Under the pieces are notes generated by a model. The model was not told the DNA's origin. It saw only the letters and a program-made list of their open reading frames with translations, and ran no database searches. A program made the translations under genes and the position numbers. From Eubacteriales bacterium (GTDB lineage: Bacteria > Bacillota > Clostridia > Oscillospirales > Oscillospiraceae): 64,000 nucleotides of DNA. The DNA is taken from the NCBI GenBank assembly GCA_030536515.1, contig JAUNPV010000002.1:186001-250000 (forward strand). Reading direction: 5' to 3'. Positions 1 through 64,000 of this stretch are shown here, piece by piece. Each line of letters opens with the position of its first letter. The stretch's first letter is position 1.

Positions 1-1
1 G

Positions 2-2635
2 GAGGCCTATGATGCTTTGACCGCCGAAGAAAAGGCCCAGGTGGATGCCGCCCTCCTTGCCCGGCTGACAAGCCTGGAAGCCCTGGCAGCTCTGCAAGCC
101 CGGATAGATGCACTGCCCAGTCAAGAAGAACTGAAAGCACTGACCACTGAGCAGCTGAATGCCATCTATAACGACAATCTGCTGCCCATTCGTGCCGAGC
201 TGGACACCCTCACCAGCAAGGAAGCCCTGAATCTTAGCAAGCTGGAGGCAGCGGAACAGTTTTTCACCAGCCTGATTACCCCGCTTCCGGAGGTTCCAGA
301 GTTTGAGCCAGTCGTTCCTCCTTCGCTCCCCGACAACCAGGACCGTGTTTCCCAGTCCAAGACTGCTACCAATCTGGATGAAAACTTCAAATCCCGGGTG
401 ACCCTTTCCCTGCCCTCCGCCGAGGAAAAGCTGGTATCCGATGTCGTGTTTGTGCTGGACAAATCCACCAGTGCTTCCCTTGAGGACCAGGCTTTGTCGA
501 TGCTGAATAAGTTGAAAGAACAGATTGCCGGCAACAATGCCGCTGTTAAGGTCGGCGTGGTAATTTTCAATAAGGTCGCAAATGTCAGCGGTTTCTATGA
601 TCTGTCCACCCAGTACAGTAACATTGAGGCAGCTATCAAGCAAAAAATCGAGTCCGGCACCAACACCCACGCCGGACTTCTGGCTGGCAAAACCATGTTG
701 GACAATGACACATCTGTGGATGCAGACCGGAAGTATCTGATTTTTGTCAGCGATGGCATTACATATATGTACAATGCGACCCCCACCGTTACAGCTTGGA
801 CATTCTTAAATGACAATACCTATTCAAACTGGGCAGGTCCCGAAAATTACGAGAGCAAATATGACAGTAACAACCCTCCCGAAGACTGGATGAAATTCTT
901 TGCTGACGTTGGCGGCCAAGTTAAAGGCCAGGGTACTGAATTCGAATATCCTTATGAAGGTAAAGTTATCAAAGCAACCCCCAATGATACTGAAAAGAAC
1001 TATGCAAACTCTGTTGACAAGGCATTGTATCTAACCTATCAAACCTATTGTGACCTTGCAAAATCCGGATACCACTGCTATGCCATGACCGCAGAGTCCA
1101 GCGGTGCTGAAGGAAATCCCTGGGGACCCAGCTTTATGAATTTCCTGGCAAAGGACGAAACCGTCGACTTTGAATCCATCCAAAATGATATTCTTTACCT
1201 GGTCGATAACGGCTCTGTCGTAAAGGACTACATCGGTTATGTGGAAGGTGATTATAACTTCGACTTTGTCGATGGCGACGGCATGATTCTAAAAGTGGGT
1301 GAGGTCAGCTACAACGCCGTTAAACTAGAAAATAACAAATACGGCTTCAAGCCCGTTGGCAGTGACTACGCCTACACGGTGGAATACATTCCCGGTGACA
1401 AAAAGGGCGATGAACATTTTGTATGGACCATCAATGAACCCATTACCAACTTCGCCCCTGTGCAGCTGAATTACACCGTCCAGCTGACGAATCCCAAAAC
1501 CGCAGACGGCAAATACGGTATCTATGATTCCAATGGCAGCAACCCCAATTCCACAGGGCTCTACACCAACACCTCCGCTACCCTTTCCCCCAAAGACAGC
1601 AGCGGTAAGCCCGGTGATTCCATTGATTTTCCCAAGCCCACCGTTTCCTACGAGATTTTCAGCATTAACGTAGAAAAGCACTGGGATGACAGCAATAACT
1701 CCGACAAAATCCGTCCCGACAGTGTGACCGTCCGTCTGTATAAAAACGGCAATGACACCAATGAAACAATCACCCTGAGCGAGGACAACGGCTGGAAAGG
1801 CTCCTTTACAGGGCTTCGGCTGATGAAGGGGGATAAATACACCGTATCTGAGGAAGCCGTTACCGGATACACCTCCAAAGTTTCCGGTGACCAAGCAACG
1901 GGTTTCACCATCACCAACACCCACGTTGTCCCCGAACCTGTGAACATCTCCGTCAAGAAGGTCTGGGACGATGAAGAGAATGCAGACGGTTTCCGGCCCG
2001 ACAGCGTCACCGTCCATCTGCTGGCCAACGGCAAGGACACCGGCAAGAAGCTGGTGCTTACTGCCAAAAAAGACTGGAAGGGCAGTTTCCGTGACCTGGA
2101 TAAATTTGACAGCAAGGGCAACCTCATCGAATACACCGTCAAGGAGGACAAGGTCAACAAGTACAACGACCCGAAGTATTCCGGCGATGCGGCCAAGGGC
2201 TTCACCATCACCAACACCCACGAGCTGGTGACCATGGAGATTCCCGTGAAGAAGGTCTGGAAGGACAGCTCGGATTCCCGGGGGAAGCGGCCGGACGAGA
2301 TTACCATTTACCTCTACGCCGACGGCAAGTACACCGGCACCAAGCTGGTCATCTCCGAGGACGACGACTGGAAGGGCGTCTTTGAGGACCTGCCCAAGTA
2401 CAAAGACGGCGACCAAATCAAATACTCCATCAAGGAAAAGAGCATCTCCAAGTACCACGCCCGCATCAAGGGCAGCGCCGACGACGGCTTCACCGTCACC
2501 AACTACTACGAAAGCAGCTCCATGTCCGCCTTCACCGGCGACACCAGCAACATCTGGCTGCTGACCGCAATTGCCGTCCTGAGCCTGGCCGCTCTGGTCG
2601 TCATTGCCGTCATTCTGAAAAAGAAGCATAAATAA
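2..2635 (+). CDS. vWA/CnaB surface adhesin, 5' end outside window
   Basis: Cell-wall or membrane-anchored adhesin; pilin-tip-like is an inference. The frame is open to the window edge (in-frame codons precede the TTG at 17), so the N terminus and signal peptide are missing. Counting from codon 17: helical Ala/Leu-rich stretch (1-90), a von Willebrand A domain (about 140-385) with a MIDAS-type DKSTS motif, a linker domain, then three CnaB repeats starting near 550, 644 and 741. Each repeat opens with a V-[EK]-K-x-W motif and ends with FT[IV]TN, as expected for isopeptide-forming beta-sandwiches. The C terminus has one hydrophobic helix (about 844-865) and the basic tail KKKHK. The usual LPxTG is replaced by SAFTGD. 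The domain assignment is firm; the ligand is unknown. It is convergent with carB and separated from it by a palindromic hairpin and a repeat element. Confidence 0.9.
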   Translation, partial: EAYDALTAEEKAQVDAALLARLTSLEALAALQARIDALPSQEELKALTTEQLNAIYNDNLLPIRAELDTLTSKEALNLSKLEAAEQFFTSLITPLPEVPEFEPVVPPSLPDNQDRVSQSKTATNLDENFKSRVTLSLPSAEEKLVSDVVFVLDKSTSASLEDQALSMLNKLKEQIAGNNAAVKVGVVIFNKVANVSGFYDLSTQYSNIEAAIKQKIESGTNTHAGLLAGKTMLDNDTSVDADRKYLIFVSDGITYMYNATPTVTAWTFLNDNTYSNWAGPENYESKYDSNNPPEDWMKFFADVGGQVKGQGTEFEYPYEGKVIKATPNDTEKNYANSVDKALYLTYQTYCDLAKSGYHCYAMTAESSGAEGNPWGPSFMNFLAKDETVDFESIQNDILYLVDNGSVVKDYIGYVEGDYNFDFVDGDGMILKVGEVSYNAVKLENNKYGFKPVGSDYAYTVEYIPGDKKGDEHFVWTINEPITNFAPVQLNYTVQLTNPKTADGKYGIYDSNGSNPNSTGLYTNTSATLSPKDSSGKPGDSIDFPKPTVSYEIFSINVEKHWDDSNNSDKIRPDSVTVRLYKNGNDTNETITLSEDNGWKGSFTGLRLMKGDKYTVSEEAVTGYTSKVSGDQATGFTITNTHVVPEPVNISVKKVWDDEENADGFRPDSVTVHLLANGKDTGKKLVLTAKKDWKGSFRDLDKFDSKGNLIEYTVKEDKVNKYNDPKYSGDAAKGFTITNTHELVTMEIPVKKVWKDSSDSRGKRPDEITIYLYADGKYTGTKLVISEDDDWKGVFEDLPKYKDGDQIKYSIKEKSISKYHARIKGSADDGFTVTNYYESSSMSAFTGDTSNIWLLTAIAVLSLAALVVIAVILKKKHK

Positions 2636-2648
2636 CCCATAGTCCCAA

Positions 2649-2678
2649 AGCCGCCCCGGACAGCTGTCCGGGGCGGCT
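2649..2678. terminator. Perfect 30-bp palindrome between convergent genes
   Basis: The two 15-nt arms are exactly complementary (AGCCGCCCCGGACAG and its complement) with no loop bases to spare. It lies 14 bp after the adhesin stop. The following sequence is AT-rich but has no long T run, so it is a plausible rather than textbook terminator. It may serve both convergent genes. Confidence 0.7.
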
Positions 2679-2689
2679 ATTATGTTATG

Positions 2690-2837
2690 TGCTTATCGGG
2701 ATGACTCAGCAAAGACTGTAGGGCGGCCTGACCTCAGGCCGCCACCCATGTTTTCCATAGGAAAACATGGGAAAACGGATTGCCACGCCAGTCTGAGGAC
2801 TGGCTCGCAATGACAAACTGAGTTAAGCCGATAAGCA
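2690..2837. repeat. MITE-like element, copy 1
   Basis: A 148-bp non-coding element bounded by inverted TGCTTATCGG / CCGATAAGCA ends. The similarity continues inward (C-TTA-CTCAG on one side, ATGACTCAG on the other). The inside is built from hairpin modules: one around GGCGGCCTGACCTCAGGCCGCC's shorter core GGCGGCCTG/CAGGCCGCC, one reading CCCATGTTTTCC with its complement, and a CATTGC-containing arm. The octamer TATGTTAT flanks both sides (2681-2688 and 2841-2848), as a target duplication would. Two relatives occur near 20.5 and 42.7 kb. It encodes no protein. Confidence 0.75.
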
Positions 2838-2844
2838 TTTTATG

Positions 2845-5800
2845 TTATTCATCAATGGTCGCAATGCCCAGGGTGATTTCCTCCAGGACCTCCAGCAGCA
2901 CACGGACGGTGTCCAGAGCCGTGAGCATGGTGACGCCGTTTTCCACGGCGCACCGGCGAATCTGGCTGGAGCCGGTGTGATAGTCCTCGCTGCGCACGTC
3001 CATGGTGTTGATGACATAGGCCACAGACCCCCGCCGGATGGTATCGAGAATTTCCGAGCTGCCCTCGTCCACCTTGGCTAGGATTCTGGTCCGGATGCCG
3101 TGCTCCCGGAGGAACAGGGCCGTGCCCTGGGTGGCCTCGATGTTGAAGCCCAGCTGATAAAACCGGCGGATGAGGGGCAGGGCCTCCTCCTTGTCCTGGT
3201 CGGAAACGGTGGCAATCACGCTGCCGTAGTTGCGCAGCTTCATGCCCGAGGCCTGCAGGGCCTTGTACAGCGCCCTGGTCAGGCTCCTGTCGTAGCCAAT
3301 GGCCTCGCCGGTGGACTTCATTTCCGGGCTGAGGTAGGCATCCAGCCCCCGGAGCTTGGCAAAGGAAAAGGCCGGTGCCTTGACATAATACCGCTTCTTT
3401 TCATCGGGATACAGCAGCTCGATTCCCTGGTCCCGGAGGCAGTGGCCCAGGGCAATCCGGGCGGCAATGTCCGCCAGGGGGTATCCGGTGGCCTTGCTCA
3501 GAAAGGGCACCGTCCGGGAGGACCGGGGGTTGACCTCGATGATATAAACCCGGTCCTGCCCATCCACGATAAACTGGATATTGAACAGCCCCCGGATGCC
3601 AATGGCGGGGCCCAGCCTTTTGGCATACTGCAAAATCAGGCCCTTGACCCGGTCGGAAATGGAAAAGGTGGGATACACGGAAATGGAATCGCCGGAATGG
3701 ACACCGGTGCGCTCCACCAGCTCCATGATACCGGGGACGAACACCGCCTCCCCGTCGCACAGAGCGTCCAGCTCCACCTCCCTGCCCCGGATGTATTTGT
3801 CCACCAGCACCGGCTTGTCCTCGTCAATTTCCACAGCTGTGCGCAGGTAATGCCGCAGCTGCTTTTCATTTGCCACAATCTGCATGGCCCGGCCCCCCAG
3901 GACAAAGCTGGGCCGCACCAGGACGGGGTAGCCAATCTGCCTGGCGGCGGCCACGCCGTCGTCAATCCGGGTGACGGCGCAGCCCTTGGCCCGGGGAATG
4001 TGGAGCTGCTCCAGCAGATTTTCAAAGGCGTTGCGGTCCTCCGCCCTGGAAATGGCCTCACAGTCCGTGCCGATGATGTTCACACCCCGGTCCGCCAGGG
4101 GCTGGGCCAGGTTAATGGCGGTCTGGCCGCCCAGAGAGGCAATGACCCCCTCGGGCTGCTCCAGGTCCACAACGTTCATCACATCCTCCACGGTCAGAGG
4201 CTCAAAATACAGCTTGTCCGAGCAGGTATAGTCCGTGGACACCGTTTCCGGGTTGTTGTTGATGATGATGGCCTCGTAGCCCTCCTTTTGGATGGTCTGA
4301 ATGGCGTGGACCGTGGAATAGTCAAATTCCACCCCCTGGCCAATGCGGATGGGGCCGGAGCCAAGGACGATAATCTTCCGCTTCCCGGACACCCGGGATT
4401 CGTTCTCCGATTCGTAGGTGGCGTAAAAATAGGGAATGTAGCTGTCAAATTCCCCGGCGCAGGAGTCAATCATCCGGTAGCCCGGGCGAATGCCGCTGTC
4501 CTGGCGCAGCCGGGCGATTTCCCCCTCGCCGGTCTGCCACAGGGAAGCCACCGCCCGGTCGGAAAAGCCCATTTTCTTGGCCGCAAACAGGGCGGCTGTA
4601 TCGTGGGGCCTCGCCGCAAGGGTGCGCTCCATGTCCACGATGGCGGCCAGCTTTCGCAGGAAGAAAGGGTCAATGCCGGTGGCCTCTGCGATTTTTTCCA
4701 CCCCGGTCCCCAGCCGCAGGAGCTGGGCCACCGCATAGATGCGGTCGTCGGTCCCCTCTGCGACGTAGGAAAGCAGCCTTTCCCGGGACCAGTGGTCAAA
4801 TTTTGCCATGTGCAGATGGAAAACGCCGATTTCCAGGGAGCGGATGCCCTTGAGCAGGCTTTCCTCAAAGGTCCTGCCCACGCTCATGGTCTCGCCGGTG
4901 GCCTTCATCTGGGTGCCCAGGCGGTTATTGGCATCGGAGAACTTGTCAAAGGGGAACCTGGGCATTTTCGTCACCACATAGTCCAGGGCCGGTTCAAAGG
5001 CGGCGCAGGTGTTGGCCAGCCGGATTTCGTCCAGGTGCAGCCCCACGCAGATTTTGGCGGACACCCGGGCGATGGGATAGCCGCTGGCCTTGGAGGCCAG
5101 GGCGGAGCTTCGGGACACCCGGGGGTTGACCTCGATGAGGTAATATTGGAAGGATTTGGGGTCCAGGGCAAACTGCACGTTGCACCCGCCCTGGATTTCC
5201 AGGCCCCGAATCAGCTTCAGGGCGGAGTCCCGGAGCATCTGGTACTCCCGGTTGGTCAGGGTCTGGGAGGGGCACACCACAATGGAGTCGCCGGTGTGAA
5301 TGCCCACAGGGTCCAGATTTTCCATGTTGCAGATGGCAATGGCCGTGTCGTTTGCATCCCGCATGACCTCGTATTCAATCTCCTTGTAGCCCCGGATGGA
5401 CTTTTCCACCAGCACCTGGTGGACGGGCGACAGGGTCAGCGCATTGCTCATCAGCGCCCGGAGCTGGGCTTCATCGTCTGCAAAGCCGCCGCCGGTGCCG
5501 CCCAGGGTGAATGCCGGCCGCAGCACCACCGGATAGCCAATGGCCCGGGCCGCCCCAATCCCCTCCTCCAGGGAGTTGGCAATCTGAGAGGGCAGGACCG
5601 GCTCCCCCAGGCGCTGGCACAGCTCCTTGAAGCGCTCCCGGTCCTCCGCCATTTCGATGCTCCGGCTGGGGGTTCCCAGGAGCTCCACACGGCACTCCTT
5701 CAAAACCCCCTTTTTTTCCAGCTGCATGGCCAGGTTCAGGCCCGTCTGCCCGCCCAGGCCGGGGATAATGGCATCCGGCCGCTCATAGCGCAGAATCCGG

Positions 5801-6024
5801 GCCATGTATTCCAGGGTCAGCGGCTCCATATAGACCTTGTCCGCAATGGAGGGGTCCGTCATAATGGTGGCGGGATTGCAGTTGCACAGCACCACCTCAT
5901 AGCCCTCCTCCTTCAGCGCAAGGCAGGCCTGGGTGCCGGCATAGTCAAACTCCGCCGCCTGGCCGATGACAATGGGGCCGGAGCCGATGACCAGGATTTT
6001 TTTGATATCTGTTCGTTTAGGCAT
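2845..6024 (-). CDS. carB: Carbamoyl-phosphate synthase large subunit
   Basis: Synthetic subunit of carbamoyl-phosphate synthase, making carbamoyl phosphate from bicarbonate, ATP and ammonia delivered by CarA, for pyrimidine and arginine synthesis. At 1059 residues it is the usual length. The N-terminal half opens with KKILVIGSGPIVIGQAAEFD and the second half repeats that motif as KIIVLGSGPIRIGQGVEFD near residue 555, showing the two homologous ATP-grasp halves. The last 130 residues form the MGS-like allosteric domain. The ATG overlaps the carA stop by 8 bp, so the two are translationally coupled. It is the last gene of the purC-purF-carA-carB operon; a repeat element follows its stop within 8 bp. 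Confidence 0.97.
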   Translation of the reverse strand: MPKRTDIKKILVIGSGPIVIGQAAEFDYAGTQACLALKEEGYEVVLCNCNPATIMTDPSIADKVYMEPLTLEYMARILRYERPDAIIPGLGGQTGLNLAMQLEKKGVLKECRVELLGTPSRSIEMAEDRERFKELCQRLGEPVLPSQIANSLEEGIGAARAIGYPVVLRPAFTLGGTGGGFADDEAQLRALMSNALTLSPVHQVLVEKSIRGYKEIEYEVMRDANDTAIAICNMENLDPVGIHTGDSIVVCPSQTLTNREYQMLRDSALKLIRGLEIQGGCNVQFALDPKSFQYYLIEVNPRVSRSSALASKASGYPIARVSAKICVGLHLDEIRLANTCAAFEPALDYVVTKMPRFPFDKFSDANNRLGTQMKATGETMSVGRTFEESLLKGIRSLEIGVFHLHMAKFDHWSRERLLSYVAEGTDDRIYAVAQLLRLGTGVEKIAEATGIDPFFLRKLAAIVDMERTLAARPHDTAALFAAKKMGFSDRAVASLWQTGEGEIARLRQDSGIRPGYRMIDSCAGEFDSYIPYFYATYESENESRVSGKRKIIVLGSGPIRIGQGVEFDYSTVHAIQTIQKEGYEAIIINNNPETVSTDYTCSDKLYFEPLTVEDVMNVVDLEQPEGVIASLGGQTAINLAQPLADRGVNIIGTDCEAISRAEDRNAFENLLEQLHIPRAKGCAVTRIDDGVAAARQIGYPVLVRPSFVLGGRAMQIVANEKQLRHYLRTAVEIDEDKPVLVDKYIRGREVELDALCDGEAVFVPGIMELVERTGVHSGDSISVYPTFSISDRVKGLILQYAKRLGPAIGIRGLFNIQFIVDGQDRVYIIEVNPRSSRTVPFLSKATGYPLADIAARIALGHCLRDQGIELLYPDEKKRYYVKAPAFSFAKLRGLDAYLSPEMKSTGEAIGYDRSLTRALYKALQASGMKLRNYGSVIATVSDQDKEEALPLIRRFYQLGFNIEATQGTALFLREHGIRTRILAKVDEGSSEILDTIRRGSVAYVINTMDVRSEDYHTGSSQIRRCAVENGVTMLTALDTVRVLLEVLEEITLGIATIDE

Positions 6025-7111
6025 GGCCGGCTTCCTCCATCATGGCGATAAATTCATCAAACAAATAGCCGCTGTCCTGGGGACCGGGGGCGCTTTCCGG
6101 GTGGTACTGGACGGAAAGGACCCGGTCCTCCCTGCTGCACAGGCCCTCCACGGTCCCGTCCAGCAGGTTCACGTGGGTCACCTCCAGCCCGGTCCCCGCC
6201 AGGCTCTCCGGCCGGACGGCATAGGAGTGGTTCTGGGCTGTGATTTCCACTCTGCCGGTTTTCAAATTTTTCACCGGGTGGTTGCCGCCCCGGTGGCCGA
6301 ATTTCAGCTTGTAGGTTTCCGCCCCGCAGGCAAGGGCCAGAATCTGGTGGCCCAGGCAGATGCCGAATATGGGAAGTTTCCCCCGAAGCTGCCGGACCAG
6401 CGCAATCACCGGGGCGGCATCCGCCGGGTCCCCGGGGCCGTTGGACAGGAAGAGGCCATCGGGCTTCAGGGCCGCCACCGCCTCCGCCGTCACCGTCCAG
6501 GGAAGGACCGTCACGTCGCAGCCTCTGGCGTTGAGGCTTCGCAGAATGTTTTTCTTCATCCCGCAGTCCACCGCTGCCACATGAAGCCGTCCTTTGTCCG
6601 CCGGGGAACGCCAGGTATCTTTCGTGCTGACCCGGGCAATCTGGTCGCGGGGCAGGTCTTTTCCCCGCAGAAACGCAATGCAGGCGATGGTTGGCGTATC
6701 GCCCCGGGTAATCAGGGCCTTGCAGGTGCCTCTGTCCCGGATATGGCGGGCCAGCTGCCGGGTGTCCACCCCCGCCAGCCCCACAATGCCAAAGCGCCGC
6801 ATCACCGCATCCAGAGTTTCCTCGCTTCGGAAATTGGAGGGCTCGGGGTTGTACTCCCGGACAATCATGGCGGTGACGGTGGGGGTGTCCGTTTCGTAGT
6901 CCTCCCGGCACATTCCGTAGTTGCCAATCAGCGGATAGGTCATTACCACCGCCTGGCCGGTGTAGCTGGGGTCGGACAAAATCTCCTGATAGCCCACCAT
7001 GGAGGTGTTAAACACCACCTCCGCCAGAACCTCCCGGTCTGCGCCGAAGCTGCAGCCGTAAAACGACGTGCCATCCTCCAAAACCAGCTTCCGGTCATAT
7101 TCCATAATCAC
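6017..7111 (-). CDS. carA: Carbamoyl-phosphate synthase small (glutaminase) subunit
   Basis: Glutamine amidotransferase subunit that hydrolyses glutamine and channels ammonia to CarB. At 364 residues it has the family length. The N-terminal CPSase_sm domain starts KLVLEDGTSFYGCSFG. The class I GATase half carries the nucleophile motif GICLGHQILALACG and the catalytic HPE in QYHPESAPGP. The start overlaps the purF stop by 4 bp and the end overlaps carB by 8 bp, so it is an internal operon gene. No separate promoter or PyrR-type leader is visible upstream, which points to control from the purC promoter. Confidence 0.97.
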   Translation of the reverse strand: MIMEYDRKLVLEDGTSFYGCSFGADREVLAEVVFNTSMVGYQEILSDPSYTGQAVVMTYPLIGNYGMCREDYETDTPTVTAMIVREYNPEPSNFRSEETLDAVMRRFGIVGLAGVDTRQLARHIRDRGTCKALITRGDTPTIACIAFLRGKDLPRDQIARVSTKDTWRSPADKGRLHVAAVDCGMKKNILRSLNARGCDVTVLPWTVTAEAVAALKPDGLFLSNGPGDPADAAPVIALVRQLRGKLPIFGICLGHQILALACGAETYKLKFGHRGGNHPVKNLKTGRVEITAQNHSYAVRPESLAGTGLEVTHVNLLDGTVEGLCSREDRVLSVQYHPESAPGPQDSGYLFDEFIAMMEEAGHA

Positions 7112-8538
7112 AGGGCGGCCTCCTTTCGGCGGGACAGCTTCTGCTCAAACTGGTCCTTCCGGGTGTCGGCGGGAACCGACGTTGGATAGTCCCCGCAGAA
7201 GCAGGCGCTGCAAAAGTCTCCGCCGCCTATCAGCGCAGGCAGGGCCTCCAGGGGAAGATACCCCAGGCTGTCCGCCCCGATGATGGCTGCAATTTCCTCC
7301 ACGCTGTGGTGGCAGGCAATCAGGTGCTCCTGGGAGTCGATGTCGGTGCCGTAATAGCAGGGATACCGGAACGGAGGGGCCGAAATGCGCATATGAATCT
7401 CGGTAGCCCCGGCGCTGCGCAGCAGCTTCACAATCCGCTCTGAGGTGGTTCCCCGGACAATGGAGTCGTCGATGAGGACCACCCGCTTTCCCCGGACCTC
7501 CTGCTCCACCGGGCTGAGCTTGATGCGGACCTTGTCCACCCGGTTGTCCTGGCCGGGGGAGATGAAGGTTCTGCCGATGTACTTGTTCTTAATCAGCCCC
7601 ATGCCGTAGGGAATCCCCGATGCCTGGGAAAAGCCCAGGGCCGCATCCAGCCCGGAGTCCGGCACGCCGATGACAATGTCCGCATCGGCCGGGTGGGCCC
7701 TGGCCAGCAGCCGCCCCGCCTGCTTCCGGGATTCATGGACGCAGACACCCTCAATCACGGAATCCGGGCGGGCAAAATAGATGTGCTCAAAAATACACAG
7801 CCGGTGAGGGGCCCGGCCGCAGTGGCTCCTGTCAAAGCGAAGCCCCTCCCCGTCAAAAATTACAATCTCGCCGGGCAGGATGTCCCGCTGAAACACCGCT
7901 CCCACGGCCCCCAGGGCGCAGCTCTCCGACGCCACCACAAAGCTGCCGTCCTCCATGGTGCCGTAGCACAGCGGCCGGAAGCCGGTGGGGTCCCGGGCGG
8001 CGATGAGCTTCGTGGCGGACATCATCACCAGAGAATAGGCGCCCTCCAGCTTATCCATGGCCCGGCTCACCGCAAGCTCAATGGAGGGGGCCGTAATCCG
8101 CTCCCGGGTGATGACATAGGCGATGGTTTCCGTGTCGGAGGTGGTGTGGAAAATCGCCCCGGACAGCTCCAGCTCCCGGCGCAGGGTCAGCGCATTGCTC
8201 AGATTGCCGTTGTGGGCCAGGGCCAGCTTCCCCTTCAGATGGTTCACCTGAATGGGCTGGCAGTTGCTCAGCTCGTTGGCCCCGGTGGTTCCGTAGCGGA
8301 CATGGCCCACCGCCATGGAGGCCCTGGGGAAGCGCTTCATCTCATCGTTGGTAAAAATCTCGCTGACCAGGCCCAGGCCCTTGTGGGATACAAACACGCC
8401 GTCGTCATTGACCACAATGCCGCAGCCCTCCTGGCCCCGGTGCTGCAGGGCATAGAGCCCGTAGTAGACAAGTCCGGCCACGTCCTCCGCCCCGGGGCAG
8501 AAGACGCCAAAGACGCCGCATTCCTCATGGATGCTCAT
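7108..8538 (-). CDS. purF: Amidophosphoribosyltransferase
   Basis: First committed step of purine synthesis: PRPP plus glutamine to 5-phosphoribosylamine. 476 residues. A short propeptide (MSIHEE) precedes the catalytic CGVFGVF cysteine, which becomes N-terminal after processing. The C-terminal half holds the PRPP-binding motif [13 protein letters not shown]. Cysteines in [13 protein letters not shown] and [10 protein letters not shown] match the [4Fe-4S] ligands of Bacillus-type PurF, suggesting an oxygen-sensitive enzyme as expected in an anaerobe. It overlaps purC (4 bp) and carA (4 bp), so all are co-transcribed. Confidence 0.97.
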
Positions 8539-9260
8539 GCCTGCGCTCCCAGCCTGGCGTTCAGGCGCTGCATAATCTCCGCATAGGCCTCCTCCACGCC
8601 GCCCAGGTCCCGGCGGAACCGGTCCTTATCCAGCTTTTCCCCGGTTTTGGAGTCCCACAGGCGGCAGGTGTCGGGGCTGATTTCGTCGGCCAGCACGATG
8701 GTGCCGTCCGGCAGTCTGCCAAATTCCAGCTTGAAGTCCACCAGGGTCACACCGCATTCCCGCCAGAATTTCTTCAGCAGGGCGTTGATTCGGAAGGCAT
8801 AGTCCCGGATGGCCGCAAGCTCCGCCTCCGTGGCCAGCTTCAGCGCCTCGGCGTGATAGGCATTGCACAGAGGGTCCCCCAGGGCATCGTTTTTATAGGA
8901 AAATTCGATGGTGGGCTGGTCGAATACGGTCCCCTCCTCCACGCCGTAGCGCTTGGCGAAGGACCCGGCGGCGATGTTGCGGACGATGACCTCCAGGGGG
9001 ACAATCTGCACCCGCCTGACCAGGGTCTCCCGCTGGCTGAGCTCCTCCACCAGGTGGGTGGGAATGCCCTCGGCCTCCAGCATTTTCATCAGGCGATTGC
9101 TCATCTGGTTGTTGATGACGCCCTTTCCGGCAATGGTCCCCTTTTTCAGCCCGTTGAAGGCGGTGGCATCGTCCTTATACTGCACAATCAGCAGCGCCGG
9201 GTCCTGGGTGGCGAATACCTTTTTGGCCTTGCCCTCATAAAGCTGTTCTTTCTTTTCCAT
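8535..9260 (-). CDS. purC: SAICAR synthetase
   Basis: Phosphoribosylaminoimidazole-succinocarboxamide synthase, an ATP-dependent step of purine synthesis joining CAIR and aspartate. 241 residues, normal for the bacterial short form. Family signatures: [11 protein letters not shown] at the N terminus, [11 protein letters not shown] in the middle and [13 protein letters not shown] near the C terminus. The ATG at 9260 is preceded by a good GGAGGAAATAATC ribosome site. It is the first gene of the purC-purF-carA-carB operon, about 90 nt behind the mapped promoter and immediately behind a terminator-like leader hairpin. Confidence 0.97.
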
Positions 9261-9296
9261 GATTATTTCCTCCTGCTGTGGCTTTTCTCAAAATGC

Positions 9297-9345
9297 AAAA
9301 AAAGACAACGACGCCCCAGAGCTTTCACTCTAAGACGTCGTTGCC
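9297..9345 (-). terminator. Leader terminator/attenuator ahead of purC
   Basis: On the minus strand an 18-bp stem (arms GGCAACGACGTCTTAGAG and CTCTGGGGCGTCGTTGTC, counting G-T pairs) with a 6-nt TGAAAG loop is followed by seven Ts: a textbook intrinsic terminator. It lies between the promoter and purC. With a start about 7 nt after the -10, the stem begins within roughly 5 nt of the RNA 5' end. This leaves no room for an upstream aptamer or leader peptide. Confidence 0.85.
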
Positions 9346-9355
9346 TTACGGGAGC

Positions 9356-9384
9356 ATCATACACCCGGGAAATCCATTTGTCAA
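9356..9384 (-). promoter_or_regulatory. Promoter of the purC-purF-carA-carB operon
   Basis: Minus strand: TTGACA (9379-9384), a 17-bp spacer, TATGAT (9356-9361). This is a near-consensus vegetative promoter. A G/C-rich CCCGGG lies in the spacer. Confidence 0.85.
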
Positions 9385-9447
9385 CACCTTGAACAAAAAA
9401 ATATTTTCAGATTGTATATATTGACAAGAAATTCTCCGCCCTGCCAC

Positions 9448-12508
<3,061 letters not shown>

Positions 12509-12528
12509 GAGCGGATATCAGGGGCTTG

Positions 12529-14741
12529 CTAAATGTTTGGAAGGAAGGAATAGACGATGGTATCGGCATAGCGGTAGTAGAAGGAATCCCCCTGAGAAAG
12601 GCCGGACAGGATTTCCACGGCGCTGCCGTCACTGAGGCCGGTTTCCACCTCCACAGGGCTGCCCAGGGTGTCCGTTTCTGCATCGTAGGTGGTATACAGC
12701 ACGGTTGCGCCGTCGGTCTCCTGCAGGGCCTCCGCCGGGACCGTCAGGCAGTCCTCCCGCTGCTCCAGCGCCAGCGCAACAGAGGCGGTCATGCCGGCCA
12801 GCATTTTTTCCGTCCGGTCCATGGCGATGACGGCTTCATACTTTGTGCTGCCGCCGTCGCTTTCGCCCTCCGCTGCAACCTCTGCAACGGCTGCCGGGAA
12901 GCTCTGGCCCGGGATGGCATCCAGGGTCACCTGGGCCGTCATGCCCTCCCGGATGCGGCGGACATCCAGCTCGTCAATGCTGACGGTGACGGTGACCGTT
13001 TCCACCGGCACCAGGGCGCAGGCTGTGGTTTCCTCCAGGGGCTCTGTGGGGATTTTCTCAATCTGCTGCACGCCGCCTCCGCTTGGGGAGGGCGTTCCGC
13101 TGGCTGCGCCGCCGGGCATTTCCTGGCCCCCTTCAGTGGGCATTCCGCCGCCGGAGGCTCCGGGGCTTCGGATAATCCACACCAGATTGCCGCCAGCGTC
13201 ATAGGACAGCACCAGAATATCCCCTGCCGTCACCTGGGACAAATCCCCCGCCGCCCAGCCGTTTTCGCCGCAGGTATAGACCGTTGCACCGGGGAGGCTG
13301 GCAGGCTGGGTCATCTGGGACTGGTCCAGGCCGGACAAATCCCTATAGCTGGATAAAGACACCGGCGCAGGCGTTGCCTGAATGGAAACAGCCCCATAGG
13401 ATACCGCTGTGACCACTGCACCGTAGTTGGTGTAATCGGCGGGATTCCCCGGTTCCGAGGGTTCTGCTGGCTCGGTGGGCTCGGAGGGTTCTGACGGTTC
13501 CGAGGGTTCTGACGGCTCTGAGGGACTCCGGCCCCCTTGAAGGGGTCCGACGGCTCCGACGGGTCCCCTTCAAGGGGGCCGGAGTCCGTGCCTTCCGGCT
13601 CTGTGCCACCGTCTGTGACGTTGGACAGCAGCACCACCTGATACCCCGCTTCCTCAAATGCCAGCTCCTTCACCAGGGTTTCGTCCACGCCGGAGACAAT
13701 TCCCTCAAATTCGCTGTAAATGCAGCCGTCCTGGTACATCTGAATCAGACTGGTAAGCTGCGCCTCCATTTCCTCCCGCTGTCTCAGCAGGCTCTCCTGC
13801 CGGGCCGGGAGGGCGGTGTCCGTCAGCGTGAGCAGGGTGGCTCCCCTGCTGACCTTCTTCCCTTCCTCTGCGCAGACCTGGGAGACCGTTCCGGCGTAGC
13901 CGGTGATGCGAAGCTCGCTGTTGATGATTAAATTCCCGGTTCCGATTGTTTTTCCCCTTTCATCGGTGACGGTGACGGGGTCATCATATTGGGCAGTCTC
14001 ATCGGACAGGGTGATGTGGGCGATGCCCTCCTGGACCCTGGTGACCCGGCCGGCCTCCTCCGTTCCGTCGGGCAGGGTAACCGTTACGCTCTGGCCCGCC
14101 TCCAGCCCATCGGTTTCCAAATCCACCGCCATCAGGCCGTCCAGGGAGAGCCGCAGAAGCATCCCATGCCGGTACATGGTGCCGGCAACGGCTTTCTCCT
14201 TCACCGCATAAATTTCCTTCACACGGGCATCTGCCGGGGCGGAGATGACGGAGGACACCGCCGCATCCTTTTCGTCCTCAATTTCATCGTCCAGGGCATC
14301 CAGCCGCTCCTGTAGCTGCCGGATGCAGTCCATGACCGAGGATTTTTCCACTGTCAGCAGCACATCCCCCTGCTGCACACGCTGGCCGTTGGATACCAGA
14401 AACGCTTTGACCTCCACATCACAGGGGATTTTCACGGAAATGCTGTCCTCGTCCGACAAAGTTCCCGCGGTATACAGCATCCGGGTGACGGTTTCCCGCT
14501 CCGGGCTGCCGGACAGCACCGCCTGGGCCACCTCCCGGCCGCTGGCATCCTCCTGAGAGGGTGTCGGCAGGGCCGCAATGGCCAGGGCCAGCACCAGCAG
14601 GAACGCCAGAGGGGCGGCCCATTCCCGTTTCCGCCTCGGCGGGTCCTCGTCCTGCACATCCAGCTCCGGCATTTGCGTATCCGCCTTCTCGGGCAGCTGC
14701 TTTTTTTGTTGCTGAAATCGATGTTTTTTTGAACTTAACAT
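12529..14741 (-). pseudogene. Membrane-fusion protein of MacAB-like pump, frameshifted
   Basis: HlyD/MacA-type periplasmic adaptor paralogous to the gene at 16624-18267. The start ATG at 14741 opens a basic cytoplasmic tail, one membrane helix (about 45-62), a lipoyl half-motif with VEVKAFLVSNGQRVQQGD, a coiled coil and barrel segments. The frame is lost in a Glu-Pro-Ser repeat linker: the first frame runs into an out-of-frame tail ending at 13311, while the C-terminal adaptor half (SEPSEPTEPAEP linker to YSFLPNI) lies in another frame ending at 12529. The break coincides with a 65-bp perfect inverted repeat (13523-13587). Removing exactly those 65 bp joins the frames as EGTSEPSEPSEP. Unless recoded, only a truncated 476-residue product is made. 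Confidence 0.85.
13523..13587. repeat. 65-bp double-hairpin insertion in adaptor gene
   Basis: Perfect 23-bp inverted arms (GGACTCCGGCCCCCTTGAAG plus GGG, and the complement) separated by 19 bp. Each arm is itself a small hairpin (CCCCTT-G-AAGGGG), so the unit can fold as two linked hairpins, like a REP doublet. 65 is not a multiple of 3, and the insertion accounts for the frameshift. Confidence 0.85.
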
Positions 14742-14753
14742 GGTTTTCTCCTT

Positions 14754-15944
14754 TCATCCGCCGTAGTGCAGTGCATCGATGGGCGCCATTTTGGCCGCCT
14801 TGTTGGCCGGGTACAGCCCGAACACCACGCCAATCAGGAAGCAGAAGCCCACGGAAATCCACACCACATTGGCCTGGAGGCTGAAGGACAGCCCGATTCC
14901 CGATACGACAGCCGTCACCAGCCGCAGAATCCCCCAGGACAGGAAGATTCCAATGCCGCAGCCCAGCATACACAGCACCACCGCTTCCAGCAGAAACTGC
15001 TCCAAAATCACCGCCCGGCTGGCGCCGATGGCCTTTCGGATGCCGATTTCCCGGGTCCGCTCCGTCACCGTCACCAGCATGATATTCATAATGCCAATGC
15101 CGCCGACAACCAGGGAAATGCCTGCAATGCCCCCCAGGAGAATCTGCAAAATAGAGGTAACGGAGCTCATGGCCCCCTCCAGAACATCCTGGGAGGACAC
15201 CGTAAAGGCATCGTCATCCTCTTCAAGCCGTTCCAGCAGCTTTTCCGTGATGGCGGCCTCCGCCTGGTCCATGGTGCTGCCTGTGTCGGCGCTGACATAA
15301 AACTTTGTCACATCGGATGACAGCTCCCCGGACAGGCGGATTAACGTGGTATAGGGAATGTAGGCCACATAGGAGCCGGAGCCAAAGACCGCCGTCAGAG
15401 AATCCTCGTCCTCCTCCAGCACGCCAACCACCGTAAACTTGGTTCCGTCCAGAGAAATCTGCTGGCCCAGGCAGTCGGTGTAGCCGATGATATCCGTGGC
15501 TGCGCTTTCGGAAAGCACGCATACAAAGGTACTGTTTTCCACATCCGACCGCTTCAGGAACCGGCCCAGCAGCAGGCTCAGCTGCTGGATATCGGAATAG
15601 GCCGCCGTGGTACCGTAGACCTCCACGGTGGCATTGGTGGAGTCAAACTTACCGGTGACGGAGGCGGACTGGTAGGGGGCCGTCTGGCCGATGGCCGCCT
15701 CCTCAGAAAAGGCCTCCGCCTCCTTTAAGGACAGGGGCTGGCCCTTATCGTCGGATATGCTCACCGTCAGCAGGTTGCTGCCCAGGTCCGAAATGGTGTC
15801 CGTCACCTGGCCGGTGGCCCCGTTGACCAGACTCACCAGAATCACCAGGGCCATGACGCCGATGATAATGCCCAGCATGGTGAGAAAAGCCCGGAGCTTG
15901 TTGCCCGCAATGGATTTCATGGCCATTTTCATGCTCTGCATCAT
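14754..15944 (-). CDS. MacB-like ABC transporter permease
   Basis: Permease of a MacAB/FtsX-type ABC pump, thought to extrude peptides or antibiotics, or to act on envelope stress. 396 residues: first membrane helix (about 18-42, LRAFLTMLGIIIGVMALVIL), a large extracytoplasmic MacB periplasmic-core domain (about 45-260), then three helices in the C-terminal FtsX domain with the family motif VTERTREIGIRKAIGA. The start ATG follows GGAGGTGGAACC and overlaps the ATPase stop by 4 bp. It lies between the ATPase and the broken adaptor gene in the alarmone synthetase-efflux operon. Confidence 0.92.
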   Translation of the reverse strand: MMQSMKMAMKSIAGNKLRAFLTMLGIIIGVMALVILVSLVNGATGQVTDTISDLGSNLLTVSISDDKGQPLSLKEAEAFSEEAAIGQTAPYQSASVTGKFDSTNATVEVYGTTAAYSDIQQLSLLLGRFLKRSDVENSTFVCVLSESAATDIIGYTDCLGQQISLDGTKFTVVGVLEEDEDSLTAVFGSGSYVAYIPYTTLIRLSGELSSDVTKFYVSADTGSTMDQAEAAITEKLLERLEEDDDAFTVSSQDVLEGAMSSVTSILQILLGGIAGISLVVGGIGIMNIMLVTVTERTREIGIRKAIGASRAVILEQFLLEAVVLCMLGCGIGIFLSWGILRLVTAVVSGIGLSFSLQANVVWISVGFCFLIGVVFGLYPANKAAKMAPIDALHYGG

Positions 15945-16612
15945 GGTTCCACCTCCGTTAAGTGGCCGTCCCGGATGTGAATGACGCGGGAGGCCTGCCG
16001 GGCCACCTCCGGGTCGTGGGTGATGAGGACGATGGTGTTGCCCTGGCGGTGAAGCTCGTGGAAGATGTCCATAATCTCCTGGGTGGTTTTGGAATCCAGA
16101 TTGCCGGTGGGCTCGTCCCCCAGAATCAGGGAGGGGGCGGTGGCAATGGCCCGGGCAATGGCCACCCGCTGCTGCTGGCCGCCGGAAAGCTCCGTGGGCA
16201 GATGGTTGGCCCGCTTCATCAGATGCACCCGGTCCAGGGCCTCCTCCACCCGCTCCCGCCGCTCCTGCCGCTTGACCCCCTGGTAAATCAGGGGCAGCTC
16301 CACATTTTCCTGGGCGGTGAGCTTTGCAATCAGATTGAAGCTCTGAAAGACGAAGCCAATCTTCCGGTTGCGGATGCGGGCCAGCTCGTTTTCGGAATAA
16401 TCCTCAATGGGCGTTCCGTCCAGCAGGTATTCCCCCTCGTCGGCGGTGTCCAGGCATCCGATGATGTTCATAAGCGTGGACTTGCCGCTGCCGGAGGGGC
16501 CGATGATGCTGACAAACTCGCCGGGGTCAATGTGCAGGGAGGCGTGGTCCAGGGCGTGGACGGCCTCATGGCCCATCCAGTACACCTTTGATACATTTTT
16601 TAAGTCAATCAT
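15941..16612 (-). CDS. MacB/LolD-type ABC transporter ATPase
   Basis: Energising ATPase for the adjacent MacB-like permease, about 223 residues. Walker [10 protein letters not shown]-loop [10 protein letters not shown], signature [14 protein letters not shown], Walker [13 protein letters not shown] and the switch His in VLITHD are all intact. The preferred start is the ATG at 16612, with AGGTGATTGGAT in front; a TTG two codons earlier is possible. It sits 11 bp behind the intact adaptor gene and overlaps the permease start. Confidence 0.95.
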
Positions 16613-16623
16613 ATCCAATCACC

Positions 16624-18267
16624 TCACTGTTCCCGGCTGCCGGGCATACCGCCGCCGGGCATCTGCATTCCGCCTCTGCTGTCGTCGCCGGGTCTCTGCT
16701 GCCAGTCCATGCCGCCCTGGTTCTGGTTGCCGCCGGGCATGGGGAAGGCAAAGGCGTTTTCCTGAGACTCCGTGTAGTACACCGTGTCGCCCTCTTTAAG
16801 CCCCGAGGTGATCTCCACATATTTTCCGTTGGAAATGCCTATGGTGACCTCCACCATGCCGGTCAGCTCTCCGGTTTCCGCATTGCTGCCTGTATAGACA
16901 TAGGCCGTGGAGCTGGTTTTGTGGAGGGCATCCGCCGGAATCAGCAGGGCATTTTCCACGCCCTGGATTTGAATGGTTGCTGTGGCGGACATTCCGCCCA
17001 GCATTCCCTCCGCCTTCGGAACGCTGATTTCCGCCGTATAGGTGGTCACGCCGCCGGAGCTGGTGCCCGTGGTGTCAATTTCCAGAACCGTGCCGGTAAA
17101 GGTTTCGTCCTCAATGGAGTCCACGGTCACCGCCACCTCCTGGCCGATTTCCAGGGCGAGAATATCGCTTTCATCGATGGACACCGTCAGCGTCATGGTA
17201 TCATCGGGGCGGAGGGTCAGCAGGGTTTCGTTCTCCGCCTCGGTTTCCTCCGATTCAGCGTCGTCCTCCCTGTCCGGGTCATAGTCGACGCTGCCCACGG
17301 TCCCGGAAATTGGGGCGAGGATGGCCCCCTCCTGGTAAATTTGAATCAGGTCCTGCAGGTCCTCTTCCAGCGTCTCCCGCTCCCGCAGGATGCTGTCAAA
17401 GCTGGCGGTATACCCGGTGTCAGTCAGGGTCAGCAGGGTCTGACCGGCGCTGACCTTCTGGTTTTCCGAAACGGAAATACCGGAAACGGTGCCTGCATAG
17501 CCGGTCACCTTGAGGCTTTTGTGGATTGCAAGCTCCGCTGTGCCGATTTTGACTCCGCTGTCATCGAGAATGGTGACTGTCTCCCCCAGCTCCGGCCCGT
17601 TGTCCGTGACCAGAATCGTGGCGACACCATCATCTGCCTCCGCCACCGTGCCGTCCTTTTCCGTCCCGTCGGACAGCACCACGGTGACCTCGTCCTCCGG
17701 TTCCAGAGCCGCAGTTTCCAGCTGGGCCGCCATATTCCCGTCCAGGGACAGGAGCATCAGGGCATCCTTATCATACATGACGGAGGCTACATCGTCCCCT
17801 GTCCCGGCGTAAATGGCCTTGACCCGGCCGGTGAGGCCGGCTGTGATAGTGCTGCCCACGGTTTCATTTTTGGCGCTTTGCAGCTCATCGTCCAGTTCAT
17901 CCAGCTGCTCCTGCTTCTCCTCCATGGCGGAAATCACCGTGGAGGTGTTCACCGTTGCCAGAATATCCCCCTCGGCCACCGTATCGCCCCGGCTGACCAG
18001 GACGGTTTTGATTTCCACCCCCTGGGGGATTTCCACCGTCTCCACATCGTCATCCTGGAGCATCCCGGAGCCTGCCGCCGTGGTGCTGATGCTGCCGGTG
18101 GTGACCTGTGCCGTGAGGACCTCCTGGCTGAGCTGACTGCCGAATCGCTCGTCCACCTGCTGCCGAAGGAGCCGGGTGGCCAGGGTGGTGACAATCACGG
18201 CCAGCATCAGGCAGGTCAGGATTATCAAAGCAATCTTTTTCTTGGATTTTTTCGTTGGCTTTTTCAT
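16624..18267 (-). CDS. Membrane-fusion (MacA/HlyD-like) adaptor, intact
   Basis: Adaptor subunit of the pump, 547 residues. It has a Lys-rich N terminus, one membrane helix (about 11-30), a lipoyl half-motif IKTVLVSRGDTVAEGD, a coiled coil rich in Glu/Asp/Gln, beta-barrel segments, and MPGGNQNQGG-type Met/Gly-rich C-terminal sequence. It resembles the broken copy at 12529-14741 along most of its length, pointing to an old duplication in which each pump carries two adaptors. It is preceded by the alarmone synthetase (25 bp) and followed by the ATPase. The Met/Gly tail might bind metal or simply be a flexible linker; the sequence does not decide this. Confidence 0.88.
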   Translation of the reverse strand: MKKPTKKSKKKIALIILTCLMLAVIVTTLATRLLRQQVDERFGSQLSQEVLTAQVTTGSISTTAAGSGMLQDDDVETVEIPQGVEIKTVLVSRGDTVAEGDILATVNTSTVISAMEEKQEQLDELDDELQSAKNETVGSTITAGLTGRVKAIYAGTGDDVASVMYDKDALMLLSLDGNMAAQLETAALEPEDEVTVVLSDGTEKDGTVAEADDGVATILVTDNGPELGETVTILDDSGVKIGTAELAIHKSLKVTGYAGTVSGISVSENQKVSAGQTLLTLTDTGYTASFDSILRERETLEEDLQDLIQIYQEGAILAPISGTVGSVDYDPDREDDAESEETEAENETLLTLRPDDTMTLTVSIDESDILALEIGQEVAVTVDSIEDETFTGTVLEIDTTGTSSGGVTTYTAEISVPKAEGMLGGMSATATIQIQGVENALLIPADALHKTSSTAYVYTGSNAETGELTGMVEVTIGISNGKYVEITSGLKEGDTVYYTESQENAFAFPMPGGNQNQGGMDWQQRPGDDSRGGMQMPGGGMPGSREQ

Positions 18268-18292
18268 GTTGGGAACATCCTTTCAAATTTTA

Positions 18293-18892
18293 TCATCCTT
18301 TGCCCTCCATAATGTCCCGGATGGTCTGCATGGATAAATCGGTGGCCGCAATTTCATCGGCGCACCGCTTCAGCTCCCGGCGGATGAGGGCCTCATCCCG
18401 GATTTCCTTTTTGTATTTCAGCTCATGCTCCAGGGTCGCCCAAAAGTCAATGGCCATGGTTCGAATTTGAATCTCTGCAAGCACGTTTCTGGCGCATTCC
18501 GCCCGGATTCTGACCTGCAAATGGCAGCTTCTGTACCCGTTGGGCTTCGGGTAGGCAATGTAATCCTTCACGGCCAGAATCTCAATTTCCGGCTGTTCCG
18601 ACAGCCATTGGGCCACCCGGTAAACATCGTCAATAAAGCCGCAGATGATGCGGATACCGACGGCATCGTATACCTCCGTCAGGGCCGACCGGGCACACAC
18701 CGGAAGATTCAGCCGATTCAGCTTGGCCGTCATGCTCCTGGCGGTCTTGATGCGGGATTGGCACTTTTCAATGAGCTTCGTCTTGGCGCCATCCTCCGTT
18801 TCCAGCTGGCAGCGCCTTACCAGGCTCTGCAAAAGAGCCTCCGCCTCCAGCAGAGCCGGAAAGGCCGTCCCATAGAATTCCTCATCAGTCAA
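18293..18892 (-). CDS. Small alarmone synthetase (RelA/SpoT synthetase domain)
   Basis: Single-domain (p)ppGpp synthetase of the RelQ/RelP (SAS) kind, 199 residues, with no hydrolase, TGS or ACT domain. Core motifs are present: DAVGIRIICGFIDD, the substrate strand YIAYPKPNGYRSCHL and the Gln/Glu-containing EIQIRTMAIDFWATLEH. The start is a TTG at 18892 behind GAAGGCGATAAA. It is the first gene of the efflux operon; the promoter box at 19069-19100 lies about 170 nt upstream. SAS genes in Firmicutes are commonly induced by wall-active antibiotics, which fits its place in an envelope-stress unit; that role here is inferred. Confidence 0.88.
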   Translation of the reverse strand: MTDEEFYGTAFPALLEAEALLQSLVRRCQLETEDGAKTKLIEKCQSRIKTARSMTAKLNRLNLPVCARSALTEVYDAVGIRIICGFIDDVYRVAQWLSEQPEIEILAVKDYIAYPKPNGYRSCHLQVRIRAECARNVLAEIQIRTMAIDFWATLEHELKYKKEIRDEALIRRELKRCADEIAATDLSMQTIRDIMEGKG

Positions 18893-18918
18893 TTTATCGC
18901 CTTCTTTGCTTTGTGCAA

Positions 18919-18941
18919 CCGGGCCGCCCTTGGCGGCCCGG
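18919..18941. terminator. Hairpin in leader of alarmone synthetase operon
   Basis: CCGGGCCGCC-CTT-GGCGGCCCGG, a perfect 10-bp stem about 25 nt before the start codon on the minus strand. It has no T run. It may modulate translation or be a leftover terminator. A second GC-rich hairpin lies at about 19004-19027. Confidence 0.45.
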
Positions 18942-19068
18942 CGCTATGTCAATACAAAGCCGGCGGATGTGTGCGTAAGAGAGCTATGAAGAACGGAGGT
19001 GCCCGCCCTGCCCCGCGGCCGGGCGGGTAAAACGGATAAGTACCCTGCATCGGCTTTGTATACTGCAC

Positions 19069-19100
19069 ATTCTATACCCGGAACCTAAAGCGGAGTTAAA
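19069..19100 (-). promoter_or_regulatory. OmpR-type activator box and -10, alarmone/efflux operon
   Basis: Minus strand: TTTAA (19096-19100) and TTTAG (19085-19089) start 11 bp apart, then 10 bp, then TAGAAT (19069-19074). The sequence around the second pentamer, CTTTAGGTTCCGG, matches the box at 20.69 kb and the layout matches the box in front of RR1. No -35 hexamer is needed if an activator binds here. Confidence 0.65.
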
Positions 19101-19150
19101 ATGCACACAGGGAAGCCTATGAACATTTCGTAAATCCATTCTGAAAATCC

Positions 19151-20425
19151 CTACAGATTCACATAGCTGCACGGATTCACATACACGCCGTTCAGGGAAA
19201 TTCCGAAGTGCAGATGGTCGCCGGTGGAAACCCCGGTGGAGCCTGTTGCACCAATGTACTGTCCGGCGCTGACAATCTGACCGGTGCTGACCCCGATGGA
19301 GCTCAGGTGCATATAGATGGAGCGAAAGCCATCCTGATGGTCAATCTGCACATAGTTGCCTGCGGAGTTGCTCCAGCCTGCAATGGCCACAATGCCCGCA
19401 CGGGATGCAACCACCGGCCAGCCTGTGCCGGTATCCAAATCCACGCCCTGGTGGTATGTGGATGCGCCTGCGGTGGGCGAGGTCCGATAGCCGAAGGGAC
19501 TGGTAATGGAGGTATAGCTGCAAGGCACAAGCCAGCTGCTGGAGGCAGCTGTTGTTCCGGTGCTGCTGGCCCCTTCATTGGATGGTGCCGTTGTCGGAGG
19601 TGTGTAGGTCGCCATATAGGCCTCCCATTCCCGCTGCTTGGCCTCGCTGTACTCCTGCTCCTTCTGCGCAATTTCCTCCAGAAACTGTGCTTCCTGCTCC
19701 TCAAAATCCTGTTCCAGCTCTTCCAAATCGTCGGCCTTTTCCAGCAGCTCCTGGAGCAGGGCCACTGCCTCCGCCTGCTTTGCATCCAGCTCCTGCTCGG
19801 TCTGATCCAGCTCGGATTTTGTCGATTCCAGAGCCGATTTTTCCTCTGCCAGCACATCCTGCGCCGCCCCCACCGCATTCTTTGCGTCGCTGAGCTCCTG
19901 AATCCGCCTTTGGTCTGAGGCCGCTATTTCTTCCACCATGCTCAGCCTGTCAAGCAAATCAGAAAAGCTATTTGCCTTGAACACAACCTCCCAATAGGAA
20001 ACTTCCCCATCCTCCTCCATGGCACGTACACGCACCTTGTTGTCCTCACTCAGCTGGGCATAGCGGTCCTCTGCCGTATCCAGCTCCTCCTGCTTATCGG
20101 CGATGAGAATATTATAGGCGGAAATCTGGTCCGTGATATTGGTGATTTGAGTCGTCAGCAGCTGCACCTGCTGGTCTATCACGTTTTTCTGTTCCAGGAT
20201 GTTCTGAATCTCGTCCTCATTTTCCTTGAACTGGTTCTGGACCTCCTGAATCTGGGCAGAAATTTCCTCCTTTTCCTTTTTCAGCGCATCAATCTGCTTT
20301 TGAATCTCGCTGGAGGATGCCGCATAGGCCCGGCCCGGCAGCAAGCACAACAGCGGAGCCGCCGTAATCACTGCCAGTAAAAAGCAGGCTGTCGCCGATT
20401 TGATTGTTCTATGTTTTTTCATCAT
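19151..20425 (-). CDS. EnvC-like M23 murein hydrolase with coiled coil
   Basis: Secreted peptidoglycan endopeptidase or amidase activator, 424 residues. Signal peptide (about 1-36, with the hydrophobic stretch ACFLLAVITAAPLLCLLPG), a long coiled coil (about 37-265), a Ser/Thr-rich linker, and a C-terminal M23 LytM domain (about 295-424). The domain keeps the zinc ligands: HQGVDLD (His, Asp) and DHLHFG (HxH). An active enzyme is therefore likely, unlike degenerate EnvC itself. ATG ATG at 20425/20422 follow AAAGGAG. The long leader between its putative box at 20673-20704 and the start codon is occupied by a MITE-like element. Beside RR1/HK1, it is a natural target of that system. Confidence 0.9.
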   Translation of the reverse strand: MMKKHRTIKSATACFLLAVITAAPLLCLLPGRAYAASSSEIQKQIDALKKEKEEISAQIQEVQNQFKENEDEIQNILEQKNVIDQQVQLLTTQITNITDQISAYNILIADKQEELDTAEDRYAQLSEDNKVRVRAMEEDGEVSYWEVVFKANSFSDLLDRLSMVEEIAASDQRRIQELSDAKNAVGAAQDVLAEEKSALESTKSELDQTEQELDAKQAEAVALLQELLEKADDLEELEQDFEEQEAQFLEEIAQKEQEYSEAKQREWEAYMATYTPPTTAPSNEGASSTGTTAASSSWLVPCSYTSITSPFGYRTSPTAGASTYHQGVDLDTGTGWPVVASRAGIVAIAGWSNSAGNYVQIDHQDGFRSIYMHLSSIGVSTGQIVSAGQYIGATGSTGVSTGDHLHFGISLNGVYVNPCSYVNL

Positions 20426-20437
20426 TTCTGCTCCTTT

Positions 20438-20458
20438 ATACGATTTCTTAATAAAAAC
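20438..20458. repeat. Short AT-rich dispersed motif (copy a)
   Basis: ATACGATTTCTTAATAAAAA plus C. The same core, in either orientation, recurs at 22889-22908, 30280-30300 and 42631-42651, always next to a gene end or start. Confidence 0.45.
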
Positions 20459-20462
20459 TTTG

Positions 20463-20590
20463 TGCTTATCGGGTTAGCTCAGCCTGTCATTGCAAGCCCG
20501 TCCGTTTTCCCATGTTTTCCATAGGAAAACATGGGCGGCGGCCTGGGGTCAGGCCGCCCTACAGGCTTTGCTGAGCAAAGTCGATAAGCG
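20463..20590. repeat. MITE-like element, copy 2
   Basis: 128 bp with ends TGCTTATCGG and TCGATAAGCG. Inside are the CATTGC arm, the CCCATGTTTTCC / GGAAAACATGGG hairpin and the GGCGGCCTG / CAGGCCGCC hairpin, in the opposite order to copy 1. AAAACTTT before and AAAATCTTT after it could be an imperfect target duplication. It occupies the putative 5' leader of the M23 hydrolase gene. The rest of 20591-20720 holds the activator box and nothing else I recognise. Confidence 0.7.
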
Positions 20591-20672
20591 CAAAAATCTT
20601 TAACAGGATTTTTATTCAGCCTGACGGCAATTGGGGAAGCTCTGAATCAGAGCCGGCCTGGCTCATTATCTA

Positions 20673-20704
20673 AGTCTACATCCGAAACCTAAACTGTACT
20701 TTAA
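20673..20704 (-). promoter_or_regulatory. OmpR-type activator box and -10, M23 hydrolase
   Basis: Minus strand: TTAAA (20700-20704) and TTTAG (20689-20693) 11 bp apart, 10 bp, then TAGACT (20673-20678); GATAAT 8 bp further is an alternative -10. CAGTTTAGGTTTCGG matches the box at 19.08 kb. It is 265 bp from the M23 start, separated by MITE copy 2. Confidence 0.5.
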
Positions 20705-20722
20705 ATAGACCGGAAATTTCAC

Positions 20723-20750
20723 AAAAAACCGCCCTGCCATGCAGAGCGGT
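20723..20750 (-). terminator. Intrinsic terminator of RR1/HK1 operon
   Basis: Minus strand: ACCGCTCTGC-ATG-GCAGGGCGGT stem of 10 bp followed by six Ts, 8 bp past the HK1 stop. Confidence 0.85.
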
Positions 20751-20758
20751 CTTTGGGG

Positions 20759-21985
20759 CTATTTGACTGTGAACACCGCCGTAACGGTCAAGCTGCGGCC
20801 GTCCGGGGATTCGGCGTAGATGCTGCCTTTATGAGCCTCCACAATGGCCTTGGCGATGGACAGGCCGATGCCGTAGCCCCCGGTTTGGGAGTTGCGGGAT
20901 TTGTCCCCCCGGTAGAAGCGGTCAAACAGGTGGCGCAGGTCCTCCTTTTCCATGCCGGCGCAGGTGTTATGCACCGTCAGCATCAAGAAGCGTTCCTCCC
21001 GGCAAAGGGTCACGGAAATGCTTCCTCTTTCGTCCGAATATTTCAGTGCGTTGTCCAGCAATATCGTCACCAGCTGGCGGATGGCCTTTTCATCGCCGCA
21101 GCAGGAAAGCAGCGGCGTCACCTGAACCGTCAGGGACTTCTCCTGCATCCGGGCCGGGGCATCAAAGGACTGGGCGGTCTCCGCCACCACGTCGGAAATG
21201 GGAAAGTCCAGCATCTGGAAGCGGTTTTCGTCCTCCTCCATCCGGGACAGGAACACCAGCTCCTGAATCAGCCCCGCCAGCCGGTCGGTCTGCTTCTGGA
21301 TGTCCTGGAGCCATTCGTTTTCCGCCAAATCCATTTGCAGGATGTCCACGTCGGCGTTGATGACCGTCAGGGGTGTCTTCAAATCATGGCTGGCGTTGGT
21401 GATGAACTGCTTCTGCTTTTCGTTGCTTTCCGCAATGGGCCGGACCACCCGGGCCGACAGAACCACCAGCAGCAGGGAAACCGCCAGGAAGCCCGCCAGG
21501 GAGATGCCTGCGCTGATGACCAGGAAATGCTGAACCGACCCCAGCTGCCGTCCACGGTCCAGGAACACAATCATGCCCCCCTCACCGTTTTCTCTGACGG
21601 CATAGCGGTAATCGCCAAGAAAGCCTCTGGTTTTGCCTGAGGCCATGACCTGCCGGGCATAGGCGGCGGCATCCTCCTGGCTGACGGCGGCAATTTTCCC
21701 GGTGTCCGCCAGCTCCACCTCCCCCGCCGGGTTCAGCCGGACGGTGAAAAACCGGGTCTCAAAGGGCAGCTCCGGGGAGTCCTGGCGGTCAAAGCGCCTG
21801 CTGTCCGGCTTGGACTTTTCCGGGAACGTGCCGTCGTTGGACAATAGATACTCCAGCATACTGTCCGCAGAGGAAACGACGTGGCGGTAGTTCAGCAGAT
21901 TCACCGTTCCCATAATGACGGACAGCACCAGCAGCACCAGCCCCATGGCCAGCACAATGAATTTGATTCTCAGCTTCTGAATCAT
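20759..21985 (-). CDS. Sensor histidine kinase HK1
   Basis: Membrane sensor kinase paired with RR1, about 408 residues. Two membrane helices (about 8-30 and 150-172 region) enclose a short extracytoplasmic sensor. Then comes a HisKA dimerisation domain with the phospho-acceptor His in FITNASHDLKTPLTVIN and a HATPase domain with N box (LLDNALKYS) and G boxes (GGYGIGLSIAK). The start is the ATG at 21985, which overlaps the RR1 stop as ATGA; an open stretch upstream belongs to RR1 in another frame. The ligand is unknown. Neighbouring boxes suggest it governs the murein hydrolase and the efflux operon, hence envelope stress. Confidence 0.92.
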   Translation of the reverse strand: MIQKLRIKFIVLAMGLVLLVLSVIMGTVNLLNYRHVVSSADSMLEYLLSNDGTFPEKSKPDSRRFDRQDSPELPFETRFFTVRLNPAGEVELADTGKIAAVSQEDAAAYARQVMASGKTRGFLGDYRYAVRENGEGGMIVFLDRGRQLGSVQHFLVISAGISLAGFLAVSLLLVVLSARVVRPIAESNEKQKQFITNASHDLKTPLTVINADVDILQMDLAENEWLQDIQKQTDRLAGLIQELVFLSRMEEDENRFQMLDFPISDVVAETAQSFDAPARMQEKSLTVQVTPLLSCCGDEKAIRQLVTILLDNALKYSDERGSISVTLCREERFLMLTVHNTCAGMEKEDLRHLFDRFYRGDKSRNSQTGGYGIGLSIAKAIVEAHKGSIYAESPDGRSLTVTAVFTVK

Positions 21986-22656
21986 GGCAGCTCCTCCAGC
22001 ACATACCCGGCGTTTCGCTGGGCCCGAATCTGCACGTCGGCGTGTAATGCCGCCAGCTTCTTCCTTAAATAGGAGATGTACACCCACACCACGTTGATCT
22101 CCACCTCGCTGTCATAGCCCCAGATTTTCTCCAGGAACCGCTCGGCGGTGAGCATACAGTTGTGGTTCAGCATCAGCATTTCCATCATCTGAAATTCCTT
22201 GTTGGCCAGTCGGAAGCTGCCGGCGGGAGAGGAAAGCTCGAAGGTGGCCCGGTCCAGGGTGATGTTCCCCAGGTGGAGCTTGGCATCCATCTGCTCATTC
22301 TGCCCACGGGTCATGGCCCGGATTCTTGCCAGCAGCTCCTTTGTGTGAAAGGGCTTGGTCAGATAGTCGTTGGCCCCGCTGTCCAGCCCCAGCACCTTGT
22401 CGTCCACCTCGGATTTGGCGGTGAGCATCAGCACGGGAACGGTGTTTCCCTGGGCCCTGATGGTCTTCAAAACGGAAATCCCGTCCAGCTTCGGCATCAT
22501 CACATCCAGAATGACCCCGTCATAGCTGCCGCTTTCCAGATAGGCCAGGGCCTCCTCGCCGTTGTAGACGGCATCGGCGGAGTAGTTGTTTTTTTGCAGG
22601 ATGGCAATGATTGCTTTTGATAAGGATTTTTCATCCTCTGCAAGGAGCAGTCTCAT
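21982..22656 (-). CDS. OmpR-family response regulator RR1
   Basis: Response regulator, 224 residues. Receiver domain 1-115 with acidic pocket AEDE, phosphorylation site Asp51 (YDGVILDVMMPKLDG) and the conserved Lys in LTKPFH. C-terminal winged helix (about 130-222) with VVWVYISYLRKKL as recognition region. A box of the OmpR type overlaps its own promoter (22690-22721). Boxes of the same layout lie in front of the M23 gene and the alarmone synthetase operon, so autoregulation plus control of these two is the simplest reading. Confidence 0.93.
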   Translation of the reverse strand: MRLLLAEDEKSLSKAIIAILQKNNYSADAVYNGEEALAYLESGSYDGVILDVMMPKLDGISVLKTIRAQGNTVPVLMLTAKSEVDDKVLGLDSGANDYLTKPFHTKELLARIRAMTRGQNEQMDAKLHLGNITLDRATFELSSPAGSFRLANKEFQMMEMLMLNHNCMLTAERFLEKIWGYDSEVEINVVWVYISYLRKKLAALHADVQIRAQRNAGYVLEELP

Positions 22657-22689
22657 GGAATTCGCCTGCCTTTTCTTTGGATTGCCTCT

Positions 22690-22721
22690 ATCATATCACA
22701 GAAACTTTAAGCGGGGTTAAA
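22690..22721 (-). promoter_or_regulatory. OmpR-type activator box and -10 of RR1/HK1
   Basis: Minus strand: TTTAA (22717-22721) and TTAAA (22706-22710) 11 bp apart, 10 bp, TATGAT (22690-22695). The first half, TTTAAC-CCCGC-TTA, matches the 19.08-kb box almost base for base. The start codon is 34 bp downstream. Confidence 0.7.
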
Positions 22722-22830
22722 AATTTTTGAACGCCGCCGGAAAAATCAGCTGTGCCGCACCGTAAGCCCCCGCTTGCCCGGGCAGCCGTACCACTTACCG
22801 CCTTATTTTGGCAGGTTGCCCTGCCGGGTA

Positions 22831-22858
22831 TTTACATCAATCTTTTTTCTGCTATGCT
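22831..22858 (+). promoter_or_regulatory. Possible promoter of the gene remnant
   Basis: TTTACA, 16 bp, TATGCT on the plus strand, about 110 bp ahead of the remnant ORF. In the 22722-22968 interval I otherwise see only a short GC-rich hairpin near 22811 and a copy of the AT-rich motif at 22889-22908. Confidence 0.35.
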
Positions 22859-22968
22859 GGGCCCAGGGAGGTGGGAAGCATGAAGATAACCATTTCTTCA
22901 TAAAAATCTTTCAGATGTTTGTAATAGAGCTTGCACGGCTGCTTCTGCGGTAAAGGAGAAGGTGTGAT

Positions 22969-23206
22969 ATGGAACAAACAGCAAACCCGCCATGGGCGCA
23001 GAAAATGCAGATTGGAGACAGCATTCCTTTCGGCGCATACACATGGCGGGTTCTTGATATTCAAACTGGGGCGGCGCTGATTCTCACGGAGGATAGGCAT
23101 ACGGGGAAACAATGGGCAAAAATGCAATCTCAGCGGTGTCTACCACCCGGTCAATCACGATGTGAAAGGCGGCGTGCGCCCGGTTCTGTGGCTGAGCCTG
23201 CTGTGA
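22969..23206 (+). pseudogene. Remnant of a small DUF6273-like protein
   Basis: The ATG at 22969 follows AAAGGAGAAGGTGTGAT. The first 45 codons read like the start of a DUF6273-type module (GDSIPFGAYTWRVLDIQTG, then ALILTEDRHTG). The middle of the domain is absent. The typical C-terminal end GGVRPVLWLSLL reappears in a second frame and stops at 23206. The module therefore looks internally deleted and frameshifted. Its 3' end overlaps the MATE gene on the opposite strand. The family call rests on remembered motifs and is tentative; it could instead be an unrelated short ORF. Confidence 0.5.
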
Positions 23207-24557
23207 CCGGAGGATTTACCTTCATCTCCCCCAGCACCTTCAATTGAATGGGAACGGCGCAGATCAGCGTCAGCACATCACTGACGGCCTGGGTCATCTG
23301 CAGGCCCAGCAGGCCAAAGGCAGACGTCAGGACCCACACCAGCGGGATAAAGAAAATTCCCTGTCTGGCCATGGCCAGGAAGGTAGCGGGGACGGTCCGG
23401 CCGATGGTCTGGCACATCATGTTGCTCATCACAATCCAGCTCTGGAACACAAAGGTCACACATTGCAGCCGCAGGGCCGTCGCGCCGATGGCGATGACCT
23501 GGGGGTCGTCCCGGAACAGGGACACCAGCCCGGGGGCAAAGGCAAAGCCAAGGACACTGACCGCCAGAAGGAGCACCGTGGAGCTCTTAACGCAGAACCA
23601 GAAGCCCTGCTTGACCCGGTCATAGAGCTTTGCCCCGTAATTGAAGCCGCACACCGGCTGGAAGCCCTGACCGAAGCCAATCATGGCGGAGGCTCCGAAC
23701 ATCATAATCCGCTGGACAATGCCCATGGCCGCAATGGCGGCATCCCCGTAGGGACGGGCCACCTGGTTGAGGCAGATGGTGGCAACACTGGCCAGGCCCT
23801 GCCGGGCCAGAGAAGGAAGGCCGCCCTGGATGATGGTTCGGAAATAGAACCATTTCACCTTCACATTGGAAATGCGGATGCGCAGATTCCCGCCCCGGGT
23901 GCAGCCGATGAGCAGCAGGCAGAAGCTGACGAACTGACTGACGATGGTGGCCAGGGCCGCCCCGCTGACACCCATGTGAAAGCCGAAAATCAGCAGCGGG
24001 TCCAGGGCGATGTTCAGCACAGCGCCGCTGGTGATGCCCACCATGGCATAGGCCGCGCTGCCCTGATAGCGCAGCTGGTTATTGAGCACCAGCGACGAGG
24101 TCATCCAGGGAGCGCCCAGGAGGATGATGCGCAGATAGTCCTTTGCATACGGGAGGATTGTTTCGGTGGAGCCCAGGAAGATGGCCAGCGGCTCCAGAAA
24201 GAGCTGCCCAAGGACGCAAATCAGGCTGCCCGCTGCAATGGCATAGAAAAAGCCGGTGGCGGCCATATCCGAGGCGGCCTGATAGTTCTGCCTTCCAAGC
24301 TCCCGTGAGATGTAATTGCCGCTGCCGTGGCCAAAGAAAAACCCAACGGCCTGAATAATGGCCATCAGGGAAAAAACCACCCCCACTGCGCCGGTGGCGG
24401 AGTTGCTTTTCAGCATCCCCACGAAGAAGGTATCGGCCATGTTGTAAAAGGCCGTGACCAGCATACTGACAATGCACGGCACCGCCAGTTTCAGAATCAG
24501 CGTCTTGACCGGCGCTTCGGTCATCAAATGAAATTTCTGTTCCTGTTTGTCTTCCAT
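23151..24557 (-). CDS. MATE-family efflux transporter
   Basis: Multidrug and toxin extrusion transporter, cation/drug antiporter of the inner membrane. 468 residues with about 12 hydrophobic segments. MATE features include the N-terminal VKTLILKLAVPCIVSMLVT helix and the repeated PxLxxGFH-type loops (LLIFGFHMGVSGAALATIVSQ). The last 20 residues (GSATEPGARRLSHRD) are hydrophilic and antisense to the pseudogene's end, so the true C terminus may have been altered by a deletion that brought the two genes together. Its own promoter lies at 24607-24635. The substrate cannot be told. Confidence 0.92.
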   Translation of the reverse strand: MEDKQEQKFHLMTEAPVKTLILKLAVPCIVSMLVTAFYNMADTFFVGMLKSNSATGAVGVVFSLMAIIQAVGFFFGHGSGNYISRELGRQNYQAASDMAATGFFYAIAAGSLICVLGQLFLEPLAIFLGSTETILPYAKDYLRIILLGAPWMTSSLVLNNQLRYQGSAAYAMVGITSGAVLNIALDPLLIFGFHMGVSGAALATIVSQFVSFCLLLIGCTRGGNLRIRISNVKVKWFYFRTIIQGGLPSLARQGLASVATICLNQVARPYGDAAIAAMGIVQRIMMFGASAMIGFGQGFQPVCGFNYGAKLYDRVKQGFWFCVKSSTVLLLAVSVLGFAFAPGLVSLFRDDPQVIAIGATALRLQCVTFVFQSWIVMSNMMCQTIGRTVPATFLAMARQGIFFIPLVWVLTSAFGLLGLQMTQAVSDVLTLICAVPIQLKVLGEMKVNPPVTAGSATEPGARRLSHRD

Positions 24558-24579
24558 AATGTCTCTCTTTCTGTTTGCA

Positions 24580-24635
24580 CAGTCTTTTCCTATATTTTAT
24601 ACTTCTATTATACGCAAAAGACTGCGTAATGTAAA
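24580..24635 (-). promoter_or_regulatory. Promoter with long dyad in front of MATE gene
   Basis: Minus strand: TTTACA (24630-24635), 17 bp, TATAAT (24607-24612). Arms CAGTCTTTT (24580-24588) and AAAAGACTG (24616-24624) form a perfect 9-bp inverted repeat around the -10 and the start site. Confidence 0.65.
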
Positions 24636-24660
24636 GAGCGGATTTTGGACGAACGAATTC

Positions 24661-24697
24661 AAAAGGAGGGAAGCCGGCGTAGGTCCGGCTTCCCTCC
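24661..24697 (-). terminator. Intrinsic terminator of acyltransferase/GT8 operon
   Basis: Minus strand: 13-bp stem GGAGGGAAGCCGG / CCGGCTTCCCTCC with a 7-nt loop, followed by TTTT. It begins 4 bp past the stop of the GT8-acyltransferase fusion. Confidence 0.85.
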
Positions 24698-24700
24698 CTT

Positions 24701-26470
24701 TTAAATTGCCTCGGCGTTTTCGGTTTTGTATTGCAGGGGGATGCCGTACTCCCCTTCGTAGATGGCCTTCCACTGCTCAAAGTTCTCCGCCTTCATCTGC
24801 TCGGCGTTTTTCCTGGCCGTAAGGCCTTCCCTGGGGTATATGGGCGTTCCCACATGGACGGTGTACTCCTGGACGAAGAAGCCGTCCGGTCCCAGAATGC
24901 CGCTGTCCTTCATGGTGATGAAGCAGGGCAGCACGGGGACCATGTTTCTGGCGGCAAAGGAGAAGGCGCTGTCCTTCAGCGGCTTCGGCTTGCGGTAGTT
25001 CCACCACATACTCTGCTCCGGGTAGAACAGGATGAAGTGCCCGGCCTGCAGCAGCTCGTTGACCGCCCTGACGAACTTTTTCATGGTATTGGGGTTGGAG
25101 GACAGGGGCAGGGTGTCGCAGTTGCGCATGAGAAAGCCGTAAAAGCCCGGGAAATTCGTATAGTTGCCCTCCCGGATCACCCGGTAGAACCGCCGGGCCT
25201 TATGCCCCGAGGCCATGTAGGCCAGGTGAATGGCAAAGGAATCAAAGGCATTGAAGTGGTTGCAGGTGATGATGGCCCCGCTGTCCAGGTTTGCAAAGTT
25301 CTCCACGCCCACGATGTCCTTGATAATCAGCTGGTTGTTTTTCAGCAGGTACTTCACAAATTTCTTTGCCGCATAGAAGGCGGTCTGGGTTTTGATGGTG
25401 GCGCTCAGAGACTTGCGGACGTATTCAATCTGGTCGGGGGTCAGCACCTTGGTGGGAGGGTCCTGTTCCACATCCATGTCAAAAATGCCCAGCCGCTCCA
25501 GCTCGTCGATTTTCTCCACCACCGCCACCCGGTCCGGGGCCTGGGCCATGCGGACCCGGGCCATGTAGTGGTCGGGGCGGCTGATTTCCGCCAGGGCGGT
25601 CTGCACCAGCCGCTCTCCCCCGGCGGCATCACGTTGGCGCTGTTCATCGGTGTAGTTTTCCAGCTCCCGGCAGATGTCCTCATACACGCTGGTTTTTTCC
25701 GCATACTGCCAGAAATACCCCTTCAGGCGGCAGTCCCGGCAGTGCCAGGGCTTGGAGGCCATGATATAGTGGACAATTTTCATCTCCTCCTCCGGGCAGA
25801 TGATTTTGCCGAATATCTGGGTATTCCACCCCGGCTCCAGCCACAGCACCCGGTCCTTGCACAGCACATTCAGATAGTCCTGGTCCTGGGCAACCACGAA
25901 ATTGTAGGTGTTCAGCAGGTTCACAAATCTTCCCAGCAGCTGCTTTTCCCGGAAGGCCCGGCAGTTCAGCAGCAGAATGCCTGCGCTGAAATAGGCGTTG
26001 CGGTCAATGCCCAGGACGGTTTCCGCATAATCGCCGAACACCTTCTCCTGGATAATCACCTGGTCCTTGACGGCGCCAAGGTAGTTGTCCTTCAGGTCGT
26101 GGTCGTAAAGCTGCGAAATATCGCCCACCACGACGGTGTCGCTGTCGAGATAGACCGCCTTGTCGTACTGGGGGAACAGCTCCGGGATGAACAGGCGATA
26201 ATAGGTGGTGCTGGTAAAGTAATCCCGGGTGGGCAGCTTTTCCCGGATGGCCTCCAGCTGCTCTGTCACATCCGGGAAGGAGACGGTCACATTGGCTGCC
26301 TGCATGGACAGAAGGGCCTGCCGGTGCGCATCACTCAGGCCGGTGTTCAGAAAATAGATGTGATACTGCCTGGTTTGGTCTGCATTTTCCAGCATGGAAG
26401 TCAGAGACACAACGGCCAGCTCGGCAAAGTTATCGTCGCAGGCGTAGAAAATCGGGATGCTGTTATTCAT
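24701..26470 (-). CDS. GT8 glycosyltransferase-acyltransferase fusion
   Basis: Two enzymes in one chain of about 589 residues. N-terminal GT8 glycosyltransferase (about 4-260) with the UDP-sugar/metal DxD in YLDSDTVVVGD and the later W-[NH]-TQIFGK strand; a linker helix region (about 270-370); then a PlsC-type acyltransferase (about 375-570) with the HX4D box NHFNAFDSF and FYPEQSMW. The start is the ATG at 26470 behind AAGGAGAGTCTTGACC. It is the third gene of an operon with another acyltransferase and another GT8 enzyme. Coupled sugar and acyl transfer suggests synthesis of an acylated glycolipid or wall glycan; the product is not known. Confidence 0.85.
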   Translation of the reverse strand: MNNSIPIFYACDDNFAELAVVSLTSMLENADQTRQYHIYFLNTGLSDAHRQALLSMQAANVTVSFPDVTEQLEAIREKLPTRDYFTSTTYYRLFIPELFPQYDKAVYLDSDTVVVGDISQLYDHDLKDNYLGAVKDQVIIQEKVFGDYAETVLGIDRNAYFSAGILLLNCRAFREKQLLGRFVNLLNTYNFVVAQDQDYLNVLCKDRVLWLEPGWNTQIFGKIICPEEEMKIVHYIMASKPWHCRDCRLKGYFWQYAEKTSVYEDICRELENYTDEQRQRDAAGGERLVQTALAEISRPDHYMARVRMAQAPDRVAVVEKIDELERLGIFDMDVEQDPPTKVLTPDQIEYVRKSLSATIKTQTAFYAAKKFVKYLLKNNQLIIKDIVGVENFANLDSGAIITCNHFNAFDSFAIHLAYMASGHKARRFYRVIREGNYTNFPGFYGFLMRNCDTLPLSSNPNTMKKFVRAVNELLQAGHFILFYPEQSMWWNYRKPKPLKDSAFSFAARNMVPVLPCFITMKDSGILGPDGFFVQEYTVHVGTPIYPREGLTARKNAEQMKAENFEQWKAIYEGEYGIPLQYKTENAEAI

Positions 26471-27305
26471 GGTCAAGACTCTCCTTCTCGAATTTTTTCT
26501 TCAGATAAATGTACTCATACAGGATATCGTCAAACTGGTAATAGCGAAACACCCGGTGCACCCGGCTTACATCCCACTGCTTGATGTTGTCCGTGTGGGG
26601 ATAGGGCAGCCAGAACAGGCGCTTGGAAAAGTGGCGGACCACCGTGGTGCTGTGCAGAAATTTCTGGTCGTTGAATTTCTGGGGCAGCAGCTTTCTGGCT
26701 GTGGTGCTGCGGATAATGGCGCTCTGGTCTGCAAAAACCAGCTTTTTCGTTTTGATGAGCTGGCGGGCCTTGGCAAACAGCCCGGTCTGGCGGATTTTTT
26801 TCATGTTCAGCAGCAGGACCCCGGCGTTGACATAGCCGGGGCTGACCAGGTACTTGCCGTAGTGGTCCCGGGCGGCGGCGTATTCCACGCCTTCAATATC
26901 CTGATCGTACAGCAGCCGGATGTCCCGGTTCAGCAGGATGTCCACGTCCAGGTACAGGAGCTTCTCCGGAATCTGGGGCACCATATCCGCAAAAAGCCGA
27001 ATCAGGGTGTAGGGGGAGCAGTAGGCCTGCTCGTTGGGGCAGCGGTCAAACTCTTTCATGTACAGCGCCGTCACATCGACCTTCACCACCCGGTTTTCCG
27101 GGTGATAGTCCCAGACGACCTTCTGCAAGAAATCCGCCTGGGCATCGGTGATGGGGACATACTGCGCCTTGATGTGGGACACATCCATGGTGAACAGGTA
27201 GAAGCAGAAGGGCTCCTCGGTCCGGGTCCGCTTCAAAATAGAAAGAGCGCAGGTAAGCACACCGTCAAAAACCCGGTCATTCCCCGCAAACAGGATGTTG
27301 ATCAT
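26463..27305 (-). CDS. GT8-family glycosyltransferase
   Basis: Retaining glycosyltransferase of family 8, 280 residues, cytoplasmic. The DxD motif is in LLYLDVDILLNRDI (near residue 120) and the N-terminal strand is ILFAGNDRVFDGVLTCALSI. The ATG follows GGAGGGACTCCG and overlaps the acyltransferase end by 29 bp; its own stop overlaps the fusion gene start. Its GT8 domain is a paralogue of the one fused to an acyltransferase downstream. Acceptor and donor cannot be deduced. Confidence 0.88.
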   Translation of the reverse strand: MINILFAGNDRVFDGVLTCALSILKRTRTEEPFCFYLFTMDVSHIKAQYVPITDAQADFLQKVVWDYHPENRVVKVDVTALYMKEFDRCPNEQAYCSPYTLIRLFADMVPQIPEKLLYLDVDILLNRDIRLLYDQDIEGVEYAAARDHYGKYLVSPGYVNAGVLLLNMKKIRQTGLFAKARQLIKTKKLVFADQSAIIRSTTARKLLPQKFNDQKFLHSTTVVRHFSKRLFWLPYPHTDNIKQWDVSRVHRVFRYYQFDDILYEYIYLKKKFEKESLDHE

Positions 27306-28077
27306 CGGAGTCCCTCCTTCTGTATTCTATGACCTCCACATTGCTGCTTTTGGCCCGCTCTGCCATGGCCTCAAAAACCCGGTCCCGCAGCTCTCTTTTC
27401 CGCTGAGGCAGCGGGAGGGCTTCCTTGGGGGAAAAGGGGCCGTCGATGTAGGTGACCATCTGCACCCGCTTGCCCCTTTTTTGGTAGGTGTTGGTAAAGC
27501 AGAAGACGCTTCCGCCGTATTTGATGGGATAGCCGAAGGACTTTTCCGAAAAGGGGCGGATGCCGGTATAATAGGGCCAGATGTGGGCCTCGGGGTAGAT
27601 GCAGATGCCATGGCCCCTTTCCATATGATGCTTCACAGCGGCCACAAAATTCCGGCTTGCTGCCAGATCGTCCGGCAGCGGCAGCGCCCCCATGCTGGGG
27701 GTCACTCGGCCCAGATACGGCATGGACACATTGTTGGGGTGGACAATGACACACACGTCCCTGGGAAAGGCCAGCATGGTAGGCACAAAGGGGTCGGCCA
27801 TTGCCTGGGTGTGGTTGCCGTAGAGAAAGAAGCCCTTCTTCCCTGCCCCCTTCAGCTTTTCCCGGCCCACGATTTTGTGGTGAAATTTCAGCTTCAGATA
27901 CACCCAGCCTATGGGCATGGCCACCACCCGATACCAGAAAAAATGGGTCAGGCGCTTCCAAAGGCTTGTATGCACATAGACCCAGCTGCCGTCGATGGTC
28001 CTGGGCGTGATTTGCGCCGCCGAAAATTCATCGCTTAACGGGTCATCGTAGTAGATGACCTGTTTTTCCTTCTTCAT
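27277..28077 (-). CDS. PlsC-like (LPLAT) acyltransferase
   Basis: Lysophospholipid/glycerol-phosphate acyltransferase-like protein of about 266 residues. Motif I reads GNHTQAMADP, one residue longer than the usual HX4D, and motif III reads YPEAHIWP in place of FPEG. Such departures are seen in clostridial family members, so activity is likely but the acceptor may differ. I start at the ATG at 28077 (GGGGG-AAAATGGG spacing); an upstream in-frame ATG lacks a ribosome site. First gene of the operon whose promoter carries the RR2-type box at 28112-28144. Confidence 0.85.
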   Translation of the reverse strand: MKKEKQVIYYDDPLSDEFSAAQITPRTIDGSWVYVHTSLWKRLTHFFWYRVVAMPIGWVYLKLKFHHKIVGREKLKGAGKKGFFLYGNHTQAMADPFVPTMLAFPRDVCVIVHPNNVSMPYLGRVTPSMGALPLPDDLAASRNFVAAVKHHMERGHGICIYPEAHIWPYYTGIRPFSEKSFGYPIKYGGSVFCFTNTYQKRGKRVQMVTYIDGPFSPKEALPLPQRKRELRDRVFEAMAERAKSSNVEVIEYRRRDSDDQHPVCGE

Positions 28078-28111
28078 CCCATTTTCCCCCAGACTCTCTT
28101 TATACCTACCG

Positions 28112-28144
28112 ATTCTACTACCGGATTCTAAACTGAAACGAAAC
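28112..28144 (-). promoter_or_regulatory. OmpR-type box and -10, acyltransferase/GT8 operon
   Basis: Minus strand: the 17-mer GTTTCGTTTCAGTTTAG (28128-28144), then 10 bp, then TAGAAT (28112-28117). The identical 17-mer with the same spacing stands in front of RR2 at 30.19 kb. Its inner TTTCG and TTTAG start 11 bp apart. Confidence 0.75.
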
Positions 28145-28147
28145 AAA

Positions 28148-28390
28148 GAGGCAGCTCAGTCTGTCGAAAAACCCCTTCGGGGCTTTCCGACAGAAGGGAT
28201 GCAGCCTGCTGCGTGCATAATTTGTACGCCTATGGCGTACAAATTCCACACTTGCAGTCTGAGATGTATTTTCGTCCAGGTACACGCCCTGGACGAAAAT
28301 GATTTAGAATTTATTTGCCGCTGCGGCGGCAAACTCTGCGAGGCTTTTTCGACGCCCTGAGGCAGCTGCAATTATTTTGCAGCTGCCTCA
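28148..28390. repeat. Composite hairpin element between operons
   Basis: A 243-bp non-coding block made of hairpins in series: CCCCTTCGGGG; TTTGTACGCC-TAT-GGCGTACAAA; TTTTCGTCCAGG / CCTGGACGAAAA; TTTGCCGC-TGCG-GCGGCAAA; and a perfect 14-bp stem with TGAGGCAGCTGCAA arms at its right end (28358-28390). The outer ends share CTCAG and GTCGAAAAA in inverted orientation. It has no open frame of interest and no second copy in this window. It fills the 328-bp gap between the HK2 stop and the acyltransferase start. Confidence 0.65.
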
Positions 28391-28405
28391 TAAAAAAATA
28401 TGGAA

Positions 28406-29467
28406 TTATTGGGGCAGAACCACGGTAAAGGCCACCTGGCCGTCCTCGCAGGCAACCGATGCCTGGCCATTGTGGAGCCGGACGATTTTGTCAACCAGGG
28501 CCAGGCCGATGCCGTTGCCCTGGGAGGCGTGGGATTCGTCGCCCTGGTAGAATTTATTCCAGATTTTTTTCATCTTGTCCGCCGGGATAGGCTCTCCCCG
28601 GTTCAGCACCGTGACCGCCACCTGCCGGTCGGCGGCATGGATTCTCACCTCCACGGTCTCCCCCGCCGGGGAAAACTTGATGGCGTTGTCAATGAGGTTA
28701 ATCCATATCTGCTTCAGCAGCTCCTCGTTGGCCCAAATCATCTGCTCTGCAAATTCAATGCGGAATTCGATGCTTTTTGCATCCCATTTCGGCTCCAGCA
28801 GCAGAATGCAGCTGCGAATCTGCTCGGACAGGTTAAACCTCGTCACATCCGTCAGAATGTTCTGGTTTTCCACCTTCGTCAGGCTCAGCACATTGGTGGC
28901 CATGGCCGACAGCCGCAGGGACTCCTCCTCGATGATGGTCAGATACTCCTGCTGCTCCTGCTTGGTCAGGCTGGCCCGCCGCAGGAGCTTTGCATAGCCT
29001 GCAATGGAGACAATGGGCGTTTTGAACTCATGGGAGAAGTTGTTGACAAAATCCCCCCGGAGAATCTCCGTGCTCTCCAGCTCCTTGGCCATGGTGTTGA
29101 AGCTGTCCGTCAGCTCTGCAAAGGTGGGGTCCTTCTGCAGGGGATTGCCGTATTCCAGCCGGGCGGAAAAGTCGCCGGAGGCCAGGCGGTTCATCTGGTT
29201 AATCAACTGATTGAAGGGCCGCACAATGAATTTGCTGGAAAGCCGGGCGATTCCGGCGCCGATGACGGTGCTGGTAATGCTCATCAGCAGGGAAAACTGG
29301 CCCAGCGAGTGAACCTGAATGCCCAGCTGGGCAAACAGCCCCGTCCGGCTCAGCAGGGCCAGCAGGAGGATGGACAGCAGAATGCTGAACAGCAGAAAGA
29401 CAAACACCATGACGGAGCAAAGCAGAATAAGGGATAGCCGCTCCTTTTTGATTTCTCTTTTCCTCAT
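28406..29467 (-). CDS. Sensor histidine kinase HK2
   Basis: Membrane sensor kinase, 353 residues. Two membrane helices (about 10-36 and 55-78) with only a short external loop, then HAMP, HisKA with NFSHEFKTPIVSIAGYAKLL (phospho-His) and HATPase with LIDNAIKFS and GNGIGLALVDKIV. The small extracytoplasmic part suggests intramembrane or envelope sensing, possibly through a partner. The start overlaps the RR2 stop (ATGA). The putative RR2 box in front of the acyltransferase/GT8 operon suggests envelope glycolipid remodelling as output. Confidence 0.92.
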   Translation of the reverse strand: MRKREIKKERLSLILLCSVMVFVFLLFSILLSILLLALLSRTGLFAQLGIQVHSLGQFSLLMSITSTVIGAGIARLSSKFIVRPFNQLINQMNRLASGDFSARLEYGNPLQKDPTFAELTDSFNTMAKELESTEILRGDFVNNFSHEFKTPIVSIAGYAKLLRRASLTKQEQQEYLTIIEEESLRLSAMATNVLSLTKVENQNILTDVTRFNLSEQIRSCILLLEPKWDAKSIEFRIEFAEQMIWANEELLKQIWINLIDNAIKFSPAGETVEVRIHAADRQVAVTVLNRGEPIPADKMKKIWNKFYQGDESHASQGNGIGLALVDKIVRLHNGQASVACEDGQVAFTVVLPQ

Positions 29468-30138
29468 ACCCTTTTCACCGCCCTGTAGCCCAGTCCACGG
29501 ACGGACTCGATTTCAAACTCCGGCCAGTCGTGGAACCGCTTGCGAAGCCGGCCCACGTGGGTGGTCACGGTCTCCCAGCCGCTGTCGGTTTCCGCGCCCC
29601 AGATTTCATCCATCAGCTGAATCCGGGTGAATATCTTCCCGGGATAGCTCAGCAGCTTGTACAGCAGCATGAATTCCTTCTGAGGCAGCACCTGGGTCTC
29701 CGTCCCCCGGCTTACGGTGAAGGCATCGTAGTCCAGCTTGACGTTTCCAATGAGGATTTGATGCTCTGTGGCAATTTTCGCCCGGCGCAGGAGGGCCTTG
29801 ATGCGAAGCAGCATTTCCTCCTCGTCGATGGGCTTGGTCATATAGTCGTCGGTGCCCACCAGGAAGCCCCGCTTTTTGTCCTGGGGCAGCTGCTTGGCCG
29901 ATACCATCAGGATGGGCAGATTGTTGTTGGTCTCCCGCAGCAGCTTGGTAAATTCGTACCCATCCATTTTGGGCATCATAATATCCAGAACCACCAGGTC
30001 GATATGCTCAGCGTCCATCACGTCCAGAGCATCCTCCCCGTTCTGCGCCGTAACCACCCGATACCCGGCATCCTCCAAATAGGTCCTGAGCAGCATCCGG
30101 GTGTGCTTATCATCATCAACTACCAGAATACAGAACAT
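29464..30138 (-). CDS. OmpR-family response regulator RR2
   Basis: Response regulator of about 224 residues. Receiver with acidic VVDDD, phospho-Asp in DLVVLDIMMPKMDGYEF and Lys in MTKPID; C-terminal winged helix ending TTHVGRLRKRF. Two in-frame ATGs exist; the one at 30138 has the better ribosome spacing (GGGGAG-AATGCGT), and 30144 is the alternative. Its promoter carries the 17-mer box (30187-30203), which is also found ahead of the acyltransferase operon. Confidence 0.93.
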   Translation of the reverse strand: MFCILVVDDDKHTRMLLRTYLEDAGYRVVTAQNGEDALDVMDAEHIDLVVLDIMMPKMDGYEFTKLLRETNNNLPILMVSAKQLPQDKKRGFLVGTDDYMTKPIDEEEMLLRIKALLRRAKIATEHQILIGNVKLDYDAFTVSRGTETQVLPQKEFMLLYKLLSYPGKIFTRIQLMDEIWGAETDSGWETVTTHVGRLRKRFHDWPEFEIESVRGLGYRAVKRV

Positions 30139-30170
30139 ACGCATTCTCCCCGCCTTATTTTCATGGAGCC

Positions 30171-30203
30171 ATCATAAACCGGCTGCCTAAACTGAAACGA
30201 AAC
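30171..30203 (-). promoter_or_regulatory. OmpR-type box and -10 of RR2/HK2
   Basis: Minus strand: GTTTCGTTTCAGTTTAG (30187-30203), 10 bp, TATGAT (30171-30176). The 17-mer is identical to that at 28128-28144. No -35 hexamer of the standard kind is present. Confidence 0.75.
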
Positions 30204-30300
30204 TGGCTGTGTTTATGATAGCACAAAAAATGCCAGCTGGGAACCCTTATTCTGCAGACGGGGCAAATTCGATATTAACGATTTTTATGAAGAAATAGTA

Positions 30301-31662
30301 TTATTCCCCATGGGTCCTCTGGGGAATTTCGTCAATCACACCCGTGGCAATGGCATTGGCGGGGACTGTGATTTTGGCGCACTGTTCGTCCAGGCGGATG
30401 TAGGCGGGGATATCCCCATCGGTGCGGTTCAGGGCGATGAACACCAGGGCCTCTCCCACCTGGAAGGCCGCCAGCTCCAGCTTGTCCGTGTAGCGGCTCA
30501 GGCCGATGCGGACGGCGCCGGCAGGAAGAAAATGGCTGAAATGCCAGATGTAGCCCCGGATGTTGCTCTCAATCAGCCGGTCCTGCTCTGCGTCAAAGAG
30601 ATAGGGCGCATCGCAGTAGTTTTTCACATGATTGGGGCCGCCCTGTGCATCCAGCACCAGGTTCCAGTCCAGGAAGGTGTTCATTCCCTGGCAGAAATTA
30701 CCAATCATATCGTGTGCGTATTTCTGGGCGTTTCGCAGATAGTCTCCGGCGTCGAATTTGCTGTATTCAATACAGGCCTCTGACAGCAGCAGCTTCTTGT
30801 CCGGGAACCGCTCCCGAATCATTCCCAGGGTCTCAAAGTGGTCGCCGCTGTACCAGTGAAAGGCAATGCCCTCCACCATTGGTGCGGTCTGTTCGTCCAG
30901 GATGGCATCCGCCCATTCCAGAGCCCGCTCCTTGTTGTGGTCCCAGAGATAGATTCCAATATCTGTCAGGCCGTGAGCCTCCAGGGAGGGCCACAAAAAG
31001 TCTTTCAGAAACGCCTTCTCCTCCGCCGCCGTGAAGATGCACGAATCCCAGGTCTGGACCGCCTTTGGCTCGTTCTGGATGGTCAGCTTGGTGACGCTGT
31101 AGCCCCGGCGGCGGTATTCCGCAATATACCGGCAGATGTACTCCGCCCAGCGCTTGCGGTACTGAGGCTTCAGGCTGCCTCCGTGGTTGCGGTCACCGTT
31201 GGTCTTCATGTACCGGGGCGGGCTCCAGGGAGTGAGCATAATGTCCAGCTTTTCCCCGGCGGCCTCCTGGGCGGCGTCCAGCAGGGGCAGAATGTATTGT
31301 TCCACTCGCCGGAACGAGAAATGCTCAAAATTAACATCCTCCTCGTCGCTGTCGGCCTCATAGTGGCCCAGGGAAAAGTCGCAGCTGTCAATGGGAATGC
31401 GTACCATTTTGTAGCCCATGGCATCGGGCCCAAAATAGGCGCGCAGCAGCTCCTGCTGCCGCTCCGGGCTCATCTGGGAAAAGACATAGCCGGCGGATTC
31501 CGTCACGGCTCCGCCGAAGCCCTCCAATGCCTGATAGCGAACCTGGGGGTACAGGTTCACCAGCTGGTCCTCCCTTCCCCCGTCCGGGGAAAAGGCCAGC
31601 TCTTCCAGCTGGGTTTTTCGGATGTTGTGTTTGCAGGTCGTGGTATAGCAGCGCAGGTTCAC
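30301..31662 (-). CDS. GH30 beta-glycosidase
   Basis: Glycoside hydrolase family 30 (glucosylceramidase/beta-1,6-glucanase type), 453 residues, no signal peptide, so it acts on imported oligosaccharides. TIM barrel with acid/base Glu in TIQNEPKAV (residue 198) and nucleophile Glu in LLLSEACIEYS (295), flanked by a C-terminal beta domain. The GTG start has AGGAGGAGTGAACCT in front. It is the last gene of the operon SBP-permease-permease-HK-RR-GH30, so the transporter likely brings in its substrate, a beta-glucoside or gluco-oligosaccharide; linkage is not deducible. Confidence 0.88.
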   Translation of the reverse strand: MNLRCYTTTCKHNIRKTQLEELAFSPDGGREDQLVNLYPQVRYQALEGFGGAVTESAGYVFSQMSPERQQELLRAYFGPDAMGYKMVRIPIDSCDFSLGHYEADSDEEDVNFEHFSFRRVEQYILPLLDAAQEAAGEKLDIMLTPWSPPRYMKTNGDRNHGGSLKPQYRKRWAEYICRYIAEYRRRGYSVTKLTIQNEPKAVQTWDSCIFTAAEEKAFLKDFLWPSLEAHGLTDIGIYLWDHNKERALEWADAILDEQTAPMVEGIAFHWYSGDHFETLGMIRERFPDKKLLLSEACIEYSKFDAGDYLRNAQKYAHDMIGNFCQGMNTFLDWNLVLDAQGGPNHVKNYCDAPYLFDAEQDRLIESNIRGYIWHFSHFLPAGAVRIGLSRYTDKLELAAFQVGEALVFIALNRTDGDIPAYIRLDEQCAKITVPANAIATGVIDEIPQRTHGE

Positions 31663-31675
31663 AGGTTCACTCCTC

Positions 31676-32392
31676 CTATTTTCTGGCGGAACGGTACTCC
31701 TTTGGAGTCATTCCCTTGATTTTTTTGAATACCTTGGAAAAATACTTTTCATCCCGGAAGCCCACCCTGTGGGCAATCTCGTAGGTTTTCAGATAATCCT
31801 GCTCCAGATAGGCGCAGGCCCGGTCCACCCGGACCGTATTCAGATAATCCACAAATCCGCAGTCCAGGTTCTGGTGGCACAGAGTGGACAGGTAGCCGCC
31901 GGAGATGCCCATTTCCTCTGCAACCGACGACAGCGTCAGATTCTGCGGATAATGCTCGTCGATGTAATTGCGGATTTTGCTCATCAAATGGTGAGACTGC
32001 TCCCCCGCATCCGGCTGGCTGCCCTCATACTCGTCGGCCAGCCGGTTCAGGCACCGGGCAATGTCCGAGGCCCGGGCGGGCTTGAGCAGGTAGTCCCGGG
32101 CCCCGTATTTCAGTGCCTGCTGGGCGTAGCGGAACTCGTCGTAGCCGCTCAATACCACCGTCATGGGGCGCAGCCCCGCCTCATGCAGCTCCTGCATAAC
32201 CTGAATTCCGTTTTTCAGGGGCATCTGCATATCCAGAAGCAGCAGCTCGGGCTGGTGCTGCAAGGCAAGGTCGATGGCCTCCTGGCCGTTTTCGGCGGTA
32301 TAGACCCGGCTGAACCGGTCGCAGTGGGTCTGGATGTACTTGCAGACGCTTTGCAGGATGGTATCCTCGTCGTCGGCGATGAGCAGCTTCAT
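31676..32392 (-). CDS. AraC-type response regulator (YesN-like)
   Basis: Response regulator of about 238 residues. Receiver (1-120) with IADDED and phospho-Asp54 (LLLLDMQMPLKNG); C-terminal AraC double helix-turn-helix (about 140-238) with the typical end VGFRDEKYFSKVFKKIKGMTPKEYR. The start at 32392 overlaps the kinase stop as ATGA, with AAGGAGAG ahead. With the YesM-type kinase it should control the sugar transporter and GH30 operon, presumably by binding upstream of the substrate-binding protein gene. Confidence 0.93.
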   Translation of the reverse strand: MKLLIADDEDTILQSVCKYIQTHCDRFSRVYTAENGQEAIDLALQHQPELLLLDMQMPLKNGIQVMQELHEAGLRPMTVVLSGYDEFRYAQQALKYGARDYLLKPARASDIARCLNRLADEYEGSQPDAGEQSHHLMSKIRNYIDEHYPQNLTLSSVAEEMGISGGYLSTLCHQNLDCGFVDYLNTVRVDRACAYLEQDYLKTYEIAHRVGFRDEKYFSKVFKKIKGMTPKEYRSARK

Positions 32393-34200
32393 GGCGCATT
32401 CTCTCCTTCCCATGGAATTGTCAGCTGGACCGTGGTCCCCTTTCCAATCTGGCTGTGGATTTCCAGACGGAATTGCTCGTGATATTTCATTTGCAGGCGC
32501 TGGCGGATGTTTTTGATGGCGTACCGGCCAATGCGCTGGTGGGAATATTTGGTGTTCTCCTGCTCCCAGACAGCGTCAATCTGGGCCTGTGTCATGCCCA
32601 CGCCGTTGTCGCGTATCTCGAAGCAGAGGTCCCGGCCCCGGACGGCCCCGGTCACCGACAGAAAGCAGCTGCCCGCCGCATTTTCAAAGCCGTGGACAAT
32701 GGCGTTTTCCACAAAGGGCTGCAAAATCAGCTTGGGAATCCGGGCCCTGCTGACCCGGGGCTCCACCTGAATCTCATAGGCCAGCTTCTTGCCGAAGCGC
32801 ATTTTCTGAATCTGTAAATAGCAGCCAATCAGCTCTGTCTCCTGGGCCACGGTGACCTCCTTCTCCCCCTTGTTCAGCACCAGCCGGAACAGCTGAGACA
32901 GGGCGAGAATGCTCTCGGCGATTTCCTCGTTGTCTGCCTCCACTGCCTGCCAGTACAGGCTGTCCAGGGCGTTGTACAGAAAGTGGGGGTTAATCTGGGC
33001 CTGCAAAACAGCCAGCTCGCTTTCCCGCTCCCGGAGGGTGATGACGTAGTTTTCGTCGATGAGCTTGCGGATATCCTCCACCATCCGGTTAAAGCAGGCA
33101 GCCAGCTGGCCCAGCTCGTCATGGGTGGTCACGGGAATCTGCTGCTGAAAGTCTCCGGCAGAGAACTGCTCGATGGCCTCGCCGAAGGTTTTCAGCGGCC
33201 GGGTGACAATGTTGGAGATAATCAGCAGCAGGGGCAGCAGCCCCACCAGGAACCCTGCCAGCAGAGCGATGGGCATATTGACCACATCCAGCAGCTGCAT
33301 CCGCAGGCCGTACCGGGGCACCACCTTGCAGACGATGCTGGCGTTGTGCTCCACCTGGCGGCAGATAATCTCATAGCTCTCCATGGGGAAGTGGCTGTTG
33401 CGCCTGCTGTATTTGATGCCGGTGAAGGCAGGGCTGGTCAGATAGTCCTCCACCCGCTGATCCAGCTGCCCCACCCGGCACAGCTCGCCGCCGCTTTTGT
33501 CCAGCACCAGCACCGCTTCGCTCTGGTTATGCAGGCCCTTCTGGCACAGCTTCCGGAAGGTCTCCTGACTGACGCCGATGACGATATAGCCTCTGGTCTT
33601 TTTCTGACTCAGGTCGAAAATCTCCCGGTAGAGGACCACCTTGTCCGAGCGGTTTGTCTCATAGGTTTCGCCGCTGCCCTTGGGCACCAGCTTCCAGACC
33701 ATGCCGTTGCTGCTGTCCAGGGTCTCCCGGTAGATGGTGCTTTGGTGAATCTGCTCCCGGTCGGAGACATAGGCGCTGCCGTCCATGCAGCGCAGATAGG
33801 GCCGGACTCCGTTTTCCGGGTAGATGGCAATGGTTTTGATATGGCCTTTCAAGGCAATCATATCCTGGACAATCTGCATGGGGGCATACTGCTTCCAGAG
33901 ATTGGCGTTTTCGTTCAGCGTCTGGGGATCGTCCGCCGTCAGCAGCTGCTGGATGTCGTTGTTGATGCAGATGTAGGTGGAGAAGTCCTTGACCTCGGTT
34001 TGCAGGGCGTGGATGCTGTCGGCCAGGATGTCCACGCTGCTCAAATCGTTTTCCAGCTGCTCGGCCAGGACCTTTTTGTAATTTGCCAGCAGAAGAACCA
34101 GGCAAATGATAATCAGCACCGGGGTTATGGTCAGATAGCCGTAGAAAATCAGCTTTTTCTTCACGCTTAAATGGCTTATCCAGGCTTTGATTCGTTTCAT
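32389..34200 (-). CDS. YesM/LytS-type sensor histidine kinase
   Basis: Sensor kinase of about 603 residues. N-terminal membrane helix (about 15-37), a large extracytoplasmic sensor (about 40-290), second helix (about 300-325), HAMP, then a His_kinase domain with LQAQINPHFLYNALDSLYW (phospho-His) and HATPase with VENAIVHGFEN. It lies 27 bp behind the MalG-type permease and overlaps the AraC-type regulator. Its place inside a carbohydrate transporter operon suggests that it senses the extracellular sugar. Confidence 0.92.
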   Translation of the reverse strand: MKRIKAWISHLSVKKKLIFYGYLTITPVLIIICLVLLLANYKKVLAEQLENDLSSVDILADSIHALQTEVKDFSTYICINNDIQQLLTADDPQTLNENANLWKQYAPMQIVQDMIALKGHIKTIAIYPENGVRPYLRCMDGSAYVSDREQIHQSTIYRETLDSSNGMVWKLVPKGSGETYETNRSDKVVLYREIFDLSQKKTRGYIVIGVSQETFRKLCQKGLHNQSEAVLVLDKSGGELCRVGQLDQRVEDYLTSPAFTGIKYSRRNSHFPMESYEIICRQVEHNASIVCKVVPRYGLRMQLLDVVNMPIALLAGFLVGLLPLLLIISNIVTRPLKTFGEAIEQFSAGDFQQQIPVTTHDELGQLAACFNRMVEDIRKLIDENYVITLRERESELAVLQAQINPHFLYNALDSLYWQAVEADNEEIAESILALSQLFRLVLNKGEKEVTVAQETELIGCYLQIQKMRFGKKLAYEIQVEPRVSRARIPKLILQPFVENAIVHGFENAAGSCFLSVTGAVRGRDLCFEIRDNGVGMTQAQIDAVWEQENTKYSHQRIGRYAIKNIRQRLQMKYHEQFRLEIHSQIGKGTTVQLTIPWEGENAP

Positions 34201-34227
34201 TTGCCCTGTCTCCTTTGTGTTTTTATG

Positions 34228-35055
34228 TTATCCCTTCACAGCGCCCATGGCCACGCCCTTGGTGATGTGCTTATTGAGAAGGATGTAGACAATCACCGCC
34301 GGCGCCGCCGTCAGCGCCATCACCGCAAACTGCACCGCATAGTTGGAAGAATACTGGCCGGTAAACTCCAGCACCGAGAAGGGCAGCGTCTTCCAGGTGG
34401 GCGAGCGCAGATAGGTGCTGGCCATGATGAACTCGTTCCAGTTGTTCAGAAAGGTCATAATGGACACCGTGGCGATGGAGGACTTCAGCAGCGGCGTGAT
34501 GATTTGGAAGATAATCCGGTAGATGCCGCAGCCGTCAATCACCGCCGCCTCCTCCAGCTCCTCAGGGATGGACTCCATAAAGCTGGTCATCAGGAACAGC
34601 CCCTGGGGCAGGGAGAAGGCCACATAGGGAATCAGCAGCGCCCACATGGTGTCCGTCAGGCCAAGGACGCTGTAGATTTTGAAGTTTGGCAGAAGGGTGG
34701 CGTGAATGGGAATCATCATGCCCATCAGCAGCAGGGTCTTGACAAACCCGCTGAGCCTCCAGTGCATCCGCCGGCAGGCGAAGGCCGCCAGAATGGAAAT
34801 GAGAATCACCAGCGCCACGGCCAGCACATTGATTAGTATACTATTTTTCAGGTACAAAAGGAAGTGCCCATCTACAAATGCTTTCACATAATTTCCCCAC
34901 TGGATTTTCTTGGGGAGAATCAGCAGACCGCTGGTGAACATCTCCGTGCTGCTGGCCAGGGAAAAATCCACCAGCCAAATCAGGGGGAAAATCTGGATGA
35001 CCGCCACGGCGGTCAGAATCAACCAAACCAGAGGATTTCTCTTTTTCTGTTTCAT
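34228..35055 (-). CDS. Carbohydrate ABC permease, MalG family
   Basis: Inner-membrane permease of a CUT1-type sugar importer, 275 residues and six hydrophobic helices. It has the EAA loop EELEEAAVIDGCGIYRIIFQI, which contacts the ATPase, and the family C-terminal end. It overlaps the MalF-like gene by 4 bp. No ATPase gene lies in the cluster; CUT1 importers often share a general MsmX-type ATPase encoded elsewhere. Confidence 0.94.
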   Translation of the reverse strand: MKQKKRNPLVWLILTAVAVIQIFPLIWLVDFSLASSTEMFTSGLLILPKKIQWGNYVKAFVDGHFLLYLKNSILINVLAVALVILISILAAFACRRMHWRLSGFVKTLLLMGMMIPIHATLLPNFKIYSVLGLTDTMWALLIPYVAFSLPQGLFLMTSFMESIPEELEEAAVIDGCGIYRIIFQIITPLLKSSIATVSIMTFLNNWNEFIMASTYLRSPTWKTLPFSVLEFTGQYSSNYAVQFAVMALTAAPAVIVYILLNKHITKGVAMGAVKG

Positions 35056-35954
35056 ACGTTCACCGTTCCTTTCCCGGCCCTGGGGACGTCCCGGTCGGCA
35101 AAGACGCTGTTGAGGATTACCGTGGCCGCCAGGCAGATGAGGATGAATACCACGCCAATGGCGTTGCCGTAGCCGTACTTGTAGGCCTTGAAGGCCTGCT
35201 GGTAGAGGTAGGTGGCGGCAAACTGGGTGCTGTCGCCGGGGCCGCCGTTGGTCAGCAGGTACACTGTCTCCATCTGCTTCAGAGCAGAAATCACAGCCAT
35301 GGTCACGTTGACCTGAATCACCGGCTTCATCAGCGGCAGGGTGATGCGCAGAAAGGTGGTCTTTTCATCGGCCCCGTCAATGGCCGCCGCCTCATAGAGG
35401 ACCGGGTCGATGTTCTTGATGCCGGTGTAGTAAATGAGCATACCCCAGCCGAAGCCGTGCCAAATCAGCACCAGCAGCACCGACCAGATGGCGTTGTCAT
35501 AGCTGAACCAGTTGATGCCCCCGGCGCCGCCCAGTGCCTTGATGATGTTGTTGAGCAGACCGAAGTCCGGATTGTAAATGAATTTCCACAGATAGGCGAT
35601 GACTGCGACGGAGATGACATTGGGAATAAAATAGACGCAGCGGAAGAAATTCTCCGCCCTTCCCCCCAGCTTGTCCAGCACTGCCGCCACAATCATGGCC
35701 AGCGGATGCTGGATGCACACAAAGCCGATGGCCAGCAGCAGCGAATTCAGCAGCGCCCGGCCGAAGGCCTTGTCCTGAAACAGCTGCCTGTAATTTTCCA
35801 GCCCCACAAACCGGAACGAGCCCATGCCGGAGTAGTCGGTAAAGCCATAGTAAATGCTCAGGCAGATGGGCGCCAGAATGGCAAACAGAAACAGCAGCAG
35901 TCCGGGCAGGATCAGCGAGAGGATCACAAGTTTGTTGCTGTATAGCTTTTTCAT
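35052..35954 (-). CDS. Carbohydrate ABC permease, MalF family
   Basis: Partner permease of the same CUT1-type importer, 300 residues with six helices. The EAA loop reads LYEAAAIDGADEKTTFLRITLP. The start codon is 84 bp after the binding-protein stop and is probably read from the same transcript. The hydrophobic N terminus (VILSLILPGLLLFLFAILAP) is typical. Confidence 0.94.
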   Translation of the reverse strand: MKKLYSNKLVILSLILPGLLLFLFAILAPICLSIYYGFTDYSGMGSFRFVGLENYRQLFQDKAFGRALLNSLLLAIGFVCIQHPLAMIVAAVLDKLGGRAENFFRCVYFIPNVISVAVIAYLWKFIYNPDFGLLNNIIKALGGAGGINWFSYDNAIWSVLLVLIWHGFGWGMLIYYTGIKNIDPVLYEAAAIDGADEKTTFLRITLPLMKPVIQVNVTMAVISALKQMETVYLLTNGGPGDSTQFAATYLYQQAFKAYKYGYGNAIGVVFILICLAATVILNSVFADRDVPRAGKGTVNV

Positions 35955-36038
35955 AGGATACCCCTTTCTGTATCCGCCAATGGCCGCCAGCGGATGATGC
36001 CCTGGCGGCCATGGTGGATGTAGGATGATACTGCTGTT

Positions 36039-37337
36039 TTACTTGCAGGCACTGCCGATGGCAGCCAGGAATTCGTCAACGGTGATGCTGCCGTTGGAAA
36101 CGGACTGAATCTGGCTTTCGATGCAGGTCTTGAATGCGGAGGAGCCGCAGTCGTTGACCGGGGTGCCGGAGACCTTGGTGGCATTCTTCACCAGCTCGAC
36201 AAACTGCATCTGCAGCTCGGTCTCGCTGCCGGACATATAGGCGCTCTGGTCCTGGGCGGACATTCCCACGCCGTTTTCCCAGCCGTACTTGGACAGCTTG
36301 TCGGGGCGGTACAGATAGTTCAGGAACTGAATGGCCTCGTCCTTCACCTCAGAGCTGGCAGAGACAGCATAGCCGCCGCCGTTCCAGGCTGCAATGTCCT
36401 GGGCGCCGCCCTTGCCGCCTTCAATGACGGGCATGGTGAACACACGGATGTTCTTGCGGACCTCCTCGGGGATGTCCTGGTTCAGGGCCATGGATGCCTC
36501 CCAGCTGCCCATGTAGAACATGGCGGCCTGACCGTTGGTGAACAGGTTCATGGCGGTGCCGTAGTCCTGAGAGTCGTAGCCGGTCTGGAACAGGCCTGCG
36601 TCGGCGGTCTTTTTCAGAAGCTCAGCGGCCTGAACGAAGGCGGGGTCAGAGAAGTCGCCGGTGGACACAGCCTGGCTGACAAGTCCGGCGTAGTCACCGG
36701 TGAGCTTGAAGAGAATGTCGGACAGGTAGATTGCCATGGGCCAGCCATCGCCGCCATCCATGGCAAGAGGCGTGATACCGGCGGCCTGGATGGTGCCGGC
36801 CAGGGTCAGCAGCTCGTCGTAGGTGGTGGGGACTTCCCAGCCGTTGTCCTGGAACAGCTTCTGGTTGTAGTAGAACCCGGCCACGTCGGTGTTTCTGGGC
36901 AGGCCGTAGAGCTTGCCGTCCTTCTTGAAGCCCTCCAGAGAGCCGGAGACAAAGCCGTAGTCGGTGTAATCTGCCTCGTTCAGCTCCGCCAGAACACCGG
37001 CATCCAGCACCTCATCCAGGAAAGAGGGCTGGCCCCAGATGCTCACCACATCGGGCATTCCCTCCATGGAGTAGGCCTTGAACTTGGTCTTATAGGCTTC
37101 CTCGTCCAGAGTCTCCACCTCGATGGTCACGTTGGGGTTTTCCTTCATGTACTCGTCAATGATGGTCTGCTCCACCAGGCCCTGGCCGTTCTTTCGGTCG
37201 GGCAGGTTGGAGAACAGCCGCAGGGTCACCTGGCCGCCGTCCTCGCTCTTGGCCTCCGGGGCAGCAGGGGCTGCGCCGCAGCCGGTCATCGATACCAGCA
37301 GCACAAGGGCCAGTACCATGGCAAAAATTTTTTTCAT
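36039..37337 (-). CDS. Sugar-binding lipoprotein of ABC importer
   Basis: Extracellular substrate-binding lipoprotein (SBP_bac_1 fold), 432 residues. Lipoprotein signal peptide with lipobox SMTGC (Cys20), an Ala/Pro/Glu linker, then the two-lobed binding domain with aromatic residues suited to sugars. It is the first gene of the six-gene operon. Upstream (37338-37536) there is an 18-bp palindrome around GTGCCTTCC and a weak TAGGAT -10 without a good -35, consistent with control by the AraC-type regulator. Confidence 0.94.
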   Translation of the reverse strand: MKKIFAMVLALVLLVSMTGCGAAPAAPEAKSEDGGQVTLRLFSNLPDRKNGQGLVEQTIIDEYMKENPNVTIEVETLDEEAYKTKFKAYSMEGMPDVVSIWGQPSFLDEVLDAGVLAELNEADYTDYGFVSGSLEGFKKDGKLYGLPRNTDVAGFYYNQKLFQDNGWEVPTTYDELLTLAGTIQAAGITPLAMDGGDGWPMAIYLSDILFKLTGDYAGLVSQAVSTGDFSDPAFVQAAELLKKTADAGLFQTGYDSQDYGTAMNLFTNGQAAMFYMGSWEASMALNQDIPEEVRKNIRVFTMPVIEGGKGGAQDIAAWNGGGYAVSASSEVKDEAIQFLNYLYRPDKLSKYGWENGVGMSAQDQSAYMSGSETELQMQFVELVKNATKVSGTPVNDCGSSAFKTCIESQIQSVSNGSITVDEFLAAIGSACK

Positions 37338-37536
37338 GGGTTGTTCCTCCTTTATTTTCCGTGCCTTCTGGAAGGCACTTCCTTTGACACCTAAATCCTA
37401 CCATGGATTCCGGGGGATAAACAGATACCAAAGTTTCAAAAAGGTGGAATATCTTCATATTTTTGTGCAACCGCCTAAAAGTGCCTCTGTGCGTCGATTC
37501 CATTTTCTGCATAATGCACAAAAACGCAGATAATAT

Positions 37537-38793
37537 TTATGCACTATGCCAGGTTTCCGGAAGCGCCGCCCCAGATGATACGCTGCCCAGCCGCTGCTGT
37601 ACCTGGGCGGCGGTGGGCATGGCGGGGATGGCGCCTGGGCGCTCCACGCAGAGGCTGGCCACGGCGTTTGCGTAGCGGGCGTAGTCCGCCGCCTCGTCCA
37701 GAGAAAGCTCCTGGGGGCATTTGCCGGACCGGCTGAGCCTGGTCAGAAAGCCGCCCCAGAAGGAGTCCCCGGCGCCGTTGGTGTCCACTGCCCTGCCGGG
37801 GAAGCCGGGAACCCGCCTGCCTCCGTCCTTGCAGTAAACATAGGCCCCCGCCTCCCCCAGGGTCACCGCCAACACCTTGACGCCCTGGCGGAACAGCTCT
37901 GCCGCCGCTGCCTCCGGCGAAGCGCAGTCTGTCAGCAGCGCTGTCTCCTCGTCGGACAGCTTCATCACATCCACGTAGGGAATGAGGCTTCGCATCTGCT
38001 GTCTGGCCTGGTCCCGGCTGGGCCAGAGGGAGGCCCGGTAGTTGGGGTCGTAGGAGACAATGCTGCCTCTGGCCCTCGCCCGCTTCACGGCGTACACGGT
38101 GGTGTCCCGGCTGGGCTGGTCCGTCAGGGACAGGGAGCCCACGTGGAAAATATTGGTGCAATCCAGAATGTCCACGTCCAGCTCCTCCTTCTGCATCTGG
38201 GTATCGGCCCCGGGCTTTCGGGCGAAGGAGAAGGTCCGCTCCCCGGAGGGAGCAACGTCCACAAAGGCCAGGGTGGTAAAATACCTTTGGTCCAGCAGCA
38301 TTCCCCGGGTGCAGACCTGCTCCCGGTCCAGCACCGAGCGCAAAAATTCCCCGTGCATATCCTGGCCGGCCTTGCCCAGGAAGGCCGTTCTGGCCCCCAG
38401 GCGGCTGGCGGCCACCGCCACATTGGCCGGTGCGCCGCCGGGGTTCCGGGCGAACAGCACCTGGCCGGCATCGCTGAGCCCCTGGCGGGTGAAGTCGATG
38501 AGGATTTCGCCGAAGACGGTGATGTCATAAATGGACCGGTGCAGCCCCTCCCCTGCCGCCAGCAGGCCCAGCTTCGCCAGCTCCTCCATTATGAACCGGC
38601 ACAGCCGGTCGTCGTCAGAATGGACGTGAAGCTGACCCGGCTCGAACCGGGGCAGGGCCAGCACCCCCAGCATGGATTTCACATCCACCGTAAACCGGCC
38701 GCAGCAAAGCTCCACGGCGCAGGGAATATTCTCCGCCAGTCCCACCAGCCGTCTTGCGTCCAGCATGGAGCTCAGCGTTACATTCACAATCAT
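37537..38793 (-). CDS. PfkB sugar kinase with N-terminal Crh-like domain
   Basis: About 418 residues, 90 longer than ordinary fructokinases. Residues 1-80 align with HPr: the Ser46 loop is retained as VDVKSMLGVLAL (Ser40), but the active His of GLHARPA is Asp (MLDARRL, Asp12), so it cannot act as a PTS phosphocarrier and resembles Crh. Residues about 88-400 form a ribokinase/PfkB kinase with NPGGAPANVAVAASRLGA and the catalytic DTNGAGDSFWGG. The start is the ATG at 38793 (GGAGGG-AATGGAA); earlier ATGs have poor spacing. It ends the operon dehydrogenase-GntP-kinase. The kinase part looks fructokinase-like, though a 2-keto-3-deoxygluconate kinase is also possible. Confidence 0.85.
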   Translation of the reverse strand: MIVNVTLSSMLDARRLVGLAENIPCAVELCCGRFTVDVKSMLGVLALPRFEPGQLHVHSDDDRLCRFIMEELAKLGLLAAGEGLHRSIYDITVFGEILIDFTRQGLSDAGQVLFARNPGGAPANVAVAASRLGARTAFLGKAGQDMHGEFLRSVLDREQVCTRGMLLDQRYFTTLAFVDVAPSGERTFSFARKPGADTQMQKEELDVDILDCTNIFHVGSLSLTDQPSRDTTVYAVKRARARGSIVSYDPNYRASLWPSRDQARQQMRSLIPYVDVMKLSDEETALLTDCASPEAAAAELFRQGVKVLAVTLGEAGAYVYCKDGGRRVPGFPGRAVDTNGAGDSFWGGFLTRLSRSGKCPQELSLDEAADYARYANAVASLCVERPGAIPAMPTAAQVQQRLGSVSSGAALPETWHSA

Positions 38794-38806
38794 TTCCATT
38801 CCCTCC

Positions 38807-40165
38807 TCATGCAAAGCAGCTGATGACGGCGGCGCAGGCCAGGCCGGTGAAGCCGATGATGGTCTCCATCACAGTCCAGGATTTCAGGGTGGTTTTTTCG
38901 TCGATTTCCAGCAGGGACCCCACCAGCCAGAAGCCGGAGTCGTTGACATGGCTGAAGGCGGTGGCACCGCCGTTGATGGCGCAGACCATGGCGGCCAGAT
39001 ACACCGGGGGCAGCTCCGCCACCGCAGGCATGGAGGCCATAATCCCGGCGGCCATGGTCATGGCCACCACCGCCGCCCCCACAGAGGTGCGAATCAGGGC
39101 GGCGATGAGGAAGGCCACCAGAATCAGCGGCAGACCGCTCTGCTCCAGAGCCGGTCCAATGAGGCTGCCCATGCCGCAGTCCTGGAGCACCCAGCGGACG
39201 ATGCCGCCGCCGGTGATGACCAGCAGAATCTGCCCCGTCGGCCGCAGGGACCGGTCCAGCACCTTTTTCAGCTGCTCGCCGGTGTACCCCTGCCTGACGC
39301 CCAGCAGATACATGGCCAGCAGCACCGCCGCCATCAGCGCCACAAAGGGCGTTCCGAAAAAGTCCAGCACCGGCCGCACCGGGTCCAGGAACGGAAGATA
39401 GTCGGCCGCCGTCCGGCACAGAATCAGCAGCAGAGGGACCAGAATGATGGCCAGCACCGTGGAGAACTTTGGCAGCTTCCGGCAGTCCTCCTCCCGAACC
39501 TCCTGGCAGCCGGAGGGCAGACCTGTGTGGATTCTGCCTCCGATGAACTTGGACCAGAGAATTCCCGCAAAAATCAGGGACAGAATGCCCACCGGCACGC
39601 CCACGGCAATCATCACGCCCAGGTCCACCCCCAGCATATTGGCAACCAGCACCGACCCGGCCGAGGGCGGGATAAAGGCAAAGCCGGTGGCAAGGCCTGC
39701 CAGCATGGGAATCACGTAGTACAAGGTGGAGCGTTTGGTTTTCTTCGCCAGGCCGAAGGCCAGGGGAATCAGAATCACCACACCGGCCTCAAAGAACACC
39801 GCCGTGCCCACCACCAGGCCGGTGATGCCCAGGGAGATGCCAGCCTTCTTTTCGCCAAAGCGGTTTATGAGGGTCTGGGCCACGGACTGTGCGCCGCCGG
39901 AGACCTCCAGAATCCCGCCGAACAGAGAGCCCAGCCCAATCAGGAGCACAATGCCCTGCAGGGTCTCGCCCGCCCCCTTCTCCACAGTGGCCATCAGCAT
40001 GGGCACCGGCATTCCGGCACCCAGACCGATGAGCAGGGCCGAAATCAGCAGGGACAGAATGGGATGGATTTTAAACTTGATAATCAGCAGAAGCAGGACG
40101 GCGATGCCTGCTGCGGCGGCAATCAGCAGCCTGACGGGGTCTGCGGCAAACATTGGCTCCATCAT
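38807..40165 (-). CDS. GntP-family gluconate/sugar-acid permease
   Basis: Proton-coupled importer of gluconate or related sugar acids (GntP/GntT family), 452 residues with about 12 hydrophobic segments. Family motifs: LLISALLIGLGAGMP, FEAGVVILIPLAFGLA and GGATAFSHVNDSGFW, which contains the conserved Asn-Asp-Ser. The ATG follows GGAGAACGGACCC. It lies 22 bp behind the dehydrogenase gene and is followed by the kinase, so the three genes probably import, oxidise and phosphorylate a sugar acid or derivative. Confidence 0.92.
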   Translation of the reverse strand: MMEPMFAADPVRLLIAAAAGIAVLLLLIIKFKIHPILSLLISALLIGLGAGMPVPMLMATVEKGAGETLQGIVLLIGLGSLFGGILEVSGGAQSVAQTLINRFGEKKAGISLGITGLVVGTAVFFEAGVVILIPLAFGLAKKTKRSTLYYVIPMLAGLATGFAFIPPSAGSVLVANMLGVDLGVMIAVGVPVGILSLIFAGILWSKFIGGRIHTGLPSGCQEVREEDCRKLPKFSTVLAIILVPLLLILCRTAADYLPFLDPVRPVLDFFGTPFVALMAAVLLAMYLLGVRQGYTGEQLKKVLDRSLRPTGQILLVITGGGIVRWVLQDCGMGSLIGPALEQSGLPLILVAFLIAALIRTSVGAAVVAMTMAAGIMASMPAVAELPPVYLAAMVCAINGGATAFSHVNDSGFWLVGSLLEIDEKTTLKSWTVMETIIGFTGLACAAVISCFA

Positions 40166-40187
40166 GGGTCCGTTCTCCTTTCAAAAC

Positions 40188-41213
40188 TTATTTATCGGGG
40201 GCGATGATGTACTTGCCCATGGCCCGCAGAGCGGGGTCGCTGAGGACGGCCTCCAGCTTGTCCAGGCCGCAAACCTCGCAGACCATGCTGCTGACATCCA
40301 GCCGGCCGGAGTCGATGAGGTCCAGAGCACGCTTCTGGGTGTAGGGGTTGATGTAGGAGGCCTTCAGCTCCAGCTCCTTCTGGAAAATCTGGAAGGGCTT
40401 GACGGAAACGGTCTCGTCGGGCTTGGTCAGGCCGAACATCATCACAACGGCCTTGGGGTCTGCAATGTCGATGGCCTGGGCAATGGTGGCCGGGCGGCCC
40501 ACGCACTCAATGACAGTGTTAATCCAGCTCATGCCGGCCTCCCGGAGGCGGGCCTTCACGTCCTCGTGGATGGGGTCGATGCACACGTCGGCCCCCAGCC
40601 TCTTGGCCACCTCCCGCTTGCTCTGCACCGGCTCCAGCAGGGCGACCTTGGCCGCACCGGCCAGTTTTGCCAGCTGCAGCATCAGCAGGCCAATCATGCC
40701 GCCGCCGATGACCACCACCTGGTGGCCGGGCCGGACCTGGCACAGGTCCATGCCATGCAGGCAGCAGGCCACAGGCTCCGTCATGGCGCCCTGCTCAAAG
40801 GTGGTGCTGCTGCCCAGCTTGTAGACCTGGCGCTCGTTGACGGCGCAGAACTCGGCAAAGCCGCCGTCCACAGTGGTGCCGTAGCCAATCATGTGCTGGC
40901 AGTAGTGGGCCACGCCCTTGCGGCAGGGGTCGCAGGTGCCGCAGTAGCAGTTGGGGTCGATGCAGACCCGGTCGCCGGGCTTGCAGTTTGTGACCTCGCT
41001 GCCCACCTGGGTCACCACGCCTGCAAACTCATGGCCCAGAATGGTAGGGGGCGTGACCTCGGCTGCGCCCTTGTCCCCCTCGTAGATGTGGACATCGGTG
41101 CCGCAGACGCCGCAGGCCTTGACCTGAATCAGAACGTCCCTGGGCCCTACCTGGGGCATGGGGTGGTCCTCCACCCGCAGGTCATGCTTGCCGTAAAATA
41201 CTGCACTTTTCAT
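40188..41213 (-). CDS. Zinc-dependent sugar/polyol dehydrogenase
   Basis: Medium-chain NAD(P)-dependent dehydrogenase of the sorbitol/threonine/idonate type, 341 residues. Catalytic zinc site: ACGVCGTDVH and GHEFAG. Structural zinc cysteines: CYCGTCDPCRKG and HYC. Rossmann glycine motif: VIGGGMIGLL. First gene of the operon; its promoter region carries an inverted repeat (41244-41279) likely bound by the divergent ROK regulator. The substrate could be idonate, gluconate-derived or a polyol. Confidence 0.93.
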   Translation of the reverse strand: MKSAVFYGKHDLRVEDHPMPQVGPRDVLIQVKACGVCGTDVHIYEGDKGAAEVTPPTILGHEFAGVVTQVGSEVTNCKPGDRVCIDPNCYCGTCDPCRKGVAHYCQHMIGYGTTVDGGFAEFCAVNERQVYKLGSSTTFEQGAMTEPVACCLHGMDLCQVRPGHQVVVIGGGMIGLLMLQLAKLAGAAKVALLEPVQSKREVAKRLGADVCIDPIHEDVKARLREAGMSWINTVIECVGRPATIAQAIDIADPKAVVMMFGLTKPDETVSVKPFQIFQKELELKASYINPYTQKRALDLIDSGRLDVSSMVCEVCGLDKLEAVLSDPALRAMGKYIIAPDK

Positions 41214-41243
41214 TTTGTTTTACCTCCGTTTTGTTTTTGTGTT

Positions 41244-41279
41244 ATACTTATGTTTAAGTTCTAACCTTAAGCTAAGTAT
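41244..41279. promoter_or_regulatory. Operator-like dyad between dehydrogenase and ROK genes
   Basis: ATACTTA-TGT-TTAAG, 7 bp, CTTAA-GC-TAAGTAT: near-perfect inverted arms overlapping a TATAAC -10 for the minus-strand operon. The ROK repressor is the obvious candidate. A second pair, ACGTTTTTGT (41316-41325) and ACAAAAACGT (41409-41418), flanks the ROK promoter. Confidence 0.6.
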
Positions 41280-41363
41280 ATACGAGAAACGCCCCCTTGT
41301 CTATTGTCAGTGTCTACGTTTTTGTGTATCCATTTTTGTATAGTTTTCACAATATCTTTCCGG

Positions 41364-41392
41364 TTGCCTTTTGTCCTCCAAGGGATTAAAAT
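41364..41392 (+). promoter_or_regulatory. Promoter of the ROK regulator gene
   Basis: TTGCCT, 17 bp, TAAAAT on the plus strand; the start codon is 45 bp downstream behind AAGGAGG. Confidence 0.6.
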
Positions 41393-41437
41393 AGGAGTAA
41401 TGTGTAAGACAAAAACGTAACAGGCAAGGAGGCCCCT

Positions 41438-42577
41438 ATGAAAGAATCCGGCATGACCACCATGACCCTGAAAAAAATCAACCGCAGCAAGGTCTATCAA
41501 TATATTTACGAGAAAAAAGCCACCTCCAAGCAGCAGATTGTCCAGGACCTGAACATGGGCCTGTCCACCGTCAGCCAGAATCTGGCGGCGCTGGAGGAGG
41601 AGGGCCTGATTCAGAGGGACGGCTTTTTCGAGTCCACCGGCGGCCGGAAGGCCAACGTGCTGCAAATCGTCCCGGATGTGAAAATCTCCATAGGAATCGG
41701 CATTTTGAAGAGCATTTTCCACATTGTGGCCGTGGATTTGTACGGGGATCTGCTCCAGGCAGACACCGTCCCCACCCCCTTCCGCAACACCGAGGACTAC
41801 TATGTCCAGCTGGCCCAGCAGATTCAGCTGTTCATCCAGCGGCACGGCTATGGCCGGGAGCAGGTCCTGGGCGTTGCCATCGCCACCCAGGGCATCATTG
41901 CGCCGGACGGCGATTCGGTGTCCTACGGGGCCATTATGGGCAACGCCGACATGAAGCTGTCGGATTTCACCGCCCATATCCCCTACCCCTGCCGGATGGA
42001 GCATGACTCCAAGGCCGCCGCCTATCTGGAGCTGTGGAACCACCGGGAGCTGGACAGCGCCGTGGTCCTCCTGCTCAACCGCAACCTGGGCGGCGCGGTC
42101 ATCACCAACCACCGGATTCATTACGGCCAGTCCATGCACAGCGGCGTGGTGGAGCATATCTGCATGGACCCCAGCGGCCCCAGGTGCTACTGCGGCCAGC
42201 GGGGGTGCCTGGAAACCTACTGCTCCGCCAACGCCCTGGAGCAGGCCGCCGGGCTTCCCATCCGGGAATTCTTCCCCCGCCTCCGGGCCGGGCAGGACCT
42301 CCGGCTGAAGGAGCTATGGGACACCTACCTGACCCATCTGGCCACCGCCGCCCGGACCCTGAACCTGATCATCGACAGCCCCATCATCCTCAGCGGCTAC
42401 CTGGCTCCCTACCTGACGGATGAGGACCTGGATACCCTGCTCAGCCGCATCAACGCCGCCACCCCCTTCCCCCTCCCCCGGGACCAGCTTCTGGTGGGCA
42501 CCCACGGCCAATACACCCCGGCCATCGGCGCCGCCCTCCACGACGTGCAGGCCTTCATCCAGACCCTTTCCAAATGA
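41438..42577 (+). CDS. ROK-family transcriptional regulator
   Basis: NagC/XylR-type regulator, 379 residues. N-terminal winged helix (about 10-70; SKQQIVQDLNMGLSTVSQNLAALEEEGL), then the two-lobed ROK fold with GIAIATQGII-type strand and the zinc motif CYCGQRGCLETYC (Cys-x-Cys-G-x-x-G-Cys). It is divergent from the dehydrogenase-GntP-kinase operon and is the only plus-strand gene in the central window. It presumably represses that operon until a pathway sugar binds. The GGGGxxN phosphate loop of true kinases is not evident, so it is a regulator only. Confidence 0.93.
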   Translation: MKESGMTTMTLKKINRSKVYQYIYEKKATSKQQIVQDLNMGLSTVSQNLAALEEEGLIQRDGFFESTGGRKANVLQIVPDVKISIGIGILKSIFHIVAVDLYGDLLQADTVPTPFRNTEDYYVQLAQQIQLFIQRHGYGREQVLGVAIATQGIIAPDGDSVSYGAIMGNADMKLSDFTAHIPYPCRMEHDSKAAAYLELWNHRELDSAVVLLLNRNLGGAVITNHRIHYGQSMHSGVVEHICMDPSGPRCYCGQRGCLETYCSANALEQAAGLPIREFFPRLRAGQDLRLKELWDTYLTHLATAARTLNLIIDSPIILSGYLAPYLTDEDLDTLLSRINAATPFPLPRDQLLVGTHGQYTPAIGAALHDVQAFIQTLSK

Positions 42578-42586
42578 ATGCAGAAG

Positions 42587-42620
42587 CACCCCCCTGGAGC
42601 CCAGCGGCTTCAGGGGGGTG
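42587..42620 (+). terminator. Hairpin terminator of ROK gene
   Basis: 15-bp stem CACCCCCCTGGAGCC / GGCTTCAGGGGGGTG with a 4-nt loop, 10 bp past the stop. The T-rich stretch comes 12 nt later, inside the AT-rich motif copy at 42631-42651. Confidence 0.7.
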
Positions 42621-42630
42621 TGGCGATAAG

Positions 42631-42651
42631 GATTTTTATTAAGAAATCGTA
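42631..42651. repeat. Short AT-rich dispersed motif (copy d)
   Basis: GATTTTTATTAAGAAATCGT plus A, the reverse complement of the copy at 20438-20458 apart from one base. It directly precedes MITE copy 3. Confidence 0.45.
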
Positions 42652-42661
42652 TTAGAAAATG

Positions 42662-42765
42662 TGCCTATCGGGTTCGCTCAGCTTGTCATTGCAAGGCAGT
42701 TTGCTTTTCTGGGGTGGCGGCCTGCGGTCAGGCCGCCCTACTTTGCTGAGTTAAGCCGATAAGCA
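42662..42765. repeat. MITE-like element, copy 3
   Basis: 104 bp with ends TGCCTATCGG and CCGATAAGCA, containing the CATTGC arm and the GGCGGCCTG / CAGGCCGCC hairpin but lacking the CCCATGTTTTCC module. ATTAGAAAAT on the left (42651-42660) and ATTATAAAAT on the right (42767-42776) form a 9/10 direct repeat, as expected of a target duplication. Confidence 0.7.
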
Positions 42766-42767
42766 CA

Positions 42768-43151
42768 TTATAAAATCTCCTTTGCCCGTTCGTTTTGCTG
42801 CAGCACCTCCAGATAGTATTTCCGGATGCCCCGGCGGCGAAGGGCCTGCTCTGCAAAGGCGTATAGACCCGAAAAAACGCCCTGGCCCCGGAACGCCGGA
42901 ATCACGCCGGTCCCCGCATCGAACGCCACCGGCTCCCCCTGGTAGAGATTGGCGGAATTGAGAATAAAGCCCACCATGGTGCCCCCCGCATAGGCGGCAA
43001 AGGACAGCTCCTTATCCACGTCGCTGGCCTCAAAAAAGCCCTGCAGGGAGTCCTCCGTAAAGTGAATGGGCATGGGATAATCCGAAAACGCCAAATTGAC
43101 GCATTCCATGATTTCCCGGTTTTCCACACCGGATAAGGCTGTAAATGCCAT
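42768..43151 (-). CDS. GNAT acetyltransferase, short C terminus
   Basis: N-acetyltransferase-fold protein of about 127 residues, with the acetyl-CoA loop VIPAFRGQGVFSGLY (R-x-x-G-Q-G) and the following helix. GNAT proteins usually carry one or two more beta strands after the LEVLQQNERAK stretch, but here the frame stops at KEIL, 3 bp before MITE copy 3. The protein is probably truncated and possibly inactive. The start is the ATG at 43151 behind GGAGGAGAAT. It follows the YgjP-type peptidase by 29 bp and is likely co-transcribed. Confidence 0.75.
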   Translation of the reverse strand: MAFTALSGVENREIMECVNLAFSDYPMPIHFTEDSLQGFFEASDVDKELSFAAYAGGTMVGFILNSANLYQGEPVAFDAGTGVIPAFRGQGVFSGLYAFAEQALRRRGIRKYYLEVLQQNERAKEIL

Positions 43152-43180
43152 ATTCTCCTCCATAATCGGTTATTTTTTTT

Positions 43181-43738
43181 CTAAACCATTCTGCGCATCA
43201 GCAGCGCGCCGTTTTCCTTGAGCCACCTGTCCCACTTCCGGTAGTCCGGGAAAACCCGCAGCACCTCGGCGTAGAACCGCTCGGAGTGGTTCATTTCCTT
43301 CCGGTGGCACAGCTCGTGGACCACCACGCTGTCCAGCACCTCTGGGGGTGCCAGCATCAGCAGGCAGTTGAAGTTCAGGTTCCCCTTGCCGGAGCAGCTG
43401 CCCCATTTGCTGCGCTGGTTGCGGATGGTAATGCGGTTATAGGTGACCCCAATTTTCGGCGCAAAATAGCGGACCCGTTCCGGAATCACCGCAAGGGCCC
43501 TGTCCGCCAGCGCCTGAAGCTCCGCCATGGTCAGCTTCGGAACATCGGCCAGCTGCTGCTTCTGCTGCTCCAGCTTTTGAAGATGGGTTTCAATCCAGCG
43601 CTGATGCTGGCGGATAAACGCCCCGATTTGCGCCTCAGAAGCCCCCCGGGGCGCACGGACAATCAGCCCATCCCCGCCAATTTCCAACCCCAGCGTCCTG
43701 CGGCTGCTGCGGATGAGCCGATAATGAACAGCATCCAT
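43181..43738 (-). CDS. YgjP/SprT-like zinc metallopeptidase (DUF45)
   Basis: M48-related metal-dependent hydrolase of the YgjP family, 185 residues, cytoplasmic. The zinc-binding HELCHRKEMNHSERFY contains HExxH and a downstream His. The preceding segment ITIRNQRSKWGSCS is the family signature. The ATG follows GGAGGAATCAG. The promoter on the minus strand has an extended -10, TGGTATAAT, at about 43790-43798. The substrate is unknown for the family. Confidence 0.88.
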   Translation of the reverse strand: MDAVHYRLIRSSRRTLGLEIGGDGLIVRAPRGASEAQIGAFIRQHQRWIETHLQKLEQQKQQLADVPKLTMAELQALADRALAVIPERVRYFAPKIGVTYNRITIRNQRSKWGSCSGKGNLNFNCLLMLAPPEVLDSVVVHELCHRKEMNHSERFYAEVLRVFPDYRKWDRWLKENGALLMRRMV

Positions 43739-43832
43739 CTGATTCCTCCCCGTTCTGTTTCATACTTATGAAGAATATTCGCTCCAATCATTATACCACA
43801 TCGCTGCTGTTTTGGCTATAGCCTAGGGTGCA

Positions 43833-43864
43833 GAAAATGCCCGCCGAATTCGGCGGGCATTTTC
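43833..43864 (-). terminator. Terminator of rhamnose operon
   Basis: Perfect 32-bp palindrome GAAAATGCCCGCCGAA and complement, 2 bp past the rhaD stop. The T run lies within the right arm. Confidence 0.85.
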
Positions 43865-43866
43865 CA

Positions 43867-44682
43867 TCAGATATTCAAAAAATCCCTTCGGTACTTCACG
43901 CCGAAGTAGTCCGCCAGCTCCTTCATTTGCTCGTCCCGGATGGTGTTGAGCCGGGGCAGGTGGGCGGTGAGCATATAGATTTGGGCGGCTTTTTCCACGG
44001 TTTCGATGAGGCCGAAGGTCTCGTCCATGGTTTTGCCGGCGCCGTAGATGCCGTGCATTCCCCAGATGACCAGGCGGAAGTTCTTCATTTTTTCGGCGGT
44101 GGCTTCACCAATGGAGTTGGTGCCGCAGAGCATCCAGGGCAGCACGCCGACCCCGTCCGGGAACACCACGATGCACTCGGTGCACATCTCCCACAGGGTG
44201 TGGGTGAATTTCTTCTCGTCCAGCTCGTGGACGTAGTTCATGGCCAGGGTGTTGGTGGGGTGGCAGTGCATCACCACCCGGTTTTCCGGGTCCACGGAGA
44301 GGCGGGCCATGTGGCTCATCATGTGGGCAGGGAATTCGGAGGTAAATTTGCCGCCGTCCCGGAAACCCCACAGCAGCTCCGCCGTGGTGCCGTCGGCGGC
44401 AATGCGGACAATGCCCAGGTTGGTTTCCGGGTCGTCCGTCACGTTCTTGAAATACTTCCCCGTGCCGGTGACGATGAAAATTTTGCCGGTGAGGGGCTTT
44501 GCGTCAAAGCCGGTGGGGATGGTGCGGATGACCCGGTTCAGGTCCAGATACTCGACCACTTCTCCCTCGTCCAGCAGGCAGCTGATGTTGCCGCCGTTGC
44601 GCTCGTCCCAGCCCAGCCGGTACATATTGGCGGTGGTTTTCTTCATTTCCTCCACAAAGGGAGCGGTAAAAATGTCTTTCAT
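43867..44682 (-). CDS. rhaD: L-rhamnulose-1-phosphate aldolase
   Basis: Class II aldolase cleaving rhamnulose-1-phosphate to dihydroxyacetone phosphate and L-lactaldehyde. 271 residues, as in E. coli. The zinc site HCHPTN and a later His in IWGMHGIYGAG are present, and WDERNGGNISCL is the family N-terminal motif. It lies 3 bp behind rhaA and is the last gene of the rhamnose operon. No lactaldehyde reductase is in the window. Confidence 0.95.
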   Translation of the reverse strand: MKDIFTAPFVEEMKKTTANMYRLGWDERNGGNISCLLDEGEVVEYLDLNRVIRTIPTGFDAKPLTGKIFIVTGTGKYFKNVTDDPETNLGIVRIAADGTTAELLWGFRDGGKFTSEFPAHMMSHMARLSVDPENRVVMHCHPTNTLAMNYVHELDEKKFTHTLWEMCTECIVVFPDGVGVLPWMLCGTNSIGEATAEKMKNFRLVIWGMHGIYGAGKTMDETFGLIETVEKAAQIYMLTAHLPRLNTIRDEQMKELADYFGVKYRRDFLNI

Positions 44683-44685
44683 GGC

Positions 44686-45936
44686 TTATCCTCTCTTGCT
44701 CAGCACGTCGGCCTCGTATTTTTTCACGTTGTCCAGCCACTGGCCGTCCCGGGGAACGCCGCAGCTGTCGCAGTAGGCATCCCACACATCCCCGAAGGGC
44801 ATGGTTTTCAGCTCCTCCTGGGCCACCAGCAGGTCGGTGAAGCTGCCGCTGTCCTGCAGCTTCTTCCAGTCCGGGGTGACAAGTGCCCAGAGCAGGGCCT
44901 TTTGCAGGTTCCGGAAGCCCACGGTCCAGGCGGCGATGCGGTTGATGGAGGCGTCAAAGTAGTCCAGGGCAATCTTCACCCGGCCCTCCAGGCCGCCGCA
45001 GCGGACGATTTCCTTGGCGATTTCCCTTGTCTCATCGTCAAACAGCACCACATGGTCCGAGTCCCAGCGGATGGGCCGGGTCACATGAAGGGCAATCTCC
45101 GGGAAGAAGGCCAGAAGCGCCGGAATCTTGTCGCTCACCACCTCGGTGGGGTGGTAGTGGCCGTTGTCCATCAGGGGAATGCACTTATTCTTATTCATGG
45201 CCGCATAGCTGAGGGCAAATTCGGCACTGCCCACGGTGTAGGCCTCCACGCCGATGCCGAAGACCTTGCTTTCCACACAGGGCTTGACCTTGGAAAAATC
45301 GTAAGGCTCGGACAGGATTTCGTCGATGGCCTCCTTATAGCGGGCTCTGGGGCCCATCCGGTCGGCGGGGATGTCCTTGAAGCCGTCGCCGGTCCAGATG
45401 TTCATAACGACAGGCTGCCCCAGCTCTTCGGCCAGATAATCGGAAATCCGGATGCAGGCCTTGCCGTGGTCAATCCAGAATTTCCGGGTTTCCTCGTTGG
45501 GGGAGCTGAGGGTCAGGGGGTCGCATTTGGGATGGGAGAAGAAGGTGGGGTTAAAATCACAGCCCAGGCCCCGGGCCTTGCAGAAATCCACCCACTTCCG
45601 AAAGTGCTTGGGTTCCAGCCTGTCCCGGTCCGCCCACTCCCCTTCCTCGAAAATGGCGTAGCTGGCGTGAAGGTTCAGCTTTTTTCTCCCGGGGCAGAGC
45701 TTCAAGACCCGGTCGATGTCCGCCATCAGCTCCTCGGGATTTCTGGCCCGGCCGGGATAGTTGCCGGTGGTCTGAATGCCGCCGGTGAGGGGGGCGTTGG
45801 GGTCCGTGTCGAACCCCCGAACGTCGTCCCCCTGCCAGCAGTGCAGGGCCACCGGGACGGTTTTCAGCCTTGCAATGGCAGTATCGGTATCGATGCCAAG
45901 GGCTGCGTACTTCTGTTTTGCTTCCGTATAGGACAT
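44686..45936 (-). CDS. rhaA: L-rhamnose isomerase
   Basis: Converts L-rhamnose to L-rhamnulose; metal-dependent TIM barrel. 416 residues against about 419 in E. coli. Recognisable segments are PVALHCWQGDDVRGF, LNLHASYAIFEEGEWADRD and DNGHYHPTEVVSDKIPALL, which supply metal-binding acidic and His residues. It is 1 bp behind rhaB and 3 bp ahead of rhaD, so it is tightly coupled. Confidence 0.97.
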   Translation of the reverse strand: MSYTEAKQKYAALGIDTDTAIARLKTVPVALHCWQGDDVRGFDTDPNAPLTGGIQTTGNYPGRARNPEELMADIDRVLKLCPGRKKLNLHASYAIFEEGEWADRDRLEPKHFRKWVDFCKARGLGCDFNPTFFSHPKCDPLTLSSPNEETRKFWIDHGKACIRISDYLAEELGQPVVMNIWTGDGFKDIPADRMGPRARYKEAIDEILSEPYDFSKVKPCVESKVFGIGVEAYTVGSAEFALSYAAMNKNKCIPLMDNGHYHPTEVVSDKIPALLAFFPEIALHVTRPIRWDSDHVVLFDDETREIAKEIVRCGGLEGRVKIALDYFDASINRIAAWTVGFRNLQKALLWALVTPDWKKLQDSGSFTDLLVAQEELKTMPFGDVWDAYCDSCGVPRDGQWLDNVKKYEADVLSKRG

Positions 45937-45937
45937 T

Positions 45938-47203
45938 TTAGATTCCCTCCATTTGTATTTTCAGATTGCCCAGGGCTGTGGCCTCAATGGGCAGGGCGAT
46001 GACTTTTTTGCCGGTGGCCTCGGCGGTCAGGCGGTTCAGAAAACCGTTTTTTGCCCCGCCTCCGACGATGTACAGCCTTTCATAGGACTTTCCGGTGCTG
46101 GCTTCCAGCTCCCGGATGGCCTTTGCGTAGCTGCCCGCCAGGGAGCGGTAGGCGCAGCGGAAATAGTCCGCCTCCTTCAAGGGCACGCCCAGTGCAGCGT
46201 CAAAGGCGGCCTTCATGCTTTTCGGGGCAATAAATGCCTGGGAATCGGCATCCACGGTTTGGTCAAAGGTGCTTTTCTCCGCCTCACGGACAATCGTGCC
46301 AAAATCCGTTCCGGGGCACAGCTCCCGCCGCAGCTCGTTGATGAGCCACATTCCCATAATGTTCTTCTGGTAGCGGTTGTAGCCCACGCCGCCCTCGTTG
46401 GAGTAGTTGGCTTCCATACTGGCACCATCCGTCAGAGGCCTCGGGGTTTTGACTCCCAGCAGGCTCCAGGTGCCGGAGGACAGGTAGAGCGCCTCCCCTT
46501 CCATGGGAATGCCCTCCACGGCGGAGCCGGTGTCGTGGGTGGCGCAGAGCAGAACTTTGATTCCCTGGTATTCTCCAATCACCGTGCCGGGATGCTGCAA
46601 TTTGGGGAACAAATGCCGGGGCAGGCTCAATGCGTCTGCGACCTCCATGTCGAATTCCCCGGTTTGTGCGCGCACCAGTCCCGTGGTGGTGGCGTTGGTA
46701 AACTCCTTTGCTTTGACACCGCAGAGCCTGTACATCAGATACTCCGGAATCATCAGAAAGTCCGTAACCCCCTCCAACCGCCCCGCCAGCCGGTCCGCAC
46801 AGAGCTGATAGACGGAATTGAAGCTCTGGAACTGGCAGCCGGTGCGGCGGTACAGCTGGGCAAAGGGCATGATTTCATGCACCCTGGGGATGACCCCCTC
46901 CGTCCGGCTGTCCCGGTAGGCATAGACGGGGAGCACCGCATGGTTCCCCTTCATCAGGACGTAGTCCACGCCCCAGGTGTCGATGGACAGGGATGAAACG
47001 GCGAACTGCTTCTGCGCCTCGGCAATGCCCGCCCTGACATGGAAAAGCAGGGCCTCAACATCCCATGTCAGGTGTCCGTCCCGTTCGGTCACGCCGTTGG
47101 GAAAGCGGTAGACCTCCTTCGTTTTCAGCTGCCCTTCCTCCCGCCAGCCAACAATGTGCCGGCCCGACGAGGCGCCGATGTCGATTGCCAGATAGTAGCC
47201 CAA
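45938..47203 (-). CDS. rhaB: Rhamnulokinase
   Basis: FGGY-family kinase phosphorylating L-rhamnulose. About 421 residues when started at the TTG at 47203 (AGGAGG-TCATTT), which places YLAIDIGASSGRHIVGW at the N terminus as in other RhaB. An in-frame ATG 32 codons upstream would add an unrelated extension. It has the FGGY-type ATP site YLSSGTWSLLGVKT and IVGGGAKNGFLNRLTA. First gene of rhaB-rhaA-rhaD. A TATACT -10 (47234-47239) without a proper -35 suggests activation by the AraC-type neighbour. Confidence 0.95.
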   Translation of the reverse strand: MGYYLAIDIGASSGRHIVGWREEGQLKTKEVYRFPNGVTERDGHLTWDVEALLFHVRAGIAEAQKQFAVSSLSIDTWGVDYVLMKGNHAVLPVYAYRDSRTEGVIPRVHEIMPFAQLYRRTGCQFQSFNSVYQLCADRLAGRLEGVTDFLMIPEYLMYRLCGVKAKEFTNATTTGLVRAQTGEFDMEVADALSLPRHLFPKLQHPGTVIGEYQGIKVLLCATHDTGSAVEGIPMEGEALYLSSGTWSLLGVKTPRPLTDGASMEANYSNEGGVGYNRYQKNIMGMWLINELRRELCPGTDFGTIVREAEKSTFDQTVDADSQAFIAPKSMKAAFDAALGVPLKEADYFRCAYRSLAGSYAKAIRELEASTGKSYERLYIVGGGAKNGFLNRLTAEATGKKVIALPIEATALGNLKIQMEGI

Positions 47204-47298
47204 AAAATGACCTCCTTTTCTCGTTGTGCCACCAGTATACCACGGCATCGCAGAGAAAGGGAGGTCGTATGATTTCCAAAAAAGTGTCCTTTGTTGCA

Positions 47299-48249
47299 TT
47301 ATCCGTCATTGCGGTAGCGCCTGGGGGATTTGCCGAAGGCCGCCGCAAAAATCCGGTGAAAGTAGCTGATGTTTTCATAGCCAACGGCCACGGAGATATC
47401 GGACACATTCCGGTTCGTGTTTTTCAGCAGAAAGGCAGCCTGGGCCAGCCGCTTTTCCTGCACCAGCTGGGTAAAGGTCTTGCCGGTGGCGGCCTTGATT
47501 TTCCGGGAGAGCCAGGATGGGTCATAATGAAGCTGCGCCGAAATTTTTCCAAAGCTGCAGCCTGCGTAATCGGATTCGATGCAGCGAAGGACCTGTATGA
47601 CCGCCGCATCCTCCTGGTCCCCGGGCACCAGGGTTTCCGCACGGCCCGTCAGCTGCAAAAACAGCAGGGCCATGGTCATCTGGCTCATTTTGCGCTTGTT
47701 GGGCGTTTCCTCCAGAAGGGTCCACAGCAGATTTTCAATGAGGTTTTCTATGGGTTTCACCCCGGAAACGTCGAAATGCAAATATCCCGGGCCGGAATTC
47801 TGCCTGCAAAGGCAGTCCACCAGGAACCGGCGCAGAGGCGTTTCCTCCTCCATGGCCGCCAGAGGCGCATTGAAAAAGTCCGGCAGAACGATGAAATTCA
47901 CGGCGATATCCTGCTTTTCCGCCCGGCAGACCTCGTGGGTGCAGCTTTGGCTTAAAAACAGCAAATCCCCCTGCGCCAGCTCGATTTGCCTGCCGCTTAC
48001 AATATGCCTCGTCCTTCCGGCGCACATATACACCACCTCCACATAGTCGTGGGTGTGCTCCGGGAAGTGGATGAAGCGGGTATGGGGGCGGATGGTAATG
48101 AGCTTGCCGGAGGCCAGCAGCTTTTTCGCATTGACGATGCTGCTGCGGCCCTGCATATAAAGCCCCCGGTCAATGGTGGTCCGCCCATCCAGAATCGACT
48201 GCTCCTCGGCAGTGATTTTACTCAGCCTTGCAAGAATCTCCCTGTCCAT
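47299..48249 (-). CDS. AraC-family regulator, probable rhamnose activator
   Basis: About 316 residues. N-terminal cupin sensing domain (about 60-140; FIHFPEHTHDYVEVVYMC) and C-terminal AraC double helix-turn-helix (about 215-316) ending VGYENISYFHRIFAAAFGKSPRRYR. The start is the ATG at 48249 (GGAGGGG-ATGGC). It lies 95 bp upstream of rhaB on the same strand and is the likely RhaR/RhaS counterpart. A role in rhamnose sensing is inferred from position. Confidence 0.9.
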   Translation of the reverse strand: MDREILARLSKITAEEQSILDGRTTIDRGLYMQGRSSIVNAKKLLASGKLITIRPHTRFIHFPEHTHDYVEVVYMCAGRTRHIVSGRQIELAQGDLLFLSQSCTHEVCRAEKQDIAVNFIVLPDFFNAPLAAMEEETPLRRFLVDCLCRQNSGPGYLHFDVSGVKPIENLIENLLWTLLEETPNKRKMSQMTMALLFLQLTGRAETLVPGDQEDAAVIQVLRCIESDYAGCSFGKISAQLHYDPSWLSRKIKAATGKTFTQLVQEKRLAQAAFLLKNTNRNVSDISVAVGYENISYFHRIFAAAFGKSPRRYRNDG

Positions 48250-48279
48250 GCCATCCCCTCCGTATCCTTTCTTGCATCC

Positions 48280-48309
48280 AGTATAGCACATGGAGGCGGG
48301 CGCTGTCCA
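48280..48309 (-). promoter_or_regulatory. Promoter of the AraC-family gene
   Basis: Minus strand: TGGACA (48304-48309), 18 bp, TATACT (48280-48285); the start codon is about 30 bp downstream. Confidence 0.65.
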
Positions 48310-48327
48310 GCCGGAATTTATCATCGG

Positions 48328-49701
48328 TTAGGAAAAGGGAATGCAAATTGTGACCCTTCCGCCTCCCGGGTCCGGTGCGTTTTCCAGGGTGAGGCGGCCG
48401 CCATGCTCGTGAATGATGGAATTTGCTGCATACAGGCCGATTCCGAAGTGGGTTTTGGAATTGCGGCTGGCATCGTCCATAAAAAACTGCTCCGTTGCGT
48501 GCCTCAGCGCCTCCCGGGAAAAGCCCTTCCCGGCATCCAGAATCACAAGGGACAGCCAGTCCCCTTCCTCCGTTACCCACACCTGGACGCTGCCGCCGGG
48601 CGGGGTGTGCTCCACGGCGTTGGCCGCCACGTTGATGACCGCCCGGGTAAACAGGTCCCGGTCCACCGACAGCTGCCTGTCCCCGCAGCAGCAGCTCCAC
48701 TCCAGGGACACCCGGTGGACGGCGCACAGGCCTCGGACCTGCTGCTCAATCTGCTGAAAAAGCAGCCGGGCGCTTCCTCGCTGCCTATGGATTTGGTAGC
48801 CCTGCCAGGACCTTGTGACCTCAATCAGGGTCTGCACATAATTCTGCATTTGCAGGGCGCTGTTTTCAATATAGGCAGCGTTTTTTTCCTGGGCCTCCGG
48901 CAGCTCCGACTCCAAAAGCAGCTCGGCGTTCCCCCGGACAATGGTCAGGGGCGTTTTCAAATCGTGGGCCAGGGCTGACATCTGCCTGCTCTTGGCCTGC
49001 TCCAGCTGCCATTGCTGCTCCAGTGCGGATTTCAGGGCCAGGCGCATCTGGTCCATGGATTGGAGGATTTCGTCAATCTCCCGGATTCCGCTTTCCGAAA
49101 CGGCAAATTCCAGGTCCTGCTGCCGGATTTTGTTCACCGCAGCGGTCAGAGGGGCCAGCCGCTTTCGGAAGGCCCGTCCAAACCGGACTGCCACGGCCGT
49201 GACGATAAGCAGGGTCCCGGCGGCCCCAAGCAGAAGCAGCAGGCTTTGAGGCGGCATCAGATGCTTTCTCAGGGCCGGGGATTTGTACTGGGGGATAATC
49301 CGGTATTGCAGCACGCAGTATTCCCCCGGCCGCTGAATGACGGTGTAGTAGTCGCTGCCCGCACTGGGCTGGCCGCTTTGCAGGGCATTCCACGCCCTCC
49401 GGGCCGCCCCCGGGTCCAGAGTCCCCTGGGTCACATGGCCGTTGAGGTCAAAAACCGCATAGCCGCACAGCTCCGGAATCAGGACCGCTGTGACCCTGTC
49501 CGCCTCCCGGATTGCCGCCTGGGCCGATTCGGCCTGCTTTTGCCCTTCGTTTGCCAGGTAAAACAGGTCCCCGGAGGCAAGGGCGGTGAAGGAAAGCAGC
49601 AAAACCGCCGCCAGCAGCACCATGCCCACAAAGATGTAAGAAAAATATTTCAGATAGAACAGGCTTAACGGGATGGGCCGTTTTCTTCTCATTCCTCCCA
49701 T
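48328..49701 (-). CDS. Sensor histidine kinase beside LanFEG transporter
   Basis: Sensor kinase of 457 residues. Two membrane helices (about 15-40 and 148-172) enclose an extracytoplasmic domain of about 110 residues; then HAMP, HisKA with MSALAHDLKTPLTIVRGN (phospho-His) and HATPase with INVAANAVEHT and FGIGLYAANSIIHEHGG. The start at 49701 overlaps the regulator stop; an ATG three codons later is possible. Proximity to an EpiE/MutG-type transporter suggests a lantibiotic-sensing kinase of the SpaK/NsrK type. Confidence 0.9.
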   Translation of the reverse strand: MGGMRRKRPIPLSLFYLKYFSYIFVGMVLLAAVLLLSFTALASGDLFYLANEGQKQAESAQAAIREADRVTAVLIPELCGYAVFDLNGHVTQGTLDPGAARRAWNALQSGQPSAGSDYYTVIQRPGEYCVLQYRIIPQYKSPALRKHLMPPQSLLLLLGAAGTLLIVTAVAVRFGRAFRKRLAPLTAAVNKIRQQDLEFAVSESGIREIDEILQSMDQMRLALKSALEQQWQLEQAKSRQMSALAHDLKTPLTIVRGNAELLLESELPEAQEKNAAYIENSALQMQNYVQTLIEVTRSWQGYQIHRQRGSARLLFQQIEQQVRGLCAVHRVSLEWSCCCGDRQLSVDRDLFTRAVINVAANAVEHTPPGGSVQVWVTEEGDWLSLVILDAGKGFSREALRHATEQFFMDDASRNSKTHFGIGLYAANSIIHEHGGRLTLENAPDPGGGRVTICIPFS

Positions 49702-50351
49702 TTATACCCCACCCCCCAAACGGTTTTGATTGGTGCGTACTGAAGCTCCTGGAGCTTTGTCCGGATGTTTTTGATGTGGGTGGCAATGGTGCTGTCGCTG
49801 CTGTCGCTGTCAAAGCCGAATACCCGCTCAAAAATCTGCTCCCTGGAAAAAACCTGCCCCTGATTCCTTGCCAGAAATTCGCAGATTTCATACTCCCCCT
49901 TTGTCAGCGGGACCGGCTGATTTCTGACCGTCAGCTCCTTGGCGGAAAGGTTGAAGCTCCCGCTTTCAAAGGAAAGGCGTGCAAAATGCTCACGCTTTTC
50001 CCGGCGCAGATGGGCGGCGATTCTGGCCCGGAGCTCCATGACGCCGAAGGGCTTGCAGATATAATCGTCAGCCCCCAGGGCCAGGCCGTTTACCACGCTG
50101 TTTTCCCCGGACTTTGCCGTGAGGAAAACGATGGGGCAGTCCACCATGCTGCGGAGGGTCCTGCACAGGGTAAGCCCGTCCACCCCGGGCATCATAATAT
50201 CCAGCAAAATCAGGTCATAGGAATTGACGGTTTTGAAATTCAGAGCCCTTGGCTCCGTCAGGCCCGTCACCAAATGGCCGTCCTTGCTCAGAATGCTTTT
50301 TATCATCTCCAAAATGGCAGGCTCATCATCAATGGCTAAAATCGACGCCAT
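49689..50351 (-). CDS. OmpR-family response regulator beside LanFEG transporter
   Basis: Response regulator of about 220 residues. Receiver with AIDDEP, phospho-Asp in YDLILLDIMMPGVDG and Lys in ICKPFG; C-terminal winged helix ending ATHIKNIRTKL. The start is the ATG at 50351, or 50357, behind GGAAGGGG; a longer frame upstream crosses the promoter and is discounted. With the kinase it likely controls the immunity-type transporter encoded just upstream, as in SpaRK/NsrRK systems. Confidence 0.92.
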   Translation of the reverse strand: MASILAIDDEPAILEMIKSILSKDGHLVTGLTEPRALNFKTVNSYDLILLDIMMPGVDGLTLCRTLRSMVDCPIVFLTAKSGENSVVNGLALGADDYICKPFGVMELRARIAAHLRREKREHFARLSFESGSFNLSAKELTVRNQPVPLTKGEYEICEFLARNQGQVFSREQIFERVFGFDSDSSDSTIATHIKNIRTKLQELQYAPIKTVWGVGYKWEE

Positions 50352-50373
50352 CTTCATCACCCCTTCCATGCAG

Positions 50374-50402
50374 ATTATAACGCAGCATTGACAAATAGTA
50401 AA
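50374..50402 (-). promoter_or_regulatory. Promoter of the LanFEG-associated two-component system
   Basis: Minus strand: TTTACT (50397-50402), 17 bp, TATAAT (50374-50379), between the MutG-like permease stop and the regulator start. The regulator pair can therefore be expressed separately from the transporter. Confidence 0.7.
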
Positions 50403-50404
50403 TC

Positions 50405-51151
50405 TCATTCAAGGTTTTTTGTCCCCTCCCACCGTAACGAGCACACCGTCAGCAGCACGACGGCGGCAAGGGAGGCCACTGCGCAGACCGGGAGCATGGT
50501 ATGCAGGGTCTCTGCGGCGGTTTCATTTCCTGTGTATGCCGCCAGAAAGCCGGTTGCCAATCTGGCGGGCCATGCGGCGGGGACGAATTTCCAGGCGTAT
50601 TTTCCCATGTCCGTGAGAAACAGCGCTGACACCAGGCTTTCCACAATGCCCAGGCCCATGGAAACGCCTCCGCCAAGCTGAAAGGCCAGCATCAGATGCA
50701 GACTATAGGGAACGACGCTGCCTGCCAGCAGGACCATAGGGACCAAACCGTAAAAGCCGGCAGGAACCGGGTCGTTGCCCAGCAGCACATGAAAGCCCAG
50801 GTAAAAAAGCAGCGAGGCCAGCACCAGCGCCCCCGCCTCCAAAAGCAGCAGCACCGTGAGCTTTGACAACAGGGGGACGCATTTCTTTTCCACCATCAGC
50901 ATGGACTGAAAGGCCCCGGCCCGGTGCTCCTGCTCGGCAAGCATGGCGCAGAACACACCCATCAGCACCGGCAGCGCCATTGCCAGCACCTGATAATAGG
51001 CCTCGGCCTTCCCATATGCACTCCACGGGGCGAAGGCGAAATAGGCGGTAAACACCCCTGCGGCCCCAATGGGAACAAGGATGTGGGCCGGCCTCAGAGA
51101 AAGGCCCTTGGTTTTCAGAAAATCCGCCCTTATCCATTGCAGCAGCATCAT
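50405..51151 (-). CDS. Lantibiotic-immunity ABC permease, MutG/SpaG type
   Basis: About 248 residues with six hydrophobic helices. The short N terminus LQWIRADFLKTKG and first-loop AMLAEQEHRAGAFQSMLM are typical of LanG/LanE permeases. The start ATG at 51151 overlaps the neighbouring permease stop (ATGA). It forms a transporter with the second permease and ATPase and most likely expels a lanthipeptide from the membrane. No lanthipeptide precursor or LanM/LanBC enzyme is in the window. Confidence 0.85.
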   Translation of the reverse strand: MMLLQWIRADFLKTKGLSLRPAHILVPIGAAGVFTAYFAFAPWSAYGKAEAYYQVLAMALPVLMGVFCAMLAEQEHRAGAFQSMLMVEKKCVPLLSKLTVLLLLEAGALVLASLLFYLGFHVLLGNDPVPAGFYGLVPMVLLAGSVVPYSLHLMLAFQLGGGVSMGLGIVESLVSALFLTDMGKYAWKFVPAAWPARLATGFLAAYTGNETAAETLHTMLPVCAVASLAAVVLLTVCSLRWEGTKNLE

Positions 51152-51882
51152 TTTGCCTCCCATCTTACAAACCAGGCTGTGACAAGGAAGGTCATCCCTG
51201 CAAGCCACAGCAGGGAAATGAGAGTGCCCGGAAAAATCACATTGGCATTCAGAAGCTCGCTTCCGGCGGGAACCGGCAGGCCGTTGGGCAGCAGGCCCAG
51301 GGTCGGGCACATGAGCCGCACAGGCACCGACGAGGGGCACAGCCACCAAAGGCTTTTGTCGGCCACCGTCACAACGCCGCCGATGGACAGCACCATAAAG
51401 GATAACACGCTGGCCAGCATTCCAAACCGGGCGCTCAAAAACAGATACAGCGGTATTTCCCAGAGATAGCTGACGCTCAGCAGCACAGCGGCTGCCACGC
51501 CGCCGGAAATAGGGATGGTGGTCCCCAGCAGGGCCCCGCCCATTGATGCGCCTGCAAAAATAATCAGATTGGCCAGCAGCAGCTCCCCGGAAAGGAAGGC
51601 AATTTTTCCAACCAGAAGGCGCCTTCCGTCAATGGGAAGGGCCCTCAGGCTGAAATAGCCGGATTTTCGCTCCCCGGAGATATTCAGATAGCACAGGACG
51701 GACAGCATCCCCGGCAGGAGGAAGGTATACCACCAGTTCCAGGCCCCGGCGGGAAAGGCATTTTCCATGCCCCCGGTCAAAACCAGCACCAGCAGCAGCG
51801 TTACCACCGGCGCTGCCACCGGCAGCGCCTTGGCGAAGGTGTGCCGGACCTTCAGCTGCTCCGCCCGGATTATCCTAATCAT
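51148..51882 (-). CDS. Lantibiotic-immunity ABC permease, MutE/EpiE type
   Basis: About 244 residues and six hydrophobic helices, opening IIRAEQLKVRHTFAK and carrying the LanE-like segment ISGERKSGYFSLRALP after the second helix. The ATG at 51882 overlaps the ATPase stop by 8 bp. It is the first permease in the ATPase-permease-permease order usual for LanFEG. Specificity cannot be read from sequence. Confidence 0.87.
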   Translation of the reverse strand: MIRIIRAEQLKVRHTFAKALPVAAPVVTLLLVLVLTGGMENAFPAGAWNWWYTFLLPGMLSVLCYLNISGERKSGYFSLRALPIDGRRLLVGKIAFLSGELLLANLIIFAGASMGGALLGTTIPISGGVAAAVLLSVSYLWEIPLYLFLSARFGMLASVLSFMVLSIGGVVTVADKSLWWLCPSSVPVRLMCPTLGLLPNGLPVPAGSELLNANVIFPGTLISLLWLAGMTFLVTAWFVRWEAK

Positions 51883-52588
51883 GCAATTCACCGGCCTTTC
51901 TGTTCTGCTTGACAACGTCCATAAAAAGCCGCTCCAGATTCTCCCCGGGATGCAGCTCCCCCTCATAGCCCAGAACGCCTCCGGCAATAATGCCCACATG
52001 GTCCGCCGTCTGCTGCACCTCAGAGAGGATGTGGCTGGACAGAATCACCGTGATGCCCTTGGCCGGGAAGGAGCATATCAGCTCCCGAAGCGCCTCGATG
52101 CCAACGGGGTCGAGGCCATTGGTTGGCTCGTCCAGAATCAGCAGCCTGGGGCTGTTCAGCAGGGCAAGGGCAATGCCCAGGCGCTGCCTCATGCCAAGGG
52201 AAAAGCGGCCGGCACGTTTCCTGCCGGTATCGGTGAGGCGGACGGTTTCCAGCACCTGCTGGATGCGGCTGTCCTCCAGGCCCAGCAGCATGGCTCTGAC
52301 CCGCAGATTGTCATAGGCCGTCAGGTTATCGTACAGCGGCGGCGTTTCGATGAGGGCGCCGATTTGGCCGAGACTGCCCCGGGTCCAGGGCCTGCCGTCA
52401 AAGAAAATTGAGCCGGAGGTGGGCCTCAGCATCCCCGCAATCATTTTCAGCGTTGTGGATTTCCCCGCCCCGTTGGGCCCCAGCAGACCGTAGACGGTGT
52501 TTTCCCTGATGTGCAGCGACACATTGCTGACGGCCCTCTGCCTGCCAAACGCTTTGCAGAGGTCCTCTGTTTCCAAAATCATATCCAT
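51875..52588 (-). CDS. Lantibiotic-immunity ABC ATPase (LanF/BcrA type)
   Basis: 237-residue ATPase. Walker A GPNGAGKST, Q-loop LIETPPLYDNLTA, signature FSLGMRQRLGIALA (degenerate LSGGQ common in the BcrA/LanF family), Walker B LLILDEPTNGLD and switch His in LSSHIL. The start is the ATG at 52588 behind AAAGGACACG; a longer frame upstream runs antisense-like through rubrerythrin in another frame and is not coding. First gene of the transporter. Confidence 0.93.
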   Translation of the reverse strand: MDMILETEDLCKAFGRQRAVSNVSLHIRENTVYGLLGPNGAGKSTTLKMIAGMLRPTSGSIFFDGRPWTRGSLGQIGALIETPPLYDNLTAYDNLRVRAMLLGLEDSRIQQVLETVRLTDTGRKRAGRFSLGMRQRLGIALALLNSPRLLILDEPTNGLDPVGIEALRELICSFPAKGITVILSSHILSEVQQTADHVGIIAGGVLGYEGELHPGENLERLFMDVVKQNRKAGELHD

Positions 52589-52649
52589 CGTGTCCTTTCT
52601 CTTTGGATATAAGAAAGGATAACAGGTGATTTTGAAGATTTCATAAAGA

Positions 52650-52693
52650 TAAAAAGTAAAAAAGAACAGGAAGCGGGCAATGCCCGCTTCCTG
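52650..52693 (-). terminator. Terminator of the rubrerythrin operon
   Basis: Minus strand: CAGGAAGCGGGC-ATT-GCCCGCTTCCTG, a 12-bp perfect stem, then TTCTTTTTTACTTTTTA. Confidence 0.88.
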
Positions 52694-52727
52694 CCGCCTG
52701 ATAAAACGATAAGAAATTTTCTGCCGA

Positions 52728-53264
52728 TTAGTAGTTTTCCTTCCGGACCTCGAAGTAGCTCTGGGGGTGGTTGCACACGGGGCAGACCTCGGGGGCCTTG
52801 GTGCCGACGACGATGTGGCCGCAGTTGCGGCACTCCCAGACCTGGACCTCGCTCTTTTCAAAGACGGCCTTGGTTTCCACATTGTGAAGCAGAGCACGGT
52901 AGCGCTCCTCGTGGCTCTTTTCGATGGCGGCCACACCCCGGAACTGGGCGGCCAGGTCGGCGAAGCCCTCCTCCTCGGCGTCCTTTGCCATGCGCTCGTA
53001 CATATCGGTCCACTCGGCGTTCTCGCCCTCGGCGGCGTGAAGCAGGTTTTCAGCGGTGCCGCCCAGCTCGCCCAGGGCCTTGAACCACAGCTTTGCGTGC
53101 TCCTTCTCGTTCTCGGCGGTGGCCAGGAACAGGGCCGCAATCTGCTCATAGCCCTGCTTCTTGGCAACGGATGCGAAGTAGGTGTACTTGTTCCGGGCCT
53201 GGGACTCGCCTGCAAAGGCCTCCCACAGGTTCTTCTCGGTTTTGGTGCCAGCATACTTGTTCAT
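52728..53264 (-). CDS. rbr: Rubrerythrin
   Basis: Non-heme iron peroxidase that detoxifies hydrogen peroxide in anaerobes. About 178 residues. N-terminal four-helix diiron domain (1-135) with paired ExxH motifs ([23 protein letters not shown]), and C-terminal rubredoxin domain with CRNCG and CPVCN iron ligands. The start is the ATG at 53264 (GGAGG-ATAATTAC), preferred over an ATG five codons earlier that overlaps the ribosome site. It lies 24 bp behind the DUF134-NifX gene and probably shares its transcript. Confidence 0.96.
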
Positions 53265-53288
53265 GTAATTATCCTCCATTATAATATA

Positions 53289-54059
53289 TTAGTGACAGGA
53301 ATGACTGCCGCAGCCGTGGTCGCCGCAGGTGTGCTCGCCCTCATGGTGGTGATTGCAGGCGGCGTTGGGGTTGAATTCCAGCTTCCCGGCCAGCAGCGCC
53401 TGAACGGCCTCGTCGGCCTCTCCGGACACGCCGCCGTAGATTTCGATGCCGGCCTCGGCCAGGGCCATTCTGGCGCCGCCGCCGATGCCGCCACAAATCA
53501 GCGCCATGACTCCCAGGTCTCTGAGAAAGCCTGCCAGGGCGCCGTGGCCGCTGCCGTTTGTATCGAGAATCTGAGAAGAAACCACCTGATTCTGCTGGAT
53601 TTCGTAGATTTTAAACTGGGCGGTGTGGCCAAAATGCTGGAACACACGGCCGTCCTCATAGGTCACTGCGATTTTCATAGTATCATTTCCTCCTGCTGAA
53701 TTTTGCTGCAAATGTTCGGAATGGTCCCGGCGTTTCCAACAGCCTCCAACGCCACAGCCCGTTACCCGGCCGTCGCAGAGCTTGTAGTCCCCGCCTTCGA
53801 TTTTCAGCGGACGGCCATCCACCAGGGACTCGGCGAGCTTCCTCCGGGCGGAGGCGTAAATCAGCTGCACCGAGGTCCGGGCGACCCCCATGTAGGTCCC
53901 GCACTGCTCCTGAGAAAGGCCCTCCCTGTCGATGAGGCGAATGGTTTCGTACTCGTCCACAGCCAGGATGATGGGCTCCTTTTGCCCACCGCTGGCGGGC
54001 ACAAAAGCCGCATTTTCCGGCAGCGAGCAGACCCTCCGGCATTTTTTGGGTCTGGCCAT
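53289..54059 (-). CDS. DUF134-NifX/NifB-like fusion protein
   Basis: One frame of 256 residues joining two domains that are usually separate. Residues 1-110 form a DUF134 protein (MARPKKCRRVCSLPENAAF, EYETIRLIDREGLSQEQCG) with a sigma-like helix-turn-helix (MGVARTSVQLIYASARRKLAE), a predicted DNA-binding protein. From Met128 there is a dinitrogenase Fe-Mo cofactor-type domain (IAVTYEDGRVFQHFGH, ALICGGIGGGARMAL) with a His/Cys-rich tail (NHHHEGEHTCGDHGCG). A strong AGGAGG lies 10 nt before Met128 (53678), so the second domain may also be made alone. The main start is the ATG at 54059 behind AAAGGAGGTGAACCCC. Likely iron-sulfur or metal handling next to rubrerythrin; nitrogen fixation genes are absent. 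Confidence 0.88.
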   Translation of the reverse strand: MARPKKCRRVCSLPENAAFVPASGGQKEPIILAVDEYETIRLIDREGLSQEQCGTYMGVARTSVQLIYASARRKLAESLVDGRPLKIEGGDYKLCDGRVTGCGVGGCWKRRDHSEHLQQNSAGGNDTMKIAVTYEDGRVFQHFGHTAQFKIYEIQQNQVVSSQILDTNGSGHGALAGFLRDLGVMALICGGIGGGARMALAEAGIEIYGGVSGEADEAVQALLAGKLEFNPNAACNHHHEGEHTCGDHGCGSHSCH

Positions 54060-54100
54060 GGGGTTCACCTCCTTTGGTTTCCGGCGTTTGCCATAATTCA

Positions 54101-54128
54101 ATTGTACCACATTGGAGAAAAATGTCAA
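54101..54128 (-). promoter_or_regulatory. Promoter of the DUF134-NifX-rubrerythrin unit
   Basis: Minus strand: TTGACA (54123-54128), 16 bp, TACAAT (54101-54106), about 42 bp before the start codon. Confidence 0.75.
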
Positions 54129-54276
54129 GAAATAATTGGCATAAGTCAAATATTGTTCACAACTGGGTTCGGCTGTTGGGGAACCGTTCGACAGCTTTTT
54201 CTTGCGTTTTCCCCGTTCCGTGGGGTAAACTGTCCATGGCGGACAATTTCCCCCAGGCAAATGCGACTGCCCGCCG

Positions 54277-54311
54277 CCCCCGTCCCGGCTCTCCCCCGGG
54301 CGGGGGTTTTT
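54277..54311 (+). terminator. Terminator-like hairpin on plus strand, no gene assigned
   Basis: CCCCCG-T-CCCGG / CCGGGCGGGGG stem with one bulge, followed by TTTTT on the plus strand. No plus-strand gene precedes it. The 54130-54276 stretch also holds a TGTCC-ATGGC-GGACA dyad (about 54231-54245) and nothing else recognisable. A short antisense or small RNA could end here. Confidence 0.4.
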
Positions 54312-54338
54312 GACATAAAGGCAAATGGAAATTGAAAA

Positions 54339-54361
54339 AAGGCGGCCTTTTCAGGCCGCCT
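54339..54361 (-). terminator. Terminator of the SipL-like gene
   Basis: Minus strand: AGGCGGCC-TGAAAA-GGCCGCCT followed by TTTTTTC, 7 bp past the stop. Confidence 0.88.
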
Positions 54362-54367
54362 CTTTGA

Positions 54368-55855
54368 TTATGGAACGGGTATTAAGAGCATCTGGTTGGG
54401 GGCCGGGTCCTGCTGGAGGTCGTTGGCCTTGCGGATGGCCTCCATGGTGGTGTTGTTGGCCTTGGCAATGTCCCAGAGGCGGGCGGTTCCGGCCCGCTTC
54501 AAAATCAGCGACGGCCTGGCCGGGTCCGCTGCGGCGCTCTGGCCCACCTCCACCCCGGTGACCATGGGGATGGCCTGGCGGGCGGTGGCGGTGATGTCCA
54601 GGGGCAGCTCGGCCTTGGCGGTGATTTGGCCGCCTCCGGCGGCTGCCTGGGTCTCCCCGGTCATGGGCAGGGCGGAAATGTCCGTGTTTTCATGGGCGGT
54701 GACGCTGTGGCGGCCGGTCCACCGGGCATTCGACCCCCGGAGGGTCCCGTCCTCCCCCCGATAGAGCACCTGGAACATCCCGGGCAGCTCCATGTCCACG
54801 CCGGCCTCCGTCCGCCGCTGGACAGGGAAGTCCGGTAGGAACTGGACATCCTCCACCTCTCCCCCGCCGCCGGGGATGGTCAGCTCGGGGTAGAGGGTCT
54901 CCCGGCGGCTTTCCAGATGGGTGGGCAGCTCCAGCAGGCGGGTGTCCAGCTTCACCTCCCGGCCCGGGGCGTAGGCATCCTCGATGAGCTCCAGCAGCTC
55001 CTTGTCGGAAATGAGATACTGGGCAACCAGCCCGCCCTTCAGCCGCAGCCGGTCCTCCATAGGCTCCAGCTCCAGAGCCGTCACCTGGGTCACCAGGTCC
55101 ATCAGGGCATCGGAGCCGTGCTCCCGGTCCAGCTCTGCAAACTGGGAAAAGGGCAGCTCAAAGTCCCGGCTGTGAAGCTGCCCCTCCCGGTCCCGGTAGA
55201 GCAGATGGAGGTTCCCGTTTCCCCGGAACACCGCCTTGGCCCCCAGCACCTTTTTGTCCAGAAGCCTCGGCTCCATCCGGAAGCAGAGCAGCTGCTCCGG
55301 GGCAGGTTCCGGCAGGGGCAGCTCCTCGTCGATAAGGAAGGTCTTTTCCCCTGCCTCCCGGGGCAGACGGAGGGGATAGGTGCTTCGGAGCAGCTCCACC
55401 TCGCCGTCCCCGGCATCCGGGGCATAGGCCTCGGCCTCCATGGGGGAAAAGGCCTCGGCCAAGGCCCCCACCCCCGCCCGGGCCATAATCTTCCGGGCGG
55501 AGACAGACCGGGCATCCACATTGCGAAGCAGGGCATGGATGCGGATGCTCCCCTCCCGGGTGTCCGGCGGCAGGTCCCATTTCAGCTGAAAGGGCATCCA
55601 GCCGTCGATGGTCCGCTCCCCGCTTCCGTCCTCCGGGGCGTAGAGAACCCAGACCATGACGCCTCCTGAGAGGTAGATGCTGTCACTGCGCCACTCCTTG
55701 CTGCGCAGGATGGGCTGGCCCCAGGCGGCCACAATATGTCCGATGTCCGGCAGAGCGTCGGGCAGCTTGATTTCCAGGGTCTGCTCGGTGTTCTGGACCT
55801 CATGCAGCACGCTCTCCAGGCAGGGCACCACGGTTTTGCGAAATTGCAGTTCCAA
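54368..55855 (-). CDS. SipL-like spore coat morphogenesis protein (DUF3794, LysM)
   Basis: 495 residues. Tandem DUF3794 modules span about 30-420 (for example PDIGHIVAAWGQPILRSKEW near the start), and a C-terminal LysM domain (about 450-495; AGTARLWDIAKANNTT and ending LLIPVP). This architecture matches SipL of Clostridioides difficile, which binds SpoIVA and tethers the coat to the forespore. The start is a TTG at 55855 with AAGGAGTGAGCCAAA. A sigma-E-like promoter lies at 55888-55917, consistent with mother-cell expression. It is monocistronic with its own terminator. A more general germination or coat role is the alternative. Confidence 0.88.
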   Translation of the reverse strand: MELQFRKTVVPCLESVLHEVQNTEQTLEIKLPDALPDIGHIVAAWGQPILRSKEWRSDSIYLSGGVMVWVLYAPEDGSGERTIDGWMPFQLKWDLPPDTREGSIRIHALLRNVDARSVSARKIMARAGVGALAEAFSPMEAEAYAPDAGDGEVELLRSTYPLRLPREAGEKTFLIDEELPLPEPAPEQLLCFRMEPRLLDKKVLGAKAVFRGNGNLHLLYRDREGQLHSRDFELPFSQFAELDREHGSDALMDLVTQVTALELEPMEDRLRLKGGLVAQYLISDKELLELIEDAYAPGREVKLDTRLLELPTHLESRRETLYPELTIPGGGGEVEDVQFLPDFPVQRRTEAGVDMELPGMFQVLYRGEDGTLRGSNARWTGRHSVTAHENTDISALPMTGETQAAAGGGQITAKAELPLDITATARQAIPMVTGVEVGQSAAADPARPSLILKRAGTARLWDIAKANNTTMEAIRKANDLQQDPAPNQMLLIPVP

Positions 55856-55887
55856 TTTGGCTCACTCCTTGTAGGTATGGATAGCAA

Positions 55888-55917
55888 AGTATATGCGGCA
55901 GCGGACAGGTTTATGAC
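55888..55917 (-). promoter_or_regulatory. Sigma-E-like sporulation promoter
   Basis: Minus strand: GTCATAAA (55910-55917), 14 bp, CATATACT (55888-55895). This resembles the mother-cell sigma-E consensus (GTCATAtt, about 14 bp, CATAcaaT), about 33 bp before the TTG start. No vegetative promoter is evident. Confidence 0.65.
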
Positions 55918-55960
55918 AGCGGCGAAGCCGCAATACCTTCCCCCGGGGGGAAGGTATTTT

Positions 55961-56110
55961 TTACCTCTGTCTGATGATACACAGGCCCAGGACAATCAGG
56001 ACAATGCCGCCGCAGCAGCACAGAAACCAGCTTTCCAGGCTGTGGCCAATCATCACTCCCAGGGCAAAGACGATGCAGCAGCAGCCCTGCAAATGCTTTT
56101 TCCGGCACAT
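55961..56110 (-). CDS. Possible small Cys-rich membrane protein
   Basis: 49-codon frame: basic start MCRKKHLQG, two hydrophobic helices (CCCIVFALGVMIG and FLCCCGGIVLIVLGLCII) with CCC triplets, and the tail RQR. The composition looks protein-like. However, the only ribosome-site-like run (GGGGGTG) lies inside the stem of the liv terminator and the ATG directly follows its T run, so translation would need read-through or a separate promoter. A palindrome (about 55926-55957, AATACCTTCCCCC arms) with TTTTTT on the plus strand follows. Real gene or chance frame: undecided. Confidence 0.4.
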   Translation of the reverse strand: MCRKKHLQGCCCIVFALGVMIGHSLESWFLCCCGGIVLIVLGLCIIRQR

Positions 56111-56145
56111 AAAAACACCCCCACGCAAGATTATGCGTAGGGGTG
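56111..56145 (-). terminator. Terminator of the liv operon
   Basis: Minus strand: CACCCCTACGCA-TAATCT-TGCGTGGGGGTG (12-bp stem, one G-T pair) followed by TTTTT, 88 bp past the livF stop and beyond a palindromic repeat. Confidence 0.8.
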
Positions 56146-56164
56146 CGTTGTTAGACCCAGAGTC

Positions 56165-56227
56165 GGGAACGGATTTATCCGTTCCGATAAACAAGTTTCA
56201 CCGTGCGGAACGGATAAATCCGTTCCC
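56165..56227. repeat. 63-bp double-hairpin element after livF
   Basis: Perfect 22-bp inverted arms (GGGAACGGATTTATCCGTTC plus CG, and the complement) around a 19-bp centre. Each arm is itself a hairpin (GGAACGGAT-TT-ATCCGTTCC). It has the same architecture and spacer length as the insertion at 13523-13587, but a different sequence. It starts 5 bp past the livF stop. Confidence 0.8.
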
Positions 56228-56232
56228 TACGG

Positions 56233-56931
56233 TTAGCCTCCCAGGTAGGCCTTCTTCACGGCGTCGGAGCTGGCGAGCTCGGCTCCTGTGCCGCTGAGGG
56301 TGATGTTGCCGGTTTCCAGGACGTAGGCACGGTCGGCAATTTGCAGGGCCTTCCGGGCGTTCTGCTCCACCAGCAAAATGGTGGTGCCCGCCTTGTGGAG
56401 CTCCTTGACAATCTCAAAAATCTGGTCCACCAGAATGGGGGCCAGGCCCATGGAGGGCTCGTCCAGCATCATCAGCTTCGGGTGGCTCATCAGCGCCCGG
56501 GACATGGCAAGCATCTGCTGCTCGCCGCCGGACAGGGTGCCGGCCACCTGCTTGCGCCGCTCCTTTAGGCGGGGGAAGTAGTTGAACACCATGTCCAGGT
56601 CCGCCTGGGACACCTCCTTATTGATGTAAGCGCCCATTTCCAGGTTCTCCTGGACGGACATCTGCAGGAAAATCCGCCGTCCCTCGGGGACGTGGGCCAG
56701 GCCTGTGCGCAGGAGCTTGTAGGCCTCCACATGGGCAATGTCCTGGCCGCAGAAGGTGATGGAGCCGCTGCGGGGGTGCATCAGGCCGGAAATGGTTTTC
56801 AAAATGGTGCTTTTTCCGGCTCCGTTGGCCCCGATGAGGGCCACAATCTCCCCCTCGCCCACCTCAAAGGAAACGCCCTTGATGGCGTGGATGGCGCCGT
56901 AGTACACGTGCATATCTTCGATTTTCAGCAT
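56233..56931 (-). CDS. livF: Branched-chain amino-acid ABC ATPase LivF
   Basis: Second ATPase of the high-affinity branched-chain amino-acid importer, 232 residues. Walker A GANGAGKST, signature LSGGEQQMLAMSRA, Walker B LMMLDEPSMGLAP and switch His region LLVEQN. LivF proteins lack the usual switch His and have Glu/Gln there, as seen here. It overlaps livG by 1 bp and is the last gene of the operon. Confidence 0.95.
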   Translation of the reverse strand: MLKIEDMHVYYGAIHAIKGVSFEVGEGEIVALIGANGAGKSTILKTISGLMHPRSGSITFCGQDIAHVEAYKLLRTGLAHVPEGRRIFLQMSVQENLEMGAYINKEVSQADLDMVFNYFPRLKERRKQVAGTLSGGEQQMLAMSRALMSHPKLMMLDEPSMGLAPILVDQIFEIVKELHKAGTTILLVEQNARKALQIADRAYVLETGNITLSGTGAELASSDAVKKAYLGG

Positions 56932-57773
56932 CAGGCTTCCTCCTCTCTGCCCAGGTATGCCTCGATGACCGCCGGATTGGCCCGGACCTCGTCGGGGGTG
57001 CCCTTGGCGATGATGCGGCCGTAGTTCACCACGGCGATGGCCTCGCAGACGTTCATCACCAGGTTCATATCGTGCTCGATGAGGAAAATGGCGATGTGGA
57101 AGGTATCCCGGATGCGGCGGATCTGGTGCATCAGCTCGGTGGTCTCGCTGGGGTTCATACCGGCAGCAGGCTCATCCAGCAGGATGATGGAGGGGTTGGT
57201 TGCCAGGGCACGGACGATTTCCAGACGGCGCTGGACACCGTAGGGCAGGCTGCCCGCCTTCTTGTCGGCCACATCCGCCAGGCCCATGAAGTCCAGCAGG
57301 TCCATGGCCTTCTGGTTGGCCAGCCGCTCGGCCTTCCGGTAGCCGGGCAGGTGCAGCAGGGAGGAAATAAAGGAGCATTTAATCTCGTTGTGCATTCCAA
57401 CCTTCACGTTATCCAGAGCGGTCATTTCAGAGAACAGCCGGATATTCTGGAAGGTCCGGGCGATGCCTAGGCGGTTGACCTTGTGGGTGGACATTCCCTT
57501 GGTGTCCACCCCGTTAATCAGGATGGAGCCACGGGTGGGCTGGTAGACGCTGGTGAGCAGGTTGAAAATGGTGGTCTTACCGGCTCCGTTGGGGCCGATG
57601 AGGCCGGAAATTTCGGTGGGGCCGATGGTGATGTTAAAGCCGTCCACAGCGGTCAGGCCGCCGAAGTCGATGCCCAGGTTCCGCACGTCCAGGACAGGGA
57701 GCTTACCGGCATCCTGCTCCCGGAACAGGTTCATGGTGGGGACCTTAATCATTTTCTTGGAATATTCATTCAT
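56931..57773 (-). CDS. livG: Branched-chain amino-acid ABC ATPase LivG
   Basis: First ATPase of the importer, 280 residues. Walker A GPNGAGKTT, the LivG-type loop ARTFQNIRLFSEMTALDNV, signature SLPYGVQRRLEIVRAL (degenerate, typical of LivG), Walker B IILLDEPAAGMNP and switch His in IEHDMN. About 25 residues precede the ATPase core. The start follows AGGAGGTGGGCACCA, and the gene overlaps livM by 8 bp. Confidence 0.95.
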   Translation of the reverse strand: MNEYSKKMIKVPTMNLFREQDAGKLPVLDVRNLGIDFGGLTAVDGFNITIGPTEISGLIGPNGAGKTTIFNLLTSVYQPTRGSILINGVDTKGMSTHKVNRLGIARTFQNIRLFSEMTALDNVKVGMHNEIKCSFISSLLHLPGYRKAERLANQKAMDLLDFMGLADVADKKAGSLPYGVQRRLEIVRALATNPSIILLDEPAAGMNPSETTELMHQIRRIRDTFHIAIFLIEHDMNLVMNVCEAIAVVNYGRIIAKGTPDEVRANPAVIEAYLGREEEA

Positions 57774-58836
57774 TGGTGCCCACCTCCTTCTTTCTGAAAA
57801 TGCGGACCAGCTTATCAGACATGACGCTGGTGACCTCCTTGACCTTGGGCGACCAGGTGAACAGCATCACGAGAATCAGCACCACGGCGTACAGAATCAT
57901 CCGGTAGTCCTGGAGGCTGCGCATGGCCTCAGGCAGCACATACAGCACCGTGGCGGAAATGACGGAGCCCAGGATATTGCCCATGCCGCCCAGCACCACG
58001 AACACCAGGATGTTGATGGAGGTGTTGAAGTTGAACTTGGTAGCGGTGACGGAGGAATAGTTCAGGCCGAACAGGGCCCCGGCCATGCCAGCCAGGAAGG
58101 CGGACACCACAAAGGCCTTCATCCGGAACACGGTGACGTTGATGCCCACGGACTCGGCGGCAATCCGGTTGTCCCGGACGGCCTTGATGGCACGGCCCTC
58201 CTTGGAGTTGACCAGGTTCAGCACCACAAACAGGGTGAACATCACCAGCACGAAGCCCATGGAGAAGGTGGCGATTTTCTGCACGCCGGTGGCCCCCAGG
58301 GGTCCGTTGATGATGTACTTGGCCCCGGCCTCCATTTTCATTTTGGAGGTGGAAATGGCCATGTGGAAGCCCTCGCTGTCCACACCGGCGTAGAGGTTGC
58401 CGATGATGTTTTTCATAATTTCGCCAAAGGCCAATGTCACAATGGCCAGATAGTCGCCCCGGAGGCGAAGGACGGGGATGCCGATGAGGAAGCCCACCAC
58501 GCCGGCCATCAGGCCGCCGCAGCCCATGGCGCACAGCAGGCGCAGAGCATCGGTGGGGATTTTCTCCTTCAGCAGGGCGGCCACCAGAATGCCGGTGAAG
58601 GCGCCGATGCCCATGAATCCGGCGTGGCCCAGGCTCAGCTCGCCGCAGATGCCCACCAGCAGGTTCAGAGACACGGCCAGGGACACATACACGCAGATGG
58701 GCACCAGGAAGCCCTTCATGGACGAGCCCAGCATCCCGGCGGAGGACAGGCTCTGCATCACCCCAAAGGTGACAATTACCAGCAGATAGGTCATCAGGTT
58801 GGTGCGCCGTGTCTTGTTGTTCAGAATTTTTTTCAT
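57766..58836 (-). CDS. livM: Branched-chain amino-acid ABC permease LivM
   Basis: Permease subunit, 356 residues with eight to ten helices. Family segments: GELSLGHAGFMGIGAFTG near residue 70, and the ATPase-contacting loop RAIKAVRDNRIAAESVGINV. It is followed by livG (8-bp overlap) and preceded by livH (9 bp). Confidence 0.95.
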   Translation of the reverse strand: MKKILNNKTRRTNLMTYLLVIVTFGVMQSLSSAGMLGSSMKGFLVPICVYVSLAVSLNLLVGICGELSLGHAGFMGIGAFTGILVAALLKEKIPTDALRLLCAMGCGGLMAGVVGFLIGIPVLRLRGDYLAIVTLAFGEIMKNIIGNLYAGVDSEGFHMAISTSKMKMEAGAKYIINGPLGATGVQKIATFSMGFVLVMFTLFVVLNLVNSKEGRAIKAVRDNRIAAESVGINVTVFRMKAFVVSAFLAGMAGALFGLNYSSVTATKFNFNTSINILVFVVLGGMGNILGSVISATVLYVLPEAMRSLQDYRMILYAVVLILVMLFTWSPKVKEVTSVMSDKLVRIFRKKEVGTNE

Positions 58837-58845
58837 AGTCCCACC

Positions 58846-59727
58846 TTACACTTTCTCCTGAATCTGCTTGCCCAGCAGACCGGCAGGCTTCACCAGCAGG
58901 ATGATGATGAGCACCGAGAACACGATAGCGTCCGAGAACTGGGTGGACAGGTACGCCTTGGAGAAGGTCTCGATGATGCCAAGCAGAATGCCGCCCAGCA
59001 TGGCCCCGGGGATGGAGCCGATGCCGCCGAACACCGCCGCCGTAAAGGCCCGGATGCCGGGCATGGAGCCGGTGGTGGGCATGAGGGTGGGCACGGTGGA
59101 GCACAGCAGAACGCCTGCAACGGCCGCCAGGGCGGAGCCGATGGCGAAGGTGGTGGAAATGGTCCGGTTGACGTTGATGCCCATGAGCTGGGCAGCCGCC
59201 CGGTCCTCAGACACGGCCCGCATGGCCTTGCCGGTGCGGGTCTTGCCGGTGAACAGGGTCAGGCCCACCATCACCAGTGCGGACACGCACACCGTCAGCA
59301 GCACCTCGCCGGTGATGACCAGCTGGCCGTCTGCCAGGGAGATGGGCTCCATGGCCACCACGGAGGTGAAGTTCTTGGGACTGGAGGACCAGATGAGCTG
59401 GGCGGCGTTCTGGAGGAAATAGCTGACGCCGATGGCGGTAATCAGCACCGCCAGGCTGGGGGTTCCCCGGAGGGGCTTGTAGGCCAGGCCCTCAATGGCG
59501 ATGCCCAGCAGGGTGCACACCACCACCGCCGCCGCCACGGACAGTGCGGCGGGCAGGCCCAAGTAATTGGTCACACAGAAGGAAATGTAAGCGCCCACCA
59601 TGATCACGTCGCCGTGGGCGAAGTTCAGCATTTTGGCAATGCCGTAGACCATGGTATAGCCCAGTGCAATGATGGCATAGACGGCACCGATGCTGATGCC
59701 GTTGATCAGATATTGAAGAATCTGCAT
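58846..59727 (-). CDS. livH: Branched-chain amino-acid ABC permease LivH
   Basis: Permease subunit, 293 residues. N-terminal QYLINGISIGAVYAIIALG and AKMLNFAHGDVIMVGAY are diagnostic of LivH; the cytoplasmic loop RAVSEDRAAAQLMGIN contacts the ATPase. It is separated from the binding-protein gene by 132 bp containing a stable hairpin. Confidence 0.95.
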   Translation of the reverse strand: MQILQYLINGISIGAVYAIIALGYTMVYGIAKMLNFAHGDVIMVGAYISFCVTNYLGLPAALSVAAAVVVCTLLGIAIEGLAYKPLRGTPSLAVLITAIGVSYFLQNAAQLIWSSSPKNFTSVVAMEPISLADGQLVITGEVLLTVCVSALVMVGLTLFTGKTRTGKAMRAVSEDRAAAQLMGINVNRTISTTFAIGSALAAVAGVLLCSTVPTLMPTTGSMPGIRAFTAAVFGGIGSIPGAMLGGILLGIIETFSKAYLSTQFSDAIVFSVLIIILLVKPAGLLGKQIQEKV

Positions 59728-59805
59728 ATACTACCTCTCTTTCCCGGCGGCCCATGACAGCGCCGATGCCGTTCTCATGGAACGCCGAGTGGGTTACAAG
59801 GATCG

Positions 59806-59835
59806 TGGGATGGGGAGGTTTTCCTCCCCATCCCA
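59806..59835. terminator. Intercistronic hairpin between binding protein and livH
   Basis: TGGGATGGGGAGG-TTTT-CCTCCCCATCCCA, a perfect 13-bp stem. On the minus strand no T run follows, so it more likely stabilises the upstream mRNA 3' end or terminates only in part, raising binding-protein over permease levels. Confidence 0.7.
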
Positions 59836-59859
59836 GAGTTTTTACGTTTGCTATGGATA

Positions 59860-61104
59860 TCAGCCCATGGGGACGTAGACACCGTCGGAGATGGTCACAG
59901 CGGCGGGAGCCTTGGAAATGGCGCCAACCTCGTCCCAGGTCATGCCCTTGCCGGTGAGGCCGTCAACGGACATGGCGGCGAACTGCTCCTGCATGGCGGC
60001 GCACACATCGGCGGGAGCGGTACTGCCGTCAACACCGGCGGCCACGCAGGCGTTGTACATGGCGTAGATAACGTCGTAGCCGTCAGCGGCGAACTGGTTG
60101 GGCACCAGGCCGTCCATCTTCTCCTTGAACTTGGCAACGAAGGAAGCGGTGGCCTCGTCGGAGGCGTTGGCATCGAAGGGAGTCATCAGCACCAGGCCCT
60201 CGGCCAGAGCGGTGTCGAAGCCTTCCACAGTCAGGATGCCGTCCATGCCGTCACAGCCGAAGAAGGTGGGCTTGTAGCCGATGGTGTTGGCGTAGGTCAG
60301 GACCTGAGAAGCCTCGGTGTAGTAGAAGGGCAGGAACACCAGGTCGCAGCCGGCATCCTTGCACTTGGTGACCTGGGTGGACAGGTCGGCCTTGGTGTCG
60401 GCGGTGAAGGCGGCATCGGAGACAGCCACGTTCAGGCTCAGCTCGGCAGCCTTGGCCAGGAAGCCGTCCGCAATGCCGGTGGAGTAAGCGTCGGAGGAGT
60501 CGTAAATGACGCCGATGGTGGCCTCGGGCCACTTGGCAGCCATCAGCTCAGCGGCGGAAGCGCCCTGGTTGGGGTCGGTGAAGCACATCTGGTAGACGTT
60601 GTCATAGGGAGCAGCCACATCCACAGCGGAGGCGGAGGGGGTCAGCATGAAGATGCCGTCGGCATTGGTCTCAGCGGCGATGGCCAGGGAGGAGCCGGTG
60701 GTCACGGCGCCTGCGAACATCTGCATACCCCAGTCCTTCAGGGAGTTGTAAGCGGAGACAGCCTTGTCGGAGCCGTCGGCCTCGTCGTCCTCGGACTTGA
60801 ACTCAATCTGCAGGCCGCCCTTGGCGTTGATTTCCTCAACAGCCACTTCCATACCGGCGCGGACAGCCAGGCCGTAGGCAGCGGCGGGGCCGGTCATGGG
60901 GCCGGTCAGGCCAATCTTCAGAGCGGGAGCGTCAGCAGCGGGGGCATCGGCGGCGGGAGCGTCGGCGGCAGGGGCCTCGGTGGCAGCGGGGGCATCCGAA
61001 GCGGCGGGGGCTTCGGTGGCGGCGGGCTTTTCAGCATTGCCGCAGCCGGCGAACATTGCGGCTACCATAGCCAGAACCATAAGCATTGCAACGAACTTTT
61101 TCAT
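59860..61104 (-). CDS. livK: Branched-chain amino-acid-binding lipoprotein
   Basis: Periplasmic-binding-type lipoprotein, about 414 residues. Signal peptide KKFVAMLMVLAMVAAMFAGC with lipobox Cys, then an Ala/Pro/Asp-rich flexible linker with repeated AADAP units (about 25-60), then a type I binding fold beginning LKIGLTGPMTGPAAAYG. The start is the ATG at 61104 (GAGG-AAATGATT); an earlier in-frame ATG has no ribosome site. First structural gene of the liv operon. Exact amino-acid preference is not deducible. The repeated linker is encoded by near-identical 15-bp units around 60930-61000. Confidence 0.93.
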   Translation of the reverse strand: MKKFVAMLMVLAMVAAMFAGCGNAEKPAATEAPAASDAPAATEAPAADAPAADAPAADAPALKIGLTGPMTGPAAAYGLAVRAGMEVAVEEINAKGGLQIEFKSEDDEADGSDKAVSAYNSLKDWGMQMFAGAVTTGSSLAIAAETNADGIFMLTPSASAVDVAAPYDNVYQMCFTDPNQGASAAELMAAKWPEATIGVIYDSSDAYSTGIADGFLAKAAELSLNVAVSDAAFTADTKADLSTQVTKCKDAGCDLVFLPFYYTEASQVLTYANTIGYKPTFFGCDGMDGILTVEGFDTALAEGLVLMTPFDANASDEATASFVAKFKEKMDGLVPNQFAADGYDVIYAMYNACVAAGVDGSTAPADVCAAMQEQFAAMSVDGLTGKGMTWDEVGAISKAPAAVTISDGVYVPMG

Positions 61105-61135
61105 AATCATTTCCTCTTTTCTCAAAATTTGCTAT

Positions 61136-61163
61136 AAAAAAACGGCTACACTTGGTGCAACCG
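61136..61163 (-). terminator. Attenuator-like terminator in the liv leader
   Basis: Minus strand: CGGTTGCAC-CAA-GTGTAGCCG stem (9 bp with G-T pairs) followed by seven Ts. It sits between the small leader ORF stop (26 nt upstream) and the binding-protein start (about 32 nt downstream). No promoter fits between it and the start codon. Confidence 0.75.
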
Positions 61164-61189
61164 CTTCTTCCATGGTTAGAAGGCCCCGG

Positions 61190-61345
61190 TCACACAATCT
61201 GCATCATAATTCGCAGGCTCAGCAGGCATACGAACCCTGCCAGCAGCAGGATGGACAGATACCGGGGGCTGAATTCCACAAAGGTACCCTGGGCAGCGTG
61301 AGTGCCGGAAAAATGAGCGGATTGCTTGTAAAACTGCTTCGTCAT
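61190..61345 (-). CDS. Small ORF in liv leader, Leu/Ile/Val-rich end
   Basis: 51 codons with a good ribosome site (AGGAGG-TACACCAAA) and ATG at 61345. The first 27 residues are polar; the last 23 (beginning YLSILLLAGFVCLL and ending IMMQIV) contain 6 Leu, 3 Ile and 2 Val or more. It can be read in two ways: a leader peptide whose translation reports branched-chain amino-acid charging, since a terminator follows 26 nt later and the liv genes follow that; or a small single-span membrane protein. It lies 33 nt behind the only promoter visible for the liv operon. I recognise no family. Confidence 0.65.
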   Translation of the reverse strand: MTKQFYKQSAHFSGTHAAQGTFVEFSPRYLSILLLAGFVCLLSLRIMMQIV

Positions 61346-61377
61346 TTTGGTGTACCTCCTGTGTTTTTCTTGGGTGT

Positions 61378-61406
61378 ATTGTACCTCGCACAAGGACATT
61401 TGTCAA
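61378..61406 (-). promoter_or_regulatory. Promoter of the liv leader and operon
   Basis: Minus strand: TTGACA (61401-61406), 17 bp, TACAAT (61378-61383). Near-consensus vegetative promoter. Confidence 0.85.
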
Positions 61407-61479
61407 CGAGGAAAATACAACAGATAAACCGTCAAAAATATGAATTTTTTGTATACAATGCACAGGCGTACAAATGTCA

Positions 61480-61507
61480 GCGAGCCGGACACAAAAGTCC
61501 GGCTCGC
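61480..61507. terminator. Hairpin after the PBP gene
   Basis: GCGAGCCGGAC-ACAAAA-GTCCGGCTCGC, an 11-bp perfect stem 25 bp past the PBP stop. There is no T run on the minus strand, but it is the only candidate end of the PBP transcript. Confidence 0.6.
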
Positions 61508-61532
61508 AAACGTTATCGTATCACTCTGCGTA

Positions 61533-62903
61533 TCATTCTGCATCCATAGCACGGACACAGGCCTTGAGCACCTTGCTCATAATGGGCACGCCGTTGTGGC
61601 TGCCGTACCCGGCGTTCTCCACCACCACCATAAAGGCCAGGGGGTATTCGTCATTCTGGACAAAGCCCGCAAACATGGCGTTGGACACCTTGCCGCCGCC
61701 CAGCTCGCTGGTGCCGGACTTGGCGCAGACCTTAAGGCCCGGGAAATTCCCGTCGCCGTAGTTGTTTTTCACGTTGCCCCGCATATAATCCTGGAGCTTT
61801 TCCGCCAGCTCCCGGGACATAATCCGGTCCGTCATTTTGGTCTCGGCCTCGTAGGTCACCTCGTCGCCGCTGCGGACCTGGGCAACCAGGTAGGGCTCGG
61901 CTCCCACGCCGCCGCCTGCAATGGTGCCCATGAAGGTCAGATATCTGGCCGGGTTAATCAGGTCGTTATACTGGCCGATGCAGCTCCAGGCAAAGGACAC
62001 GGGGGCCGCCTGGGACACGTCGTAGTTGCCCTCGGAAGTGGTCAGGCCGTCGAAGGACAGCTTTTCGGTGACCTCAAACTGCTTGACGTACTTCACCATA
62101 TTCTGCTTTCCTACCAGCTCCGCCACCTGGGCGAAGGCGCAGTTGCAGGAGCTGGTCAGGGCCTGGCGGAGGTTCACGGTGCCGTGGGCCTTCTCGCAGG
62201 TGACGGCCTCGGTGCCGTACTCAATCTTTCCCCGACAGGTGAAGCTCATTTCCTCGATGCCCGGCACGCAGTCCAGGGCCGCCGCCGTGGTGACCACCTT
62301 GAAAATGGAGCCGGGGATGTAGGACGACTGGATGAACCGGTTCATGTACACGCCCTCGTACTTCTCCCCGCCTCCGGCGATATCCGGCACATTGTCCGGG
62401 TCGTAGCTGGGGGTGGTGACGGCGCAGAGGATTTCGCCGGTTTTGTAGTTGTACACCGCCACGGTGCCCTTGCGGCCCTGCATGGCCTCCAGCGCCGCCT
62501 TCTGGACCTGGGCGGACATGGTCAGCCTGGCGCTGCCTGCCTGGCCGGAGGCGTTGTAGACCCCGTTCACCGGGTCAAAGCCCGCCATCTGCCCGGCATA
62601 GTGGGAGACGGCCCCGGCGCTGATGAAGCCGTCCCGGTCCCCCAGCCAGTGGAGGGTGGCCTCCCGGAGGGCCGGGTCGTCTGAATAGGTCCGCTTTTCC
62701 GTCAAATCCAGCAGGGTCTGCCCCGCCCGGTCGGTGATGGTGCCGCAGCCTAAATTGGTATTGTTATAAATGTGGGGCGAGCCGGGAAAGGCCACCCACC
62801 GGCCGGCATCGGCGGCGTATTCAAAGAGGAAGAACACCATCCCGCCAAGCAGCAGCAAAATAAAAACGAACATGAGCCAGGTTCTTCTGGTAACTCGATT
62901 CAC
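61533..62903 (-). CDS. Class B penicillin-binding protein (transpeptidase)
   Basis: Peptidoglycan D,D-transpeptidase anchored by one N-terminal helix (about 9-30), 456 residues. The active-site triad is complete: S199-x-x-K202 (IPGSIFK), S252-x-N254 (SSCN) and K395-S-G-T (AKSGTSE). The non-catalytic N-terminal part is short, as in the PbpA type paired with a RodA-like partner. It lies 3 bp behind the FtsW/RodA gene; the pair forms a glycosyltransferase/transpeptidase module for elongation or division. The sequence does not decide between those two roles. Confidence 0.94.
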   Translation of the reverse strand: MNRVTRRTWLMFVFILLLLGGMVFFLFEYAADAGRWVAFPGSPHIYNNTNLGCGTITDRAGQTLLDLTEKRTYSDDPALREATLHWLGDRDGFISAGAVSHYAGQMAGFDPVNGVYNASGQAGSARLTMSAQVQKAALEAMQGRKGTVAVYNYKTGEILCAVTTPSYDPDNVPDIAGGGEKYEGVYMNRFIQSSYIPGSIFKVVTTAAALDCVPGIEEMSFTCRGKIEYGTEAVTCEKAHGTVNLRQALTSSCNCAFAQVAELVGKQNMVKYVKQFEVTEKLSFDGLTTSEGNYDVSQAAPVSFAWSCIGQYNDLINPARYLTFMGTIAGGGVGAEPYLVAQVRSGDEVTYEAETKMTDRIMSRELAEKLQDYMRGNVKNNYGDGNFPGLKVCAKSGTSELGGGKVSNAMFAGFVQNDEYPLAFMVVVENAGYGSHNGVPIMSKVLKACVRAMDAE

Positions 62904-62906
62904 AGG

Positions 62907-64000
62907 TCAGTCCCCCTTTTTCTTTTTCAGGCGGACGGCAAAGCTGGCGTTCTGGCGGGTGTCCGCCGCCTTGACAAAGGCCAGCAGCCCCCAGGCGCCA
63001 ATCATGCTGGTGCCGCCGTTGGACACAAAGGGGAAGGTCACGCCGGTAAAGGGCAGGATATCCACCGTGCCCAGGCAGTTGAGAATGGTCTGAATTACCA
63101 GAATGCTGGCCGCCGTGCAGCCGCCGATGGAGTAAAAGCAGCTCCGGGCCACCCGGGCGGTGCGGATGGCAAAGCAGCCGTAGACCACGATGCACAGCAC
63201 CGTCATTACCGCCACCAGCAGCCCCCACTCCTCCGAAATGGTGGCAAAGGCAATGTCCGAATCCGCCGCAAACACATATTGGAGCTTGCCCCCCTCGGGC
63301 CCCAGGCCGAACAGGCCGCCGGAGGCAATGCACATCAGGGCCCGGGTCTGCTGATAGCCTGCGTCATTGGGGTCCAGCCAGATGTGCCGCCAGGTGGCGA
63401 ACCGCTGGAGGGCGTGGGGGGCGATTTTCAGCGCCAGCACCCCGGCAAAGCCCAGAGCCGTCACCGCCAGGGCGATGGTGCCCATGCTGCCGGAGCGGAG
63501 GTAGGCAATGACCAGGAAAGCGCAGAAGAAAATCAGGGCCGTGCCGAAGTCGTTCATCAGCGCCAGAAAGCCGCAGATTACCACGGAATAGGCGATGAAC
63601 AAAATCAGATTCCGCTTGTTCATAATCCGGTCCATGGTGGAGGCCCCGGCAAAGACGAAGCAGACCTTCGAAAGCTCCGAGGGCTGCAGGGACATTCCGC
63701 CGATGATGAGCCAGTTCTTGGCACCGTAAAACTCCCTGCCGAACAGCAGCGTCACCATGAGAAAGCCAACGCCTGCAATCACCGCTAAGTACCGGATGAC
63801 CTTGGCCCGCTCCAGGTCCCGCAGGGACCAGCCCAGCACCAGGAAGATGACCACGCCCATCAGCATGGCCAGCATCTGCTTGGGCGCTTCGCCGGGCTTC
63901 ACCGTGGAGATGGCCGCCATGCCCATGGTGCACAGGAAAAAGGCAATGGTCTCCACGTCAAAGGAGCTTCGGTGAATCAGGGCGTAAAACAGCAGCAGCA
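62907..64000 (-). CDS. FtsW/RodA-family glycan polymerase, 5' end outside window
   Basis: SEDS-family peptidoglycan polymerase. At least 360 residues are visible; the frame stays open past a GTG at 63956 to the window edge (LLLFYALIHRSSFDVE), so the start lies outside. Multiple membrane helices. SEDS motifs: GAKNWLIIGGMSLQPSELSK (catalytic region) and TVDILPFTGVTFPFVSNGG near the C terminus. The C-terminal tail is Lys-rich. It pairs with the downstream class B PBP. Confidence 0.93.
   Translation of the reverse strand, partial: LLLFYALIHRSSFDVETIAFFLCTMGMAAISTVKPGEAPKQMLAMLMGVVIFLVLGWSLRDLERAKVIRYLAVIAGVGFLMVTLLFGREFYGAKNWLIIGGMSLQPSELSKVCFVFAGASTMDRIMNKRNLILFIAYSVVICGFLALMNDFGTALIFFCAFLVIAYLRSGSMGTIALAVTALGFAGVLALKIAPHALQRFATWRHIWLDPNDAGYQQTRALMCIASGGLFGLGPEGGKLQYVFAADSDIAFATISEEWGLLVAVMTVLCIVVYGCFAIRTARVARSCFYSIGGCTAASILVIQTILNCLGTVDILPFTGVTFPFVSNGGTSMIGAWGLLAFVKAADTRQNASFAVRLKKKKGD

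Follow-up and report, generated by a model that had tools for sequence, protein, structure and literature searches.

Three promoter boxes in the window, the 64-kb stretch of DNA analysed here, are predicted to be binding sites of the OmpR-type response regulator RR1, which together with the sensor kinase HK1 probably activates its own operon, the gene for an M23 peptidase (M23), and an operon that combines a small alarmone synthetase (SAS) with a MacAB-like exporter. Comparison with relatives shows the box to mark a conserved circuit, in which a sensor-regulator pair would control itself, cell-surface genes, an exporter, and a (p)ppGpp-type synthetase. An earlier note on this DNA had proposed three such boxes and a regulon built on them; all three were found where it had placed them, on the minus strand, and its regulon interpretation as a whole is supported by the sequence comparisons that follow. 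The features concerned are these:

22690..22721, minus strand: predicted RR1 box of the RR1-HK1 promoter; hexamers TTTTAA-CCCCG-CTTAAA, N10, -10 TATGAT
21982..22656, minus strand: RR1, OmpR-type response regulator (Response_reg and Trans_reg_C); recognition helix VVWVYISYLRKKL
20759..21985, minus strand: HK1, sensor histidine kinase (HisKA and HATPase_c); ATG overlapping the stop of RR1
20723..20754, minus strand: terminator-like hairpin with six terminal U, between HK1 and the M23 box, from folding
20673..20704, minus strand: predicted RR1 box of the M23 promoter; hexamers TTTAAA-GTACA-GTTTAG, N10, -10 TAGACT
19151..20425, minus strand: M23 peptidase with PcsB-type coiled coil (CC_PcsB and Peptidase_M23)
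19069..19100, minus strand: predicted RR1 box of the SAS/exporter promoter; hexamers TTTTAA-CTCCG-CTTTAG, N10, -10 TAGAAT
18293..18892, minus strand: SAS, small alarmone synthetase (RelA_SpoT domain); start codon listed as TTG
16624..18267, minus strand: HlyD-type adaptor 1, 25 nt after SAS
15941..16618, minus strand: ABC ATPase of MacB/LolD type
14754..15944, minus strand: MacB-like permease (MacB_PCD and FtsX)
13311..14741, minus strand: amino-terminal part of HlyD-type adaptor 2, with a further part in another frame at 12529-13416

The minus-strand letters of the boxes are TTTAACTCCGCTTTAGGTTCCGGGTATAGAAT (19069-19100), TTAAAGTACAGTTTAGGTTTCGGATGTAGACT (20673-20704), and TTTAACCCCGCTTAAAGTTTCTGTGATATGAT (22690-22721). 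Each consists of a hexamer, five bases, and a second hexamer, a period of 11 in the CiaR frame, followed after 10 bp by a -10 element of the form TAnnnT, and the 11-bp repeat and exact 10-bp spacing that the earlier note described are thus present at all three. A direct repeat of this period over the -35 region has the look of a site for an OmpR/PhoB regulator, the class in which the receiver domain and Trans_reg_C winged helix place RR1. The pattern TTWAA-N6-TTWAR-N10-TANNNT, which was derived from the three boxes themselves, matches three times in the window and not at all in 100 shuffles.

Models built from other genomes pick out the same three sites. With a matrix of 14 promoters of RR1 homologues the window boxes rank 1-3 (34.0, 27.1, and 19.4), the next window site follows by a thin margin (18.8), and two of 20 window shuffles hold a site of at least 14 (best 17.6); these first 14 training boxes had been chosen, from 24 loci inspected, by their fit to the earlier note's own template. 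A matrix of 25 other-genome boxes, for which 11 target boxes were added later, four of them chosen by eye, gives 33.2, 32.8, and 25.8, with the next site at 16.4 and a site of at least 14 in none of 20 window shuffles. Across the whole genome (2.63 Mb), a search of the kind proposed in the earlier note again returned the boxes as the top three, with E-values, which are rough, of 0.0089, 0.0105, and 0.053, and nothing like hundreds of equal matches; the profile used only sequence, was built without that of the window, and scored 150 of 165 first-look candidates. One further match at an E-value of at most 10 was partial (0.116) and lay only 1 bit under the third box. The genome's own VTC gene, where a box had been expected, has none.

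Conservation in relatives, which the earlier note had named as a test, was present. Held-out loci contain 26 sites scoring at least 24 in 324 kb, compared with 0-1 per shuffle in five shuffles, and in 20 such loci a box lies no more than 200 nt upstream of RR1 in 11/20, of the VTC-domain operon in 8/9, of SAS in 1/1, and of HK1 in 0/17; of random 200-nt stretches, 38 in 4000 carry one. These counts from other genomes argue for control of RR1 by itself, and nine of these 20 genes lack a box scoring at least 18 within 200 nt. Control of SAS and of the MacAB-like exporter is each favored by other genomes as well: the single held-out SAS has a box, and in one held-out locus (L231) a boxed operon of HlyD1, ABC ATPase (77%), MacB (62%), and HlyD2 adjoins RR1. 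The exporter adaptor nevertheless scored 0/2 in the held-out count because the 200-nt span was measured from the start of the match, and the box in L231 begins 216 nt before the adaptor match and 16 nt before its open frame.

The commonest boxed partner in the relatives, missed by the earlier note, is an operon of VTC, DUF4956, and Cthe_2159 genes; CotH had been put forward from recall as its third gene and was rejected, since Pfam gives Cthe_2159. In one locus (L049) RR1-HK1 and a VTC gene, each with its box, are followed by SAS; in two others (L048 and L051) HK1 and SAS occur together with a boxed VTC gene; and in another genome (G242) the boxed VTC-DUF4956 operon and RR1 are on different contigs. 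In L216 a Cthe_2159 gene is accompanied by a fragment of DUF4956, with no VTC match; in G215 two boxes have no recognized gene downstream. Of 46 SAS loci, 19 have an RR1-like gene upstream in the same orientation, and in 12 of the 19 HK1 stands between it and SAS. The 58 loci from relatives retrieved by querying with SAS and M23 (10 of SAS type, 19 long Rsh, and 29 M23, with flanks of about 1.5 kb; 60 fetched, the window's own two excluded) hold no strong box, and because their best sites reach only 17.2 and 17.6, SAS and M23 are not general targets. For M23, which the earlier note placed under RR1, a box that agrees with that claim is seen in this genome only; the M23 homologues scanned in relatives, including one near RR1 (L180), lack a strong box. 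Also counted against the reading we prefer is the M23 leader of about 240 nt, which contains a repeat element.

That RR1 binds the boxes as a repressor, blocking polymerase over the -35 region until a signal relieves it, is unlikely. The site does overlap the -35 region, where repressors bind too, but the consensus scan, whose yield of promoters, like that of terminators, is no greater than in shuffles, finds a sigma-70-type promoter at none of the three boxes, and the fixed 10-bp spacing to the -10 element is that of the CiaR-activated promoters described in the consulted part of PMC3091779. It is less probable still that the boxes serve another OmpR-family regulator with a similar site. Searching the genome with RR1 yields 33 matches at an E-value of at most 0.001, and the general geometry is common to paralogues, a geometry score of at least 6 being reached in 36 of 49 regulator promoters versus 2.3% of shuffles; yet the box heads RR1 itself in 11 of the 20 held-out loci, the regulator that comes next in this genome shows only 42% identity, and among paralogues the box letters change along with the recognition helix in most groups, with exceptions. 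The RR1 helix itself is almost constant among orthologues.

An accidental likeness of AT-rich promoters, or a recent local duplication, is highly improbable. The flank TTTAGGTTYCGG is common to the M23 and SAS boxes and absent at the RR1 box, so that the earlier note's matching flanks hold for the first two and not for the third, and two paralogues of the M23 gene are adjacent to each other on C43. Against this stand the held-out enrichment and whole-genome specificity of the box, and pairwise identities of 53-72% within the boxes compared with 23-33%, no more than chance, over 150 bases on each side; the last figure led us to abandon a recent promoter duplication.

In the reading we prefer, HK1 is the partner kinase of RR1, and RR1, which we infer to be phosphorylated, would bind as a tandem dimer to two hexamers 11 bp apart that replace the -35 element and, in the manner of CiaR, recruit RNA polymerase to a -10 element that follows after exactly 10 bp. 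RR1 would thereby activate RR1-HK1, the peptidoglycan-hydrolase-type M23, and the operon of SAS and exporter, presumably in response to an envelope signal. In related Clostridia the same box stands before RR1-HK1, the VTC-DUF4956-Cthe_2159 operon, SAS, an HtrA-like protease, and exporter genes, which suggests an envelope-stress regulon that is portable and differs between species in its surface targets. More tentatively, it is possible that a dedicated clostridial two-component system links two stress signals, (p)ppGpp (SAS) and polyphosphate (VTC-type polymerase), with surface repair and export in a single regulon through a CiaR-like box, polyphosphate synthesis being presumed from the VTC family.

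The streptococcal CiaRH system, as far as the consulted part of PMC3091779 describes it, also has an OmpR-type regulator with a hexamer-N5-hexamer site (TTTAAG-N5-TTTAAG, the final G invariable) and a -10 element ten bases on, and its helix VVEVYVSKVRKKL has 9 of 13 residues in common with that of RR1. The earlier note had missed this likeness of geometry to CiaR. HtrA is a strong CiaR target in that account, and HtrA-like (Trypsin_2) genes follow boxes in two relatives (L043 and L044, both of them training loci, with no PDZ match); none was identified at the three window boxes. Unlike CiaR sites, the window half-sites mostly lack the final G, which two of six have, and the boxed genes here are SAS, the VTC operon, the exporter, and M23. 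Accessory genes of Gram-positive Pel clusters (CotH, polyphosphate polymerase, and DUF4956, in the consulted part of PMC7112168) similarly pair a polyphosphate-polymerase-type gene with DUF4956, whereas here Cthe_2159 takes the third place and predicted RR1 boxes stand before the operon.

In the part of PMC10117726 consulted, two-component systems are described as controlling alarmone synthetases under cell-wall stress: VraRS acts on relP/relQ in S. aureus and WalKR on relP (sasA) in B. subtilis. Two-component control of an alarmone synthetase is known as well for relPRS of Streptococcus mutans, which lies near the rcrRPQ ABC exporters; the synthetase gene is the one named at the head of that operon, whereas here RR1-HK1 comes first, SAS has its own box, and the MacAB-like exporter, judged by the gene spacing, shares one operon with SAS. 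To our knowledge the VraRS and WalKR pairs are not adjacent to the synthetase genes, unlike the neighboring pair and shared box seen here. In the openly licensed literature we found no regulon with alarmone control by a neighboring two-component system in Clostridia; the box as its defined site and RR1 as the candidate regulator offer one that can be tested. The correspondence of recognition helix and hexamer suggests a simple code that could assign targets to other uncharacterized OmpR-type regulators of the group.

SAS (199 aa) has PF04607 as its sole Pfam match and no hydrolase domain, as expected of a stand-alone synthetase, and small GTP pyrophosphokinases, including YwaC and YjbM, head its PDB matches. 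The exporter has the parts of a MacAB-type system, an HlyD-type adaptor, a MacB-type ATPase, and a MacB_PCD/FtsX permease, and neither of the separate ATPase and permease genes reaches the NCBIfam MacB cut-off (966 bits). Rfam gave only two weak matches between 12000 and 32000, both at 13521-13589. The hairpin between HK1 and the M23 box, absent from the consensus terminator list, folds at -20.9 kcal/mol (z -2.5), with 3 of 200 shuffles equally good.

All three boxes that the earlier note had read as marking the promoters of a compact envelope-stress regulon of RR1, an OmpR-type response regulator, were found at the coordinates it gave, on the minus strand, and each heads a separate gene group:

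22690-22721, minus strand, box of RR1 and its partner sensor histidine kinase HK1
21982-22656, minus strand, RR1, with a stop/start overlap with HK1
about 20723-20754, terminator-like hairpin with a six-U end, after HK1 and before the M23 box, seen on folding and absent from the consensus scan list
20673-20704, minus strand, box of an M23 peptidase gene with a PcsB-type coiled coil
about 20459-20595, palindromic MITE-like repeat element in the M23 leader, after the box and before the gene
19069-19100, minus strand, box of the small alarmone synthetase (SAS) and exporter genes
12529-14741, minus strand, HlyD2, split over two overlapping frames (13311-14741 and 12529-13416)

The regulon reading is largely supported in its links to RR1, the SAS and the exporter, while the M23 link is weaker than the other target links; the physiological meaning of the regulon is one we infer. 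The SAS is followed in series by HlyD1 (adaptor), ABC (MacB/LolD-type ATPase), MacB (MacB-like permease) and HlyD2 (second adaptor) with gaps of 25, 5, -4 and 12 nt, and because of this spacing the five genes likely form a single operon. A fold scan gave no strong hairpin between M23 and the SAS box. The two-frame HlyD2, whose counterpart in L231, a locus from a relative, is a single 720-aa frame, reflects either a frameshift or an assembly error, and inside the gene there is a weak Rfam likeness on both strands at 13521-13589 (E 0.0089 and 0.34, far under gathering scores). The M23-leader repeat has 57 matching pieces in the genome, its own place counted in, and a similar copy lies upstream of a paralogue of a second regulator, RR2 (L258).

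The pattern in the earlier note occurred three times in the window and never in 100 shuffles, a result that is circular in that the pattern was derived from the same boxes, and RR1 homologues from other genomes were therefore used. Among 24 such promoters inspected, 14 were picked by template fit for a first matrix holding no window sequence; the ten dropped comprised eight from homologues below 60% identity (L031, L033, L034, L038, L039, L081, L082, L083) and two at 60-63% identity with no template fit (L047 and L032, the latter with a TTTCAG repeat instead). With this matrix the window boxes took ranks 1-3, the third narrowly (19.4 versus 18.8 for the next site; best of 20 shuffles, 17.6). 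A second matrix, for which other genomes supplied 25 boxes (target boxes made up 11, four of which had been picked by eye), gave a wide margin (third box 25.8 versus 16.4 for the next site), with sites scoring at least 14 in 0 of 20 shuffles. In a search of the whole own genome, of the kind that the earlier note had proposed, a sequence-only profile made from the same 25 boxes returned four matches at E<=10, namely the three boxes and one partial match (G000:C39:87380-87404, L126), which is close to the upstream end of a different response-regulator gene and lacks a well-placed -10.

An RR1 match at E<=1e-80 occurs in 21 of 391 genomes of the class, own genome included, and 20 loci outside training formed a held-out set (a second match in G297 was left out). 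Their 324 kb held 39 sites scoring at least 18, where five shuffles gave 3-6 apiece; at a score of at least 24 there were 26 sites, versus 0-1 per shuffle. When a site of at least 18 no more than 200 nt upstream of a gene was counted, RR1 had an upstream box in 11 of the 20 loci; conservation in relatives was one of the checks named in the earlier note. The VTC-domain gene, which heads an operon with DUF4956 and Cthe_2159 genes, had one in eight of nine cases (L220 was dropped, its VTC gene lying at a contig edge), and in the ninth the box lies farther upstream, at a same-direction glycosyltransferase gene. The single SAS case was boxed (1/1), and counts for the remaining genes were 0/17 for HK1 (matches below 35% identity dropped), 1/11 for DUF4956, 2/15 for the Cthe_2159-type gene, 0/2 for HlyD1, 0/3 for ABC and 0/1 for MacB; random 200-nt stretches carried such a site in 38 of 4000 cases. 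Nine RR1 genes were unboxed; of these, the ones in L224 and L227 are preceded by a boxed VTC operon, and the one in L231 by the boxed exporter operon. Ten other genomes searched whole gave 14 matches at E<=0.1, spread over nine of them, with 11 at the RR1 locus (four of these being training boxes), one heading a VTC-DUF4956 operon on another contig and two elsewhere in G215.

Of 46 SAS loci, 19 have an RR1-like gene upstream of the SAS and in the same orientation, and in 12 of these HK1 separates the two (in L051 it shows at the cut edge of the locus). The SAS is itself headed by a box in L037 and L216. Boxed VTC genes were confirmed by Pfam in L048, L049, L051, L077, L218, L222 and L272, further ones being known by tblastn only, and DUF4956 and Cthe_2159 are present in the operons of L077 and L051; the genome's own VTC gene, on contig C2, has no box. 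Other boxed genes are of the Trypsin_2 (HtrA-like) type (L043 and L044) or encode an arylsulfotransferase (L051) or a cyclophilin-domain protein (L216), and L231 has a box at the head of an HlyD1-ABC-MacB-HlyD2 operon like that of the window (ABC 77%, MacB 62%). Counting against the generality of the targets, 58 loci fetched with SAS and M23 queries (10 SAS-type, 19 long Rsh and 29 M23, with about 1.5 kb flanks; two of the 60 fetched were the window's own) had best sites of only 17.2 and 17.6, and one of these M23 loci, L180, near RR1 in G020, is still without a box. In L031-L034 and L066 the RR1-like gene is followed directly by the SAS with no kinase match between (about 180 bases separate the matches in L032); L031-L034 use a TTTCAG-type repeat, and in both L031 and L066 a repeat of this type also stands before the gene of an HtrA-PDZ protease. 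A single open frame at about 5878-6372 of L050 fuses the start of an RR1-like receiver to the end of an SAS, either through a deletion, perhaps, or as an artefact of assembly.

Two-component control of alarmone synthetases is already known, from VraRS and WalKR (PMC10117726) and from the relPRS operon of S. mutans, which lies near ABC exporters (PMC4963387). The polyphosphate polymerase/DUF4956 pair has been described as accessory to Pel clusters (PMC7112168), and VTC and CotH genes are listed in one C. perfringens locus (PMC2879425). Among the openly licensed papers listed by the literature searches, none was on an RR1-type regulon.

The RR1 recognition helix, VVWVYISYLRKKL, is near-invariant among orthologues, and in related regulators the geometry of the promoter repeat is constant while its letters vary with the helix:

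TTTWAR, helix VVW..SYLRKKL
TTTCAG, helix HVEVYVGFLRKKL, also the VW..SFLRKKL group
TTTCAA, helix NVEVYMSFTRKKL

Exceptions to this pairing include L027 and L019, and in several promoters no clear repeat is present. Scored for a generic repeat, 36 of 49 promoters reached at least 6, versus 2.3% of shuffles. CiaR of streptococci recognizes TTTAAG-N5-TTTAAG placed ten bases from the -10, with the recognition helix VVEVYVSKVRKKL (PMC3091779). It is therefore very likely that RR1 works from the -35 position as CiaR does. We do not class RR1 as CiaR because the final G, invariable in CiaR sites, is found in only two of the six window half-sites.

A second local box pair, on the minus strand with the common sequence GTTTCGTTTCAGTTTAG and likewise placed 10 bp from the -10, was also seen:

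28112-28143 and 30171-30202, minus strand, boxes at the RR2-HK2 promoter and at acyltransferase/glycosyltransferase genes

Similar boxes are absent upstream of several RR2 orthologues and present upstream of those in L242, L243, L244 and L245.
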